A stretch of DNA of 60,802 nucleotides from contig JACSRX010000044.1 of the NCBI GenBank assembly GCA_014879535.1, positions 1 through 60,802 on the forward strand, given 5' to 3'. The stretch is from Chthoniobacterales bacterium (lineage in GTDB: Bacteria; Verrucomicrobiota; Verrucomicrobiia; Chthoniobacterales; JACTMZ01). Below the pieces are notes generated by a model. It searched no databases, had not been told where the DNA came from, and worked only from the letters and a program-made list of their open reading frames with translations. This document shows, one piece after another, positions 1 through 60,802 of this stretch. Position numbers and translations under genes: made by a program. Each line of letters opens with the position of its first letter. Within the stretch, counting starts at the first letter, position 1.

Positions 1-225
1 CCAACCCCGACGCCCACACCCACACCCACGCCAACGCCGAAACCCACGCCAAAGCCGACTCCCAAGCCGACCCCGAAGCCGACCCCGAAGCCAACGCCCA
101 AGGCCACCCCGAAGACCTCTCCGAAACCGACCCCCAAACCGACGCCGAAGGCGACTCCCAAGGCCACGCCGAAAGCAACCCCGAGCGCGACACCCAAGCC
201 CGCGCCGACCGCCACGCCCAAGACG
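1..225 (+). repeat. Short tandem repeat encoding a (Pro-Thr/Lys) stalk
   Basis: Imperfect 6- and 12-base units of the type ccgaagccgacc and cccaagccgacc run from the window edge to about base 225. Each pair of codons encodes Pro-Thr or Pro-Lys. The array begins before the window, so its full length is unknown. Confidence 0.85.
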
Positions 226-591
226 GCGGAGGCATCCGATTCCCCGACCGGTGCGCCGGTGCGCAAGGCGGAAGCGGCCGGGGGTTCCCCCGGTGCTTCC
301 GGGGCCAGCGAATTCGGATGGTATCACGAAATGATCCATGACCGGTTCTTCGGAGTCTGGGATCAGCCCACGAGCATTGTGGACTCGGCGAAATTCACCG
401 CGACCCTCCGCATCACGATCGGGTCCGACGGACGCATCACGGATTTTCGCCTTCTCCGGTCGTCCGGCAATGTGGTGATGGATGACAGTGTGCTGGCAGC
501 CGCGCGCCGTGTGCTCAAGGTCGATGCCCCGCCAAAGAGCCTGATTTCCGGCGGGTCTTACACTGTTAATATCAACTTTGAGTTGGATTGA
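1..591 (+). CDS. TonB-like protein, C-terminal part (5' end outside window)
   Basis: The reading frame is open from base 1, so the start lies upstream of the window. The first ~75 visible residues alternate Pro-Thr-Pro-Lys, the extended periplasm-spanning stalk typical of TonB proteins. The last ~75 residues (from about base 375) match a TonB C-terminal domain: beta strands with [15 protein letters not shown], a hydrophobic helix with AAARRVL, and a final strand ending in NINFELD. By family knowledge this domain contacts the TonB box of outer-membrane receptors and transmits energy from ExbB/ExbD. No exbBD or receptor gene is in the window, so the partner is unknown. An internal GTG at 259 is not a credible start because it would cut the stalk off. 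It could also be a TonB-domain protein not devoted to transport. Confidence 0.8.
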
Positions 592-618
592 CCGGTTGCC
601 CCCTTCTCGCCTGCCTAG

Positions 619-1755
<1,137 letters not shown>

Positions 1756-1773
1756 TCCAATGATTCCGCAAGC

Positions 1774-1797
1774 GGCGGCCGGGGCTCCCCGGCCGCC
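1774..1797 (+). terminator. GC-rich stem-loop between gap and pgk
   Basis: A perfect 10-bp stem (GGCGGCCGGG / CCCGGCCGCC) with a 4-base loop lies between the two genes. It is followed by only GTTTCC, so it may be a partial terminator or an mRNA-stability element that sets different levels of the two enzymes. Confidence 0.5.
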
Positions 1798-1816
1798 GTT
1801 TCCACATCCCAACGCC

Positions 1817-3064
1817 ATGGCCAAATTCAAGACCCTCCGCGACCTCGACCTCGCGGGCAAACGCGCACTGATCCGGGTGGATTTCAATGTTCCGCAGGAC
1901 AAGACAACCGGCGCGATCACCAACAACCAGCGCATCGTGGCGGCACTGCCGACGATCCAGCATGTCCTCGACCATGGCGGTTCGGTCGTGCTCATGAGCC
2001 ATCTCGGCCGTCCGAACGGACAGAGGGTGGAAAAGTTCACGCTCAAGCCGGTGGCCGACGAATTGGCGAAACTGCTCGGCGGACGTCCCGTCACGTTCGT
2101 GCCCGAGTGCGCCGGTCCCGCGGCCGAGGAGGCCTGCGCGTCGCTCAAGCCGGGCGACGTGGTGTTGCTGGAGAACCTCCGGTTCCACATCGAGGAGGAG
2201 GGCAAGGCGAAGAACGAGGATGGTTCTTCAGTGAAGGCCGACCCTGCCAAGGTGGCCGCATTCCGCGCCAGCCTGAGCAAGCTCGGTGATGTGTTCATCA
2301 ACGACGCTTTCGGCACGGCGCACAGGGCCCACTCGTCCATGGTCGGTGTCGATCTTCCTCAGAAGGCGGCGGGCTTCCTCATGGAGAAGGAACTCAATGC
2401 CTTTGCCGCCGTGCTTGAGCACCCGCAGCGGCCGCTGCTCGCCATCTTGGGCGGCGCGAAGATCGCGGACAAAATCCCGCTCATCACCAACCTCATCGAG
2501 AAGGCCGATGAGATCATCATCGGTGGCGGCATGGCCTACACGTTCAAGAAAGTGATCGACGGGATGGAGATCGGCGGCAGCCTGTTCGATCCCGAGGGCG
2601 CAAAGATCGTGGCCGACCTCGCCGCCAAGGCGAAAGCGGGTGGCGTCAACCTGATTTTCCCCGTGGACTATGTCTGCGCCGACGGTTTCTCGGCCGATGC
2701 GAACACGCAGGCGGCCGATGATGCCTCGGGCATCCCGGCGGGGTGGGAGGGTCTCGATGCGGGGCCGAAGTCCATCGCGCTTTACCGCGAGGCGATCCTG
2801 CGGGCCAAGACGATCATCTGGAACGGCCCCCCGGGCGTGTTCGAATTCGACAAATTCTGCGGCGCCACCAGGGCGATGGCGGAAGCCGTGGCCGAGGCCA
2901 CGGAAAGGGGCGCGATCACGGTGGTCGGCGGCGGTGACACGGCGACAGCCGCCAAGAAATTCAAGGTGGCGGACAAGGTCAGCCACTGTTCGACCGGCGG
3001 CGGCGCAAGTTTGGAATTCCTTGAGGGCAAGGTGCTTCCGGGTGTCGCGGCGCTGGAGGCTTGA
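1817..3064 (+). CDS. pgk: Phosphoglycerate kinase
   Basis: Transfers the phosphate of 1,3-bisphosphoglycerate to ADP, the step after GAPDH. The ATG at 1817 gives 415 residues starting [12 protein letters not shown], the normal family start. The frame stays open upstream to 1688, but that would overlap gap and the intergenic hairpin. The N-terminal substrate-binding RVDFNVP and MSHLGRP segments, the middle GGAKIADK segment and the C-terminal GGGDT nucleotide-binding loop are all present and in order. It lies directly behind gap. Monomeric cytoplasmic enzyme; nothing unusual. Confidence 0.97.
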
Positions 3065-3140
3065 GCCTTCCTGAGCGATCCGCTTGCTTATGACGAGATT
3101 CGCCCGAGTTTCCTGACGAGCCGCGGCTTGTCCATCCGAC

Positions 3141-4736
3141 ATGTTCAAATTCTTGCATCGGCAGCAGTTGGTGAAGAAGGGCCTGGCTTGCGGGAAATCG
3201 CGCCTCCGCGTCGAGGAGAGTCCGTGGCGGGAGGCCCTTGCCTGCGGATGGCTTCCGCGCGTGGCGGTCTTTGCCGCCTTTGCCGTGGGCCTCGGCTTTC
3301 TGATCTTCACGGGCGACCAGCAGGACCAGCCGCTCAAGAAATACCTGATTTGCCTGCTCGTTTTCGGCATTTCCATCGCGCAATTGTGGGTCAACCACCC
3401 GACGGCGTTCTATCGGAATTCGAGCCTGGCGCTGATTTACGGGATCCTCCTTCTGCAGTTGGGCGCGATCAAGGGGCTGCTCGTGCTGGCCGACAGCGGC
3501 CGGATCGACCTGCAATTGGTGCCGCTGCTCATACCCTACGCGCTCGCGCCGCTGGTGTTTTCGGTCCTGCTCGGGAGGCACCTCGGTTTGTTCGGCGCGG
3601 TGGCGGCGAGTTTGTGGGGTGCGTTTCTCATGCCGGTCACCGACACGGTGTTCCTGGTCATCTCGCTGATTTCCGGTGCGGTGGCGGTTCTTTTCACCCT
3701 GCAGGTGCGCAAGCGCAGCCAGCTCATCCGCGCCGGACTCTATGTCGGGATCGCGGTGTGGATGCTGGCGGCGATCTTCGGCCAGATCGGGCCCGCCTTG
3801 GTCTCGGCGCCCGGCCTCACCGATTGGGCCATGGTCGGCATGCAAACCCTCGCGGCATTCACCGTGGGAGTCGGCACGGCCATCATCGTGAGCGGCATTT
3901 TGCCGATCCTCGAACACATCTTCGGCATCACCACCGACATCTCCTGGCTTGAGGCGGCGGATTTGAACCACCCGTTGCTCAAGCGCATGACGCTCGAGGC
4001 CCCGGGCACTTACCACCACAGCCTCGCCGTGGCCAACCTCGCGGAGGCCGGAGCGGAGGCCATCGGTGCCAACCCGACCATCTGCCGCGTGTGCGCCTAT
4101 TTCCACGACATCGGCAAGTTGGTGAAGCCGGAGTATTTCACGGAGAACATGGCGCAGGGAGTCAATCCGCATGACGATCTCGCGCCGTCCATGAGCGCAC
4201 TCATCATCATCTCCCATGTGAAGGAGGGGGAGGACCTGGCTCTCAAGCACCGGCTCAATGACCTCGTGGTGGATGTGATCCGCGAGCACCACGGCAACTC
4301 GCTCGTCCGCTTTTTCCACCAGCGCGCCCTGCAGCAGGCTGATGACGCGCGCCTCGGCGGCAAGATCATGAATCTCCGGGCGGAGGATGTTCCGGCGGTG
4401 CGCGAGGAGAATTTCCGCTATCCGGGTCCGAATCCCCAGACACGCGAGAGCGGGATCATCTGCCTGGCCGACGCGGTGGAAAGCGCTTCGCGCAGCTTGC
4501 AGCGGCCGACACCGCAGAGGGTGGAGGATTTGGTGGACGAGGTGATCGAGCTGAAAATGGACGAGGGGTTGCTCGACGAATGCCCCCTGACGCTGGCCGA
4601 CATCCGGAAACTCGCCGCCAGTTTCCGCTTCACCCTGCTCAACATGCTGCACAGCCGCATCGCCTATCCCCGGGACGATGTGAAGTCCGAGACGAAGGCG
4701 ACGCGCAAAACCGAGGGGTCCGGGTCCGCCGCCTGA
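3141..4736 (+). CDS. Membrane-bound HD-domain phosphohydrolase (PgpH/7TM-HD type, short form)
   Basis: A 531-residue protein. Residues ~41-255 form about seven to eight hydrophobic helices, and residues ~275-510 form a cytoplasmic HD domain with YHHS (291-294), the metal-binding FHDIGK (His322-Asp323) and REHHG (381-385). The architecture is that of 7TM-HD proteins, whose Listeria member PgpH hydrolyses cyclic di-AMP. Location just before ybeY also fits, because 7TM-HD genes are commonly adjacent to ybeY. It is shorter than typical PgpH (about 700-850 residues): the large N-terminal extracellular 7TMR-HDED sensor is absent, with only ~40 residues before the first helix. Substrate (c-di-AMP) is inferred from the family. 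The start ATG at 3141 follows a 76-base gap after pgk. Confidence 0.88.
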   Translation: MFKFLHRQQLVKKGLACGKSRLRVEESPWREALACGWLPRVAVFAAFAVGLGFLIFTGDQQDQPLKKYLICLLVFGISIAQLWVNHPTAFYRNSSLALIYGILLLQLGAIKGLLVLADSGRIDLQLVPLLIPYALAPLVFSVLLGRHLGLFGAVAASLWGAFLMPVTDTVFLVISLISGAVAVLFTLQVRKRSQLIRAGLYVGIAVWMLAAIFGQIGPALVSAPGLTDWAMVGMQTLAAFTVGVGTAIIVSGILPILEHIFGITTDISWLEAADLNHPLLKRMTLEAPGTYHHSLAVANLAEAGAEAIGANPTICRVCAYFHDIGKLVKPEYFTENMAQGVNPHDDLAPSMSALIIISHVKEGEDLALKHRLNDLVVDVIREHHGNSLVRFFHQRALQQADDARLGGKIMNLRAEDVPAVREENFRYPGPNPQTRESGIICLADAVESASRSLQRPTPQRVEDLVDEVIELKMDEGLLDECPLTLADIRKLAASFRFTLLNMLHSRIAYPRDDVKSETKATRKTEGSGSAA

Positions 4737-4747
4737 GAAAGCCCGCT

Positions 4748-4776
4748 TTTCCAGCCCTCCCGGGTGGTGCTATATA
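4748..4776 (+). promoter_or_regulatory. Putative promoter of ybeY placed for leaderless transcription
   Basis: TTTCCA (4748-4753), 17-base spacer, TATATA (4771-4776). The -10 ends 10 bases before the ybeY ATG, and no Shine-Dalgarno sequence is present. Confidence 0.45.
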
Positions 4777-4786
4777 GAGCCGCCTG

Positions 4787-5245
4787 ATGCCCGCTGATCC
4801 AGCACCTGCCATCGCGTGGTTGAACCGGCAGCGCGCGGTCGCCCCGGCCGAGTTGGGACTCCGGGTGGCGGCCTTGGTGGTGGACCGGGCGCTGCCCGGA
4901 GTGCTTGCCGCCGTTCGCAGCCGATCCGTGCTGGGGCAGCTCCCGGAAGTCTCGGTTGTCGCCGTTTCCGACCGGCGCATTGCAGCGGTGCACGGCGAGT
5001 TTCTGGGGGATCCGACGCCGACGGATGTGATCACGTTCTTGCATGGGGAAATCGTGCTGAGTGCCGAGACCGCGCAGCGCGAGGCGTTTGGGCGGGGATT
5101 GCCGCTGCCGCAGGAGATCGCCCGCTATGCCGTGCACGGGTTGTTGCATCTGGCCGGATGGTCCGATGAAACCCCGTCGGATGCTGCGGAAATGCGTTCC
5201 GTGCAGGAGAAAATTTTGCGCCGCGCCATTCGTGGACTGTGCTAA
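4787..5245 (+). CDS. ybeY: Endoribonuclease YbeY (16S rRNA maturation), variant metal site
   Basis: Single-domain metalloprotein of 152 residues, the usual family size. It shows the TDVITF segment (79-84, equivalent to TDVLSFP) and the metal-binding helix with His117 and His121 in HGLLHLAGW. The family motif HGxLHLxGxDH normally supplies a third histidine; here that position is Asp127 (WSDET). Family function is 16S rRNA 3'-end maturation and ribosome quality control. It lies between the HD phosphohydrolase and a clpS-recO run. Identity is secure from order and motif; the His-to-Asp exchange leaves metal type and activity open. Confidence 0.88.
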   Translation: MPADPAPAIAWLNRQRAVAPAELGLRVAALVVDRALPGVLAAVRSRSVLGQLPEVSVVAVSDRRIAAVHGEFLGDPTPTDVITFLHGEIVLSAETAQREAFGRGLPLPQEIARYAVHGLLHLAGWSDETPSDAAEMRSVQEKILRRAIRGLC

Positions 5246-5257
5246 TTTACCGGGACC

Positions 5258-5854
5258 ATGAAGCCGCATCCTTCCACTGAAGCCGCTGCGGAAGTCGCAG
5301 CCTGGTGGAGGCTGGTCGAGTTGTGCCTGCCTTCGCACGAGGCCTGCGGCGCGGCCACCTTCCGCCCTGCGGGGGCGGAAACGCTCGGGAAGGATTGGGA
5401 GGAATGGGTCCGGGAGATTTTCCACCCCGTCCTGCGGCCGTCCTTGTTCTCGCTGCAGGCGGCCGCTGCGGCCCAGGATGTCAGGACGCTGGCAGAGGTG
5501 GACGGACGGTTGGGTTTTGCTTTGCCCGGTCCGGCGGCGCAAGGCAGCCTTGCTGCGGGGCGCCGGGTGCTGTTCGGCTGCGTGCCGCCGCAGGGATCGA
5601 GGATGCTGGAACGTTTGCGCAGCATTGCCGGGAATGACGGGACAGTCGGGCATATGGCAACGGTGTTTTCCGCGCGCGCGCACGTCTTCCACCTCCCATC
5701 GGTGCAGATGGCGGGGGCCATGTTGCTGGCGGAATGTGTGCTCGGGGCGGAGTCGGTCGGAGTGGTTCTTTCCGCGTCGCGCACCGTGGAGATGCTGCAG
5801 GGGGTGGCGGAACCGTTGACTGCGGCGCCCGCCGTGCATGTGATCGCGGTATGA
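5258..5854 (+). CDS. Conserved-looking protein of unknown function
   Basis: A 198-residue soluble protein that I do not recognise. It is Ala/Gly-rich without a signal peptide or membrane helix. The N-terminal half has WWRLVELCLPSHEA and DWEEWVREIFHPVLRP; the C-terminal half has hydrophobic strands such as SVGVVLSAS. The start lies 12 bases after ybeY, and its stop overlaps the clpS start by four bases (ATGA), so it is translationally coupled to clpS. It is therefore probably part of the ybeY-clpS-recO operon. A TAATTT at 5243-5248, nine bases before the ATG, could be a -10, but there is no matching -35. Role unknown. Confidence 0.75.
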   Translation: MKPHPSTEAAAEVAAWWRLVELCLPSHEACGAATFRPAGAETLGKDWEEWVREIFHPVLRPSLFSLQAAAAAQDVRTLAEVDGRLGFALPGPAAQGSLAAGRRVLFGCVPPQGSRMLERLRSIAGNDGTVGHMATVFSARAHVFHLPSVQMAGAMLLAECVLGAESVGVVLSASRTVEMLQGVAEPLTAAPAVHVIAV

Positions 5855-6141
5855 GCGAGACGGGCACCATCGCCTTGACCGGCACACGCGATGAGACCGA
5901 TGTCGCGGCGCCTTGGAATGTTGTCGTGCACAACGACCCCGTGAACCTGATGTCCTATGTGACGATGGTTTTCCAGCGTGTGCTGGGCTTCCCGCGCGAC
6001 AAGGCCACGCGGCACATGCTGGAGGTCCACCACAAGGGGCGCTCGCTTGTCTGGTCGGGTCATCGCGAGCGGGCGGAGGCGATCATCGAGCAACTGCACG
6101 GTTATCTGCTGCTTGCCACGCTCGAACAGGCGGAGTTGTGA
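5851..6141 (+). CDS. clpS: ATP-dependent Clp protease adaptor ClpS
   Basis: N-end-rule adaptor that delivers substrates with N-terminal Leu, Phe, Tyr or Trp to ClpA-type unfoldases of ClpAP. The ATG at 5851 (overlapping the previous stop) gives 96 residues: a variable N-terminal tail of ~20 residues, then the ClpS core PWNVVVHNDPVNLMSYV, a mid-helix VFQRVLGFPRDKA, HMLEVHHKG and a C-terminal helix with RERAEAIIEQLHGY. The ligand-gate Asn-Asp pair (HNDP) and the Met/Val hydrophobic pocket region are retained. An upstream in-frame start at 5734 would overlap the preceding gene by 120 bases and is unlikely. No clpA is in the window. Confidence 0.93.
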   Translation: MSETGTIALTGTRDETDVAAPWNVVVHNDPVNLMSYVTMVFQRVLGFPRDKATRHMLEVHHKGRSLVWSGHRERAEAIIEQLHGYLLLATLEQAEL

Positions 6142-6147
6142 CCCGGC

Positions 6148-6627
6148 ATGCGTTTCCGCCGCACATCTCCGCACGCGTGGGAACTCGACGACATGCATCC
6201 GCTGTTCGCCGGGCTGCTGGCAGAGCTTCCCGAGGTTGCAGCGGCCCACGACCGCGCCAGCGGGCGGCTTTATCCGGATCCTGTCGGAAAGGACGGACCT
6301 TCCGAGATGCGCGCGGATTGGGGTGAACACGTGCGTCCGGAATTGGAGTGCCTGTTTGCCTCCAATCGCGAGATCGTGGCCCGTGATCTTGCCCCGCTTG
6401 CGGATGGCGATTGTTCCGGGCGTCTCATCATTCCGGCGGATCACCTGGACGCGTGGCTGAATGTGCTCAACCAGGCGAGATTGATCACGGTCGAGGCGAA
6501 CGGCCTCGATGAGGCCGATCTCGACAACCGGGAATTCCCGGACCTTGCCACGCACCGTGGAATGGCATTGCTGCGGACGCATTTTTACGCCCACCTGCAG
6601 GAACTCATGGTCGAGGCGGTTTCCTGA
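6148..6627 (+). CDS. DUF2017-like protein next to clpS
   Basis: A 159-residue soluble, largely helical protein six bases after clpS. It ends in a helix-rich segment with LDAWLNVLNQARLIT and RGMALLRTHFYAHLQELM. The composition and the position directly behind clpS resemble the DUF2017 gene that follows clpS in actinobacteria, so I assign it there by context and similarity. The biochemical role of that family is unknown; a link to ClpS-dependent proteolysis is inferred only from neighbourhood. The start ATG is followed by FRRTSPHAWELD. recO begins six bases after its stop. Confidence 0.6.
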   Translation: MRFRRTSPHAWELDDMHPLFAGLLAELPEVAAAHDRASGRLYPDPVGKDGPSEMRADWGEHVRPELECLFASNREIVARDLAPLADGDCSGRLIIPADHLDAWLNVLNQARLITVEANGLDEADLDNREFPDLATHRGMALLRTHFYAHLQELMVEAVS

Positions 6628-6633
6628 ACGTCC

Positions 6634-7170
6634 ATGAGTCCGGCCGAAACGACGGAGGCCATCCTCCTGCGACGTGTGCGGTTCGGCGAATCAAGCTGCG
6701 TCCTTGTGTGGTTGTCCCCGGTCCACGGGAAAATCCGCACGGCGGCACACGGACCAACGCGGGGCGGAAAGCGGGCGAGGTTTCATCCGGATCTTTTCCA
6801 TCAGGCCGAGATCCAATTCGCCGCGTCGAGGAAATCCGACCTGCACACCCTCCGCGAAGTGCGCCTGATCGAGGCATGGGGGGGATTGCGCGGGGATTAC
6901 CACGGGCTGCTGGCCGCGTCGTATTTCGCCGAGTTGTGCGATCTCCTGTCCGAGCCCGGGCATGCCGCCCCGGGATTGTTCGACCTTCTGAGGAGGGCCT
7001 TGGGGCACCTGTGCGGCAATGCGCCCACGCGCCGGGCACTGGAATTTTTCGAGACGGAGGCGTGCCGGGTGCTCGGATTCGGCCATGAGGGGAATGCCCT
7101 CGGTGCGATCGAGGCCCATGCGGGCCGTGTTCCGGCGACCCGTCGCCGTTTGGACCGGATGCTGCCGTGA
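6634..7170 (+). CDS. recO: DNA repair protein RecO, short form
   Basis: Recombination mediator that helps load RecA at gaps. The N-terminal OB-fold is clear: AILLRRVRFGESSCVLVWLSPVHGKI matches the RecO start, where the protein senses the sugar-phosphate backbone. The C-terminal part (residues ~80-178) is the helical domain with YFAELCDLL and ALEFFETEACRVLGF. It is 178 residues against ~240 in Escherichia coli, and the Cys4 zinc cluster seen in many RecO proteins is missing, although CRVLGFG matches the segment that normally precedes it. No frameshift is obvious after 7170. It is the last gene of the clpS run; six bases separate it from the gene before. Confidence 0.82.
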   Translation: MSPAETTEAILLRRVRFGESSCVLVWLSPVHGKIRTAAHGPTRGGKRARFHPDLFHQAEIQFAASRKSDLHTLREVRLIEAWGGLRGDYHGLLAASYFAELCDLLSEPGHAAPGLFDLLRRALGHLCGNAPTRRALEFFETEACRVLGFGHEGNALGAIEAHAGRVPATRRRLDRMLP

Positions 7171-7188
7171 CCTGTTCCCACTCCTGAA

Positions 7189-7216
7189 TTGCCGAGGCTG
7201 TTCCAGCCGATTACCA
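7189..7216 (+). promoter_or_regulatory. Putative promoter of the TPR gene
   Basis: TTGCCG (7189-7194), 16-base spacer, TTACCA (7211-7216), ending seven bases before the ATG at 7224 without a Shine-Dalgarno sequence. Confidence 0.4.
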
Positions 7217-7223
7217 TGGTTCC

Positions 7224-7928
7224 ATGGTGACCGGGGCTCCGCCGAAACACCCCGCTTTGGTCGAGCGTGATGAGAAAGCATTGACGCGCGAGATTGCGGG
7301 CGATGCTGCCGCCGCGAGGAATGACTCGCGCGAGGCCCTTTCCTGCTGGGGTGAAGGGCTGGATATTTTTGTCGAGCGAGCCATGGCTGCCCCCGCCGCC
7401 CGGGTGGCATCGAAGATCGCCACACTGGAGGAGAGTCTCGGGGAAAACGAGGCGGCCTGCGCGCATTACGAACAGGCGATCGAATTCTACCGCAAGGCCC
7501 GGGATACGCAGCATGTTCCGATGTGCCTGAACAACCTTGGGATGCTGCGCAAGCAGGCAGGTGACCTCGAGGAGGCAGCCGTGCTGCTCGCGCGCGCGAT
7601 GAGCGAAGCGGCCCGGCACGAGGGGGATCTTCAAACGGAGATGGCCCTCATCGCCACCAATCTTGGAGCGGTGCTTTGCGAGTGCGGCGACCTGCTGGGT
7701 GCCGAGAAGCGCCACATGGAGGCGCTGGGAATCCTCGAGCAACTCTACGGCACGACGCACCCCGAGATCGGCCTCAGTCTCGGCCATCTGGCGGTGATCT
7801 ACCACATGCGCGGGGAGGAGAAAAAAGCCAAAAGCTTCTACACGGCGGCCCTGGCCATCCTCGACGAATTCCCCGGCCTGCATGAGGCCGAGCGGGAGAT
7901 TCTTCAGCAGAACCTCTCCGAGTTGTGA
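7224..7928 (+). CDS. Tetratricopeptide-repeat protein
   Basis: A 234-residue soluble protein built of TPR units. Examples are AACAHYEQAIEFYRKARD, CLNNLGMLRKQAGDLEEAA, IATNLGAVLCECGDLLGAEK and LSLGHLAVIYHMRGEEKKAK, spaced about 42 residues apart as in kinesin-light-chain-type TPRs. No signal peptide is seen, so it is probably cytoplasmic. TPRs scaffold protein-protein contacts; the partner cannot be read from the sequence. It lies between recO and the convergent prmA, with 19 bases to the prmA stop. It appears to have its own promoter. Confidence 0.8.
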   Translation: MVTGAPPKHPALVERDEKALTREIAGDAAAARNDSREALSCWGEGLDIFVERAMAAPAARVASKIATLEESLGENEAACAHYEQAIEFYRKARDTQHVPMCLNNLGMLRKQAGDLEEAAVLLARAMSEAARHEGDLQTEMALIATNLGAVLCECGDLLGAEKRHMEALGILEQLYGTTHPEIGLSLGHLAVIYHMRGEEKKAKSFYTAALAILDEFPGLHEAEREILQQNLSEL

Positions 7929-7947
7929 TCCCGCCGGCGCCGCGACG

Positions 7948-8814
7948 TCAGCGGCGTGGGGCGTGCAGAAGCAATGTGACCCATTTGCCGCGACGGCCAG
8001 CCTTTTCAAGGACCAAGCCGCGCGACAGGAAGGGGGCGAGCGTTTCATTCTCCTGGGCACGCAGGATGCCCGAGAGGATCAGGGTGCCGCCCGGGGACAG
8101 CGCCCGGACGATCCTGGGAGCGGCGGCGCGCAGGAGGTTGCTGAACAGGTTGGCCATGATCAAGGGGTGGCGCTTCCTTCCGGGGCGCCATGCATGGACG
8201 TCCATCACCGCGAGGGAAACGCGGGTGCATCGGTTGCGCCGGACGTTGTCCTGCGCCGCGCGGACCGCGCGCGGGTCGTAATCGAATGCCGTGACGCACG
8301 AGGCACCGAGTTTTTCCGCCGCCAAGGCGAGGATTCCCGAGCCGGTGCCTATGTCGAGAGCGGTCCAGCCCGCAGGCAGGCGGGGGGCTTCCTCGCGCAG
8401 AAATCGCAGGCAGCTTGAAGTTGTGGCATGGTCGCCGGTGCCAAATGCCATGGCGCTGCCGATGCGAAGCAGCACGCGGGGTTTCGGACGGTTCCCGGGC
8501 CAGCGGTCATGCGTATCGAGGATTGCCATGTTGCGTCCGAGCCGAAGAGGCTTCCGCGGGGAGTTGGCCTTGGCCACGATGGCCTCGGTGTCAATACGCG
8601 TCACGGCGCCCCCGAACAGGTGCATCACATCCCGCAGGGGCGCTGCGGACGGGCTGTAGGCTTCGATGCGGATCATCGAGGTTCCAGGGCGTCCGAGAAC
8701 GGCCACATTCTGCGCTCCCAGGAACGCCAAGCGCTCCCGCCAGGCGTCCTCATGCGTCGCCGAGGCATGCCGCACCCATCTCCAGACATGCCGGGGTTGG
8801 GATGCGGGTTTCAC
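7948..8814 (-). CDS. prmA: Ribosomal protein L11 methyltransferase-like (PrmA)
   Basis: SAM-dependent methyltransferase. The C-terminal half has motif I LDIGTGSGILALAA, then an acidic strand end FDYDPRAV and MANLFSNLL, which occupies the place of the catalytic NPPY-like motif of PrmA. The N-terminal half (WRWVRHASATHEDAWRERLAFLG) matches the PrmA substrate-recognition domain. I use the GTG at 8814 (288 residues). A TTG at 8862 would extend it to 304 but runs through an intergenic hairpin. Predicted target is L11; related enzymes methylate other substrates. It converges with the TPR gene and diverges from the DoxX gene. Confidence 0.82.
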   Translation of the reverse strand: MKPASQPRHVWRWVRHASATHEDAWRERLAFLGAQNVAVLGRPGTSMIRIEAYSPSAAPLRDVMHLFGGAVTRIDTEAIVAKANSPRKPLRLGRNMAILDTHDRWPGNRPKPRVLLRIGSAMAFGTGDHATTSSCLRFLREEAPRLPAGWTALDIGTGSGILALAAEKLGASCVTAFDYDPRAVRAAQDNVRRNRCTRVSLAVMDVHAWRPGRKRHPLIMANLFSNLLRAAAPRIVRALSPGGTLILSGILRAQENETLAPFLSRGLVLEKAGRRGKWVTLLLHAPRR

Positions 8815-8837
8815 ATCCGGAAAAGTGACGCGGCATG

Positions 8838-8859
8838 TCCTCGGGCTCAAGCCCGCGGA
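8838..8859. repeat. Inverted repeat between prmA and the DoxX gene
   Basis: TCCTCGGGC - TCAA - GCCCGCGGA forms a 9-bp stem with one mismatch, in the divergent intergenic region. It may be a shared operator or an RNA hairpin in the prmA leader. Confidence 0.4.
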
Positions 8860-8869
8860 CAACCCGCAC

Positions 8870-8898
8870 TTGCCTGGGCCTCCGTGCGCCGGTATAGC
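8870..8898 (+). promoter_or_regulatory. Strong-looking promoter of the DoxX gene, leaderless spacing
   Basis: TTGCCT (8870-8875), exactly 17 bases, TATAGC (8893-8898). The ATG follows nine bases after the -10, so transcription should start within about three bases of the start codon. Confidence 0.55.
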
Positions 8899-8907
8899 CG
8901 GTTGGTG

Positions 8908-9351
8908 ATGAAATGTTGCACACGATGGTTGAATGGCCCCGCCGGGGATTGCCTGAGAAATTCCGGGTTGCTGGTTTTGAGATTATGGCTGGGCCTTTCC
9001 ATGCTGGTTCTGCACGGCTTTGGCAAGTGGCAGAAAAGCTCCGAATTGGCCGGGACGTTTCCAGATCCTTTCGGTGCCGGATCCGCGACGAGCCTCTATC
9101 TGGCAATTTTTGCCGAGGTGGTTTGTTCAGTTTTGATCGTCGTCGGTGCGGCCACCAGGCTGGCACTTGTCCCGCTGGTGATCACCATGGCGGTGGCATT
9201 CTTCGCCGTTCATGGCGGGGCCCTTTCCGGGGAGCACAGCGGTGAGCTGGCCTTCATTTACATGGGGGGTTATCTCGCGTTGTTGCTGTGCGGTCCGGGG
9301 CGGTATTCGGTGGATCATCTGATCCAGCGTCGCTGCTGCGGGGGCGAGTGA
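8908..9351 (+). CDS. DoxX family membrane protein
   Basis: A 147-residue membrane protein with four helices: LLVLRLWLGLSMLVLHG, an inner AIFAEVVCSVLIVVGAATR, LALVPLVITMAVAFFAVHG and FIYMGGYLALLLCG. The pattern LRLxLGxxMLxHGxxK and the central FAExxCSxLIxxG are characteristic of DoxX/DoxD-like proteins. Family members are linked to sulfur or redox metabolism in some organisms, but this one has no neighbour that points to a substrate. The start ATG at 8908 fits a promoter immediately upstream. An in-frame ORF extends back to 8428 inside prmA and is a shadow. Confidence 0.85.
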   Translation: MKCCTRWLNGPAGDCLRNSGLLVLRLWLGLSMLVLHGFGKWQKSSELAGTFPDPFGAGSATSLYLAIFAEVVCSVLIVVGAATRLALVPLVITMAVAFFAVHGGALSGEHSGELAFIYMGGYLALLLCGPGRYSVDHLIQRRCCGGE

Positions 9352-9361
9352 GCCTTCTTCT

Positions 9362-9390
9362 TTGCAGGGCGGAGTGCCCGCCGCTAAGCT
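9362..9390 (+). promoter_or_regulatory. Putative promoter of lysA, leaderless spacing
   Basis: TTGCAG (9362-9367), 17-base spacer, TAAGCT (9385-9390), ending nine bases before the ATG at 9400. No Shine-Dalgarno sequence is present. Confidence 0.5.
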
Positions 9391-9399
9391 GCGCGCTTT

Positions 9400-10698
9400 A
9401 TGCACGATTTTTCCTACCGCGACGGAGTCCTCCATTGCGAAGGCGTTGCCCTGACTGAATTGGCGGCCCGCCACGGGACACCGCTCTATGTCTACAGCGC
9501 GCGGACCATCCGCGAGCACTACCGCCGGTTGGACGCGGCGCTCGCCGGTCTCGACCACCGCGTGTGCTATGCCATGAAGGCGAACTCCAACCTCGCGGTG
9601 ATCGATCTCCTCGCGCGCGAAGGCGCGGGGTTCGACATCGTCTCGGGCGGTGAACTCTTCCGCGTGCTGAAGGCGGGTGGACGCGCCGACTTGTGCACGT
9701 TCGCCGGGGTGGGCAAGACGCGCGAGGAGATCGAATTCGCCCTGCAGGAGGGGGTTTATTCCTTCAACGTCGAATCGGAACCTGAATTGGCATTCATCAA
9801 CGAAGTTGCGGGGGTCATGGGGAGGAAGGCGCCCGTCGCGTTGCGGGTCAATCCCGACGTTGATGCGCAGACGCACAAATACATCTCCACCGGCAAGAGC
9901 CACAACAAGTTCGGCATCGGGATCGACCGCATCCTCGGTGTCTACGAGCAGGCGGCGGCTTTGCCGAACTTGGAACTCCGCGGAATCCAGACCCACATCG
10001 GGTCGCAGATCCTGGAGACCGACCCGTTCGTGGAAGCGCTCGGAAAACTCGCGCCCATTGTGGCCGAGTTGAAGGCGCGTCACGGGATCAAGTTTTTCAG
10101 CATCGGTGGCGGGGTTGGCATCATCTACCACGGCACTTTGGCGAGCGGATCGTCCGACTGGTGGGAAAGCGGGACCGACCCGAAGCGCATCGGCTTTGAT
10201 GACTACGCAGCCGCCATCAGACCGCTCCTCGAGGGGTTGGGGTTGAAGATCCTTCTCGAGCCGGGACGAAGCCTTGTCGGCAATGCCGGCGTGCTGCTCA
10301 CCACCGTGCTTTACGTGAAGCAGACGCCCGCGAAGAGTTTCATCATCACCGATGCCGGCATGAACGACCTGATCCGTCCCGCGCTTTACGAGGGGCACCA
10401 CGAAATCGTGCCGTTGCGCGAACCATCCCCGGAGACGCCGGTCCGGAATGTCGATGTGGTGGGGCCGGTTTGCGAGAGCGGGGATTTCTTCGCCCAGGAT
10501 CGTCCGGTTGCCGACCTTTCGCCCGGTGACGGTGTGGCGCTGCTCAGCGCGGGGGCCTACGGATTCGTCATGGCGTCGAACTACAACTCACGCAGGCTGC
10601 CCTCGGAGATTCTCGTGGACGGAAGCCGGGCTGAGGTCGTGCGGGAACGGCAGACGTGGGACGACCTCGTGGCGGGTGAGAAGATTCCGGGCCGCTGA
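9400..10698 (+). CDS. lysA: Diaminopimelate decarboxylase
   Basis: PLP-dependent enzyme that converts meso-diaminopimelate to L-lysine, the last step of lysine synthesis. The 432 residues have the alanine-racemase-like barrel with CYAMKANSN (PLP Lys60), the glycine-rich GGGVG (236-240), EPGRSLVGNAG for the PLP phosphate and the catalytic CESGD (Cys358) donated across the dimer. Length and order are normal for LysA. It is a single gene between the DoxX gene and a convergent DUF1460 gene, with only 14 bases between the two stops. Ornithine/arginine decarboxylases share the fold, but the VCESGDFFA motif is typical for DAP decarboxylase. Confidence 0.95.
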   Translation: MHDFSYRDGVLHCEGVALTELAARHGTPLYVYSARTIREHYRRLDAALAGLDHRVCYAMKANSNLAVIDLLAREGAGFDIVSGGELFRVLKAGGRADLCTFAGVGKTREEIEFALQEGVYSFNVESEPELAFINEVAGVMGRKAPVALRVNPDVDAQTHKYISTGKSHNKFGIGIDRILGVYEQAAALPNLELRGIQTHIGSQILETDPFVEALGKLAPIVAELKARHGIKFFSIGGGVGIIYHGTLASGSSDWWESGTDPKRIGFDDYAAAIRPLLEGLGLKILLEPGRSLVGNAGVLLTTVLYVKQTPAKSFIITDAGMNDLIRPALYEGHHEIVPLREPSPETPVRNVDVVGPVCESGDFFAQDRPVADLSPGDGVALLSAGAYGFVMASNYNSRRLPSEILVDGSRAEVVRERQTWDDLVAGEKIPGR

Positions 10699-10712
10699 CC
10701 GGTCCCGGGTTT

Positions 10713-11618
10713 TCAGCGTGCGGCCAGCGGCCTGCGATCGGGAAGGTCGAGCGGGCGCACCACGTAGATTCCGGCGTGGGTGCTGAATCTGTTGAGATAG
10801 CTGCTGAGCCGGTCGTCGAGGAGGACCTTGCGGTGGTTTTTCGAGGCGTGGAGGAAGCGGAGAACGCCCTTGTTGTCGCGCGAGGCGAGGCCGACATGGG
10901 ACGTGTAGGCTTCGTGCCAGTTGGTGACGATGCAGATGATGTCGCCGTTGCGCAGTTTCGACTCGATCTTGGGGACCTGCGATTTCGGGATGTAGGTGAT
11001 CCCGCGCCGCGAGAGTTCCCTTTCGATGCGGATGAATTCCGGAACCATGGACGGATCGGCCCGCAGTTGCCGGAACAGGTGGGGCTTTTTCCCCATGTAG
11101 CGCATTTCACGGTGCAGGGGGACACCGCCGAGTGACGGCGTGACGTCCCGAACGAGTCCGCGCCGCTGGTTGTCGCCCATCCAGTCTTCGAGATGATGCA
11201 GCCGCGAATCGAACTTTCCGGTGCAGCGGCCGTTCCGATACCGGTCGATTTCGATGAGGCGCAACATCTCGCGGGGCGTGTAGGGTGGGGGGTGCAGCGC
11301 CACGAGGCGTCCCATGGCGAGCGAAATCTCGAACAGGGTCCAGCAGTCCATCCCGTTCATGTTCACCGACGCGGCCTCGATCCGGTCGTCCAACTCCAAG
11401 GTGTAGTTCACATAGGGCGTCCCCTGCAGGGCGAGGGCGAATTTGTTGACCCGTTCACCGAGAGGCAGATTCGCCCAGCCCTCCTCGTAACCCCGCTGCA
11501 TCACCTGCCGGAATTTTTTCTGACCCACAAAGGTCTTGTCCAAGGGCAGTGCGGCGGTCGCGGGTGCGGTGCCGGCGAATGCAGTCAGAGTGAAAAGAAG
11601 GGCGGCGAGATGACGCAT
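10713..11618 (-). CDS. Secreted DUF1460 protein, NlpC/P60-like amidase fold
   Basis: Start at 11618 gives 301 residues beginning with a clear signal peptide (MRHLAALLFTLTAFAGTAPATA), so it is exported. The mature part has the DUF1460 pattern: MNGMDCWTLFE with the presumed nucleophile Cys92, and HEAYTSHVGLA with the presumed catalytic His241, in a papain-like arrangement. Structures of the family show an NlpC/P60-type cell-wall amidase fold, so a role in peptidoglycan fragment cleavage or recycling is likely but inferred. A TATGGT eight bases before the ATG could be a -10, without a good -35. The reading frame extends to 11963, but that part overlaps tRNA-Ala. Confidence 0.85.
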   Translation of the reverse strand: MRHLAALLFTLTAFAGTAPATAALPLDKTFVGQKKFRQVMQRGYEEGWANLPLGERVNKFALALQGTPYVNYTLELDDRIEAASVNMNGMDCWTLFEISLAMGRLVALHPPPYTPREMLRLIEIDRYRNGRCTGKFDSRLHHLEDWMGDNQRRGLVRDVTPSLGGVPLHREMRYMGKKPHLFRQLRADPSMVPEFIRIERELSRRGITYIPKSQVPKIESKLRNGDIICIVTNWHEAYTSHVGLASRDNKGVLRFLHASKNHRKVLLDDRLSSYLNRFSTHAGIYVVRPLDLPDRRPLAAR

Positions 11619-11955
11619 GGAGGACAACCATACCACGCAGATCGGGAATGGTGGTGGCATTTTTGCGATCTTATGCCGTCGATGCGAATGCACAGGTTGC
11701 TGCAGGCGGTGTGTTCTCGTGTGGATTTCCCGTCGGCGTTGGAAAAGCAGCACGGTCCGGCATGCAGCTACGATCCATGCGGGGCTTTTGATGGTCCCAT
11801 GGCAATGCGGGGAAATGGATGCATGGGAGTTGCAGAATGTCCGGGGGCCTTGTTCATCAGAGAGCACGGCGGTCGCTTGGACTGATTTTGTTTGCCCCGG
11901 TGCCACGGGGGTGCATATTCTCAGCGCTCGCCTGCGGAGCTCCCGCAGGGCAACA
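11619..11955. other. Gene-free interval before tRNA-Ala
   Basis: Both strands contain only short overlapping frames with no recognisable start or domain. The right end holds the likely tRNA promoter. Otherwise I see no element here. Confidence 0.6.
11892..11921 (+). promoter_or_regulatory. Putative promoter of tRNA-Ala
   Basis: TTGCCC (11892-11897) and TATTCT (11916-11921) are separated by 18 bases (CATATT at 11914 would give 16). The tRNA starts 34 bases later. Confidence 0.4.
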
Positions 11956-12028
11956 GGGGTCATAGCTCAGTTGGTAGAGCGCCTCAATGGCATTGAGGAG
12001 GTCTGGGGTTCGAATCCCCATGGCTCCA
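11956..12028 (+). tRNA. tRNA-Ala (anticodon GGC)
   Basis: A complete cloverleaf of 73 nt. The acceptor stem pairs GGGGTCA with TGGCTCC, with two G-U pairs. The D-arm has AGCTCAGTTGGTAGAGC. The anticodon stem CCTCA/TGAGG encloses the loop ATGGCAT with anticodon GGC. The T-arm is GGGGTTCGAATCCCC, and the discriminator is A. The 3' CCA is not encoded, so it must be added by a nucleotidyltransferase. Confidence 0.96.
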
Positions 12029-12030
12029 CG

Positions 12031-12050
12031 CCCCTTGCACCCGCAGGGGG
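12031..12050. terminator. Stem-loop directly behind tRNA-Ala
   Basis: CCCCTTGC - ACCC - GCAGGGGG pairs over 8 bp with one G-U, starting two bases after the tRNA and ending two bases before the stop of the convergent gene. There is no T-run, so it may serve as a bidirectional or Rho-assisted end. Confidence 0.45.
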
Positions 12051-12052
12051 GA

Positions 12053-12694
12053 TTACTCCGCATCAGCAGCCGGTTCCTGTTTCGCCAGTTGTTCCAAAGC
12101 CATAAGATTCAGCGAGGCCGCGGCGGTCTGCAGTTGGATGGGCTCGATTCCGCGACCCTCGACTTCGACCATGAAGCGGTTGGCCACGACGATGTTCACC
12201 GAGCCGGATTTTGAGTCTCCCCGGTATTTTTCGAGCCCCTTGTAGTTGCCATACATGGTTGTGCGCTCGTAACCGTCGTCGCCTTCACTGTCCACTTCGG
12301 AGGTCAGCCACCCGAGGCCGGCCAACGCTCCGAAGGGACCCGTGGCGCCAAGGTCCGTGATCTTGACCGTCAGCCGGGGACCGTCTGGGGATCCGTATTC
12401 GCCTGTGGTGGTGGCTATATTGGCCCCGAAGGCGCCGGTTTTCTCACCGCGGGCGTTGGTGCGCCGCAGACCGGCCAGTTCCTCGGGCAGCAGGGCCTTG
12501 AGTTGGCGGAAGTCCACGGCTTCTTTTCCACCCAGGGCTGCCAGGGGGTTTGGGGCGCCGGTTTCGAAGGATTTGACCATGGCGGCGATGGCGGCCATGG
12601 CCTCCTTGGCTTCGGTGTCGGATGTGGCCCCGTCCGTCAGGCCGGGGTGGGTGAGGGCGATGAGGCAGAGGGCGCCAAGGGCCGGGGCTTTCAT
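12053..12694 (-). CDS. Small secreted protein of unknown function
   Basis: Start at 12694 gives 213 residues with a hydrophobic export signal (ALGALCLIALTHPGLTDG). The mature part begins with a helix, then LKALLPEELAGLRRTNARGEKTGAFG, a strand-rich core with LTVKITDLGA and YERTTMYGNYKGLEKY, and a C-terminal LNLMALEQLAKQ. The phrase LLPEELxGxxRTxAxGEKTG feels familiar from uncharacterised exported proteins of several phyla, but no function is known to me. It probably acts in the periplasm. A promoter with leaderless spacing lies at 12704-12731, back-to-back with the secA promoter region. It converges with tRNA-Ala. Confidence 0.78.
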   Translation of the reverse strand: MKAPALGALCLIALTHPGLTDGATSDTEAKEAMAAIAAMVKSFETGAPNPLAALGGKEAVDFRQLKALLPEELAGLRRTNARGEKTGAFGANIATTTGEYGSPDGPRLTVKITDLGATGPFGALAGLGWLTSEVDSEGDDGYERTTMYGNYKGLEKYRGDSKSGSVNIVVANRFMVEVEGRGIEPIQLQTAAASLNLMALEQLAKQEPAADAE

Positions 12695-12703
12695 ACTCTG
12701 CCC

Positions 12704-12731
12704 AAAATAGGCCGCGGCAGGCACCGGGCAA
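12704..12731 (-). promoter_or_regulatory. Putative promoter of the small secreted protein gene
   Basis: On the reverse strand: TTGCCC (12731-12726), 16-base spacer, TATTTT (12709-12704), ending nine bases before the ATG at 12694. No Shine-Dalgarno sequence is present. Confidence 0.5.
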
Positions 12732-12752
12732 GTCCGCAGACGGCAATTTCCT

Positions 12753-12780
12753 TTGCTGGAGACGGCGTCCCGGATATCCT
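12753..12780 (+). promoter_or_regulatory. Possible promoter of secA
   Basis: TTGCTG (12753-12758), 16-base spacer, TATCCT (12775-12780). This leaves a ~27-base leader containing GGCAGG close to the ATG at 12814. Confidence 0.35.
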
Positions 12781-12813
12781 TGACCCTTTCGCGCCCGATC
12801 GCGGGCGGCAGGC

Positions 12814-15780
<2,967 letters not shown>

Positions 15781-15824
15781 CCGGCCGGACGACGCCGGAG
15801 CGGGTGGTCTGAATCGCCCTCGCC

Positions 15825-17096
15825 ATGACTGGAAATCGTGTTGTCATCATCGGCGGCGGATTCGGCGGTCTCAGCTGTGCGAAAGGGCTGCGCGGCAGCG
15901 GGGCGCGGATCACCTTGGTGGACCGCACGAACCATCACCTGTTCCAGCCGCTGCTTTACCAGGTGGCAACCGCCGGTCTGAGTGCGCCGGAGATCGCGCA
16001 TCCCATCCGCTCGATTTTCCGCCGACGTCCCGACATCACGGTGCTTCTCGACGAAGTCATGGATGTCGATCTGGATGCACGCCTCGTGCGGATGCGTCAC
16101 AACCAGCCGGTCGGCTACGATTACCTCGTGCTGGCTACGGGAGCCCGCACCTCCTATTTCGGGAATGACGCTTGGGCGGCGCATGCGCTCGGCCTCAAGT
16201 CGCTCGAGGATGCCGTCGAGATCCGGCAACGGGTGCTGCTCGGATTCGAGGAGGCGGAGAATTCCGACGATGCCGGCGAGCGGGAACGCCTCATGACGCT
16301 GGTCATCGCGGGAGGAGGCCCCACGGGTGTCGAACTGGCCGGGGCGTTCGCGGAATTGGGCTCCCGGGTGCTCCGACGCGACTTCCGGCGCATTGATCCG
16401 CGTGCCGCCAAAGTCATCCTGATCGAGGCGGGCCCGCGATTGCTGCCCACCTTCCCGGAAAAACTCTCGCAGAACGCCCTCGATGAACTCCGGCGCCGCG
16501 GCGTCGAGGTGCTGCTCTCCACGCGCGTTGATGACGTGCAGGCCGGACAGGTCCACATCGCCGGCCGCGTCATCCCCGCGCATGCCATCGTGTGGGCGGC
16601 AGGAGTGGCTGCGGCGGGTTTGTCCGGATGCCTTGATGTCCCCAAGGACCGTGCCGGGCACCTTCTGGTCGAACCGGACCTCGCGCTCCCGGGATTCCCG
16701 GATGTTTTTGCCATCGGTGACATCGCCTCGATCAAGCAGCCGGACGGAACTCAGGTTCCGGGCGTGAGTCCGGCCGCCATGCAGATGGGAGTCTACGTGG
16801 CTGATGTGATCCGTGCGCGGTTGCGCGGTGCGGCAAGAGCAGAGCGGCCTTTCCGTTACCGGGACAAGGGATCGCTGGCGACGATCGGCCGCCATGCCGC
16901 CGTGGCGTGGTTCGGTCCGCTGCAGTTCACGGGTTACCTCGCATGGCTGCTCTGGCTCTTCGTGCACATCCTCTTCCTCATCGGCTTTCGCAATAAGGCC
17001 GCCGTCCTGCTGCAATGGGCCTACGCCTACATCTTCTACCGCCGCGGTGCGCGCGTGGTCTTCGGGCGGGATTGGATGGAGGATGACGCCCGCTGA
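15825..17096 (+). CDS. ndh: Type II NADH dehydrogenase (NDH-2)
   Basis: Non-proton-pumping NADH:quinone oxidoreductase of 423 residues. It has the FAD-binding VVIIGGGFGGLSCAK at the N-terminus, then HHLFQPLLYQVATAGL, the typical NDH-2 signature, and a second Rossmann motif IAGGGPTGVELAGA for NADH. The FAD-contacting VFAIGDIASI follows, and the C-terminus carries two hydrophobic helices (YLAWLLWLFVHILFLIGF and the segment after it) that attach it to the membrane. It feeds electrons from NADH to the quinone pool and indicates a respiratory chain. It lies downstream of secA. An alternative reading as sulfide:quinone reductase is unlikely given the LYQVATA motif and the missing cysteine pair. Confidence 0.92.
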   Translation: MTGNRVVIIGGGFGGLSCAKGLRGSGARITLVDRTNHHLFQPLLYQVATAGLSAPEIAHPIRSIFRRRPDITVLLDEVMDVDLDARLVRMRHNQPVGYDYLVLATGARTSYFGNDAWAAHALGLKSLEDAVEIRQRVLLGFEEAENSDDAGERERLMTLVIAGGGPTGVELAGAFAELGSRVLRRDFRRIDPRAAKVILIEAGPRLLPTFPEKLSQNALDELRRRGVEVLLSTRVDDVQAGQVHIAGRVIPAHAIVWAAGVAAAGLSGCLDVPKDRAGHLLVEPDLALPGFPDVFAIGDIASIKQPDGTQVPGVSPAAMQMGVYVADVIRARLRGAARAERPFRYRDKGSLATIGRHAAVAWFGPLQFTGYLAWLLWLFVHILFLIGFRNKAAVLLQWAYAYIFYRRGARVVFGRDWMEDDAR

Positions 17097-17186
17097 ACCT
17101 GTTCATGTCCGTCGTCGGTGCCGATGGCGAGGCCGCGTGGGCCATCAAGGCCGACAAACCAACCTGTTGTCCAGGCCCGCTTTCCC

Positions 17187-17213
17187 TTGGCGTGAGGAAA
17201 CTGCGTGTAGGAT
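17187..17213 (+). promoter_or_regulatory. Putative promoter of the EndoQ-like gene
   Basis: TTGGCG (17187-17192), 15-base spacer, TAGGAT (17208-17213), ending nine bases before the ATG at 17223. No Shine-Dalgarno sequence is present. Confidence 0.4.
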
Positions 17214-17222
17214 AGTTTTCCC

Positions 17223-18446
17223 ATGCGCTACGCCGCGGACCTCCACATGCATTCGCATCATGCCAAGGCCGTCTCAAAGAACATGACTCTGGAGACGATG
17301 GCGCTTTATGGGAGGCGCAAGGGGATTGATGTCATGGCGACCGGTGATTGTCTCCAACCGGCATGGCTGGCTCATCTGGAAGAATGTTTGATTCCCGACG
17401 AGCCCGGGTGGTTCGCGCCAACACCGGAGGTGGAGATGGCCATTGCGGACAGGCTTCCGTTGCGCTTGAGAGCACCGATCCGGTTCGTGCTGAGCACGGA
17501 GGTGAATTGCGTGCCTTCCGGAACAGGTGAGATGCGCGGCATCCATCACCTGCTCTACTTCCCTTCGTTCGCAAGCGTGAAAGCATTTCAGAAAAGGGTC
17601 TCCCTCCACGGCGATCTGAACGAAGGCCGTCCGACCTTGCGGTTGACGTCAAGTGAGCTCTTGCAGCTTGTGCTCGAGCATGGGCGCGACTGCCATTTCG
17701 CGCCGGCGCATGTGATGAATCCGTATTTTTCCAGCCTGGGCAGCCAGACCCGCCATGAGACGCTGGAGGAGATCTTCGGCGACCTGACACCCCGGCTGCT
17801 TGCCGTGGAAATGGGACTGACTTCCATTCCCACAATGTGCCGGAGGATTTCGTCGCTCGATGCGCATTCCCTGTTCGCCTGCTCCGACGCGCATTCTCCC
17901 GAGAATATCGGCAGGGAATGCACCCTGCTGGAGACAGAGCCGGGTTACGCGCCCCTTTTTGCGGCGCTGCGTCGCGGGGCAATCCAAGAAGTGCTCGGAT
18001 GCCTCAAATTTTCCATCCACCGCACGCGCTATTTCCAGAATTGGTGCTCACGGTGCAAGACAAGCTATGCAGATGCTGCGTGCCCCAAGGGTCACGGGCG
18101 CCTGGCCGCAGGCTCGCGTGACTGGTTGGAACAGATCGCCGACCGCCCCCAAGCCATCGCACTGCCCAACACCCCCCGCTTCCGGATGTATCTTCCGCTT
18201 CGGCAGCTTCTCGCCGAATTTCTTCAAGTCGGCCCGAAAAGCAAACGGGTTGGAGATCTCCACGACCAGCTGCTGCAGCGCATCGGTCACGAGCGCTTCA
18301 TTCTCACCAAGGCTCCCTTCGAAGAACTCGCCCGCGGCTCCTCAGAGTCGTTGGCCCATGCAATCACCGCACAACGCACTGCGGACCCCGGCCAGCCCAT
18401 CGCCATCAAGCCTGCGCACGCAGCCCAGTCCGAACTCGCCCTGTAA
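17223..18446 (+). CDS. PHP-domain/zinc-finger endonuclease, EndoQ-like
   Basis: A 407-residue protein. The N-terminus ADLHMHSHHAKAVSKNM with IDVMATGDCLQPAWL is the PHP pattern of the EndoQ/TIGR00375 family, whose first residues read DLHIHS...SK.M and GTGD..HP.WL. Further metal ligands are seen in STEVNC, FAPAHVMNPY and FACSDAHSPENIG. A zinc-finger motif follows at ~residues 278-293 (CSRCKTSYADAACPKGH). EndoQ cleaves DNA 5' of deaminated bases (hypoxanthine, uracil, xanthine); this function is known from archaeal and a few bacterial members and is inferred here. It is a single gene with its own promoter, convergent with alr, whose stop is six bases away. Confidence 0.8.
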   Translation: MRYAADLHMHSHHAKAVSKNMTLETMALYGRRKGIDVMATGDCLQPAWLAHLEECLIPDEPGWFAPTPEVEMAIADRLPLRLRAPIRFVLSTEVNCVPSGTGEMRGIHHLLYFPSFASVKAFQKRVSLHGDLNEGRPTLRLTSSELLQLVLEHGRDCHFAPAHVMNPYFSSLGSQTRHETLEEIFGDLTPRLLAVEMGLTSIPTMCRRISSLDAHSLFACSDAHSPENIGRECTLLETEPGYAPLFAALRRGAIQEVLGCLKFSIHRTRYFQNWCSRCKTSYADAACPKGHGRLAAGSRDWLEQIADRPQAIALPNTPRFRMYLPLRQLLAEFLQVGPKSKRVGDLHDQLLQRIGHERFILTKAPFEELARGSSESLAHAITAQRTADPGQPIAIKPAHAAQSELAL

Positions 18447-18451
18447 AGCAC

Positions 18452-19588
18452 TCAAGGTGCCGATGAGACAGTTCGGTTGAAGTGGGCCAACTCCACGCGG
18501 CGGCCGAGGCGGGTGAGGATGTCCCATGGGATGGTTCCGGCCCATGCGGCGACTTCGCCGACGGTGATGACCGCTTCATCTTGTTTCCCGAAGAGGACGA
18601 CCTCCTCGCCGGGGGCGACGTCGCGTGGGAGGCTGCTCACATCCACCATGAACTGGTCCATGGTGATGCGTCCGAGCACCGGGCAGCGTTGTCCACGGAT
18701 GAGCACGTGGGCGCCGCGGTTGGATGTCTGGCGCGGGTAGCCGTCGGCATAGCCCATGGCCAGCGTGGCGACACGCATGGGTTGGGGGGTGATGAAATCG
18801 CGCCCGTAGCTGATCCCCCGGCCGGCGCCGACGTCGCGGATGAGGGTGATGCGTGTCTTGAGTGTCATGACCGGCTGCAGCCGGTCATGGAACCGCGGGA
18901 GCGGCGAGATGCCGTAGAGCGCGAGGCCGGGGCGCACGAGGTCCGACGCATGTTGAGGACGCTCCAAGGACGCAGCGCTGTTGAGGGCGTGGAATTTTGC
19001 ATCCGGAACGATCTCGCGGAGCTTTGCCTTCAGTGCGGACCATGCCTCCAGTTCGGAGGCGGTGAAATCCGGGTCGGTGTCCGCAACTGGCAGGTGCGTG
19101 GAAATGCTCTCGATCTGCAGGCCCGGGTGGGCGGCGATTTCTCGCGCGGTGGTGATGGCATCCTCCTGCCAAATGCCGATGCGGCCCATGCCGGTGTCGA
19201 TGCAGAGGTGGACGCGGACAGGTTGCCCGGCACCCGAGGAGGCGCAAGCGCGGGCTTCGGCCGCACTGGACACGACGGGGATGAAATTTCCGGAGACGGC
19301 GCCCGCGCGTTCGGCGGGGAGGCACGGGCTGAGCAGCAGGATGTCATGATCCGGGACGGCGGAGCGCACCGCGCGTGCTTCGCCGAGCGTGGCCACGCCG
19401 AATTTCGCGGCGAACGGCGCGAGGGTCCGGGCGACTTCAGCGGCACCGTGGCCGTAGCCATCGGCCTTGACCACGGCGATCAGGCCGGTGTCCGGCCCGA
19501 CGGATTCCTTGACAGCGCGTGCGTTGTGCCGCAGTGCGGCGTGGTCGATTTCGGCGCGGATGCGCCAAGCCTCATCCCCGAAGCTCAC
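18452..19588 (-). CDS. alr: Alanine racemase
   Basis: PLP enzyme that makes D-alanine for peptidoglycan. The 378 residues show VVKADGYGHG with PLP Lys41, the STHLPVAD and HALNSAAS segments of the barrel, RPGLALYGISP, and the catalytic tyrosine in GRGISYGR from the partner subunit. The C-terminal beta domain carries VLGRITMDQFMVDVS. Its start overlaps the stop of the SPFH gene by four bases (ATGA), so it is translationally coupled to that gene and belongs to a three-gene reverse operon. It may be the only source of D-alanine here, but the window cannot show that. Confidence 0.96.
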   Translation of the reverse strand: MSFGDEAWRIRAEIDHAALRHNARAVKESVGPDTGLIAVVKADGYGHGAAEVARTLAPFAAKFGVATLGEARAVRSAVPDHDILLLSPCLPAERAGAVSGNFIPVVSSAAEARACASSGAGQPVRVHLCIDTGMGRIGIWQEDAITTAREIAAHPGLQIESISTHLPVADTDPDFTASELEAWSALKAKLREIVPDAKFHALNSAASLERPQHASDLVRPGLALYGISPLPRFHDRLQPVMTLKTRITLIRDVGAGRGISYGRDFITPQPMRVATLAMGYADGYPRQTSNRGAHVLIRGQRCPVLGRITMDQFMVDVSSLPRDVAPGEEVVLFGKQDEAVITVGEVAAWAGTIPWDILTRLGRRVELAHFNRTVSSAP

Positions 19589-20514
19589 GGATTTCTCTTC
19601 GAGTCCTCGAGGATCTTGGGATCGAGCGGGAGCATCTGAAGGATGCCGTCGGCGGTGGTGATCTTCGGGAGCACGCCGTCCCAGCGCTCGATGCTGCGCA
19701 GGCGCAGGACCTCCGGGCGCCCGGAGAGGGCCTCCGCCTCGCGTGTGATGGCGTCCGCTCGGGCTTTCGACTCGGCCTCGATGGTGAAGGCCTGGGCTTC
19801 CGCCGCCAGCTTCACTTCGGAGGCGGCGGCCTCGGCCTGTGTCACGCGGCGCAGCTTTTCGTTCTTGGCCTTGAGGGCTTCCTGCTCGGCCTGGACTTTC
19901 GCCTCGATGGCCTTGTTGAATTCATCGGAGAATTTGAAATCGGTGATGGCGACGTTGGCGATGTGCAGTGCGCCCCGGAGGCCTTTTTCATTGAGGGTGG
20001 TGTCGATGAAGCTGGCGATGGCCTGCTGGATCTGCTGCTTGACCTTCTCACGCTGGGTCACGAGCTCCTCGGCTGTGAATTTCGCCGTGACAGCCTTGAC
20101 CGATTCCTGGATGGCAGGGGCGACAATGGTGGTTGCGACTTTTGCCGGGACGCCAATGCGCTGGAAAGTCAGGGGGGCGATTGTGCCGTCGAGGGCGTAG
20201 GTCGTCGTGACATCGGTGGTCACCGTCTGAAGGTCGCGCGAAGCCGCGCTCGCCTTGGCCTCGCTGGCGGTGAGGCGCGTGTCCATGGGGACGACCTCCT
20301 CGGCGAATGGCAGCTTGAAATGCAGGCCCTCGGGGAGGGCTTGGTCCTGCACGGCACCAAAGCGTTTCACCACGCCGACGGTGCCGGCATCGACTGTGAC
20401 GACGACGCCGGCGGCGACGACAAGGACGAGGATGGCGAGGAGGAGAAGCGGGGCGATCTTGGCGATCAGGGGGCCGGGATCGACCGAGCCGGAAATGGAG
20501 TGGGGATGTTTCAT
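19585..20514 (-). CDS. SPFH/prohibitin-family membrane protein
   Basis: The ATG at 20514 gives 309 residues. One membrane helix (residues ~20-42, APLLLLAILVLVVAAGVVV) is followed by the SPFH/band 7 domain: GTVGVVKRFGAVQDQALPEGLHFKLPF, TTDVTTTYAL and ITDFKFSDEFNKAIEAKVQAEQEALKAK. A long alanine/glutamate-rich coiled coil leads to the C-terminus. Prohibitin-like proteins form large rings in the membrane and, in the HflK/C case, control FtsH. Whether this protein does so is inferred. The upstream gene is a small membrane protein eight bases away, and alr overlaps downstream. Confidence 0.88.
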   Translation of the reverse strand: MKHPHSISGSVDPGPLIAKIAPLLLLAILVLVVAAGVVVTVDAGTVGVVKRFGAVQDQALPEGLHFKLPFAEEVVPMDTRLTASEAKASAASRDLQTVTTDVTTTYALDGTIAPLTFQRIGVPAKVATTIVAPAIQESVKAVTAKFTAEELVTQREKVKQQIQQAIASFIDTTLNEKGLRGALHIANVAITDFKFSDEFNKAIEAKVQAEQEALKAKNEKLRRVTQAEAAASEVKLAAEAQAFTIEAESKARADAITREAEALSGRPEVLRLRSIERWDGVLPKITTADGILQMLPLDPKILEDSKRNP

Positions 20515-20522
20515 GGTGCGGG

Positions 20523-20900
20523 TCAGCCGGGGTTGCTGGTTCGGGCCTTGCGGGCGTCGATGAAGGACTTCACGCACAGGACGAGGAAAACGAGGCACAG
20601 GGCGGCGAACACGGCTTGGACGGCGACTGCCTCGGGGCGCTCCAATCCCCCTGAGAACAGGGCGGGGACCTTGGTCAGGCTTTTTGCGGTTCCGAGGAAG
20701 CCGAGCAGCCCGAGCGTGGCGGCCGCATGACCTCCGTGTTTGAGGTGCTTGAGTGAAATAGCTCCGGCTCCGGCCAGCAAGACGCCCAAGATCGCCGGGA
20801 TCAAGGCCGTCCAAGATCGGGCGCCCGTGCCGAAGTAGGCGCCGACGCCGAGGAGGATGAAAATGGCGGCGAAAGTGAAGATGATGCGTGGCATGTTCAT
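20523..20900 (-). CDS. Small four-helix membrane protein of unknown function
   Basis: 125 residues with about four hydrophobic helices: IIFTFAAIFILLGVGAYFG, ALIPAILGVLLAGAGAIS, AAATLGLLGFLGTAKSLTK and AVFAALCLVFLVLCVKSFI. The intervening SLKHLKHGGHAAA segment is basic. I do not recognise a named family. It is the first gene of the SPFH-alr operon, so it may assist the SPFH protein. A TTACTG ten bases before the ATG could be a -10 but lacks a -35. Confidence 0.72.
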   Translation of the reverse strand: MNMPRIIFTFAAIFILLGVGAYFGTGARSWTALIPAILGVLLAGAGAISLKHLKHGGHAAATLGLLGFLGTAKSLTKVPALFSGGLERPEAVAVQAVFAALCLVFLVLCVKSFIDARKARTSNPG

Positions 20901-21036
20901 GGCCTCGTGACAGTAAAGGTCGGGGGGGGACCTGCCAAGGGTAACCGAAGCGGGTTTGTGCGCCCTGACGGGAGTTTCCTTGTCATTTTTTCAGATTTGG
21001 CTTGCTCGTCCTCCGGTTGAATCTAAAGAGGTGAGC

Positions 21037-24033
21037 ATGACGCCCTACGCACGCCACCTGACCGCACTTCACACTTGCTGCGCCGCACTGATCGCGCTCG
21101 CGTTCCCAGCGAATCCGCTGCGGGCGGACACGAACCCCCCGGTTTTCACCGCGGCGTTCACCAACACCGGATCGCTGTCCGATTCGCCGAACCAAGTCAC
21201 CTACGCGCCCAACTTGGTTTTTGTCCCATCCCTGCAGACCAACGGCCCCGCCGAGGTCACCAACGGCACCACGCTTTATGTGACCTTCCTTTCCAACAGC
21301 CTTGGCCAGACCAACATGAGCGATGCATCGAACAGCACCGCTTTTCATCTCGCCGGTGGGAGTGCGTCCAACCCGGCCACCATTCCCGGCATTGTCAATC
21401 CGCCCGCATCACCCAACAGCAACAACGCCTACTTCGCCAACGGCGGTTTTGTCTCCAACAACATGGTCTGGATGGGTATCAATCTCGTGCCCGGCACCAA
21501 CACGATGCCCGTGACAAATTACCTGCAGATCTTGGCGATCAACGGGAACAACAACAGCACGACGAACTGGGCGGTGACGAACCTGGCCCTGCTCACCATT
21601 CCTCCGCAGCCGGGCCCCCCGTATCTTCAGGTGCGCTTCTACAACACGAGCACCAACCCGCCCGACCAGGTTTACATCCTTCCCGCGAGCACCTCGTTCG
21701 GAAGCGGAGGCTTCGGCAACGGTTTCTGGTGGTCGAATTCCAACGGCTCGAACAACTGGACGAACTGGATCGCCAGCAACAACCTTTGGACCGTGCGGCT
21801 CTCGGACATCGGTGTGTCGGGCACGAATGCGCAGGGGCGCCCTTACTATGCCATCAACACGACCAATTTCCCCAATGCCGCGTGGTATCTGAGCTACGGT
21901 GGCGGGGGGGTGAGTTCCACGAACATGGCACGTCCGGCGGCCGGGTCCACCAACGCCACCTGGTTCGGGTATGAGTGGACGCCGTTCGAGCTAACGCTGT
22001 CGGGGAATCCGGCGGACAAATGCGACACGACCTACATCAACGAGTTTTCCATCCCGATGGTGGTGCGCGCGTTGACCAACAGCTACACCAACGCGCAGGA
22101 CGGGATTTATCCCAGCAATTCCGAGGCATTCTACCAGATCGGCGGTTGGACGAACTGGACCAGCACCTCCGCCGTCGCCACCACGCTGAGCAACCTCGTC
22201 CAGCAACTCACCAACACCTTCCCCAACGCCGTCATCACGAACTCCGGCGGTGTGCCCGTCATGGTTTCCGGTCCGAGCAGCGCCGCGATCGGCACCTTGG
22301 TCGCCCCGCAATTCACGAATCCCCCCTTCCTGAGCGATGCCCAGAACTCCTTCCCGACCCTAGGGGCTTACTTTGATGCAGTGAAAGCCGCCCAGCCCGG
22401 GCGCAAGGCGAAGATCAAGGACTTCATCGGAGCCTCCGGCGTGACCAACGCGATCATCGGCACGAACAACGGCAACAATCCGGTCTTTTTCTTCTACTAT
22501 GACTTCGATCTCGAGGTGACTACGAACAACACGCTGCGTCTCACAGGCTCCGTGAGGGTCACCAATCAGCCCAGCAGCACGGCGACCTACGCGACGAATG
22601 CCACCAACCTTGTCCTGGAAATCGGCGCCGACGCCGGCCCCAACGACAACTGGGCCAGTTCCGCGGTCTATCTCGCGCCCACACCCGCGAACTATGTCGC
22701 GGTGGGAGTCTCCAACAACCTCACCAACGGTTCCGTGGAGGGCCTTATCACCAACGTGCAGGGCTACTCGCCGTATGCCAGCAACGGACTGGCCGGTGCG
22801 AACATCTCCATCGCGGGCAGCAACCTCCTCGCGGCACAGCAGGTCGCCTTCAGCGGTCCCGGCGACACGCTCGTGCCGTCGCCGCTCATCGTCGCCACCA
22901 ACAACACGAACATCTCCGCGGTGGTTCCGCTCGGCGCCGTCACCGGACCGATCGTCGTGACCACCACGAATGGCAGCGGCAAGAGCGCCGGGAATTTCGC
23001 CGTCGTCGGCTACAGCGGGGACGCACAGGATCCTTCCGTGCCCCCGGGCGGCCCTTCCGCGCCCGTCGTCACCGGATTCAGTCCTACGAACGGCGTCGCG
23101 GCCACGCCGGTCTTCACCATCTCCGGCCCGTGGTTCGACATCGCCAACGGCACCGGCACCGGGCCGACCAACACCATCGACACGAACAACACCGCCGAAT
23201 ACTACAACAGCACCTTCGGAACGGCCATCATGGGGCGCATCATGGGCGACCTCGCCGCGGGTTTTGCGCTTGGTTTCATCAACAGCACGAACGTCAACCT
23301 CTACTACGAGACGAATTCGACCAACGCGGCCTACGGCGACAGCCCGAGCGGTTCGTGGTGGGGCGGCAACCAATATCCGGCCGCCAACTCGAACAGCGCG
23401 TCCTACAGCCAGGTGAACACCGCGCCGCAGCTCAGCCAGTGGGGCAACCTCATCCACCAGTCCACCGCGGTCACCTACAACCACCCGATCTACGACCGGA
23501 TGCAGTTTTTCTCCGGCACGAACTTCCTCCAGATCCAGCCGGCGAGCGCGACGAACAACAACCCGGATGTCTGGGTCGTGGAGGTCGAGTTCTTCAATGG
23601 CATGTCGAGCGTCGGTTCCGGGCCGCCGCCATCCGCGCTCACCTACAGCAACTGGCTCACGAACTGGACCGGGCTCGGGACGAACACGGCCACCGCGGCC
23701 GATCCGGACGGGGACAGTTTCCCGAACATCGTCGAATACGCCTTCGACGGCGACCCGACCGTCGGTTCGCCCGCCATGCTCACCGCCCAGGGCGACGGGA
23801 CCGACACGAGGTTCCAATTTGCGGGGTTGCAGGGGGCCGAGGAGAGTTATGCCGTGCAGGGCACGACGAACCTTTCGACAGGCCCGTGGACGAACGCCAC
23901 AGGCGTGACCGTGAGCAACGCGCCCGACCAGAGTGGGCTGATCCTGCCTGACTACTACGAGCGCCGGCAATTCACGGTTCCCGTCGATCAGGGGAGCAAC
24001 ACCTTCTTCCGAGTCATCTTCACCGAGCCGTAA
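21037..24033 (+). CDS. Large Asn/Thr-rich secreted protein with a possible GH64-like domain
   Basis: The ATG at 21037, preceded by AAAGAGGTGAGC, gives 998 residues with a signal peptide (HTCCAALIALAFPANPLRA). The mature protein is extremely rich in Asn, Thr, Ser and Gly. Residues ~195-345 contain, in order, VYILPAS, AAWYLSYG, YEWTPFELTLSG and INEFSIPMVVRAL. This order resembles the conserved blocks of GH64 (beta-1,3-glucanase/thaumatin-like) proteins, so a glycan-binding or hydrolysing role is possible. Two segments near residues 585 and 685 (ANISIAGSNLL; PVVTGFSPTNGVAATPVFTISG) look like IPT/TIG beta sandwiches. The C-terminus has DPDGDSFPNIVEYAFDGDP, a Ca-binding type 3 repeat, and ends FFRVIFTEP without a PEP-CTERM anchor. 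It is probably released or surface-bound. Function is uncertain. Confidence 0.75.
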   Translation: MTPYARHLTALHTCCAALIALAFPANPLRADTNPPVFTAAFTNTGSLSDSPNQVTYAPNLVFVPSLQTNGPAEVTNGTTLYVTFLSNSLGQTNMSDASNSTAFHLAGGSASNPATIPGIVNPPASPNSNNAYFANGGFVSNNMVWMGINLVPGTNTMPVTNYLQILAINGNNNSTTNWAVTNLALLTIPPQPGPPYLQVRFYNTSTNPPDQVYILPASTSFGSGGFGNGFWWSNSNGSNNWTNWIASNNLWTVRLSDIGVSGTNAQGRPYYAINTTNFPNAAWYLSYGGGGVSSTNMARPAAGSTNATWFGYEWTPFELTLSGNPADKCDTTYINEFSIPMVVRALTNSYTNAQDGIYPSNSEAFYQIGGWTNWTSTSAVATTLSNLVQQLTNTFPNAVITNSGGVPVMVSGPSSAAIGTLVAPQFTNPPFLSDAQNSFPTLGAYFDAVKAAQPGRKAKIKDFIGASGVTNAIIGTNNGNNPVFFFYYDFDLEVTTNNTLRLTGSVRVTNQPSSTATYATNATNLVLEIGADAGPNDNWASSAVYLAPTPANYVAVGVSNNLTNGSVEGLITNVQGYSPYASNGLAGANISIAGSNLLAAQQVAFSGPGDTLVPSPLIVATNNTNISAVVPLGAVTGPIVVTTTNGSGKSAGNFAVVGYSGDAQDPSVPPGGPSAPVVTGFSPTNGVAATPVFTISGPWFDIANGTGTGPTNTIDTNNTAEYYNSTFGTAIMGRIMGDLAAGFALGFINSTNVNLYYETNSTNAAYGDSPSGSWWGGNQYPAANSNSASYSQVNTAPQLSQWGNLIHQSTAVTYNHPIYDRMQFFSGTNFLQIQPASATNNNPDVWVVEVEFFNGMSSVGSGPPPSALTYSNWLTNWTGLGTNTATAADPDGDSFPNIVEYAFDGDPTVGSPAMLTAQGDGTDTRFQFAGLQGAEESYAVQGTTNLSTGPWTNATGVTVSNAPDQSGLILPDYYERRQFTVPVDQGSNTFFRVIFTEP

Positions 24034-24084
24034 AAGGTCCGGTTGCTGCTGACGGCGGACACGGAATGTGTTACTGCTGAACCC

Positions 24085-24924
24085 ATGAAGAGATGGTTGC
24101 TCCTCTGGGGGCTCTGCTCGGTGATGGCGTCCCCGGCGGCCCCCCCGACCGACATGCAGGTGTTCCGCGGTTGCCGCTTGGTGGCCGCGGACTGGGCGGA
24201 TGGCGACAGTTTCCACGTCGAGTTGGAGGCGGGCCGGCAGGAGGTGCTGCGATTGTATTTCGTGGATTGCCCTGAGACTTCCGCCGCGACCGAGAGCGAC
24301 CAGCGGAGGGTGCGGGAGCAATCCTCCTACTTCGGCATCAATGATCATCGGACGACCTTGGAGTTCGGGAAGCGCGCCGCGGCCGAGGTGGGCAAGGTGC
24401 TCGGGAAGCCCTTCACGGTGCACACGGCATTCGCCCGCGCTCTCGGCCGTTCGGCCAAGCCGCGCATTTATGCGTTCATCACCATGGCCGACGGGCGCGA
24501 CCTCGGGGAGTATCTTCTGGAAAAGGGGCTGGCGCGCAGTTTCGGTGTGCGCCGTGCGACGGTGGACGGCATCAATGCCGTCGAGGCCAAGGAAAAGATG
24601 GATGACATCGAACTCGGGGCCGCGATCGGAAGGAAGGGCATCTGGGCCTCAACCGACGCGGAACACCTTGTGTCCATGCGCGAGGCGCGCCGGGAAGAGG
24701 CGAGGCAGTTGGAGGAGGCTTTCGGGCTGCAGCGCGACGAGCGGATCAATCCCAACACGGCCACCATCGACGAGATGGTTTTGCTTCCCGGGGTGGGGCC
24801 AGTTTTGGCCAAGCGGATCGTGGACGGACGTCCGTATGCCTCGCTGGATGATCTGCGCCGCGTGCCGGGGCTGGGGATGAGGACTTTCGAGCGGCTGCGG
24901 GACCGGTTGGAAGTCGGGCCATGA
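24085..24924 (+). CDS. Secreted thermonuclease-like protein with C-terminal helix-hairpin-helix
   Basis: The ATG at 24085 gives 279 residues with a signal peptide (MKRWLLLWGLCSVMASPA). Residues ~25-195 form a staphylococcal-nuclease-like domain: ADWADGDSFHVEL, LRLYFVDCPETSA, GKRAAAEVGKVLG and DLGEYLLEKGLARSFG. Residues ~225-279 form a ComEA-type helix-hairpin-helix with INPNTATIDEMVLLPGVGP and LDDLRRVPGLG, which binds DNA. It probably degrades or handles extracellular DNA in the periplasm. The SNase Arg and Glu of the RLxxxDxPE motif are kept. gdhA follows 16 bases later. Confidence 0.85.
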   Translation: MKRWLLLWGLCSVMASPAAPPTDMQVFRGCRLVAADWADGDSFHVELEAGRQEVLRLYFVDCPETSAATESDQRRVREQSSYFGINDHRTTLEFGKRAAAEVGKVLGKPFTVHTAFARALGRSAKPRIYAFITMADGRDLGEYLLEKGLARSFGVRRATVDGINAVEAKEKMDDIELGAAIGRKGIWASTDAEHLVSMREARREEARQLEEAFGLQRDERINPNTATIDEMVLLPGVGPVLAKRIVDGRPYASLDDLRRVPGLGMRTFERLRDRLEVGP

Positions 24925-24940
24925 TGCCGGGGGGAAGTCC

Positions 24941-26209
24941 ATGGAAGGATTTTACTCCCCCGATCCGGTCTTCCGCATGGCGGCACGCCAGTTCGAACTG
25001 CTGGCCGACCATCTGGAGATTCCGCAGCAGTTCCGCCAACGTTTGATCCAGCCGAAGCGTGCGGTCACGGTTTCCCTGCCGCTGGAGCGGGACGACGGAC
25101 GCGTCGAGGTTTTCCACGGCTACCGTGTGCAGCATCATTTGAGCATCGGTCCCACCAAGGGAGGGACGCGGTTCTCCCCGGTGCTGACAATCGGCGAGTC
25201 GGCGGCCCTGGCCGTCTGGATGAGCTGGAAATGCGCTCTGGTCGGGCTTCCCTACGGCGGGGCCAAGGGCGGCGTGTCCGTGGACCCGAACCTGCTTTCC
25301 CCCGGAGAACTGGAAAAGCTCGCCCGCCGCTACATGCAGGAAATGATCCCGTTCGTCGGACCGCGCACGGACATCATGGGGCCGGACATGGGCACCAACG
25401 CGCAGGTGATGGCGTGGTTCATGGACACCTACTCGATGCATGCCGGGCATGCCGTCCCGGAAATCGTCACGGGAAAACCTGTCTCCATCGGTGGGGTCTC
25501 CGGGCGCCGGGAATCGACCGGGCGCGGCGCGGTTTTTCTCATCGAGCGCGCTCTCGACCACCTCAAGATCAAGCCTTCCGGTTGCACGGCCGTGGTGCAG
25601 GGATTCGGCAACGTCGGGTCGGTGGTCGCGTGCGGGCTCGCCTACAAATCGGGGATGAAGGTCACCGGCATCAGCGACCACACGGTCTGCCTTTACGACC
25701 CGGCGGGATTCGATGTGGCGGCTGCCGACCGCCATGTGACGCAGCACCGGACCTTGAAGGACTTCCCGCAGGGCGAGCGCATTCCTGCGGACGACTTCCT
25801 CACGCTGCCGTGCGACATCCTGGTTCCGGCGGCGATCGAGCGCGTGATTCACGCCTCCAATGCGTCGCGCCTTCGTTGCCGGATCCTGGCCGAGGCGGCG
25901 AATGGTCCGACCACGCCGGAGGCGGATGAGATCCTGGACAAGCGGTGGGACGAGGTCTTCGTGATCCCCGACATCCTGTGCAATGCGGGCGGGGTGATCG
26001 TGTCCTATTTCGAGTGGGTGCAGGATCTGCAGAACTTTTTCTGGACCGACATCGAGATGACCGACCGCCTGTTCCGCATCCTCGACGCGGCTTTCAGCGC
26101 GACGATCAAGCGCTCGAAGGAACGCAGGGTGTCAACCCGCACGGCGGCCATGGCGATAGGTGTCGAGCGCGTGCTGACGGCGAAGCGCGACCGGGGCCTG
26201 TTCCCCTGA
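24941..26209 (+). CDS. gdhA: Glutamate dehydrogenase (Glu/Leu/Phe/Val dehydrogenase family)
   Basis: 422 residues. Catalyses reversible oxidative deamination of glutamate to 2-oxoglutarate and ammonia. The substrate domain has GGTRFSP, the lysine-containing KCALVGLPYGGAKGG (Lys97, catalytic Lys109) and DIMGPDMGTN. The dinucleotide fold shows VVQGFGNVGSVVA, and the C-terminus carries DILCNAGGVIVSYFEWVQ. Length and motifs favour the hexameric catabolic-type glutamate dehydrogenase over leucine dehydrogenase (~365 residues). Coenzyme preference cannot be told safely. A GGGGGAAG tract 6-13 bases before the ATG is a good ribosome-binding site, in contrast to neighbouring leaderless candidates, consistent with translation from a polycistronic message behind the nuclease gene. 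Confidence 0.93.
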   Translation: MEGFYSPDPVFRMAARQFELLADHLEIPQQFRQRLIQPKRAVTVSLPLERDDGRVEVFHGYRVQHHLSIGPTKGGTRFSPVLTIGESAALAVWMSWKCALVGLPYGGAKGGVSVDPNLLSPGELEKLARRYMQEMIPFVGPRTDIMGPDMGTNAQVMAWFMDTYSMHAGHAVPEIVTGKPVSIGGVSGRRESTGRGAVFLIERALDHLKIKPSGCTAVVQGFGNVGSVVACGLAYKSGMKVTGISDHTVCLYDPAGFDVAAADRHVTQHRTLKDFPQGERIPADDFLTLPCDILVPAAIERVIHASNASRLRCRILAEAANGPTTPEADEILDKRWDEVFVIPDILCNAGGVIVSYFEWVQDLQNFFWTDIEMTDRLFRILDAAFSATIKRSKERRVSTRTAAMAIGVERVLTAKRDRGLFP

Positions 26210-26214
26210 TCCCG

Positions 26215-27159
26215 TCACGGGCGCCGCAGGATGTGCAGGGTCATTTCCGGCGGGCAGTTGAAGCGTGCGGCCACGCCGCAGGAGCCCGTGCCGCGGGAGG
26301 TGTATCCGTGCAGCCCGTGGTGGCTCCATGCCCCGGCGAACTGGGCCGCCGGGCAGCGCCCGTTCCGGACGAGGGCGGTTCCACCGGGGAGGCAGATCTG
26401 GCCCCCATGGGTGTGACCGCTGAGCATGAAGCTGAATCCACAGTGCCGGGCCCCGTCGTAGGTTTCGGGGCTGTGCGAAAGCAGGATGGAACAGTCGCCC
26501 GCCGGGATGCCACGGTGCGCGGCCTCAAGATCGTGGGTGCGGTAGAAACAGGGATCGTCGATGCCGGCGAACCAGAGATGCTGTCCGGCGTGCTCAAGGC
26601 GCGTGTTTTCGTTGAGGAGCACCCGCAGTCCGGCAGCTTCGAGGTGCGGGACGATTTCGATGATGTCATGGTTGCCCAAGATGGCGATCGGTTGCGGCGA
26701 GAGGGCTTCCGCGATGCGGAAAATGTCCCCCAGGCAGTCGTGGAAGTAGCCGGCGGGATGATCGGCAAAGTCGCCGGTGATCACGGCCTGGTCGTGGGGG
26801 ATCCCCCGGATGAGACCGATGACGACATCGGCAAAGCCCGGAATGAGGTCGAGATGCAGGTCTGAGATGTGCAGCAGGCGGAATCCGTCAAAGACAGGCG
26901 GTAGGTTGGCCAGCGGTTGGTCGCGTTTGACCACGCGGATGTCGAGGCAGTTTGCCCTTCCCCTCAAACCGAGCCCGCTGAACTTCAGCGTCCGCTCGAT
27001 GATGCGGTCCACAGGAATGACGCGTTCGACGGCGAGTGCTCCCTCCCCTTGGTGGATGAGGCGCGCGGCGATGTTCGCCTGACGGTGGAGGCGTTTCCGA
27101 AGCAGGGCCGGTCCGAGCCGCGAGGCGATCCGCCCGAAATCGTGCGGGGCGCCGCTCAC
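26215..27159 (-). CDS. Calcineurin-like metallophosphoesterase (YkuE/YaeI type)
   Basis: 314 residues with the complete metallophosphoesterase motif set: LLHISDLHLD, ITGDFAD, LGNHD, LLSHSPE and SGHTHGGQ. The N-terminal ~95 residues are basic and precede the catalytic domain. The family includes YkuE/YaeI phosphohydrolases. LpxG of Chlamydia, the UDP-2,3-diacylglucosamine hydrolase used where LpxH/LpxI are missing, is related, and lpxA is also in this window, so a lipid A role is possible but unproven. The GTG start at 27159 lies 42 bases behind hisI. It is probably the last gene of the decarboxylase-birA-hisI run and converges with gdhA five bases away. Confidence 0.85.
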   Translation of the reverse strand: MSGAPHDFGRIASRLGPALLRKRLHRQANIAARLIHQGEGALAVERVIPVDRIIERTLKFSGLGLRGRANCLDIRVVKRDQPLANLPPVFDGFRLLHISDLHLDLIPGFADVVIGLIRGIPHDQAVITGDFADHPAGYFHDCLGDIFRIAEALSPQPIAILGNHDIIEIVPHLEAAGLRVLLNENTRLEHAGQHLWFAGIDDPCFYRTHDLEAAHRGIPAGDCSILLSHSPETYDGARHCGFSFMLSGHTHGGQICLPGGTALVRNGRCPAAQFAGAWSHHGLHGYTSRGTGSCGVAARFNCPPEMTLHILRRP

Positions 27160-27201
27160 GTTGCCGATCGACCGGCAGCCCGATGCCGCCGCGGCAACGG
27201 G

Positions 27202-27597
27202 TTACGGCTTCGCGTAAACCTGCCCGGCATCGAACAGAGGTTTTTCCCCGATTGGCAGGCGGTTGCCCCGGGGATCGAAGCCTTGGAAGAAGCAGCTTTC
27301 GTAACCGGTGTGGCAGGCGCCCGCCGTCTGGCGCACTTCGAAGAGGAGCGTGTCCTTGTCGCAATCCACATACCAACGCACGACTTCCTGGGTGTGCCCG
27401 CTCGACTCCCCCTTGAACCACAGCTTGCCTCGGGATCGGCTCCAATAGTGCATCTTCCCGGTCGCGAGCGTTCGTTCCATGGATTCCTTGTTCATCCACG
27501 CCATCATCAGCACGCGTCCCCGGGGCGGCGTGGTGTCGGCCGCTTCCTGCACGATGACGGGGATCAGACCGTCGGAATTGAATTTGAGATCGTCCAT
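27202..27597 (-). CDS. hisI: Phosphoribosyl-AMP cyclohydrolase
   Basis: Third step of histidine synthesis: opens the adenine ring of phosphoribosyl-AMP. 131 residues. Seen are VLMMAWMNKESMERTLATG, HYWSRSRGKLWFKGESSGH and the metal-binding VDCDKDTLLFEVRQ and GACHTGYESCFF, matching the stand-alone HisI. The HisE domain is not fused. No other his gene is near; it sits in a metabolic operon between birA (50 bases upstream) and the metallophosphoesterase. Confidence 0.95.
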   Translation of the reverse strand: MDDLKFNSDGLIPVIVQEAADTTPPRGRVLMMAWMNKESMERTLATGKMHYWSRSRGKLWFKGESSGHTQEVVRWYVDCDKDTLLFEVRQTAGACHTGYESCFFQGFDPRGNRLPIGEKPLFDAGQVYAKP

Positions 27598-27647
27598 GGC
27601 CGCTTACTCTCGTGGTGCGGGGGGGGCTGGTTCAAGGGGGAATTTGC

Positions 27648-28394
27648 TCATACCTCCCGCATGAGTTGCACATGGGAGGCGGAATGGGAGACCGGATGCC
27701 CGTCAACTTCCACGAGGAGGTCGCCACGGGAGTCGATGCCGAGAAAGCGTCCGCGAACCGTCTCCCCGGGGAGTTGAAGCTCGACGTCGCGCGTTCCGCC
27801 CCAATGGCTGTTGATGTCGTCCGCAAGCGAGGCGAAACCCTCCTCGGCGATGCAGCCGTGGAGGGTGCGCAGGGCCGTGAGGATCTCCGGGTAGATGTCG
27901 CCCGCCGAAGGGGAGAGTGGAAGTTCCTCGGACAGCGACGTGGCGATGGCTGCAAGGGCCGGATCCGCATCCGCGGGACGGTTGGTCACGTTGAGACCGA
28001 GACCGACGACGACACGGTCGGAGGTGAACTTTTCCATGAGGATCCCGCAGATTTTGCGCGGACCGACGAGGACGTCGTTGGGCCAGCGGAGGCGGGCCTC
28101 CCCCAGTCCGAGTCCGCGCAGGGTTGAGACCACGGCGAGCCCTGCGGCGAGGGGGAAGGCCGCCCAGCCCTGGCCCGGAGGCTCGAGCGGGAGCACGGCG
28201 GAGAACCAGAGGCCGCCTTGGTTGGATGCCCACTGACGTCCGTGGCGCCCGCGGGCGCCGGTTTGGACGTGAGCCCGGATCGCGTGCCACGGGGGCAGGT
28301 CGCGGGCGTGGTCGTTGGTCGAGCCGAGAACGTCGCATTCGTGGAGTGTCCAGCCTCGCCACTCGCGGGTGTGGATGGTGGGGGGCGGCTGCAT
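27648..28394 (-). CDS. birA: Biotin--protein ligase (BirA, catalytic type without DNA-binding domain)
   Basis: Attaches biotin to the conserved lysine of carrier proteins. 248 residues from ATG 28394; a GTG at 28412 would add six. Motifs: VLGSTNDHARD, QTGARGRHGRQWAS (the biotinyl-AMP loop GRGRxG in variant form), LRWPNDVLVGPRKICGILME and a C-terminal SH3-like domain with GRFLGIDSRGDLLVEVDG. No winged-helix repressor domain is present, so it is a group I ligase. It lies 39 bases after the decarboxylase beta subunit, and the biotin carrier encoded four genes earlier in the same run is the obvious substrate. Confidence 0.93.
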   Translation of the reverse strand: MQPPPTIHTREWRGWTLHECDVLGSTNDHARDLPPWHAIRAHVQTGARGRHGRQWASNQGGLWFSAVLPLEPPGQGWAAFPLAAGLAVVSTLRGLGLGEARLRWPNDVLVGPRKICGILMEKFTSDRVVVGLGLNVTNRPADADPALAAIATSLSEELPLSPSAGDIYPEILTALRTLHGCIAEEGFASLADDINSHWGGTRDVELQLPGETVRGRFLGIDSRGDLLVEVDGHPVSHSASHVQLMREV

Positions 28395-28433
28395 TGTCGG
28401 TAGGCTGTTCACCCCGTGCGGAGGTGCCCGCTG

Positions 28434-29651
28434 CTATTTGGACAAGGTTGCGAGGTAGTAGCCGGCGATGACGGCGGTGCCGATGACACCGGCGACATTC
28501 GGGCCCATGGCGTGCATGAGAAGGAAATTGGACGGGTCGGCCTTTTGTCCCTCGACTTGGGAAACCCGGGCCGCCATGGGGACGGCACTGACGCCGGCCG
28601 AACCGATGAGCGGATTGATCGGGTTCCCGCGGTTCACGAGGTTGATGATTTTTGCGGCCAGAATGCCACCCGCGGTTCCGAAGCCGAAAGCGATGATCCC
28701 GAGGGCGATGATGAGCAGGGTCTGGGAGCGGAGAAAGTTCTCCCCGCCCATGGTGATACCGACGCTGGTGCCGAGGAAGATGGTGATGACGTTGATGATC
28801 TCGTTCTGTGAGGCCTTCAGCAAGCGCTCGGTCACCCCGCATTCCCGCAGGAAATTGCCGAGCATCAGCATGCCGATCAGGGGGGAGGCGGCGGGGACGA
28901 GAAGGATGGTGATGACGGTCACAATGAGCGCGAAGACGAGCTTCTCGAGACGCGAAACCTGACGGAGCGAACGCATGCGGATCTTGCGCTCGTGGGACGT
29001 GGTCAGGGCCCGCATGATCGGCGGCTGGATCAGCGGGACGAGCGCCATGTAGGTGTAGGCGGCCACGGCGATGGCGCCGAGCAGCTCGGGGGCGAGCTTG
29101 GAGGAAAGAAAGATGGCCGTGGGGCCGTCCGCGCCGCCGATGATGCCGATGGAGGCGGATTGGCGCGAAGTGAAATCGAGCAGGTTCGCGCCGAGGAACG
29201 TCACGAGGACGCCGAGTTGCGCCGCGGCGCCGAGGAGGAGGGTGCGCGGGTTGGCGATGAGCGGGCCGAAATCCGTGAGTGCTCCGACACCGAGGAAGAT
29301 GAGCGGAGGGAAGATCTCGAGTTTGATGCCCTGGGAGATGAAATCGTAGAGTCCGCCGCCGATGTGGTCGATGCGAACCACACCGTCCACGATCTGGGTG
29401 TGCAGGGTGAGGAATCCGGTCTGGATGTTCCCATGGGAGACAGCGGTCGTAATGATGCCCTCGGTGGGAAGGTTGGCCAGGAGCGCGCCGAAGGCGATGG
29501 GGACGAGGAGCAGGGGCTCGAAGTTCTTGTGGATGCCGAGGTAGAACAGGACGGCACAGACCCCCCACATGACAACCATCTGCCAGGTGACCTCGGAGAA
29601 GGCGGTGAGTTCGAAGAACCGGAGGAAGTCGTGGAGGATGTTCAGCAGCAT
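28434..29651 (-). CDS. Sodium-pumping decarboxylase, beta subunit
   Basis: Integral membrane subunit that decarboxylates carboxybiotin and exports Na+. 405 residues with about nine to eleven helices. It shows ALLANLP, LEIFPPLIFLGVGALTDFGP, the essential GGADGPTAIFLSSKLAP with its Na-binding aspartate, and NFLRECGVTERL. The family is OadB/MmdB/GcdB. The neighbouring epimerase and carboxyltransferase favour a methylmalonyl-CoA decarboxylase rather than oxaloacetate decarboxylase. The gap to the gamma-like subunit gene is nine bases. Symbol left blank because the substrate is inferred. Confidence 0.94.
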   Translation of the reverse strand: MLLNILHDFLRFFELTAFSEVTWQMVVMWGVCAVLFYLGIHKNFEPLLLVPIAFGALLANLPTEGIITTAVSHGNIQTGFLTLHTQIVDGVVRIDHIGGGLYDFISQGIKLEIFPPLIFLGVGALTDFGPLIANPRTLLLGAAAQLGVLVTFLGANLLDFTSRQSASIGIIGGADGPTAIFLSSKLAPELLGAIAVAAYTYMALVPLIQPPIMRALTTSHERKIRMRSLRQVSRLEKLVFALIVTVITILLVPAASPLIGMLMLGNFLRECGVTERLLKASQNEIINVITIFLGTSVGITMGGENFLRSQTLLIIALGIIAFGFGTAGGILAAKIINLVNRGNPINPLIGSAGVSAVPMAARVSQVEGQKADPSNFLLMHAMGPNVAGVIGTAVIAGYYLATLSK

Positions 29652-29660
29652 CGGGGTCTG

Positions 29661-30056
29661 TCAGCGGAGATTTTTCCCGGCGTAAATGCTGCGGCGCCCT
29701 TCGATGCCCCAGGCGAGATTCTCGCGGGGATCGGCGACCTGCACGCCGTGGATCATGATCCGCCGGTCGCCGAGTGCGGTGGAAACCGCGGCGGCGATGA
29801 CGGCAAAAAGAGGGGAGGGAATGCTCCCGCCGGGTGAGGTTGCCGCGGGAGTTGCTGCGGGTAAGGAAGGTGCGGTGCCCGGCATCCGCCGTCTGTCAAG
29901 GGCGATGAACACCTTCCCGATTGCGGAGACAATCAGTGAGAGCAGACCGAGGGTGAAAAGCACCACGAGCAGGCCGGTGATCTGGTATTGGAGATTGCCG
30001 AGAAACGTCGGGTGCTCAGGCAGGGAGGCTGCCAAAAAAGCGGGAAAGACAGTCAT
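29661..30056 (-). CDS. Decarboxylase gamma-type membrane subunit (OadG-like)
   Basis: 131 residues. A single membrane helix (~residues 27-50, ITGLLVVLFTLGLLSLIVSA) is followed by a proline/alanine linker and a C-terminal segment with PLFAVIAAAVSTALGDRRIMIHGV ending ...REGRRSIYAGKNL-type sequence. This is the architecture of OadG/MmdD subunits, which hold the carboxyltransferase and beta subunits together at the membrane. It sits nine bases before oadB-type and nine bases after the biotin carrier gene, in the order known for such complexes. Confidence 0.85.
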   Translation of the reverse strand: MTVFPAFLAASLPEHPTFLGNLQYQITGLLVVLFTLGLLSLIVSAIGKVFIALDRRRMPGTAPSLPAATPAATSPGGSIPSPLFAVIAAAVSTALGDRRIMIHGVQVADPRENLAWGIEGRRSIYAGKNLR

Positions 30057-30064
30057 GGTGACTC

Positions 30065-30454
30065 TCAGGAGATTCTGACGAGAATCTGTCCCTCCTCAAC
30101 CGCATCCCCGGGCTTGACCAATATCTCATGCACCGTCCCGGCAGCCGGGGCGAATATGTAGGTGTTCATCTTCATGGCCTCGAGGGTTACAAGCTGCGCG
30201 TTGGCTTCAATCCTCGAGCCGATCCCGACATCGATGGAAACGACCTTGCCCGCGAGCGGGCTTGGGATGTCGCCGGCTTTGGCGGATCCACCGGAGTGCG
30301 CACCAACTGGGGTTTCCGGGGCCGCAACATGTGCCGTGGCGACATGGGCGGATCGGACCGGGGAAGCATGCGCTGGCACCGGATTGTCGTCGTCGAGGAT
30401 TTCGACGAGCACTTCGTAGGCTTTCCCGTCAACCGTGACGCGGAGTTTTTTCAT
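30065..30454 (-). CDS. Biotin carrier subunit of the decarboxylase
   Basis: 129 residues. The N-terminal ~20 residues form a strand pair (KLRVTVDGKAYEVLVE), followed by a flexible Ala/Pro/His linker (25-60) and a C-terminal biotinyl domain with SPLAGKVVSIDVGIG and the biotinylation motif EAMKM (Lys95). It carries CO2 from the carboxyltransferase to the beta subunit. The stand-alone small form (not fused to the alpha subunit) is typical of methylmalonyl-CoA and glutaconyl-CoA decarboxylases. Three bases separate it from the carboxyltransferase stop. Confidence 0.95.
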   Translation of the reverse strand: MKKLRVTVDGKAYEVLVEILDDDNPVPAHASPVRSAHVATAHVAAPETPVGAHSGGSAKAGDIPSPLAGKVVSIDVGIGSRIEANAQLVTLEAMKMNTYIFAPAAGTVHEILVKPGDAVEEGQILVRIS

Positions 30455-30457
30455 AAA

Positions 30458-32011
30458 TCACAAGGGGATGTTGCCGTGTTTCTTCGGCGGCCGTGTCTCG
30501 CGCTTCGAGAGCGTGTTGCGCAGGGCCATCGAGACCGCGGCGCGCGTGGAGCCGGGGCGGATGACATCGGTGATCTGCACGTTGGCCGCAGCCTGGTAGG
30601 GCGAGGCGAATTCCTCGCGGTATCTTTTGACGAGTTCGGCTTCCGCTGCCTTCGGGTCGGCGGCTTCCTTGATCTCGCGGCGGAACACGATCTTGACCGC
30701 GCCTTCAGCCCCCATCACGGCGATTTCCGCCGTGGGCCACGCGAAGACCATGTCGGCCCCCAAGTCGCGGCTGCACATGGCGAGGTAGGCTCCGCCGTAG
30801 GCCTTGCGCAGGATCACGGTGATCTTCGGCACGGTGGCTGCGGCGTAGGCGAAGAGCATCTTGGCGCCGTGGCGGATGATGCCGCCGCGTTCCTGTGCGA
30901 CGCCGGGCATGAAGCCGGGGACATCGACGAGGGTCACGATGGGGATGTTGTAGAGGTTGCAGAAGCGGATGAAGCGCGCGGCTTTGTCCGAGCTGTCGAT
31001 GTCGAGCGTGCCCGACCGCACCATCGGCTGGTTGGCCACGATGCCCGTGACGATCCCCTGCACGCGGGCGAACCCCACCACGATGCTCTTGGCCCATTCC
31101 TGGTGGACCTGCAGGAAATCGGCGCCGTCCACCAGGGCCTTGATCACTTCGAGGATGTCGAAGGGTTGCTTGGGGTCGGCGGGGATGATCTCCTCGAAAG
31201 CCGGCACGTCCGAGAGGTCGAGCTCGGGTGTCGGGTGGTGCGGCGGATCGACGAGGTTGTTGGCCGGCAGGTAGGAGAGGAGCTTGCGGACGATCTGGAT
31301 GGCGTGCGCGTCGTCATTCGCCACGAAATGGACGTTGCCGCTGACGGTGGCGTGGGCGGCGGCGCTGCCGATTTCCTCCACGGTTGTCACCTGGCCCGTC
31401 GCCGCCTTGATCACCTCGGGACCGCAGATGAACATGCTGGCGCTGGATTTCGTCATGATCAGGAAATCCATGAGTGCCGGCGAATAGGCCGCCCCGCCGG
31501 CGCATGGGCCGCAGATGACGGCGATCTGGGGGACGACACCCGAGAGGAGGACGTTGCGGAAGAAGACCTGTCCGTAGCCCGCGAGGGAAAGGACGCCCTC
31601 CTGGATGCGGGCGCCGCCGGAGTCGTTGAACGCGACGATGGGGATGCCGGCGCGCTGGGCGTAATCCATGAGATCGCAGATTTTCTGCGCGTGCACGCGC
31701 CCGAGCGAGCCGCCGGCCACGAGGAAATCCTGGCTGAAGGCGGCCACGGCGTGCCCATCCATCAGTCCGACACCGGTGATGACCCCGTCGGCCGGAAGTT
31801 TTTTCCCCTCCATGCCGAAGTTGGTGCACTGGTGCTCTGCGAACATGCCGAATTCCTGGAAGGAGCCGGGCTGGAACAGTTCGTCCACGCGTTCCCGGGC
31901 GGTCAGAAGGCCCTTGTTGTGGCGCTGTTCGACTTTGTCGGGGACGCCGCTGACCAGGGCGTTGGCGCGCTTGTCGTCGAGTTCGTGGAGGAGCTTCGGG
32001 TCGATGGGCAT
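30458..32011 (-). CDS. Acyl-CoA carboxyltransferase (methylmalonyl-CoA decarboxylase alpha / propionyl-CoA carboxylase beta)
   Basis: 517 residues, the two crotonase-like halves of the carboxyltransferase family. The first half shows LFQPGSFQEFG, IVAFNDSGGARIQEGV and GPCAGGAAYSPAL (acyl-CoA oxyanion hole); the second shows LVDVPGFMPGVAQE and KAYGGAYLAM (biotin oxyanion hole). It transfers the carboxyl of methylmalonyl-CoA to biotin. With a separate biotin carrier and Na-pump beta subunit alongside, and no biotin carboxylase in the operon, it most likely works in decarboxylation (propionate formation). It follows the epimerase gene by four bases. Confidence 0.93.
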   Translation of the reverse strand: MPIDPKLLHELDDKRANALVSGVPDKVEQRHNKGLLTARERVDELFQPGSFQEFGMFAEHQCTNFGMEGKKLPADGVITGVGLMDGHAVAAFSQDFLVAGGSLGRVHAQKICDLMDYAQRAGIPIVAFNDSGGARIQEGVLSLAGYGQVFFRNVLLSGVVPQIAVICGPCAGGAAYSPALMDFLIMTKSSASMFICGPEVIKAATGQVTTVEEIGSAAAHATVSGNVHFVANDDAHAIQIVRKLLSYLPANNLVDPPHHPTPELDLSDVPAFEEIIPADPKQPFDILEVIKALVDGADFLQVHQEWAKSIVVGFARVQGIVTGIVANQPMVRSGTLDIDSSDKAARFIRFCNLYNIPIVTLVDVPGFMPGVAQERGGIIRHGAKMLFAYAAATVPKITVILRKAYGGAYLAMCSRDLGADMVFAWPTAEIAVMGAEGAVKIVFRREIKEAADPKAAEAELVKRYREEFASPYQAAANVQITDVIRPGSTRAAVSMALRNTLSKRETRPPKKHGNIPL

Positions 32012-32015
32012 GGAA

Positions 32016-32432
32016 TCAATTCTGCGGTTCGATCGGCGTGCAGAACTCCGTCAGGACGCCCTGCGTGGATTTGGGATGCAGGAACGCGACAAGCTTGCCC
32101 GCGGCCCCCTCGAAGGGTTCCTCGTGGATGAGCTGGCAACCGGCGTCACGGGCCCGGGCCAGCTGGCCCTTGATGTCGTCCGTGGCGAAGGCGACGTGAT
32201 GGATGCCGCCGTGGGGGTTTTTCTCGAGGAACTTGGCGATGGGGCTCTCCGGCGAGGTTGGTTCGAGAAGTTCGAGGTGCGTCTCGCCGACATGGAAGAA
32301 TGCGGTGCGGACTTTCTGACCGGGAACATCCTCGACGTGTTCGCACTTCAGCCCGAGGGCCTTTTCGTAGTAGGGGATCGAGTCTTCCAGAGAGCGCACC
32401 GCAATACCGAGGTGGTCAATGCGTTGCAACAT
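32016..32432 (-). CDS. mce: Methylmalonyl-CoA epimerase
   Basis: Interconverts (S)- and (R)-methylmalonyl-CoA, linking the mutase product to the decarboxylase. I use the ATG at 32432 (138 residues: MLQRIDHLGIAV), preceded by GAGGAAAAAGGCGG; a TTG at 32453 would add seven. Vicinal-oxygen-chelate fold with metal ligands in IDHLGIAV, HLELLEP, GGIHHVAF and VLTEFC, all in place. First gene of the decarboxylase run. The mutase genes are not in the window. Confidence 0.95.
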   Translation of the reverse strand: MLQRIDHLGIAVRSLEDSIPYYEKALGLKCEHVEDVPGQKVRTAFFHVGETHLELLEPTSPESPIAKFLEKNPHGGIHHVAFATDDIKGQLARARDAGCQLIHEEPFEGAAGKLVAFLHPKSTQGVLTEFCTPIEPQN

Positions 32433-32516
32433 GCCGCCTTTTTCCTCTAACAAGGCCCCGGGAGCAAGGATAAGTTATTCTAATAGTTTGCATGTGCTGA
32501 ATCCCTCCGGTGGAGA

Positions 32517-32870
32517 TCATTCGAAATAGGTGTCCGCATGGTCATAGGGTGGCGCGCAGCAGCAGAGGAAGCGGAGATCGGTCACCGCGGTGATCTGGTG
32601 CCACGCCCCGGGCGGAATCAGGACCGCGTCGCCGGCGCGGATGCCGCGCGTTGATCCGTCCACTTCCATTTGAGCGTCACCTTCGAGCAGGAAGTAGAAT
32701 TCCTCGGAGATTTTGTGGTGATGGCGGTCGGTGGCGCAGCCGGCGGGGAGACGGGCCTCGGCCAGGCTCTGGTTCTCCACGGGGGCATTCGTCCGGTCGA
32801 GGATGCTGCGGATGGTCGAGCGATCCTTGGTCGTAAAGGGGGTTTGATTTTCGAGTTGTTGGACTATCAT
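32517..32870 (-). CDS. Single-domain cupin protein
   Basis: 117 residues with the two cupin motifs: ATDRHHHKISEEFYFLLEGDAQMEVDG (metal ligands His, His, Glu) and PPGAWHQITAV (His). Small cupins bind a metal and either catalyse isomerisation/dioxygenation or sense ligands; the sequence does not tell which. The C-terminal CCCAPPYDHADTYFE contains three cysteines in a row. Its start codon lies 11 bases from that of the divergent SDR gene. Confidence 0.83.
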   Translation of the reverse strand: MIVQQLENQTPFTTKDRSTIRSILDRTNAPVENQSLAEARLPAGCATDRHHHKISEEFYFLLEGDAQMEVDGSTRGIRAGDAVLIPPGAWHQITAVTDLRFLCCCAPPYDHADTYFE

Positions 32871-32881
32871 GGCCGCAAGTT

Positions 32882-33679
32882 ATGAGATTTTTCGAGGGAT
32901 GCACCGCCATAATCACCGGGGCGTCGTCCGGGCTCGGCGCGGAGTTTGCCCGCCAACTGGCGCCGGTGGCGCGGGAACTGGTGCTCGTCGCCCGCCGCGA
33001 GGACCGGTTGGACGAGTTGAAGAGGGAGATCGTGTCGCGTCACCCCGGGGTGCGTGTGCGGGTCCATGTGATGGATTTGACCGATGACCTCCAACTCGGG
33101 GAATTTGCATCCTGGTTGGAGCGTGAAGGCATAAGACCGAATTTTCTGGTCAACAATGCGGGGATGGGTGACCGCGGGCCGTTCGCCACGGGCGATTGGG
33201 CGAAGATCCAGGCGATACTCGAGTTGAACGTGGTTGCCTTGACGCAACTGACGCACCGCTTGTTGCCCATGCTGGGGGCCGGCGGGCGCGGGGCGATTCT
33301 GAATGTCGGCTCGATCGCTGGGTTGATCCCGCTGCCGTTCATGGCGGTGTATGCGGCGACCAAGGCCTACGTGAACAGCTTCAGCGACGCATTGCGGATG
33401 GAGTTGCGCGGCAGTGGCATCACGGTCACCGCCGTGTTGCCGGGGCCGACCGAGACGGAATTCGGCCGCGTCGCCCGCCGCAGCACAGGCGAGCGGGGGT
33501 GGGAGACACCCGACGTGCTGGCCGTCCCCGTCGAGGACGTCGTGGGTGCCGCGTTGGTTGCGGTCGCACGGGACAAGGCGCGGATCATTCCGGGATGGCA
33601 CGTCGCCTTGGTCATGGGGGTTGCGGTGGCATTGCCTTTGGGAATTTTGCGGCTCATTCTCCAGCGGCGCACAGCATGA
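32882..33679 (+). CDS. Short-chain dehydrogenase/reductase with C-terminal membrane segment
   Basis: 265 residues, classical SDR: cofactor motif TGASSGLG (12-19), NNAG (91-94), catalytic Ser144, Tyr157 and Lys161 (YAATK). An Arg-rich segment after beta-2 (ARREDR) favours NADP. Residues ~237-258 are hydrophobic (WHVALVMGVAVALPLGILRLIL), so it may be anchored to the membrane, as in SDRs acting on lipids. It is followed after 18 bases by a polyprenyl synthase, so an isoprenoid or lipid substrate is possible. Substrate unknown. Confidence 0.88.
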   Translation: MRFFEGCTAIITGASSGLGAEFARQLAPVARELVLVARREDRLDELKREIVSRHPGVRVRVHVMDLTDDLQLGEFASWLEREGIRPNFLVNNAGMGDRGPFATGDWAKIQAILELNVVALTQLTHRLLPMLGAGGRGAILNVGSIAGLIPLPFMAVYAATKAYVNSFSDALRMELRGSGITVTAVLPGPTETEFGRVARRSTGERGWETPDVLAVPVEDVVGAALVAVARDKARIIPGWHVALVMGVAVALPLGILRLILQRRTA

Positions 33680-33697
33680 ACCCGGCGATGTTTCGAG

Positions 33698-34765
33698 GTG
33701 GCCGTGCAATTTCATAACCGAACCGTGGTGAGTCCTGCGAAATCCAACAAGATACCGGTTGATCCGGCTGCATTGGCCCGGTTCAAGGAGACATTCGGGC
33801 TGATCAACACGCATCTCTACAGCGTGGAGGAGCGCATCCGCGCGCAGGCGCGCGCCTTTGAACCGGCCATGGAGGGTTATGTGGGTTATGTCTGCGGTTC
33901 CGCGGGCAAGCGCCTCCGTCCGGCCTTGGCGCTGCTGGCCGGGGGGGCCACCGGGAAAATCTCCGCAAGTCATGTCGACCTGGCCGTCGTCATCGAACTC
34001 ATCCACATCGCCACGCTCGTGCATGATGACATCATGGACGGGGCCGACCTGCGCCGCGACCAGCCCACGGCGAACGCCAAATGGGGCAATGCGATCAGCG
34101 TGCTTCTCGGGGACGCCCTTTTCGCCCATGCGCTTCGCCTGGCCACGAATTTCTCCGAGACCGAAGTGTGCCGCCGGATCGCCGATGCGGCCGCCGAGGT
34201 CTGCACAGGCGAGATCATCCAGACCCAGAGGCGGTTCGACCTCAACCTTTCGGTCCACGATTACTACCGGATCGTCGAGATGAAGACGGCCGCGCTTTTC
34301 GCGGCGGCGAGCGAGCTGGGTGCGTTCCTCAGCGAGACCACCCCGGAGAAGATAGGGGCGCTCAAGAATTTCGGCCTCAAGCTCGGCACGGCTTATCAGG
34401 TCTATGACGACTGTCTTGATCTGGTGGGGGACGAGGAGGAAATCGGCAAGACCCTGGGCAGCGACCTGCGCAAGGGGAAGCTCACCCTGCCGCTCATCTT
34501 CCTGCTCCAGTCGGCGCGTCGTGCGGGCGACCACGAGGAGTTGAGTTCGCTGCTGCTGGCGGGAGGGGACGCGGACAGCGAGAAGATCACGGCGATGCTT
34601 GGCGCCCGCGGTGCGATCAAACAGACGGTCGAGGCCGCGGAACACCTCGTGGCCGAGGCGCTTGAGGCGCTCGATCCGTTGGACCAGAACCGATTCACCG
34701 ACGGGCTGCGGGGGGTTGCCGAGTATCTGCAGGCGCTGATTCGCCGGGTTTCGTCCGGAGCCTGA
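33698..34765 (+). CDS. Trans-isoprenyl diphosphate synthase (polyprenyl/octaprenyl type)
   Basis: 355 residues with a GTG start at 33698. It extends allylic diphosphates with isopentenyl diphosphate. GSAGKRLRPAL, the first Asp-rich motif DDIMD (110-114), GEIIQTQ, KTAALFAAA, the second Asp-rich motif DDCLDLVGDEE and DLRKGKLTLPL are present. The small residues before the first motif (LIHIATLVHDD, with Ala and Thr where short-chain synthases have aromatics) favour a long-chain product, e.g. a quinone side chain. Downstream of the SDR gene by 18 bases. Confidence 0.92.
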   Translation: MAVQFHNRTVVSPAKSNKIPVDPAALARFKETFGLINTHLYSVEERIRAQARAFEPAMEGYVGYVCGSAGKRLRPALALLAGGATGKISASHVDLAVVIELIHIATLVHDDIMDGADLRRDQPTANAKWGNAISVLLGDALFAHALRLATNFSETEVCRRIADAAAEVCTGEIIQTQRRFDLNLSVHDYYRIVEMKTAALFAAASELGAFLSETTPEKIGALKNFGLKLGTAYQVYDDCLDLVGDEEEIGKTLGSDLRKGKLTLPLIFLLQSARRAGDHEELSSLLLAGGDADSEKITAMLGARGAIKQTVEAAEHLVAEALEALDPLDQNRFTDGLRGVAEYLQALIRRVSSGA

Positions 34766-34782
34766 CCGGGGTGCGATTTCGG

Positions 34783-34811
34783 TTTCCGCGGTTTGCCTGT
34801 GCGGGTTAGCT
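34783..34811 (+). promoter_or_regulatory. Putative promoter of radC, leaderless spacing
   Basis: TTTCCG (34783-34788), 17-base spacer, TTAGCT (34806-34811), ending nine bases before the GTG at 34821. No Shine-Dalgarno sequence is present. Confidence 0.4.
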
Positions 34812-34820
34812 TGGCCGCCG

Positions 34821-35522
34821 GTGGAAACGCAGAAAATCAAGGAATTGCCCAAGGATGAGCGCCCCCGGGAGAAGCTCATGCACCGTGGAGCGGATGCATT
34901 GAACGATGCCGAGCTCCTGGCCATCTTTCTGCGCACGGGAATCCGCGGACGCGGAGCCGTTGCGGTCGGGGCTGATTTGATCGGGGCTGCGGGCGGATCA
35001 TTGGCGCGTCTGGCGACCATGGGGCCCAAGGAACTCCGCAAACTGACCAAGGGAGTCGGGCCTGCCAAGGCCTGCGAACTGGCCGCAGCCTTCGAGGTCG
35101 GCAGGCGTGTGGCGCGACAGACCGCCCGGGAAGAGCCCCTGGCGTCGCCGGAAAAGGTCTATGATTTCATGGGGCCGTTGCTGCAGAACCTGTCCCGCGA
35201 GTCGCTGCGGGTCGTGCTTCTGGACACGCGCCACCGCCTCATCCAAGAGGAGGAGATATCCCTCGGCACCCTCAATGAAAGCCTTGCCCACCCGCGCGAA
35301 ATCCTGCGGCCCGCACTCAGCCATGGCGCCTTTGCTTTCATCCTCGTGCACAACCATCCTTCGGGGGACCCTGCCCCCAGCGAGGCTGATCGGGCCCTGA
35401 CACGCCGCATCCGGGAGGCGGCGGATTTGATGCAGATTCATCTTCTGGATCATGTCATCATAGGCCGCGAGCGCCCCGGAGCGGCACCCTACTTCAGTTT
35501 CAAGGAACACGGACTGCTATGA
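34821..35522 (+). CDS. radC: RadC family protein (JAB1/MPN metalloprotein)
   Basis: 233 residues from a GTG start. The N-terminal ~100 residues hold helix-hairpin-helix-like motifs (DAELLAIFLRTG, LTKGVGPAKACEL). The C-terminal JAMM domain has HNHPSGDPAPSEAD (His177, His179, Asp190) with the upstream Glu in LGTLNESLAHPREI. The name is historical; a repair role is disputed, and the domain is a likely metal-dependent hydrolase. The stop overlaps the start of lpxA by four bases. Confidence 0.93.
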   Translation: METQKIKELPKDERPREKLMHRGADALNDAELLAIFLRTGIRGRGAVAVGADLIGAAGGSLARLATMGPKELRKLTKGVGPAKACELAAAFEVGRRVARQTAREEPLASPEKVYDFMGPLLQNLSRESLRVVLLDTRHRLIQEEEISLGTLNESLAHPREILRPALSHGAFAFILVHNHPSGDPAPSEADRALTRRIREAADLMQIHLLDHVIIGRERPGAAPYFSFKEHGLL

Positions 35523-36322
35523 AAATCCACCCGACCGCAATCGTGCCCGGCGGGGCAAAACTGGCTGATGATGTCGAGATCGGCCCGGGTTCGATCATCA
35601 GCGAGAAGGCGGAGATCGGATCGGGGTGCGTCATCGGTGCCCACGTCATTCTCGAGCACCGCGTCATCATCGGTGCCGGCACCAAAATCGGCCATGGTTC
35701 GATCATCGGGGCGAACCCGCAGGATCTTGGGTTTGATCCAGGACGCACCGACACTGGGGTGCGTTTGGGGGTCAACAACATCATCCGCGAATACGTGACC
35801 ATCCACCGTGCGACCAACCAGGGCGGTGACACGGTGATCGGGGACGACAACTTCATCATGACCGGGTGCCATCTGGCCCACGACAACATCGTGGGCAACG
35901 GTGTCATCATGGCCAACAACGCGCTCACAGCGGGTCATGTGCGCATCGATGACCGCTGCTTCATCGGCGGAGGCAATGTATTCCACCAGTTCATCCGCTT
36001 GGGCGCATTGTCCATGGTCCGCGGCGGATGCCGTTTCAGCAAGGACATCCCCCCCTATCTGGTTGCGACCGGGGAGAATCAGGTTGCCGGAATCAATGCG
36101 GTTGGCATGCGCCGCGCCGGTTTCACGGAGGCGGCCCGGAAGGAGATCAAAAAGGCATTCCGGCTGCTGTATTCCTCCGGTTTCAACACCTCGCAGGCTC
36201 TCGCGGAGGCCGCTTCCCAATCATGGGGAGCCGAGGCGGCAGTGCTGTTTGAATTTGTCCGCGAGGCGAAAACGCGCGGCATTTGTGATTATGCGGCCAA
36301 GAAATCAGCCGACGGAGATTGA
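35519..36322 (+). CDS. lpxA: UDP-N-acetylglucosamine acyltransferase LpxA
   Basis: First step of lipid A synthesis: 3-O-acylation of UDP-GlcNAc from acyl-ACP. 267 residues of left-handed beta-helix hexapeptide repeats (e.g. VEIGPGSIISEKAEIGSGCVIG). It has the LpxA-specific ANPQDLGF and VTIHRAT, the catalytic His121 in HLAHDN, and a C-terminal helical domain from ~190. It shows that the organism builds an outer membrane with lipid A. The start overlaps radC (ATGA), so the two are coupled. LpxD is excluded by length and by the NPQDLGF loop. Confidence 0.94.
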   Translation: MKIHPTAIVPGGAKLADDVEIGPGSIISEKAEIGSGCVIGAHVILEHRVIIGAGTKIGHGSIIGANPQDLGFDPGRTDTGVRLGVNNIIREYVTIHRATNQGGDTVIGDDNFIMTGCHLAHDNIVGNGVIMANNALTAGHVRIDDRCFIGGGNVFHQFIRLGALSMVRGGCRFSKDIPPYLVATGENQVAGINAVGMRRAGFTEAARKEIKKAFRLLYSSGFNTSQALAEAASQSWGAEAAVLFEFVREAKTRGICDYAAKKSADGD

Positions 36323-36355
36323 GGGCGGCATCCGGCTGGCGCTTTTGCGGCATGC

Positions 36356-37837
36356 TTGCACGGACGGTTCCCGAAAAATTTCATTTACCTGAAGCTCCGA
36401 CACCGGCAAAAGTCCGGAGTGCAAGCGGGGGGTCCATTACCAGGCAAGGTTTTCGGAGGACGCTACGCATACGAACAATTGTTGGGGCGGGGTGGCGTCG
36501 GGGACGTGTTTCTGGCGAGGGATCAGCAGCTCGACCGGTGGGTGGCCATCAAGCAGCTTCACCCCACGAGTGATGAGGCCGTGCGCCGGGCCGAGGCCGC
36601 CATGGCCGAGGCGCGGCATCTTGCCGCCCTGCAGCATCCCAACATCGTCACGATCTACGATTTCCTGCAGGAAGAGGGGGATATCCTGGTCGTCATGGAG
36701 TATGTGAATGGGCGCACGCTCGAGGAGATCACGGCGGCGGCACCTTTGATTTTCGAGGATTTCGTCGAGGTTGCCCTTCAGTGTCTCGACGGGCTGGCTG
36801 CCGCGCATTCCCTCGGCATGCTCCACAGGGACATCAAGCCGAGCAACATCATGCTGTCCACGCCCGCAACCGGGAGGATGCAGGTGAAAATCCTCGATCT
36901 GGGCCTTTCCAAAATCGCCAACGAACCCACGCCCCAGACCATCGATCACACGGGCACGCTTCTCGGGTCCATTTTCACCATGGCTCCGGAGCAGTTCGAG
37001 CAGCGCCCCCTCGACGCGCGGACGGATCTGTATTCCTTGGGATGCGTCCTTTACCAGACTCTGGCCGGTCGCGTCCCGTTCGAAGGCCGGACGATCGCAA
37101 GCGTGATGGCAGCGCACTTGGGCGGCCGCTTCGTGCCGCTCACTTCGTTGCGCCCCGATGTGCCTCCTCCCGCGTGTTCATGGACGGAGCGCCTGCTGGC
37201 ACGCGAACCGGACGACCGGCCGCGCAGTGCGACCGAGGCCGCCGGGTTGCTGCGTGCGATCCTCGGCACGACGCGCAATGTGCCTTTGGGTCATACGTCG
37301 CTTCACTACATTCCGGAAGCGCCCGCCAAGCCGAAGAAGTGGATCCTGCCGGCCTCCATCTCAGCCGCGGCTGCGGTCATTTTGGGCTTGGGAGCCTATT
37401 TCATGTTATCCGGGGGGGGATCATCCTCCACGGCGGGCAAGCGGGCCAAGACGTCAGGATCCGACTCCAGCAGCACTGTCTCAGGCGCCGCGGCTTCTTC
37501 ATCCTCGGCAAAATCGGATTCGTCCGTGCCCAGCTTTGCCCCGGCGGAGAAAAAGGCGCTCATGGAGCAACTCGGGAAAAAGGCGTCTGTCCAAGGAATG
37601 ATCGGCAGGGTCGGGGAAAGCAACTCCGGCAAGGTTCGTTACCTGAATTTCCAAGGATCGGGACGGGGCGACCTTGCCCTTGTGTTTTTCCTGCGCCCCG
37701 GCGAGAAGGAGTTCACCAAGGCCAAGCTCGAGCGCTATGTCGGGAAGGAGATCCGGGCCGAGGGGGTGATCAGCGAATATTTGGGAACCCCCCAAATGCA
37801 GATCACGGATTTCTCGCAGATCCAGATCATCCAGTAA
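36356..37837 (+). CDS. Membrane Ser/Thr protein kinase with C-terminal extracytoplasmic OB-like domain
   Basis: Hanks-type kinase of up to 493 residues from a TTG at 36356; a GTG at 36419 would remove 21. Seen are the GRGGVGDVF loop (44-52), the ATP-binding Lys66 (VAIK), HRDIKPSN (catalytic Asp159) and DLG at 181-183 instead of DFG. Next come APEQ of the P+1 loop and RTDLYSLGCVLYQTLAG. One membrane helix lies at ~residues 335-357, followed by a Ser/Ala-rich low-complexity linker (~360-395). The final ~95 residues (VQGMIGRVGESNSGKVRYLNF to the end) are beta-rich like a small OB fold. It probably senses something outside and phosphorylates cytoplasmic proteins. No cognate phosphatase is in view. 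Confidence 0.88.
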   Translation: MHGRFPKNFIYLKLRHRQKSGVQAGGPLPGKVFGGRYAYEQLLGRGGVGDVFLARDQQLDRWVAIKQLHPTSDEAVRRAEAAMAEARHLAALQHPNIVTIYDFLQEEGDILVVMEYVNGRTLEEITAAAPLIFEDFVEVALQCLDGLAAAHSLGMLHRDIKPSNIMLSTPATGRMQVKILDLGLSKIANEPTPQTIDHTGTLLGSIFTMAPEQFEQRPLDARTDLYSLGCVLYQTLAGRVPFEGRTIASVMAAHLGGRFVPLTSLRPDVPPPACSWTERLLAREPDDRPRSATEAAGLLRAILGTTRNVPLGHTSLHYIPEAPAKPKKWILPASISAAAAVILGLGAYFMLSGGGSSSTAGKRAKTSGSDSSSTVSGAAASSSSAKSDSSVPSFAPAEKKALMEQLGKKASVQGMIGRVGESNSGKVRYLNFQGSGRGDLALVFFLRPGEKEFTKAKLERYVGKEIRAEGVISEYLGTPQMQITDFSQIQIIQ

Positions 37838-37867
37838 TCCGATCCCGCTTCCGGTCCCCCCGAGGCC

Positions 37868-40441
37868 TCAATCTGCGGAGTTCTCGGCTTCGTCCTCCTG
37901 GCTCTGGCTCACGACGGGGGCCATCGCCTGGAGTTTTTCGCCATCGTCGAGGCCGATGAGGCGGACACCCTGGGCGTTGCGGCCGGTCATGCGAATCTCG
38001 GCCACACGGGTGCGCACGCTCTGGCCGCCCGAGGTGATGAGCATGATCTCGTCGCTTTCACGGACGCTGAGCGCTCCGACGACCTCCCCGGTCTTTTCCG
38101 TGACCTTCATGGTGATGATGCCCTTGCCCCCGCGGCCTTGGAGGCGGTATTCGTCGAACTCGGTTCTCTTGCCGACGCCGTGGGCTCCAGCCACGAGCAG
38201 GGTGGTGTCGGGGACGACAAGGGCGGCGCCGACAACATGGTCACCCTTCGCAGGGCGGATGCCCCAGACGCCGGTGGCGGTGCGGCCCATGTCGCGGATG
38301 TCCTCTTCGCTGAAGCGGATGCTCATTCCGGCCTTGGTGATGAGCACGATCTCATTCTCCCCGTTGGTCATGAGGGCGGTGATGAGTTCGTCGTCCTCCT
38401 CGATGTTGATGGCGATGATGCCGCCCTTCCGGATGTTGCGGTAGGCGGAGAGGTTGGTCTTCTTGATGACACCCGACTTGGTGGCGAAGAGGATGTGCAG
38501 GTTCTCGTCCCACGTCTCGTCCTTGCCGGCACCGCTCTTGGCGGTGATGCGCAGGACGGCGGCGATTTCCTCACCGGGTTTGAACTCGAGCAGGTTGGCG
38601 ATCGAGCGTCCCTTGGCGGCGCGGCCCATCTCCGGGATGTTGTAGGCCTTCTCGACGTAGCAGCGGCCCTTCTTGGTGAAGAACACGAGGTAGTCGTGGG
38701 TGCTCGCGGTGAAGAGGTGCTCGACGAAATCGTCCTCCTCGTTCTCCGAGGCGGCCTCGCGTGTCTGCATCCCGATGACGCCCTTGCCGCCGCGCTTCTG
38801 GGCGCGGTAGGCGCTGACGGCTGTGCGTTTGATGAAGCCGCGGTGGGTGACTGTGATGATGCAACCCTCGTTGGTGATGAGGTCCTCGATGTTGATCTCG
38901 CCTTCGTCGGGGACGATGTCGGTGAGGCGGGGGCCGGCGTATTTGCTTTTGATCTCGCGGAGCTCGGTTTTGATGATGTCGAGCACGCGCTCCTCGCGGG
39001 CGAGGATGTCGAGAAGGTCGTCGATGGTGGCCAGCAGGTCCTTGTATTCCGAGAGAACCTTGTCGCTCTCGAGTCCGGTGAGCTGGTAGAGGCGAAGTTC
39101 GAGGATGTCGTCCACCTGCTGTTCGGTGAGGAGGTATTCCCCGTCGGTGAGGCGCGCCTCGCTGCGGATCTTGATCCCGAATTTCTCGACCTGTTTGCGG
39201 GTGAACTCGAAGGCGAGAAGCTTCACCTTGGCCTCCTCGCGGTTCTTCGAGTTGCGGATGATGCGGATGAAATCGTCGAGATTGGCGAGGGCGATGAGGA
39301 AAGCCTCGAGCTTCTCGGCGCGGGTCTCGGCCTCCCCGAGCAGGTGTCGGGCGCGGCGCAGGACGACTTCGCGGCGGTGCTCGATGTAGCAGGCAATGGC
39401 CTCCTTGAGCGAGAGGAGCTTCGGCTTGCCGTGGTCGATCGCCAGCATGGTCACGGCGAACGAGCTTTCGAGCGCCGTGTGCTTGTAGAGGTTGTTGATG
39501 ACGACCTTCGGATTGGCGTCGCGCTTGAGCTCGACGACCACGCGCGTGTTTTCGTCCGACTCGTCACGGATGGCGCTGATGTCGGTGATCGTCTTCTGGT
39601 TGACGAGGTCGGCGATGCGCTCGACGAGGGTGGCGCGGTTGACGTTGTAGGGGATCTCTGTGATGACGATCTGCTCGCGGTTGCCCTTGAGTTCCTCGAC
39701 CCCGGCCTTGCCTCGCACCTTGACCGAGCCGCGTCCGGTCTCGAAATACTGCCGGATGCCGCCCACGCCGCAGAGCTGGCAGCCCGTGGGGAAGTCGGGT
39801 CCCTTGACGTGCTTCATCAGCCCGTCGAGCGTGATGTCGGGCTTGTCGATCTGGGCGCAGATGGCGTCAATGATCTCGCCGAGGTTGTGCGGCGGCATGT
39901 TCGTCGCCATGCCCACGGCAATGCCGGTGCCCCCGTTGACGAGAAGGTTGGGGAAGGCGGCGGGAAAGACGACGGGTTCGGTGAGCCGCTCGTCGTAGTT
40001 CGGGACGAAGTCCACGGTGGACTTGTCCATGTCTGCCATGAGGGCCGTGCCGAGGTGGGTGAGGCGCGCCTCGGTGTAACGCATGGCGGCCGGCGGGTCG
40101 CCTTCGACAGACCCGAAGTTGCCCTGGCCATCGACGAGCGTCTCCCGCATGGCCCATCCCTGGGCCATGTGCACGAGGGTGGGGTAGATGACCGCCTCGC
40201 CATGCGGGTGGTAGTTACCGCTGGTGTCGCCGCAGATCTTTGCGCACTTGATGTGCTGCCGTCCGGGGAAGAGCCGCAGGTCGTGCATCGCGTAGAGAAT
40301 GCGGCGCTGGGCGGGCTTCAATCCGTCGCGCGCGTCGGGAAGCGCGCGGGAAATGATGACGGACATGGAGTAGTCGAGGAAGGAGCGTGACATCTCCTCC
40401 GCGACATCGATCGGTTCGACTTTTTCGTTCTGCGTATACAC
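37868..40441 (-). CDS. gyrA: DNA gyrase subunit A
   Basis: Breaks and rejoins the DNA gate during negative supercoiling. 857 residues from a GTG start. DARDGLKPAQRRILYAM, the active tyrosine Tyr122 (AAMRYTEARL), the coiled-coil/tower region and six C-terminal beta-propeller blades are present. The GyrA box reads QKRGGKG, which favours gyrase over topoisomerase IV. The quinolone-contact positions are Ala83 and Pro87 (GEAVIYPTL) rather than Ser/Asp, counting as in Escherichia coli because Tyr122 aligns exactly. gyrB is not adjacent. Confidence 0.95.
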   Translation of the reverse strand: MYTQNEKVEPIDVAEEMSRSFLDYSMSVIISRALPDARDGLKPAQRRILYAMHDLRLFPGRQHIKCAKICGDTSGNYHPHGEAVIYPTLVHMAQGWAMRETLVDGQGNFGSVEGDPPAAMRYTEARLTHLGTALMADMDKSTVDFVPNYDERLTEPVVFPAAFPNLLVNGGTGIAVGMATNMPPHNLGEIIDAICAQIDKPDITLDGLMKHVKGPDFPTGCQLCGVGGIRQYFETGRGSVKVRGKAGVEELKGNREQIVITEIPYNVNRATLVERIADLVNQKTITDISAIRDESDENTRVVVELKRDANPKVVINNLYKHTALESSFAVTMLAIDHGKPKLLSLKEAIACYIEHRREVVLRRARHLLGEAETRAEKLEAFLIALANLDDFIRIIRNSKNREEAKVKLLAFEFTRKQVEKFGIKIRSEARLTDGEYLLTEQQVDDILELRLYQLTGLESDKVLSEYKDLLATIDDLLDILAREERVLDIIKTELREIKSKYAGPRLTDIVPDEGEINIEDLITNEGCIITVTHRGFIKRTAVSAYRAQKRGGKGVIGMQTREAASENEEDDFVEHLFTASTHDYLVFFTKKGRCYVEKAYNIPEMGRAAKGRSIANLLEFKPGEEIAAVLRITAKSGAGKDETWDENLHILFATKSGVIKKTNLSAYRNIRKGGIIAINIEEDDELITALMTNGENEIVLITKAGMSIRFSEEDIRDMGRTATGVWGIRPAKGDHVVGAALVVPDTTLLVAGAHGVGKRTEFDEYRLQGRGGKGIITMKVTEKTGEVVGALSVRESDEIMLITSGGQSVRTRVAEIRMTGRNAQGVRLIGLDDGEKLQAMAPVVSQSQEDEAENSAD

Positions 40442-40698
40442 GGGAAATCTGTGGTGGCCGCAGCGTCAAACTGGACGCGGCGGATGATCTTTCATTCTCT
40501 GCGCAGGAGCATCTTCATGCCAGCGCAAACATCGGGGTTTGTGCTTCGCTGGCAACGCGGAAAATCATTGCCAACCGGCATTGAGGTGATCTCGTGGCTG
40601 GAGGGTCCGGGCGATGGGACAAACTTCCATTGCACTTCACAAGCGTATCCTGTAAGTCGCTCGCTGCAAATGAATTGCGGAATGGATGCGCTCGGGGG
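40442..40698. other. Gene-free interval upstream of gyrA
   Basis: 257 bases between the gyrA start and the stop of the META-domain gene. It must hold the gyrA promoter, but no convincing -35/-10 pair was found. The only frames are short and low in recognisable content. Confidence 0.5.
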
Positions 40699-41124
40699 TC
40701 AATCGGTCTCTTGGGCGCCCTCGGCCGCTTGCCGGGTTGCCATGATGTCACCCTCGGATCCATGCAGGACGAGTGTTCCGGTGTCCGTGATTTCCCACGT
40801 CTGTGCGGCTTGGAGAAGCGTCATGAATTTGCGCTCGCGTGCCATGGTTTCTTCGTCGCACATGCGGCGGGTGAGCCGGAGGCGGGAGACGCTGATCGTG
40901 TTTCCCTCGACGAGGCAGGGTCCGCCATAGCGGTTGCAGGAGGAGTCGCCGGCGATTTGGCCCTCGGCGTCAAATTCGAGGGTCGGCGGCTTGTCGGTGT
41001 CCAAGGCGGTGCCCCCGAGCTCCGTGACTGTCCACGAGGATAAGGCGAGGGTTTTCGGATCGTTCCCCATGGCGGATGCCGCATGGAATGCCACGGCGAG
41101 GAGGATGGCGAGGGTGGTTTTCAC
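40699..41124 (-). CDS. Secreted META-domain (HslJ-like) protein
   Basis: GTG start at 41124 gives 141 residues with a signal peptide (VKTTLAILLAVAFHAASA). The mature domain WTVTELGGTAL, PTLEFDAEGQIAGDSSCNRYGG and LRLTRRMCDEE is a META/HslJ domain: the GxGSCNRY-type motif and the TxxxC segment that forms a disulfide are both present. Family members are periplasmic or outer-membrane lipoproteins of unclear role (motility, antibiotic tolerance in some). Its start overlaps the rnhC stop by four bases (GTGA), so it is coupled to it. Confidence 0.85.
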   Translation of the reverse strand: MKTTLAILLAVAFHAASAMGNDPKTLALSSWTVTELGGTALDTDKPPTLEFDAEGQIAGDSSCNRYGGPCLVEGNTISVSRLRLTRRMCDEETMARERKFMTLLQAAQTWEITDTGTLVLHGSEGDIMATRQAAEGAQETD

Positions 41125-42047
41125 GATGCCGAGGAAGATAGCACTTCGGCCGCGGTCTTGAAATGCAGTTTGGCCGTGGCGCGCAGGGCGTCGGGGCCGT
41201 GCTTGTGAACGAGGTCGCGAGCGGCCTGCATGACGGCAGCCGAGGCGCCCTTCGGCAATTTGGTGCTCCATGTTTTTTCGGCGCCGGCGAGCCAATCGAT
41301 GAACTTTTCCCGCGCCAGGATCGACGCGGCGGCCACGGCATAGTCGCTCTCTGCCTTGGTCTGCTGGCGAAGCGTGATCTTGCGGCCCTTTTCCATGAGG
41401 GCGCGTTCGAGCACGCGGGGATTGGCGAACTGGTCGGAGAGGGCGGAGGGGCAGTCGGGGCGAAGTTCGCAGAGGTTCTCGATGACGCGGGCGTGGCCCC
41501 AGGCGAGGAGGCGGTTGAGGTTGCCGATCTTTTCGTAGAGGGGATTGTAGCGCTCCGGCGAAATGACGATCACTTCGGTGACCAAGCCTGGTGTGGCGCG
41601 GACCACCTCGGCCAGCTTCCGGATCTGGGCGTCCGAGCCGATCGATTTGCTGTCGCGGATGCCCGCCTCCATCAGGTGGCGGGCGCTGGCGGCATCCGTG
41701 TAGGCACCTGCGATCACGAGCGGGCCGAAGAAGTCGCCCTTGCCGCTCTCGTCGATGCCGAAGTGCGGGGTGAAGCGCTCGGGGTGGTGAAGTTCGTCGT
41801 AGCCCAGACGGGCTTCGCCGGTCACATCCGGTTCAAGGGTGAATTCGATGAAGCTTTCCGTGTCCTTCCCTTGGATCACCGCCTTCGGGCCTTTTTCGTA
41901 AACGGCCACCGTGAGACCCGGTTTCTGCGCGAAATAGATCGTGTAGGGCCGGGGCTCGAACCTGAACCCCTGCTGTTCAAGAATGCCGCGCAGGGTGTCG
42001 GCTTGCGCCGGGGTGAGCGCTACGGTGTGCGAGCGGAGCGGAGGCAT
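41121..42047 (-). CDS. rnhC: Ribonuclease HIII
   Basis: Cleaves RNA in RNA/DNA hybrids. ATG at 42047 gives 308 residues: an N-terminal TBP-like substrate-binding domain (residues 1-~85) and the RNase H domain with FGIDESGKGDFFGPLV (Asp99, Glu100), GIRDSKSI and ESDYAVAAASILAREKF. The DESGKGD form is specific to HIII rather than HII. The frame is open upstream to 42266 but that part is antisense to mutY. Divergent from mutY across 140 bases. Confidence 0.95.
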   Translation of the reverse strand: MPPLRSHTVALTPAQADTLRGILEQQGFRFEPRPYTIYFAQKPGLTVAVYEKGPKAVIQGKDTESFIEFTLEPDVTGEARLGYDELHHPERFTPHFGIDESGKGDFFGPLVIAGAYTDAASARHLMEAGIRDSKSIGSDAQIRKLAEVVRATPGLVTEVIVISPERYNPLYEKIGNLNRLLAWGHARVIENLCELRPDCPSALSDQFANPRVLERALMEKGRKITLRQQTKAESDYAVAAASILAREKFIDWLAGAEKTWSTKLPKGASAAVMQAARDLVHKHGPDALRATAKLHFKTAAEVLSSSAS

Positions 42048-42089
42048 GGAATGCGGGAATCTTTGACGAAGCGTGGGAAAAGACAACCG

Positions 42090-42149
42090 CAGAGCGCGCG
42101 GAGTGCGCCGAGGGCTGGCTGGGGGCCTGTGTGTCCTCTGCGCTCTCTG
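42090..42149. repeat. Inverted repeat between rnhC and mutY
   Basis: CAGAGCGCGCGGAG (42090-42103) and CTCTGCGCTCTCTG (42136-42149) are complementary at 12 of 14 positions across a 32-base gap. The CTCTGCG-type wording resembles dispersed intergenic repeats, but only one copy is in the window. Confidence 0.4.
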
Positions 42150-42187
42150 GGGTTCTAAAAACCGGAGGGATTTGCTGTGATCCCCTG

Positions 42188-43180
42188 ATGGACAAGGTGG
42201 AATTCGGCAAACGGCTGCGGGCTTGGTTCCGGCGTCACGGACGCGACCTGCCATGGCGCCGGACACATGACCCGTATGCGATCCTGGTCAGCGAGATGAT
42301 GCTGCAGCAGACGACCGTGGCGGCGGTGATGCCGTATTTCGGGCGTTGGATGCAAAGGTTTCCATCGGTCCGCGAGCTGGCGGTGGCGGAGGAGTCCGAG
42401 ATCTTGGCGCTGTGGCAGGGGCTCGGTTACTACCGCCGCGCACGGCATCTGCATGCCGCGGCGAAGCGGGTTGTTTCGGGCACGGGATTTTCGTGGAGTT
42501 ACGACGGGTTGCGCGCGCTTCCCGGCGTGGGCGATTACACGGCCAATGCCGTGCGGGCATTCGCCTTCGACGAACCGGTGCCCGTGCTCGATGCCAATGT
42601 GATCCGTGTGGTGGCGCGTTTGTTTGCGCTGCGTGCCCCCGTGGACTCCGCCAAGGGCTTGTCCGCGGTGCGGTCGAAATTGGAGGGGATTCTTCCGGAA
42701 CGAGGTGGGAGGGAGTTCCTTTCGGCGCTGATGGAACTGGGTGCCCTCGTTTGCCGTGCCGGCCGTCCGGATTGCCTGTTGTGCCCGGTGAAAAAATTCT
42801 GTGCGGCAAAATCTCCCGAGAAACTTCCGATCAAGGCGCCGAAGGTGCCGATGAAAGCGCGAACCGAGCATGTGGCGTGGGTTGGCGGCAGAAAGACCGT
42901 CCTGCTGCAGCAGTCGGAAACACGACGCTGGACCGGTCTGTGGAGATTGCCCCCTTTGGAGGTTGAACCTCTTCCCGGCCCTGCGGCTACATTGACCTAC
43001 AGCATCGTCCGCGAGCGCGTGACACTGAAGGTGCACCGGGTGACGCGCCGCCTCGTGGCGGCAACCGGCGAGCCGCGTAGGGCATTTCCCTTGGAGGAAT
43101 TGACCCGGATCGCCATTCCCACGCCCCACCGCAGGGCGATTGCCAAGATGCTTCGGGAGGAACATATTCAGGGTTCATGA
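42188..43180 (+). CDS. mutY: A/G-specific adenine glycosylase MutY
   Basis: Removes adenine mispaired with 8-oxoguanine. ATG at 42188 gives 330 residues. The N-terminal domain has LPWRR and SEMMLQQT with catalytic Glu36; the helix-hairpin-helix [12 protein letters not shown] and [10 protein letters not shown] carry catalytic Asp135. The 4Fe-4S cluster ligands are Cys189, 196, 199 and 205. The C-terminal NUDIX-like 8-oxoG recognition domain (from ~235) is shorter than in E. coli but has the WRLPP loop. The last four bases overlap trpB. Confidence 0.94.
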
Positions 43181-44388
43181 CTGCCGCGGAGTTCGCCAGC
43201 CAGCCCGACGCCGGGGGCCATTTTGGTCCCTACGGTGGCGTGTTCGTGCCCGAGACCCTGATGACGGCGCTCGAGGAACTGACCCGCGAATACGAGGCCT
43301 CCCGGAGGGATCCCGCGTTCAAGGCGGAGTTGGACCGGCTGCTGCACGATTTCGTCGGGCGCCCCACGCCGCTTTATTTTGCCGAGCGACTCACGGAGCA
43401 TCTCGGCGGCGCGAAGATTTACCTCAAGCGCGAGGACCTGCTGCACACCGGCGCGCACAAGATCAACAACGCCATGGGCCAGATCCTGCTGGCCAAGCGC
43501 ATGGGCAAAAAGCGGATCATCGCCGAGACGGGCGCCGGACAGCACGGTGTGGCCACGGCGACCGCCGCCGCTCGGTTCGGCATGGAATGCGTGGTTTACA
43601 TGGGTGAAGTGGACATGAAGCGGCAGGCGCTCAACGTCACCCGCATGAAATTCCTCGGGGCAAAGGTTATTCCCGTCACCGCGGGGCAGGCGACATTGAA
43701 GGAAGCGGTCAACGAGGCCATGCGCGATTGGGTCACCAATGTCCGCTCAACCCACTACATCCTCGGCACCGCCTACGGGGCGCATCCGTATCCCATGATG
43801 GTGCGCAACTTCCACCGCATCATCGGCGAGGAAGCCCGCCGCCAGATCCTCGAGCGCGAGGAACGCCTGCCCGACCTCCTCGTCGCCTGCGTCGGCGGCG
43901 GCAGCAATGCCATCGGCCTGTTTTATCCGTTCCTCGAAGATTCCGGTGTCTGCATGGTCGGCATCGAGGCGGGGGGTGAGGGGATCAAACCGGGGCGCCA
44001 CGCGGCACGCTTCCAAGGCGGCAAACTCGGCGTCTTGCAGGGCTGCAAAACGTGGTTGCTGGCCAATGACGACGGCCAAATCGAGCTCACGCATTCCGTC
44101 TCCGCCGGCCTCGACTACGCCGCCGTCGGCCCCGAGCACAGCTACCTCCGCGACGCCGGGCGTGTGGAATACGACTACGCCACCGACGACGAAGCCCTCG
44201 CCGCCTTCCAGACCCTGGCCAAGGTGGAAGGCATCATTCCCGCCCTCGAAAGCGCCCACGCCGTGGCCCACGTCATCAAAGTCGCCCCCAAGATGGCCAA
44301 GGACCAGATCATCCTCGTGAACCTCTCCGGCCGCGGCGACAAGGACGTTCAGCAGGCGGCCGAGTTCGTCTTCGGCGGGACGGGGTAG
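43177..44388 (+). CDS. trpB: Tryptophan synthase beta chain
   Basis: Condenses indole with serine. 403 residues; [18 protein letters not shown] Lys95 in [20 protein letters not shown], the PLP-phosphate loop GGGSNAIG and the end LSGRGDKD are all present, placing it in the standard TrpB1 group that works with TrpA. It overlaps mutY by four bases (ATGA). No trpA follows; the next gene is an unrelated orphan, so trpA must be elsewhere or this chain acts with a distant partner. Confidence 0.97.
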
Positions 44389-44453
44389 GCAGATACGCTT
44401 GAAGATGCCAAATTCTGAAGCTTGCTGAAGTGCGCACTCCGGCAGTTCGTCCT

Positions 44454-44482
44454 TTGAGAAAGAGCACTAAGCGAAGTAAGGT
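44454..44482 (+). promoter_or_regulatory. Putative promoter of the orphan gene at 44491, leaderless spacing
   Basis: TTGAGA (44454-44459), 17-base spacer, TAAGGT (44477-44482), ending eight bases before the GTG. The TAAGG could alternatively be read as a weak ribosome-binding site. Confidence 0.45.
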
Positions 44483-44490
44483 TCGTCGAC

Positions 44491-45471
44491 GTGTCGAAAA
44501 AGGCCTTAATCGCGGGAGGGTGCTTGACGCCTTTTGCGATTCTCTTCTTTGCCATCTTTGCGCTGTGGCTTTTTCAACCTTTCGCGAAAACAATTTGCGT
44601 CCACATTACTGACGACGCTGGCAAGGAGGTCGCCAACGCGAGTGTAGAGTTTGGTTGGACAACCGGCGAGCCGTGGGGGCCGAGTGTGCGTTCAGGAACT
44701 TCTCATTCACGCACCACTAAGACAGACTTGATGGGCCGTGCTTCCGCCCGGATCAGTGAGGAGAGTCTTGTTGGCATATCCGTTACTCATCCGCAGCACT
44801 GGCGTTCATCCGTCTCGGTTGTCGGTCAGGACCTCTCTCGTCACGGGACTCCAGAGACAGCCCTTGAAATCGTGCTGAAACGTATCATCGCGCCAAAGCC
44901 CCTAATCGCGAAGAGGGCATACATCTGGCTTCCAACACTCTCTGGTGAAGCTGCCTATGATTTTGTCGTAGGCGACCTCGTTGCCCCGCATGGCAAAGGC
45001 GTCTCGCCAGATGCGTGGTTCGTGTGGAGTCAGGAAGATTACATTGCTGGTCGACGGGACCCTCGAAGCTGGGATCTGTCTTTTCGAGAACCCGGCTCTG
45101 GCATCATTGCTCGATTCTACAGCACCAAAAGCGAGGTCGTGCGGTCCGAATTGGCTTTTGATCAGTCCGCACCGATCAGTGGCTACTTGCCGTCATTGCG
45201 CTCTGCAGAAGTTGCTGCAGATCCGCGCGGAGAACGAGAGTGGCATCAGGAGCCTTTGTATTACTTGCGCATAGTCCGTGACGGCGGAGCTTTATATGGT
45301 GTAATTGCACCTCCTGAGCCCGAGATTTCTTTCTTTACGAACCACGCGCGACCACAGGTGCGTCTTACCTATGTTCTCAATCCCGCAGGTGATCTGGGCT
45401 TGGAGCCGGCCCTCGGTGCAATAAGCTTTCCCCGAGCCAACCCGTATGAGGAGCCATTTAAGCTTTGGTAA
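44491..45471 (+). CDS. Orphan membrane-anchored protein of unknown function
   Basis: 326 residues from a GTG. An N-terminal helix (residues ~6-32, LIAGGCLTPFAILFFAIFALWLF) anchors it, with the rest outside. Residues ~36-130 look like a carboxypeptidase-regulatory/Ig-type fold (ICVHITDDAGKEVANASVEFGWTT, GRASARISEESLVGISV). The remainder is beta-rich without a motif I know. It is visibly more AT-rich, with codons such as aga, tta and cta that neighbours avoid, which suggests recent acquisition or relaxed selection. It lies between trpB and a 413-base gene-free stretch. Confidence 0.72.
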   Translation: MSKKALIAGGCLTPFAILFFAIFALWLFQPFAKTICVHITDDAGKEVANASVEFGWTTGEPWGPSVRSGTSHSRTTKTDLMGRASARISEESLVGISVTHPQHWRSSVSVVGQDLSRHGTPETALEIVLKRIIAPKPLIAKRAYIWLPTLSGEAAYDFVVGDLVAPHGKGVSPDAWFVWSQEDYIAGRRDPRSWDLSFREPGSGIIARFYSTKSEVVRSELAFDQSAPISGYLPSLRSAEVAADPRGEREWHQEPLYYLRIVRDGGALYGVIAPPEPEISFFTNHARPQVRLTYVLNPAGDLGLEPALGAISFPRANPYEEPFKLW

Positions 45472-45884
45472 GCAGCACGCGGAGGGAGAACGGGTGAGAT
45501 CAACAAATCTCAACACAGGCTCAGTGCTTTCTTACCCCTCGGCATTGAGTTGGCGAAGTGGTGCTGCGGCAAACCCGAGTTTCCGCCTCGACCGGGTTCA
45601 CGGCCGCCTTCGCCGTGCCGACGTAAACGCTCAAGTGTTTCCCCGGTCGTGGTCGAGGACGGTCTGGATGTCGCCCCGGAGGGGAGGCGAAATCGTGGCG
45701 CGGTCTGATGCTGGGAAGTGGTTAGGAAGCCAGAAGTCTCTCCCAGTGGTCCTGCCCCCGCACCGTTGACCATCTGGCAAGGCAAGGTTCCGGGTGGATG
45801 GTGTTGGCTGGTTGTCGCGTTCGGGTCTGATGGCTACGTTTGAGGGTGAGGGGAGCCGTTGGTGCATCCCTCAGTCTCTCGCCC
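45472..45884. other. Gene-free stretch rich in inverted repeats
   Basis: Both strands carry only overlapping short frames with no plausible product. The central part (45586-45690) can fold into nested hairpins and is listed separately. Nothing else was recognised; a decayed gene or mobile-element remnant is possible. Confidence 0.6.
45586..45690. ncRNA. Candidate structured RNA or palindromic element
   Basis: CCTCGACC (45586-45593) is perfectly complementary to GGTCGAGG (45651-45658) and encloses two hairpins. The first is CACGGC/GCCGTG (45599-45604/45612-45617), and the second is AAACGC/GTGTTT (45625-45630/45635-45640, one G-U). A competing perfect pairing joins CGACCGGG (45589-45596) with CCCGGTCG (45642-45649). 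A third hairpin TCGCC/GGCGA follows (45671-45675/45686-45690). No conservation data, so it remains a candidate. Confidence 0.3.
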
Positions 45885-48074
45885 ATGGCCAAGGACCGCT
45901 CCACTCCATCCATCGAACACGACCCCGTGCTGTTCGGCGCGGACGTGACGGCGGGGATCGTGGCGGTGGAGTTCACGGCGCCCGACCGTGTGCGGGTTTA
46001 CCGGCGAGAGGGGGAGGAGACGGTGGTTGAGGAGGCTGTGCACAAGCCTTTCGCGTGGGCATCCGAACCTGCGCCGGGGGAGTCGTTCGAGCTGGATGGA
46101 CCGGGGGCGTTCCGCTTTCTCGTGACATTCGAGGACGCGGCCGCGTTCGCCAAGGCCAAGACGAAATACAAACGGGAACTCTTCACGCTCAGCGACCTTG
46201 CCCATCAATACCTGCTGCAGAGCGGACGCACGCTCTTCAAGGGAATGTCGTTCGGCGACCTGCGGCGGATGCAGGTGGATATCGAGACATTCACCGGCGC
46301 GGACGGGGTGATGTCCGCGGCTGCGAAGGATCCGCTTCTGGCCATCGCCTTGAGTGACAGCTCGGGGTGGGAGCAGATTCTGGTCGTCGAGGATCCGGAG
46401 GACGAGGCGCAGGAGCGCGCGGTGCTGGAGAAGTTCGTCGAGGTTGTGCGCGAACGCGACCCGGATGTCCTCGAGGGGCACAACATTTTCAAGTTCGACC
46501 TGCCTTATCTCGAAACGCGGGCGCGCAAGCTCGGGGTGAAACTCGAATTGGGCCGCGATGGGAGCCTGTTGCGCTCGCATCCGTCACGCCTGCAGATTGC
46601 CGAGCGCCTGATCCAATACCGGAAGTTCGAGATTCACGGACGCCATGTGGTGGACACGCTGTTTCTCCTCCAGTTCCACGATGTCGGGGCGCGGGAGCTC
46701 GAAAGCTTCGGGCTCAAGGCGGCGGCGCGGCATTTCGGCGTGGCGGAGGATGACCGCGTGGAACTCGGCGCGCGGGAGATCACGGAGATGCATTCCATGA
46801 ACCGGAAGGTTTTTGAGACATATGCCCTGCAGGACGTGCGCGAGACGCGCGCGCTGTCGGCCGCGCTGAGTCCTGCATGGTTCACTCAGGCCACGATCTT
46901 TCCCTACAATTACCAGGATGTGGTCATTCGCGGGAACGCGACCAAGATCAACAGCCTCTTCCTGCGCGAATACCTGCGGCGCGGGCATGCGATCCCGGCG
47001 CTGCCGGATGTGCGACGCTTCGAGGGGGGCTACACCGACATCTTTTTCACGGGTGTGGCACGGAACGTGTGGCACTGTGACATCGCCTCGCTTTACCCTT
47101 CGGTCATGCTGGCCTTCGGGTTTCTGCCCGGTCCTGATGCGCTCGGCGTGTTCGGTGGATTGCTGGCGCAGCTGCGGAAGTTCCGTCTGGATGCCAAGGC
47201 GCGCATGCGGTCGGCGTCCGGTCCGGAAAAGGCGCATCTCGACGCCCTGCAAAGCACCTTCAAAATCCTGATCAACAGCTTCTACGGGTATCTCGGGTTC
47301 GCGCAGGGGAATTTCGCCGACTTCGAGGCGGCGGCGGCGGTCACTGCCAAGGGACGTGAACTGCTGCGCGGCATGGTGGACTGGCTGCGTCAGCGCGGGG
47401 CCGAGGTGATCGAGATCGACACGGATGGCATCTATTTCGTGCCGCCGGAGGACGCGACATGGGAAGGGCTCTACGGGGAACTGGCGGCGACGCTGCCCAA
47501 TGGCATCGAGGTGGAGTTCGATGCGCGGTATGAGGCGATGTTCAGCTACAAGGCAAAGAACTACGCGCTGCTCGGGGAGGGCGGGAAGCTGTCCATCAAG
47601 GGCGCGGCGCTGAAGTCACGCGGATTGGAAAAGTTCCAGCGCCTCTTCATCGAGCGCGCGGTCCGTGCCCTGCTGGAGGGAGGACCGGAGGTCATCCCGG
47701 CCATGCATGCGGAATTTGCCGCAGCCCTGCGGGAGCGGAAATGGGAGCCTGAAATGTTCGCCAAGACCGAGGCGCTGCAGGACTCCCTCGACGCCTATCA
47801 GAAGAAGATCGCAGCTTCCTCGCGCAACCGCTCGGCCGCCTTCGAGCTGGCCCTGCGCAGCGGACGGAAGATGCAGGCGGGCGACCGCATCACGTATTAC
47901 ATCACCGGGACGAAAAAGAGCGTGACCGCCTACGAAAACGCAAAACTTGCGGAAGAGTGGAGCCCGGACAACCGAGACGAGAACACCGCCTACTATCTCG
48001 CGAAGCTCGACGACCTTGCCTCAAAGTTCGAAGCCTTCGTCCCGGCCAGCGCGGGTGGTGACAGGCTGTTGTGA
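45885..48074 (+). CDS. Family B DNA polymerase (Pol II-like, compact)
   Basis: ATG at 45885 gives 729 residues. The 3'-5' exonuclease motifs are intact: Exo I VDIETF (Asp132, Glu134), Exo II GHNIFKFDLPYL (Asp205) and Exo III YALQD (Tyr313, Asp317). Polymerase motif A is DIASLYPSV (from Asp399), motif B KILINSFYGYLG (from Lys460), and motif C IDTDGIYF (Asp512-Asp514) has Gly where most have Ser. It is ~50 residues shorter than E. coli Pol II, with a short palm insertion. Probably an accessory polymerase for translesion or repair; no partner genes are adjacent. In-frame start 45840 is less likely because ATG 45885 begins the conserved region. Confidence 0.9.
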   Translation: MAKDRSTPSIEHDPVLFGADVTAGIVAVEFTAPDRVRVYRREGEETVVEEAVHKPFAWASEPAPGESFELDGPGAFRFLVTFEDAAAFAKAKTKYKRELFTLSDLAHQYLLQSGRTLFKGMSFGDLRRMQVDIETFTGADGVMSAAAKDPLLAIALSDSSGWEQILVVEDPEDEAQERAVLEKFVEVVRERDPDVLEGHNIFKFDLPYLETRARKLGVKLELGRDGSLLRSHPSRLQIAERLIQYRKFEIHGRHVVDTLFLLQFHDVGARELESFGLKAAARHFGVAEDDRVELGAREITEMHSMNRKVFETYALQDVRETRALSAALSPAWFTQATIFPYNYQDVVIRGNATKINSLFLREYLRRGHAIPALPDVRRFEGGYTDIFFTGVARNVWHCDIASLYPSVMLAFGFLPGPDALGVFGGLLAQLRKFRLDAKARMRSASGPEKAHLDALQSTFKILINSFYGYLGFAQGNFADFEAAAAVTAKGRELLRGMVDWLRQRGAEVIEIDTDGIYFVPPEDATWEGLYGELAATLPNGIEVEFDARYEAMFSYKAKNYALLGEGGKLSIKGAALKSRGLEKFQRLFIERAVRALLEGGPEVIPAMHAEFAAALRERKWEPEMFAKTEALQDSLDAYQKKIAASSRNRSAAFELALRSGRKMQAGDRITYYITGTKKSVTAYENAKLAEEWSPDNRDENTAYYLAKLDDLASKFEAFVPASAGGDRLL

Positions 48075-48167
48075 CGCCCGGAAGCATTCCCTATTGCGGA
48101 CGTCAGGGCGCCGTCCTGTGGCCAGCAGCGACTCCGTTATTGGTCAAACGACCCTTGTGCGAAGGGC

Positions 48168-48196
48168 TTTACCGCGAGGGCTGCGTTCCTTAGCTT
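48168..48196 (+). promoter_or_regulatory. Putative promoter of the CPBP fusion gene
   Basis: TTTACC (48168-48173), 17-base spacer, TAGCTT (48191-48196), ending 12 bases before the ATG at 48209. No Shine-Dalgarno sequence is present. Confidence 0.4.
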
Positions 48197-48208
48197 CCAG
48201 CGACCCCC

Positions 48209-50245
48209 ATGAAGGCTTCCAGCATCGTCACCTTGGCCATCGTGTTGTTCTTTGGGCAAGCCTGTGCGGCCGACTATCCTCCACCAGAGCCAGTCACCTC
48301 ACTGTCGCCTGCCGTGGACCGTTTGGAGGCCATGAGGGCCAAAATTCAACAGCTTCGCAAAGACCGCGACACCGGCGGTTTGGAGGCCCTTGCCAACGAA
48401 CTCCGCCAAAGCAAGGAATCCTTGGATGGTGGAACTTGGTTGTTGACGCATTTTTACGACAACGCTGTTCGGATCCCAAGGGAAGAGCCTGCGGCGACCG
48501 AGGCGATGGAATTCTACGAGTCTTGGGCACAGAACAGCCCCCAGAGCATCACCGCCCAGGTTTGTCTTGCCGATGCATTGGTCTCCTACGCCTGGAGCGC
48601 ACGTGGGGGAGGGTATGCGAATACCGTGACGTCCGAGGGTTGGCGGCTGATGGGGGAACGGTTGGACCGTGCCTGGCAGGTTTTGGAAAATGCCGGGAAG
48701 CTCGATGAACAATGCCCGGGCTGGTTCGAGGTCGCGCAGACGGTCGCCCTTGGGCAGAACTGGGAGAGGTCTGATTACTTCGACATGGTCGATGAGGCGA
48801 TCAAGCGCGAGCCCACCTATGGAGGCTACTACACGAAGGTCTGTTATTGGCTTCTGCCACGGTGGCACGGGGAACCCGGGGACTTTGAAGAATGGATCGC
48901 CGTGCAGGCGGACAGTTACCCTGAAGACCAGCGCGACCGGCAGTATGCGCGGTTTGTCTGGATGGCCGACATGATGCCGGTGGGCGGTGAGCTTGTGTTC
49001 AGACCCGGGCGGCTGGATTGGCCGCGCACGAAGCGCGGTTTCGAGGCATGGTTGGCGAACGACCCCGACAACCTGAATGTTCGCTTCGAATACACGCGGC
49101 TTGCCCTCTTGGCGAATGACCGCGAGACGGCGCGGGCGCAATTCGACATCACCGGAGGGAAATACTATCCACCCTCCTGGCGCGATGAAGGGGAGTTCGA
49201 GCAAGCGCGTCGTTTTGCCTACGAGGGCACCCCCAACCCCTTGACTCAGAAGAAAAAGACTGCGTCGGGACGCCCAAGCATTCCTTCGGAGACACTCGCA
49301 ACAGTTGAGAAGGTCTTGAATGTTCTCACCGGATTGATTGGCGGGGCGCTAGCCGGCTTGTTCCTGCTTTGGCTGGCGATTCAACGGCGGCACATCGCGG
49401 CGGGTTTTGTTGCTCTCGGGGCGAGCGTGCTGCTGGGCGCATTATTCGGAACGCTTTCAAGCCTCATTCCGGCCGGGTTGCTCTACCTCCATTTGAAACG
49501 CAAGAGTCTGGTACATCCGCCGCAGCTCGCACCGACCCGCGGTTGGGTTGTGCTTCTTGCTGTGATCGGCCTTGCAGGCTTCCTGCTGGCAGTGCAGGTC
49601 GGATCGGCGGTTTTTGCGTTCATGCCCTATCTCCTCAAGAACGGCCCCGGGCAACTTGACGAGGCAAATCTTGCGCTCGTGAGGAACGGCGTTTCCCTCC
49701 GGCACTCGGTGTCGGCGGCCTGGTTGACCCTGCTGGCGCTGCTGGTGATTTGCGGACCCATGAGCCGCGAGGGTTGGATCGAAAAATTCGGCCTTCGCGG
49801 ATTCCGGGGCGGGGCACCTTGGGGTTGGACGGCATTGGCGGGTGCCTTGCTGGCGGGTTGGGCGTTTGTTGCCGATCCGCTCATGGATGCGAGGACGAAG
49901 GAGGCCATCGAACTCATTGCCGAAGGGGCGCACTCACCCTTCTGGTATCTGGTTGCTTTGGTGGTGGCGATGCCTCTCCTGGAGGAACTCCTCTTCCGCG
50001 GATACGCTTTCAGCGGATGGATCGACAAGATCGGCCTGTGGGGTGCCATCGGCATTCCAGCCCTGATTTTCACCGCGTGCCATTTTCATTACGGCGTGAC
50101 CGGTTTGCTTACGGTGTTGATCATGGGCCTGCTGCTGGGAATCCTTCGCTGGAAAACCGGAAGCATCTATCCATGCATTGGTCTCCATGCGGCGAACAAC
50201 CTTGCCATGGCTGTGACCATGATTCTCGCCGCCGGCGAAGGTTAG
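48209..50245 (+). CDS. Fusion of a periplasmic DUF4034-like domain with a CPBP intramembrane protease
   Basis: 678 residues. A signal peptide (VTLAIVLFFGQACAA) leads to a ~340-residue helical, TPR-like exported domain rich in Trp and Tyr (EAMEFYESWAQNSPQS, YYTKVCYWLLPRWHGEPGDFEEW, WPRTKRGFEAWLANDP), resembling DUF4034. From ~365 there are about eight membrane helices. The last block has the CPBP/Abi protease motifs EELLFR (592-597), FTACH (His625) and HAANN (His660, Asn664). CPBP proteases (Rce1/CAAX family) cut membrane proteins; the bacterial role includes bacteriocin self-immunity. Here an exported sensor or substrate-binding part is joined directly to the protease. Substrate unknown. It stands alone behind polB with its own promoter. 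Confidence 0.83.
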   Translation: MKASSIVTLAIVLFFGQACAADYPPPEPVTSLSPAVDRLEAMRAKIQQLRKDRDTGGLEALANELRQSKESLDGGTWLLTHFYDNAVRIPREEPAATEAMEFYESWAQNSPQSITAQVCLADALVSYAWSARGGGYANTVTSEGWRLMGERLDRAWQVLENAGKLDEQCPGWFEVAQTVALGQNWERSDYFDMVDEAIKREPTYGGYYTKVCYWLLPRWHGEPGDFEEWIAVQADSYPEDQRDRQYARFVWMADMMPVGGELVFRPGRLDWPRTKRGFEAWLANDPDNLNVRFEYTRLALLANDRETARAQFDITGGKYYPPSWRDEGEFEQARRFAYEGTPNPLTQKKKTASGRPSIPSETLATVEKVLNVLTGLIGGALAGLFLLWLAIQRRHIAAGFVALGASVLLGALFGTLSSLIPAGLLYLHLKRKSLVHPPQLAPTRGWVVLLAVIGLAGFLLAVQVGSAVFAFMPYLLKNGPGQLDEANLALVRNGVSLRHSVSAAWLTLLALLVICGPMSREGWIEKFGLRGFRGGAPWGWTALAGALLAGWAFVADPLMDARTKEAIELIAEGAHSPFWYLVALVVAMPLLEELLFRGYAFSGWIDKIGLWGAIGIPALIFTACHFHYGVTGLLTVLIMGLLLGILRWKTGSIYPCIGLHAANNLAMAVTMILAAGEG

Positions 50246-50312
50246 ACCGTCGGGGAATGTCGGCTTCGAAGATCGTGAGTCCGGTTTGCGGCGGCTGATT
50301 CTGCCATCAGCC

Positions 50313-50636
50313 TCAGTTTGCTTCCACCGCTTCGCATTTCTCGCGCCAGCCGTGGAAGCTCCATTTGTTCGGGAAGTCGCGGCATTGCCGGGGTTTGACC
50401 TGCTGGATGGTGCAGGTGTTCACGCCTTCCAAAAAGATGCAGGAACCATCGGGGTTCGATTTCAGCATGAGGCCGCTGCGGCTGGGGCGCAGTTCGGTGT
50501 GGCGGGCGATGAATTCGTCCGGGGAGATGCCGAGGAATTCCGCGATGGCGCGGATTTCGGAGGCGTTCACGCGGACGAAGCCTGGCCAGCGGCAGCAGTT
50601 GCCGCAGCGCTGGCAGAGGTAGTGGGGGCCGCTCAT
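50313..50636 (-). CDS. YkgJ-family cysteine-cluster protein
   Basis: 107 residues with eight cysteines in the YkgJ pattern: CQRCGNCC (8, 11, 14, 15), GSC (66), TC (75), QC (85) and KC (101). It is thought to bind zinc or an iron-sulfur cluster; biochemical role unknown. The motif CGxCCRWPGFVRV is characteristic. It starts inside the last four bases of the SpmAB-type gene (ATGA), which couples the two, a pairing that may hint at a shared role. Confidence 0.88.
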   Translation of the reverse strand: MSGPHYLCQRCGNCCRWPGFVRVNASEIRAIAEFLGISPDEFIARHTELRPSRSGLMLKSNPDGSCIFLEGVNTCTIQQVKPRQCRDFPNKWSFHGWREKCEAVEAN

Positions 50637-51943
50637 GCGAAAACGATGCGGCAGACGATGACCGACGCGATCACGCCGGTGAGATCGGCCAGAAGTCCGG
50701 CCGGGACGGCATGCCGCGTGCGCCGGATGGCAACCGATCCGAAATAAACGGCGATGACGTAAAATGTCGTCTCGGTGCTGCCCATGATCGTCCCCGCCAT
50801 GCGGGCGATGAGGCTGTCCGGGCCGTGGGTGGCGACCAGCTCGGAGAAGATGCCGATGGTTCCGCTTCCGCTCAACGGGCGCATGAAGACCATGGGGAGC
50901 AGTTCGGAAGGGAAGCCGACGGCTTGGAAAGCCGGGTCGAGCGCGCGGCTGAGCAGGTCGATGCCGCCCGCGGCCCGGAACATGCCGACCGCCACGAGGA
51001 TGGCGACGAGGAAGGGAATGATGCGCAGGGCGACTTGGATGCCCTCTTTGGCGCCCTCGACGAATTCCTCATAGACCGGCACACGGCGCACCGCGGCGTA
51101 GAGCGGGAAGAACGAGAGCAGGAACGGGATGGCGAGCACGGAGACCGCCTCGACATACGAGGCGAACCATCCGCGGTCGCCGTCATAGCCGGCATCGGCC
51201 GTGCGCCAGAGCAGCCAGAGGAAAAACATTCCGAAGGCGATAAGCAGGAGATTGGACCAGGGAGCGAGGGGAGTCGGGGGTTCCACGCTGACCGGCGCGG
51301 GCTCCGCGGCTGTCTCGATCTTCTTTGCCGTATCGTCCTCCGCCGTGACGGGGGGAAGCTTGTAGAACGGCAGTTTTTCCAGCGTCTTGACCGAGACGAG
51401 CCCGACGATGGTCGAGCAGAGCGTGGCCACAAGCGCGGTGCCGATGATGGCCGTGGGTTGCACCGATCCTGCGGCGGCGAGGATGGCGACGGCGCTGGCG
51501 GGGATGAGTTGGACTGAGCTGGTGTTGAGGGCGAGGAATGTGCACATGGCGTTGGTGGCCGTGCCGGGGCGCCTGTTCAACTTTTCCAAGTCCTGCATCG
51601 CGCGCAGTCCGAGCGGTGTGGCGGCATTCGCCAACCCGAGCATGTTCGCCGACATGTTCATGATCATCGATCCCATCGCCGGGTGGTCCGCGGGGACATC
51701 CGGGAACAGGCGTGTCATCAGCGGCCGCAGCACGCGGGCGAGCGCGTGCATGAGCCCGGATTTTTCCGCAAGCCGCATCACACCCAGCCAGAGGGCCATC
51801 ACCCCGGCCAGAGGCAGGGCAATCGTCATGACAGCCGTCTTGCACGATTCAAACGCCGCGGTTGTCACGGCTTCGATTTGGTTCGTGGAGGCGCCCAGAA
51901 CCACGGCGCCCAGCACGAGGGCGAGCCAGATGTAATTCAGCAC
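50633..51943 (-). CDS. SpmA-SpmB fusion membrane protein (nucleoside-recognition/Gate domains)
   Basis: 436 residues with two hydrophobic halves. Residues 1-~190 match SpmA (ALPLAGVMALWLGVMRLAEKSG, MIMNMSANMLGLANAATPLGL), and residues ~225-436 match SpmB (RIIPFLVAILVAVGMFRAAGG, MVFMRPLSGSGTIGIF, GSTETTFYV). A charged linker with TAEDDTAKKIETAAEPAP joins them. In Bacillus the separate proteins affect spore-core dehydration; in non-sporulators the role is unknown, probably transport of a small molecule. Fused forms are known in diderms. The YkgJ gene overlaps its end. Confidence 0.9.
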   Translation of the reverse strand: MLNYIWLALVLGAVVLGASTNQIEAVTTAAFESCKTAVMTIALPLAGVMALWLGVMRLAEKSGLMHALARVLRPLMTRLFPDVPADHPAMGSMIMNMSANMLGLANAATPLGLRAMQDLEKLNRRPGTATNAMCTFLALNTSSVQLIPASAVAILAAAGSVQPTAIIGTALVATLCSTIVGLVSVKTLEKLPFYKLPPVTAEDDTAKKIETAAEPAPVSVEPPTPLAPWSNLLLIAFGMFFLWLLWRTADAGYDGDRGWFASYVEAVSVLAIPFLLSFFPLYAAVRRVPVYEEFVEGAKEGIQVALRIIPFLVAILVAVGMFRAAGGIDLLSRALDPAFQAVGFPSELLPMVFMRPLSGSGTIGIFSELVATHGPDSLIARMAGTIMGSTETTFYVIAVYFGSVAIRRTRHAVPAGLLADLTGVIASVIVCRIVFA

Positions 51944-52007
51944 GGGGCCTGTTTATTCGCGGACTCCTCGCCGGGCAAGCCGGGCGAGCAGGGAGAATTT
52001 GGAGCGC

Positions 52008-53468
52008 CTACCCGGGCAGCCACAGGACGGCGCGGGTGCCTTGCGGCTTGCGGTTCTCCAGATGGAGCCGGCCGCCATGGAGAACGACAGCTTCGCGGGC
52101 CAGACAAAGTCCCAGACCGGAGCTCTTTTTCCCGGTATCGGGGCGGGGCAGGGAATAGAAACGGTCGAACACCTTCCCCATGGCATACTCGGGAACCCCC
52201 GGACCGTCATCCTCAATGGTCAATTCCCGGCCGTCTTCGCCATCATTGGTGCACAGACGCACGCGGATGCAGCCGTTGGGAGGGGAAAATTCCACCGCGT
52301 TTTGCAGCAGGTTCTCCAGCGCGATCCGCAGCAGATACGGATCGCCCGGCAGCTTCGCGCCGCCGGATGGAAAATCCTGTTCGATCCGCAGTCCGCGTGC
52401 CTCCCAGACGGGGCGGTGTTCGTCGAGGATGCTCCGGGTCAGTGCGGCGAGATCGATGTCCTGGGCCTCGTGCAATTCCTTGCGCTTTTCCATCGAGGAG
52501 AGGGCGAGCAGGCTGGCGATGAGATGCTCGAGTCGCTGCGCCTCCGTCTGGATGTTTCCGAGAAACTGACGCCGACGATCTTCGGGAACCCCGTCTTCGA
52601 TCAGCAATTCGGAGGCGCCACGGATGGCAGCCAGGGGGCTCTTCATTTCGTGACTCAGGCTCTGCACATACGCCTCCATGGAGTCGCGGCTTTGCAGCGA
52701 GTCCCGCAGATCCTCGAAAGCCCGCGCCAACTCGGCCATCGACCTGCTGGCGAACTTCGGACGCGCCGGCTTTTCCCCGCGTGCGACCGCCTCCACATAG
52801 CCCGTCAGTTGCCGGATGGGAAATGTGATCCAGCGTGAAACCAGGGCGGCGCCCCCGACAAGGGCGAGCAGGGCAAGCAGCCCGAGCCAGCGCAACTCGC
52901 GCTGTGTTTCATGCACGAACTCCCTCATGCTGCGCTGCGGCTTGCAAACCGACAACACGCCGACGGTTTTCCCGCCGACCGTGACGGGAGCGCCGACATA
53001 CATGACCGAGGATGTGCTGTCCTCATCGATCAGCCGCGTCGAACGCGCCCCGTAGCGTCCCTGCAACGTCTGGAAAACATCCAGTCGGGTCGAGAGATCC
53101 GTCCCGCGCGGATACCGTCCCGAGGTGTCGAAAATCACCCGCCCCTGCGCATCGGTGAGGTAAAAATCCATGTCCACCTGCTGCTTGAGCTTTGTGTAGA
53201 TCTGCGCTTCCGGGTTGCGCCGACTGGCTTCAGCGACGCTCTCCATCCAGGGCGGAAGAGCCGGTCGGAGTGTCTCATCGCCTCCGATCAACGTTCCCCA
53301 ATCCGCCGCCACCATCCCGGCCAGCAAGTTGGCGGCATCGACCATGGGGTCCTCCGCGGCTTCCAGATATTGCCGCTCAACCCGCTGCAGGATGCGGTTC
53401 AGGAAAAAATAGCCGCACAATCCGCCGACGACGAGGAAGCCGAGGAGGATGCGAAGGGTGAGTGTCAT
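52008..53468 (-). CDS. creC: Sensor histidine kinase, CreC-like
   Basis: 486 residues: membrane helix (~6-24), periplasmic sensor of ~165 residues with FYLTDAQGRVIFDTSG, which has the Cache-like look of CreC, second helix (~194-212), HAMP (WITFPIRQLTGYVEAVARGE), HisKA with LSHEMKSPL (His273), and HATPase with ENLLQNAVEFSPP, DDGPGVP and SSGLGLCLA. The motif SHEMKSPLAAIRGA and the sensor layout are those of CreC. It overlaps the response regulator by four bases. By analogy with E. coli it responds to growth or envelope state; the signal here is unknown. Confidence 0.87.
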   Translation of the reverse strand: MTLTLRILLGFLVVGGLCGYFFLNRILQRVERQYLEAAEDPMVDAANLLAGMVAADWGTLIGGDETLRPALPPWMESVAEASRRNPEAQIYTKLKQQVDMDFYLTDAQGRVIFDTSGRYPRGTDLSTRLDVFQTLQGRYGARSTRLIDEDSTSSVMYVGAPVTVGGKTVGVLSVCKPQRSMREFVHETQRELRWLGLLALLALVGGAALVSRWITFPIRQLTGYVEAVARGEKPARPKFASRSMAELARAFEDLRDSLQSRDSMEAYVQSLSHEMKSPLAAIRGASELLIEDGVPEDRRRQFLGNIQTEAQRLEHLIASLLALSSMEKRKELHEAQDIDLAALTRSILDEHRPVWEARGLRIEQDFPSGGAKLPGDPYLLRIALENLLQNAVEFSPPNGCIRVRLCTNDGEDGRELTIEDDGPGVPEYAMGKVFDRFYSLPRPDTGKKSSGLGLCLAREAVVLHGGRLHLENRKPQGTRAVLWLPG

Positions 53469-54217
53469 GCCTTTTTGCCGTCGGCGTCGCCTTCCAGCGC
53501 ATAGCCGATGCCGCGGAGGGTGCGGATCGGCTCCTCCTTCGGGCGGATGGCGCGCAGTTTGGACCGCAGGCTCTTGATGTGGCTGTCCACGACGCGCTCA
53601 AGCGACGCTTCGGGCTCCTCCCACGCATGGTCCATCAGTTGCGCCCGGGTGAAGACGCGTCCGGGATTCCGCAGCAGCGTCTTGAGGATGCGGAATTCGT
53701 AACGCGAGAGGGGGAGAAGTTCGCCATGAAAGCGGATCTCGTAGCGCAACTCGTCAATAACGAAACGTGGCGGCGCGATCGCTGCCTTCCGGGCGCTCCG
53801 CGGCTCCTGCGGCGGCGGATGCGGACTGCGCCGCAGGACGGCCCGCACCCGCGCAACCAGTTCGCGGGGGCTGAAAGGTTTCGTGACGTAGTCGTCGCCC
53901 CCGATCTCCAGACCGACCACGCGGTCGATTTCCTCCCCGCGGGCGGTCAGAAAGATCACCGGCAGCGACATGCTGTGGTCATTCTTCCGCAATTCCCGGC
54001 AGACATCGATTCCGCTCATGTCCGGCAGGCCGATGTCCAGCAGAACCAAGGCGGGTTTCTCCTCCTCCACGGTGCGGAGGGCCTCCGCGCCTGTCCGGCA
54101 GACGAGGGGATGGAACCCTCCTACCTCGAGTGCATAGACGAGCGTGTCACAGATCGACGGTTCATCCTCGACCACGGCGATCTTCCGGGCGGATGCGGAC
54201 GGTTCGGGGACGCCCAT
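53465..54217 (-). CDS. creB: Response regulator, CreB-like (OmpR family)
   Basis: ATG at 54217 gives 250 residues. Receiver: acidic pair Glu17-Asp18, phospho-acceptor Asp61 in LLDIGLPDMSG, Thr91 and Lys113. The C-terminal winged helix (from ~150) contains LSRYEFRILKTLLRNPGRVFTRAQLMD and VDSHIKSLRSKLR, typical OmpR/PhoB. Partner of the overlapping kinase gene. It would bind direct repeats upstream of its targets, likely the creD-type gene in front of it. A longer frame to 54298 only overlaps creD. Confidence 0.9.
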   Translation of the reverse strand: MGVPEPSASARKIAVVEDEPSICDTLVYALEVGGFHPLVCRTGAEALRTVEEEKPALVLLDIGLPDMSGIDVCRELRKNDHSMSLPVIFLTARGEEIDRVVGLEIGGDDYVTKPFSPRELVARVRAVLRRSPHPPPQEPRSARKAAIAPPRFVIDELRYEIRFHGELLPLSRYEFRILKTLLRNPGRVFTRAQLMDHAWEEPEASLERVVDSHIKSLRSKLRAIRPKEEPIRTLRGIGYALEGDADGKKA

Positions 54218-54236
54218 GGTGGAGAGGGTGGCCCGG

Positions 54237-55451
54237 TCAGGCCGCAGCCGGGGCGACGGGAATTCCGGGAGGATTCGGCGGTTTGGGTGCGAAGGCATGG
54301 CCCCAGTTGATCGATGCGGTGGCGCGCATCAGCACGGCCAAGGTGGCCACGGCGCCGATCGTGATGGTCAGCCCGGTCAGCCCTTCGAAGAAAAAGCTGT
54401 AGCTGAAAAGCACCATGTAGGCACTCTGCGCCAGAACCGCCAAACGGGTCAACTTCCCTCCCGAAACGGCATGCACGTAGGTTCCGACGAGGATCAGGGA
54501 CACCACCGCCGCCAGGAAAAAGCTCGCCTGCACCGCCAGCACATCGACCAGGTAGGCGAAGAGGAGCTGGAAGGCGAAGACGCCTGCAGCGAGGAAGAAG
54601 TAATTCATCGGGTGCAGGCTTTCCCCTCGCACCACGCCGAGAATGACGAGGACGGCGAAGAAAAAGAGGAGCGAGACCGGTGCGAAGAACACGATGCGCG
54701 AAGCCACAGGCCCGGCATTGAGCACGGAAGGCATCGACATCCCGATGCCCGGCGCGGAAAGCACGTCCGGGTAATCCCAAGCCAGCCGCCAGCCGCCGTC
54801 GGAGGACTCCCTTGAGGTGGGCGAGCCCGTGCCGAGCGGGAAGTCGATGGAGTCGAAGTCCGTCTGCATGACGAGCAGGAAGTTCCTGATCCTCTCCGCA
54901 CCGGCAAAGGTGTAGGTCCATTGATCGATGCCGCGCGTCTCATACGAGACGCGCAGGGTGGTCGATTCCCCGGCCGGAACCTCGATGGCCTCGGTGAGAG
55001 CTCCCTGCACCGGGGTTTTCTTCGAGGGGCCGTCCTCCCCGAGACTCAGCGTGAAGTTGTAGTAGGTCGTCTTTGGATCGGGCAGCACGAAGCTCGTGTA
55101 AACGGTCTGCGCGACAGGCGACGGGTTGGTGATGCGGTATTCGGCTTGGAAATTCACCGCATAGGTCCGATGCCAGAGCAGCCCCCGCTTTTTCGGTTCG
55201 AAGGCGAGATCGACCTGGATTTTCGAAGCGTCCGGCAGGAATTCCATGCGTCCCTGCGCTGTGCCCGGGGCGTGGATCCATGCGGTGGGGTGGGCCTGCT
55301 GGAGCGGAGGTCCCCAACCGTCGGCGACGGCCCCGGAGAGCTGCGAGCCGCGCGATTCGGTGCGCATGTTCAGGGCTCCGCCGAGGATGAACCAGCCGAC
55401 GCTGGTGCAACAGAAGATGAAGATGATGGCGAGGATGCGTTTGGTATTCAT
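54237..55451 (-). CDS. creD: Inner-membrane protein CreD-like
   Basis: 404 residues. An N-terminal helix (~5-27), then a periplasmic beta-rich domain of ~210 residues containing YAVNFQAEYRITN and FTLSLGEDGPSKK, and then about six helices with VFFAPVSLLFFFAVLVILG, ESLHPMNYFFLAAGVFAFQLLFAYL and further segments. The topology and the HPMNYFFL motif match CreD (CbrC group), a membrane protein of the CreBC regulon that affects colicin E2 and beta-lactam tolerance in enterics. It is located 19 bases before creB, in line with being co-transcribed and possibly autoregulated. Confidence 0.82.
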   Translation of the reverse strand: MNTKRILAIIFIFCCTSVGWFILGGALNMRTESRGSQLSGAVADGWGPPLQQAHPTAWIHAPGTAQGRMEFLPDASKIQVDLAFEPKKRGLLWHRTYAVNFQAEYRITNPSPVAQTVYTSFVLPDPKTTYYNFTLSLGEDGPSKKTPVQGALTEAIEVPAGESTTLRVSYETRGIDQWTYTFAGAERIRNFLLVMQTDFDSIDFPLGTGSPTSRESSDGGWRLAWDYPDVLSAPGIGMSMPSVLNAGPVASRIVFFAPVSLLFFFAVLVILGVVRGESLHPMNYFFLAAGVFAFQLLFAYLVDVLAVQASFFLAAVVSLILVGTYVHAVSGGKLTRLAVLAQSAYMVLFSYSFFFEGLTGLTITIGAVATLAVLMRATASINWGHAFAPKPPNPPGIPVAPAAA

Positions 55452-55493
55452 GGTGGTGTTTGTGTTGATGGTTTTCGGGATGGTTGGAGATGT

Positions 55494-57293
55494 TCAGCGG
55501 TTCTGGGCCAGTCCGCGGCGGCGGTAGAAAACCGACGCTTCGACCGCGGGAGCACTGCCCGCGGCGAAGGACCGTTCAAGGAGAATGGCGCCCGGCTCGG
55601 CGGCAGCCTTCACCTCCGCATTGCTCTCGACCCCGGCCGCCTCGTAGTTCTCGGGGAGATGGATGGTCCACCGGAGCTGCCGCGTGAAATGGCGCCCGTG
55701 GTGCAGGGCGAGGGACAATCCTCCGCTCACCGGGTCGAACGGGCCGAGGTTGCCCGTGTAACTCACCTGCAGCTTGCTGACGGAGTCTTGCCGTGATGGC
55801 ACCGCGGGCAGCAGCACTTCGTATTCCTTTTCGCGCCGCAGAATCCGGACTGGCTTGCCTTGCAGCGAGGCACCGACAAGCTGACTGCCCTCCGGGAGCG
55901 TGAAAGCAAAGGGCTGAACGGTGCGGTGCTCGATATCAAAGGCCGCCTCGGCGAACAGCGCGCCGTCCCGAGCAAGCCGCGTGGACAGCGTGAGCTGGGC
56001 GACGGTCAAATCCTCCATTTTCACCGCGGGCAGGTAGGAGGCTTGCAACGCGAGTTCCGTATCACCGCGGAAGACGCGGATGCGTCCCGTGCCTTCGTTC
56101 GCCGTGAGTTTTCTCTCCAGCCAATCCGGCAATGCCGACACCTCGGGTGCAGGCAATTCGTTTGCCGGGTCGGAGTCCGCTTTTCGCAATTCCACACCCG
56201 CGGGTTGTGAGAGGAAGAAGATGTTCCCGTCGGTCTCCGGACCGAGCAGGATCCAGGTTTCCGCCAAGGCGTCCAGCGGAGTCTGGTAGCGCAGGGCGAA
56301 CTGCCATTCCCCCTCCGCACCCGGGGCGCGCCGGATGACAACTTCCCGCTTGGGGGGATTTTGGGCGTCGGGGGTGCTTGTCCGGATTTCCGCCGACCAC
56401 TCCTCCAGCTTCCCGGGCAATGCGGCCACTTCGATCTGCCGCGCGCCTGCGGGCAGGCGGAGAACAAGCTGGCGGGGATTTTCCTGCTCGGGCCATGCGG
56501 AGACATGCGCGGTGAAGTGAAGGATTCCATCCTCCCGTTCCGCGAAAATCTCGGAGCGCACGCTCCATGATCCTGCTTCAGGCGCCTCATCCGCTTTCAT
56601 GGCAATCAGGCGGACGGTTGACTGCCCCGGTGGAAGTTGGAACTGCCACACACCGCCTTCCGGACCGGAGTGAAGCGCTGCGCCGGGGACATCCAGCACC
56701 CATCCGTCCGGAACGGCCTCGATGCGAAGCGTGCGGCTGGCAGCCGGCAGCCCCGGGAAACGCGCCTCCCATCCCGAGTCACGCTCTTTCCATTCCGTCG
56801 GGGAAAACGAGATCTTTGATGTCTGTCGTCCCGCCTTGCGAAGCAGCAAGGCGAGTTGTCCCTCTTGGTGAAGAAGGGGCGCCTGATCCGCTTGGCCGGG
56901 AGTCTCCTCGGAATGGATGGCCAAGTTGCCCGGAAGAACCGGGAGAAGGACAGGCTCGTCCGTGAAGTTCTCCGCCAAGAACGCCGCCTCGATCCGCAAT
57001 GTGGATGGCGAACCGGTTTTCCCCGCCAGGGACACGCGGTAATCCGCATTGAGCAGTGCGCAGCGAACCGGCGGGATTTTTTCATGAGGTGCCCGCGCCT
57101 CGCCCACGAGTCGGAGCAACTCTCCATACGGCAGCGTCACCCGCGCCTCATCGAGTGGAGGCGGCTGCGGTTCCGCATGGAGGGGCGATGCGGGGAGGGC
57201 CGCGACTGCCAACAAGGCCGATGCGCCGCAGCGGGCGACGATGGGTTTCCAACGAAGTGTGGGGGTCCGGAGAAGGAATGGGAGCGGTTTCAT
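55494..57293 (-). CDS. Large secreted beta-rich protein leading the cre-like cluster
   Basis: 599 residues with a signal region (GASALLAVAALPASPLHA) near residue 23-41. The mature protein starts VTLPYGELLRLVGEARAP and then alternates beta strands throughout (LRIEAAFLAENFTDEPVLLPVLPG, ILHFTAHVSAWPEQENPRQLVLRLP, LTLSTRLARDGALFAEAAFDI). No repeats of fixed length or catalytic motif were recognised. It sits 42 bases ahead of creD, so it is probably co-expressed with the two-component system. Function unknown; it could be an envelope sensor partner in place of CreA. Confidence 0.78.
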   Translation of the reverse strand: MKPLPFLLRTPTLRWKPIVARCGASALLAVAALPASPLHAEPQPPPLDEARVTLPYGELLRLVGEARAPHEKIPPVRCALLNADYRVSLAGKTGSPSTLRIEAAFLAENFTDEPVLLPVLPGNLAIHSEETPGQADQAPLLHQEGQLALLLRKAGRQTSKISFSPTEWKERDSGWEARFPGLPAASRTLRIEAVPDGWVLDVPGAALHSGPEGGVWQFQLPPGQSTVRLIAMKADEAPEAGSWSVRSEIFAEREDGILHFTAHVSAWPEQENPRQLVLRLPAGARQIEVAALPGKLEEWSAEIRTSTPDAQNPPKREVVIRRAPGAEGEWQFALRYQTPLDALAETWILLGPETDGNIFFLSQPAGVELRKADSDPANELPAPEVSALPDWLERKLTANEGTGRIRVFRGDTELALQASYLPAVKMEDLTVAQLTLSTRLARDGALFAEAAFDIEHRTVQPFAFTLPEGSQLVGASLQGKPVRILRREKEYEVLLPAVPSRQDSVSKLQVSYTGNLGPFDPVSGGLSLALHHGRHFTRQLRWTIHLPENYEAAGVESNAEVKAAAEPGAILLERSFAAGSAPAVEASVFYRRRGLAQNR

Positions 57294-57341
57294 CGCCGCC
57301 CATACTTCACGCCCTCTGTGGATTCATTATGTGCTTTTGAT

Positions 57342-57397
57342 GGAAAGCTCGTGAAAAATGCTGTCCCCGGAAGTGAAGCAGGATGCAGGAGCTTTCC
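57342..57397. repeat. Perfect 9-bp inverted repeat upstream of the cre-like cluster
   Basis: GGAAAGCTC (57342-57350) and GAGCTTTCC (57389-57397) with a 38-base gap lie upstream of the first gene of the cluster. Possible operator; too little to be sure. Confidence 0.3.
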
Positions 57398-57426
57398 CTG
57401 CGGATGGGAACATGGTCCGTGGTGAC

Positions 57427-58062
57427 TCAGGCTCTCCGCCTGCGCTGTCTGAGTGCGGCTCCCAGCACAGCCAGCATGCCCATGGCGGCGAGGCCGACCG
57501 TTCCGGGTTCCGGAACGACGGTCACGTTGTCCACTTTCAGATACTTGCCCACATCGACAACGGTTTCCGCGACGATCATGATTTTTGCCGTCGGAGCATC
57601 ATCGAGCCACGGCAGGTCCACGTTGTAAACCTGCCATTCGCCGAGTTCGGGGGCGCTCAACTGGGCCCGTTCGGTGTAGCCCGATCCCGTGGAGGTGTAG
57701 ATCTTGATCCAATCGTCGATTTCAAACAGGTGATCGGTCTCGAGGGCGAAGGACACGCCGACGCCGCTGATCCCCGCCGTGTTCAACGTCAGCTCGATCG
57801 TGGCCATGCTGAAAACATCCGCGAGGTCGAGAAACCCGAGCGACAAGCCGGCGGGCACTCCTTCCGGAGCATTCAGCGTCGTCCCGGAGAGGAACCCCAC
57901 GGTGGAGACGCCCACACCAGTGTAGCTCACGTGCATCGTCCCGCTTCCTTCGCTGGGCAGGAGGTCGGCGTCGTTGAAATCCCAGAAGGCCACGGGATCG
58001 TCGGCCCGGACGCCGAAGGTCATCAGGCCCGCTGCCAATGCTGTGCAAACAAGAAGGCGCAT
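57427..58062 (-). CDS. PEP-CTERM anchored extracellular protein
   Basis: 211 residues. Signal peptide MRLLVCTALAAGLMTFGVRA, a beta-sandwich body (DPVAFWDFNDADLLPSEGSG, TIELTLNTAGISGVGVSFAL, WQVYNVDLPW, a lectin/jelly-roll look) and a C-terminal sorting signal VPEPGTVG, a hydrophobic helix (LAAMGMLAVLGAAL) and RQRRRR. The PEP-CTERM signal is recognised by an exosortase and implies surface or exopolysaccharide association. No exosortase is in the window. It is transcribed in the same direction as the cre-like cluster and lies upstream of it. Confidence 0.87.
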   Translation of the reverse strand: MRLLVCTALAAGLMTFGVRADDPVAFWDFNDADLLPSEGSGTMHVSYTGVGVSTVGFLSGTTLNAPEGVPAGLSLGFLDLADVFSMATIELTLNTAGISGVGVSFALETDHLFEIDDWIKIYTSTGSGYTERAQLSAPELGEWQVYNVDLPWLDDAPTAKIMIVAETVVDVGKYLKVDNVTVVPEPGTVGLAAMGMLAVLGAALRQRRRRA

Positions 58063-58103
58063 GAATTATCCCTGCTACCATTCCAACAAACTCCATGGCG
58101 CGG

Positions 58104-58120
58104 AAAAGGCAAGCTTTGCC
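58104..58120 (-). terminator. Probable intrinsic terminator of uvrA
   Basis: On the reverse strand GGCAA-AGC-TTGCC is followed by TTTT, 17 bases after the uvrA stop. The stem is only five pairs. Confidence 0.4.
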
Positions 58121-58137
58121 GCAGTGGGGCGGGGAGC

Positions 58138-60802
58138 CTACGAGGCGCCAAGCAGCGGCCGGAGGAAGGGGGCGGTGGGGCTGCCCTCGATCTTGGACAC
58201 CTGTTCGGGCGATCCTGCGGCGACGAGGTTTCCGCCGTCCCCGCCGGCCTCGGGGCCGATCTCGACCACATAGTCGGCCTCGGCGATGACGCCGAGGTTG
58301 TGCTCGATGACGACGACAGTGTGGCCCTCGTCGGTGAGGCGGTGGAGGATGGCGACGAGTTGCTCGACGTCGGCCATGTGGAGTCCGATGGTCGGTTCCT
58401 CCAGCAGGTAGAAGTTGCCGCGCTGATCCTCGCGCAGGCGGCGTCCCTTGGTGCCGCCGGTGCGCGCGAGTTCGGTCACGAGCTTGATGCGCTGGGATTC
58501 GCCGCCGGAGAGCGTGGGGCTCGGCTGGCCGAGGGTGAGGTAGCCGAGGCCGGTCTCGACGAGCAGACGGAGGGCATGGCGGATTTTCGGGTGGGCCTCG
58601 AAGAATTCCGCAGCCTCGGCGGCGGTCATGGCCATGACGTCCGCGATGGTTTTGCCGTTGTAGGTGATGTCGAGGGTCTGACGGTTGTAGCGGGAGCCGT
58701 TGCATTCGCTGCAGGGGAGCCAGCTTGAGGGGAGGAAACTCATCTCCAGCTTGATGGCGCCCTGGCCGAGGCAGGTCTCGCAGCGGCCGCCATCCGTGTT
58801 GAAGGAAAACCGGCTGGCTGTGTAGCCGCGCATGCGCGAGGCGGGGAGACCGGCGAAAAGCTGGCGGATCTCGTCGAACACCTTGATGTAGGTGGCGGGT
58901 GTGGAGCGGGAGGTCTTGCCGATGGGAGATTGGTCCACCATGTGCACGGTCTGGATGTGCTCGGCGCCGAGGAGCGCGTCGTAGGGCGGCGGTGCCGCCT
59001 TGCGCGACGGTTTGCGTCCGCGGCGCACCATGGATTCCTTGAGTGCGGGAACGAGGGTTCCGCGCAGGAGGGAGGATTTCCCGGAGCCGGAGATGCCGCA
59101 GGCCACGGTGAGCCGTCCGAGCGGGATGCGGACATCGATGTTCTTGAGGTTGTGGAGGCAGGCGCCGCGGAGTTCGAGCCAGCGGAGATCCTTGCCGTCG
59201 AGGGGGCGTCTGCTTCCGCGGGAGGGACGCGCCGTGGGGTTGGCAAGGCAGCGTCCGGTGACGGATGTTTCCGAGGCGAGGATCTCGTCGAGCGTGCCGG
59301 TGGCGATGACCTCGCCGCCACGGGAGCCAGCCCCGGGTCCGAGGTCGATGATGCGGGAGGCACGGCGCATGGTTTCCTCGTCATGCTCGACGACAAGGAG
59401 CGAGTTGCCCTGCTTGACGAGTTCCTCCAGCGCGTCCAGCAGGCTGCGGTTGTCACGTTCGTGGAGCCCGATGGTCGGCTCGTCGAGGACGTAGAGGACG
59501 CCGCGCAGGTTTGAACCGAGCTGGGCGGCGAGGCGGATGCGCTGGGCTTCGCCTCCGGAGAGCGTGGTTGCTGGCCGGTCGAGGGTGAGGTAGTCGAGGC
59601 CGACGCGCCGCATGAACCCGAGGCGCTGGCGGATTTCGGGCAGGATGTCGGCGGCAAGGGCATCGTCATTGCCCGTGAAGGCGAGGGCGTCGAGGAGCCG
59701 TTCGGCGTCGCGGGCGCTGGCGCGGGTGAAATCGGAGATGGACCGGTCCTGCACGAAAACGTTCCTTGCCTCGGTATTGAGCCGCACTCCCGCGCAGTCG
59801 GGACAGGGGCGTGCCGTTTCCTCTTCGGCCTCTTCGCGGGCCTGTTCCTCCTGCAGGTCGGCCTCAATCTGGGTGCGGGCTTGGTCGGCATTGAAGGCGC
59901 GGTCGTAAACGAGCCCGAAGCCGCGGCAGGTTTCGCACCAGCCGTGCGGGGAGTTGAAGGAGAACATGCGCGGGTCAAGCGGCTCGAAGGCACGGGCGCA
60001 GGACGGGCACGACATCTCAGTGCTGAGGAGTTCGCTGTCCTTTCCGCGGACGAGGCGTGCGGTGTTCTTGCCGATCTCGAGCGCACGCCGGGTGAGGTCG
60101 AGGGCGGCCTCCTCGTCGGCGTTCTGGATGGTGCCGACAAGAACGTCGATCGAATGCTCGCGGTAGCGCGACAACTCCGGAAACCGGTCCGCGTTGAGGA
60201 GTTTTCCGTCCACGAGGAGTTTCTCATGCCCGTGGCGCACCGCCCAAGCGGCGACATCCTTGTGGTAGCCCTTGCGGGATTTCACCAGGGGGGCGAAGAC
60301 CTGCACGGGGCCGGACGCGGAGGATGCGCGGAGTTTCTCCGCAACCTCGGCGAGGGTGGTGTTCGCCACGGGAACGTGGCAGTGCGGGCAGTGTTGGGTT
60401 CCGAGCTTGGAGAAAAACAGTCGGAGGAAGTGGTAGATTTCGGTGATGGTGGCGACGGTCGATTTTCCGCCGCCGCGGGAGATGCGCTGCTCGATGGCCA
60501 CGGCGGGCGGGAGGCCGTCGATGTGGTCCACGTCCGGTTTCTCCATCTGCTCGACGAACTGGCGCGCGTAGGTGGACATGCAGTCGAGGAAACGACGCTG
60601 GCCCTCGGCGAAGAGGATGTCAAAGGCGAGGGAGGATTTGCCCGATCCGCTGAGGCCGGTCACGACGACGAATTCGTCGCGGGGGATGTCGAGCGAGATG
60701 TTCTTGAGGTTGTGTTCGCGGGCGCCGCTGATGCGGATGCGGTGGTTGTCGTGGGCGATGACCGGGGGGACGGTTTCGGCGATGCGGGGGACGGCCCCGG
60801 CG
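58138..60802 (-). CDS. uvrA: Excinuclease ABC subunit UvrA (5' end outside window)
   Basis: DNA-damage recognition ATPase of nucleotide excision repair. About 888 residues are visible; the frame stays open to the window edge, beginning before [18 protein letters not shown], so only the first few codons are missing. First ABC half: Walker [11 protein letters not shown], UvrB-binding region with [10 protein letters not shown], zinc motif CPSC...CETC, signature TLSGGEAQR, Walker [10 protein letters not shown]. Second half: Walker [11 protein letters not shown], zinc motif CETC...CSEC, signature TLSGGESQR and Walker [10 protein letters not shown], where the usual Asp is Glu. The internal GTG at 60663 is not the start. 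Confidence 0.95.

Follow-up and report, generated by a model that had tools for sequence, protein, structure and literature searches.

Competing stems upstream of a family B DNA polymerase gene: probable chance pairings in a variable spacer

The 413 nt that precede a family B DNA polymerase gene (polB) in a Chthoniobacterales genome are very probably ordinary, fast-changing spacer in a variable trpB-polB slot, with stems that pair by chance, one or two traces of decayed mobile repeats and no RNA switch. The spacer lies in a window of 60.8 kb (60,802 nt), by which we mean the whole stretch of DNA analysed, from a genome (G000) of 3.17 Mb in 97 contigs that is 95.9% complete. An earlier note had described nested, partly competing inverted repeats in this spacer and had suggested that they form a cis-regulatory RNA of polB, a small RNA or the remnant of a palindromic mobile element. 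The stems are real as letters and are not a real feature. Because the spacer folds no better than shuffled controls and was not found before polB in close relatives, it looks like ordinary spacer. The features discussed below are:

43177-44388, + strand: trpB-like gene (PALP domain), left border of the variable slot; adjoins polB in relatives
44491-45471, + strand: 326-aa ORF, likely accessory (GC3 0.55; codon score -0.18)
45472-45884: gene-free spacer of 413 nt between the 326-aa ORF and polB, with no coding, Pfam, Rfam, promoter-like or terminator-like match
45500-45531, - strand: degenerate copy of a dispersed motif, the full form of which borders a Y1 transposase gene in G148, another genome of the order
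45586-45658, + strand: two mutually exclusive 8-bp stems with the common word CGACC (45589-45593), read as chance
45671-45690, no strand assigned: third hairpin; here 45673-45706 is similar to one half of a palindromic repeat in the distant genome G138, by chance or as a decayed copy
45885-48074, + strand: polB (Pfam), right border of the slot

Pairings and folding of the spacer

The description of 45472-45884 as free of genes holds, as no frame carries a coding signal: GC by codon position is flat (0.61-0.64, compared with 0.66/0.42/0.81 in polB), and codon scores range from -0.37 to -0.49 over the six frames, compared with 0.47 for polB and 0.54 for trpB, two of the five genes on which the score was trained. 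The three ORFs within the 413 nt gave no Pfam match at E ≤ 0.1, the region had no Rfam match at the gathering cut-off or at E ≤ 5, no sigma-70-like or intrinsic-terminator-like site was found in the spacer, and phages yielded no match to it. Plasmids yielded a single match, of 30 bases at 45654-45683 (E 0.03), to an Abi family gene carried by a Streptomyces plasmid; it was read as chance. The polB start is the ATG at 45885, and the equivalent position also suits the relative L042; most of the polymerase's relatives that carry a name are Verrucomicrobiota MAGs, with three MAGs among the closest labelled Chthoniobacter flavus.

All pairings described between 45586 and 45690 can be read from the letters, namely the perfect outer 8-bp stem (45586-45593/45651-45658), the alternative perfect 8-bp pairing with overlapping arms (45589-45596/45642-45649), the two inner hairpins (45599-45617 and 45625-45640) and the third hairpin (45671-45690). 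In the first stem the partner of CGACC (45589-45593) is the GGTCG at 45651-45655, in the second it is the GGTCG at 45645-45649, and since one CGACC word serves both, the competing stems are not independent. What looks like a switch is a 5-base word whose second copy starts six bases after the first.

Inverted repeats, counted as 8-bp arms with loops of 3-70, are not unusual here: 5.9% of 2000 shuffles had at least two per 413 nt, as did 12% of 302 window tiles. The earlier reading is favoured by the rarity of such a pair of repeats in stretches like the hand-picked 105 nt (1.1% of 5000 shuffles, 0.4% of 1214 tiles) and by that of a competing pair per 413 nt (0.36% of 5000 shuffles), but these local figures are after the fact because the earlier reading had scanned the whole 60.8 kb. 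Over the entire window, 97 inverted repeats were present, compared with 94 ± 10 in 40 shuffles, as were 2 competing pairs, compared with 1.4 ± 1.5; the other pair, at 40144, lies inside a gyrase-like coding region. Switch-like competition as a feature is left without support.

Fold energies, controlled by dinucleotide shuffles, gave the same picture, and the expected excess of stability was seen neither for the whole spacer nor for 45586-45690 on either strand. The 413 nt reached a minimum free energy (MFE) of -169.2 kcal/mol compared with a shuffle mean of -170.8 (z 0.24; 58 of 100 shuffles as good), and 45586-45690 reached -44.1 compared with -44.15 on the + strand (z 0.02; 103 of 200 as good) and -43.3 compared with -40.15 on the - strand (z -0.86; 39 of 200 as good). 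As low a fold as that of the 105-nt core was found in 16% of 607 window tiles and in 34% of 202 GC-matched tiles. Values of z < -2 occurred in 2 of 68 sliding windows, compared with 12 of 240 random windows (60 shuffles each), the lowest being -2.6 at 45492-45551.

The slot between trpB and polB

The polymerase is present in 31 of the 57 genomes searched, the window's own included, and in nine of the 11 genomes of the genus (G008 and G009 gave no match). The spacer is not: among 56 relatives no match to the 413 nt was found at E ≤ 0.001, with up to 12 candidates scored per genome, and in none of the seven genomes of the genus where the DNA before polB is readable (L004-L009 and L031; protein 81-85% identical) could anything be aligned there, L010 beginning inside polB. 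The few weak matches in L005, L006 and L008 fall inside polB. Against 66 polB loci, blastn gave a best E of 0.44. Conservation in relatives was thus not found in any of the seven upstream regions or 56 relatives, and what was searched contained no relative carrying the same spacer.

Where trpB is in view, the distance to polB differs widely. The window's gap (44389-45884) measures 1496 nt, whereas those of L041, L042 and L076 measure 141, 140 and 141 nt (L076 belongs to the same genome as L042) and those of L044 and L069 approximately 1640 and 2090 nt. The window's gap had no match at E ≤ 5 to these five gaps, which come from four genomes. Searching the 1496 nt against 212 other genomes of the order, with two candidates scored per genome, returned matches of 24-39 bases in seven genomes (best E 2e-4), and the one that falls within the 413 nt is the G138 match treated below. 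The trpB-polB gap is therefore a variable slot, from about 140 nt to about 2.1 kb, of unrelated contents. Immediately before polB, L044 and L069 share a repeat (about 70-86 bases), of which the L044 slot has a second copy; small ORFs in that slot resemble toxin-antitoxin genes by eye.

The 326-aa ORF that adjoins the spacer looks acquired, judging by its sequence: it has weak relatives in two of 209 other genomes of the order, and its Pfam match, to Big_1, is below cut-off. Its GC3 of 0.55 compares with 0.81-0.89 in polB, trpB and the gyrA-like gene.

These observations bear on what the spacer could otherwise be. That it encodes a cis-acting polB leader RNA, which controls polymerase expression by switching between two pairings, is suggested by the location of the exclusive stems, about 230 nt before polB begins, and by the rarity of a competing pair in shuffled 413-nt sequences, but we consider it very improbable, given that the spacer has no excess stability, no counterpart upstream of polB in the seven same-genus genomes, no Rfam match and no promoter-like or terminator-like site, and that no arm was found that reaches the start codon. 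Such a leader would moreover be expected to persist in some of the relatives compared. A narrower version, in which a young, species-specific leader switches CGACC between the duplicated GGTCG words and arose in a recently acquired spacer, with decayed mobile repeats as part of its material, is the least credible reading of all. A small RNA gene within the spacer fares no better than the general leader: a gene-free 413 nt with hairpins would accommodate one, but the same lack of promoter-like and terminator-like sites, of an Rfam match and of any match in the 56 relatives stands against it, and 45586-45690 folds like shuffles on both strands. Slightly less improbable, though still unlikely, is that the spacer is what remains of a gene, a reading favoured by the acquired look of the neighbouring ORF (GC3 0.55, few relatives) and opposed by the lack of coding signal in all frames, by the three ORFs without a Pfam match and by tblastx against the 66 polB loci, where the best E among the 20 matches listed was 0.019.

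Traces of mobile repeats

The proposal of a mobile-element remnant found some support, mainly for a stretch outside the hairpins it was based on. At 45500-45531 the window resembles C66:130743-130774 of its own genome (88% over 32 bases, E 6e-4). The 15-mer core, GTTGAGATTTGTTGA, is exact at five places in the genome, the window included, and occurs at three more with one or two mismatches; its reversed control occurs at three places at up to two mismatches. Elsewhere the core continues into CAGACCCCTTTT, and TTTGTTGACAGACCCCTTTT has eight copies in the genome at up to two mismatches, five of them exact, whereas the window copy is without the tail GACAGACCCC and forms no significant hairpin (z -0.90 and -0.16). 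The dispersed motif TTTGTTGACAGACCCCTTTT lies on contigs C16, C52, C66, C74 and C95 (L034, L036-L038, L079, L080). At L036 and L037 (C66, ~135300-135900) it adjoins repeated copies of one gene-end fragment, an arrangement that by eye resembles a tandem array of truncated ends.

The motif occurs in 11 of 210 genomes, the window's own included, compared with one genome for its reversed control; the ten others, none of the same genus, mostly have two mismatches at every copy. In one of these, G148, inverted copies at 282-301 and 1372-1391 of contig C91 lie on either side of an ORF of 345 aa in which a Y1_Tnp domain scores 45.4 bits (cut-off 23), so that inverted flanking of a Y1 transposase gene is seen for the motif family there and not for the window copy. 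Copies in G182 and G056 adjoin stretches that match only residues 297-343 of the G148 transposase, as truncated ends should. A tight link is opposed by the same-genus genomes G002, G007, G008, G009 and G010, which have relatives of the G148 transposase and no motif copy at up to two mismatches. In the window's genome, at 95.9% completeness, neither a Y1_Tnp above cut-off nor a match to the G148 protein was found. We infer from these sequence comparisons that the window copy is probably the decayed end of a Y1-transposase-type element.

Two further candidates from the same genome were set aside. An insertion-sequence reading of the motif had been suspected because two copies on C16 are inverted and 2.5 kb apart; the ORFs between them are unlike a transposase by eye, and no Y1_Tnp scored above cut-off. 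A Y1-like ORF on C49 (L141 1201-1767, ~52730) scored 19.7 bits for Y1_Tnp (cut-off 23) and was unmatched by the G148 transposase; in this genome it may represent a Y1 transposase of a different type.

Around the third hairpin the case is weaker. That a dispersed palindromic repeat has decayed at 45673-45706, leaving one half still readable, is possible but doubtful. In its favour, 30 of 34 bases are identical to G138 (44.6 bits, E 2e-4), where the counterpart is one arm plus spacer of a perfect 20-bp palindrome with related repeats nearby, and against the same G138 contig 150 random pieces of 413 nt from the window all stayed at or below 31.9 bits. However, this was the single such match among 212 other genomes, with about 0.04 expected at that E-value over 213 genomes; when the window alone is considered, the arm's match was equalled in 8 of 100 shuffles; the second, complementary arm is missing at 45673-45706; and a search of 399 kb of the own genome (~13%), allowing up to two mismatches, turned up the arm nowhere else, while the whole of that genome gave no strong copy of the repeat (best E 0.15). 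Further copies in the genome, which the earlier note had proposed to look for, thus exist for the 45500-45531 motif and were not found for this stretch. In G138 (L177, on C138) clustered, nested palindromic repeats of the GCCCCGGAGGGGCGACGGA and GTCCCGGAGGGACGAAGGAATGTAGCC types occupy ~3850-4200 and 10430-10960.

Taken as ordinary spacer in a variable slot, the 413 nt probably arrived with accessory DNA that included the 326-aa ORF. They would carry, at 45500-45531, the end of a Y1-transposase-type element in decayed form and perhaps also keep a palindromic-repeat trace at 45673-45706, both short stretches presumably descending from mobile repeats. The stems at 45586-45658 would be chance matches in GC-rich DNA, in which two GGTCG words starting six bases apart mimic a switch, and the spacer as a whole appears to have no sequence-specific function. 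Convincing nested, competing stems can arise by chance in GC-rich spacer DNA, and checking the slot before the same gene in relatives settles such cases quickly. By-products of the analysis are the variable trpB-polB slot itself and the scattered terminal repeats of Y1-transposase type, which occur in a genome where their transposase was not found.

Comparison with known systems

With riboswitches and other cis-regulatory leader RNAs the window has in common two mutually exclusive stems upstream of a gene. It differs in the traits by which a structured cis-regulatory RNA is recognized: the spacer was not found conserved upstream of orthologous genes, its fold is not more stable than dinucleotide shuffles, and it matches no known RNA family in Rfam, at gathering cut-off or E ≤ 5.

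The 45500-45531 motif invites comparison with REP elements and their RAYT transposases. REPs are described as short sequences that lie between genes, usually in >100 copies, and are associated with a Y1 transposase gene flanked by inverted copies (PMC2817692). The motif is likewise short and dispersed between genes, with inverted copies at a Y1 transposase gene, but it is without the GT(A/G)G head, its eight copies at up to two mismatches are far below the >100 usual for REPs (PMC2817692), and the window copy, as noted, has no significant hairpin.

Terminal inverted repeats of the TIRYT type are the other comparison, for 45500-45531 only. The consensus published at TIRYT-type Y1 genes (TnpA-REP subclass 2.1) is GGGG[AT][CG]A[CG] (PMC6006769). 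Measured against it, the own-genome copies read GGGGTCTG, one base off, and the window copy is without the consensus part at its outer end; the own genome is also without a cognate transposase above cut-off. The likeness lies in G148, where the motif stands inverted around the Y1_Tnp gene and GGGGTCAG fits the published consensus (PMC6006769).
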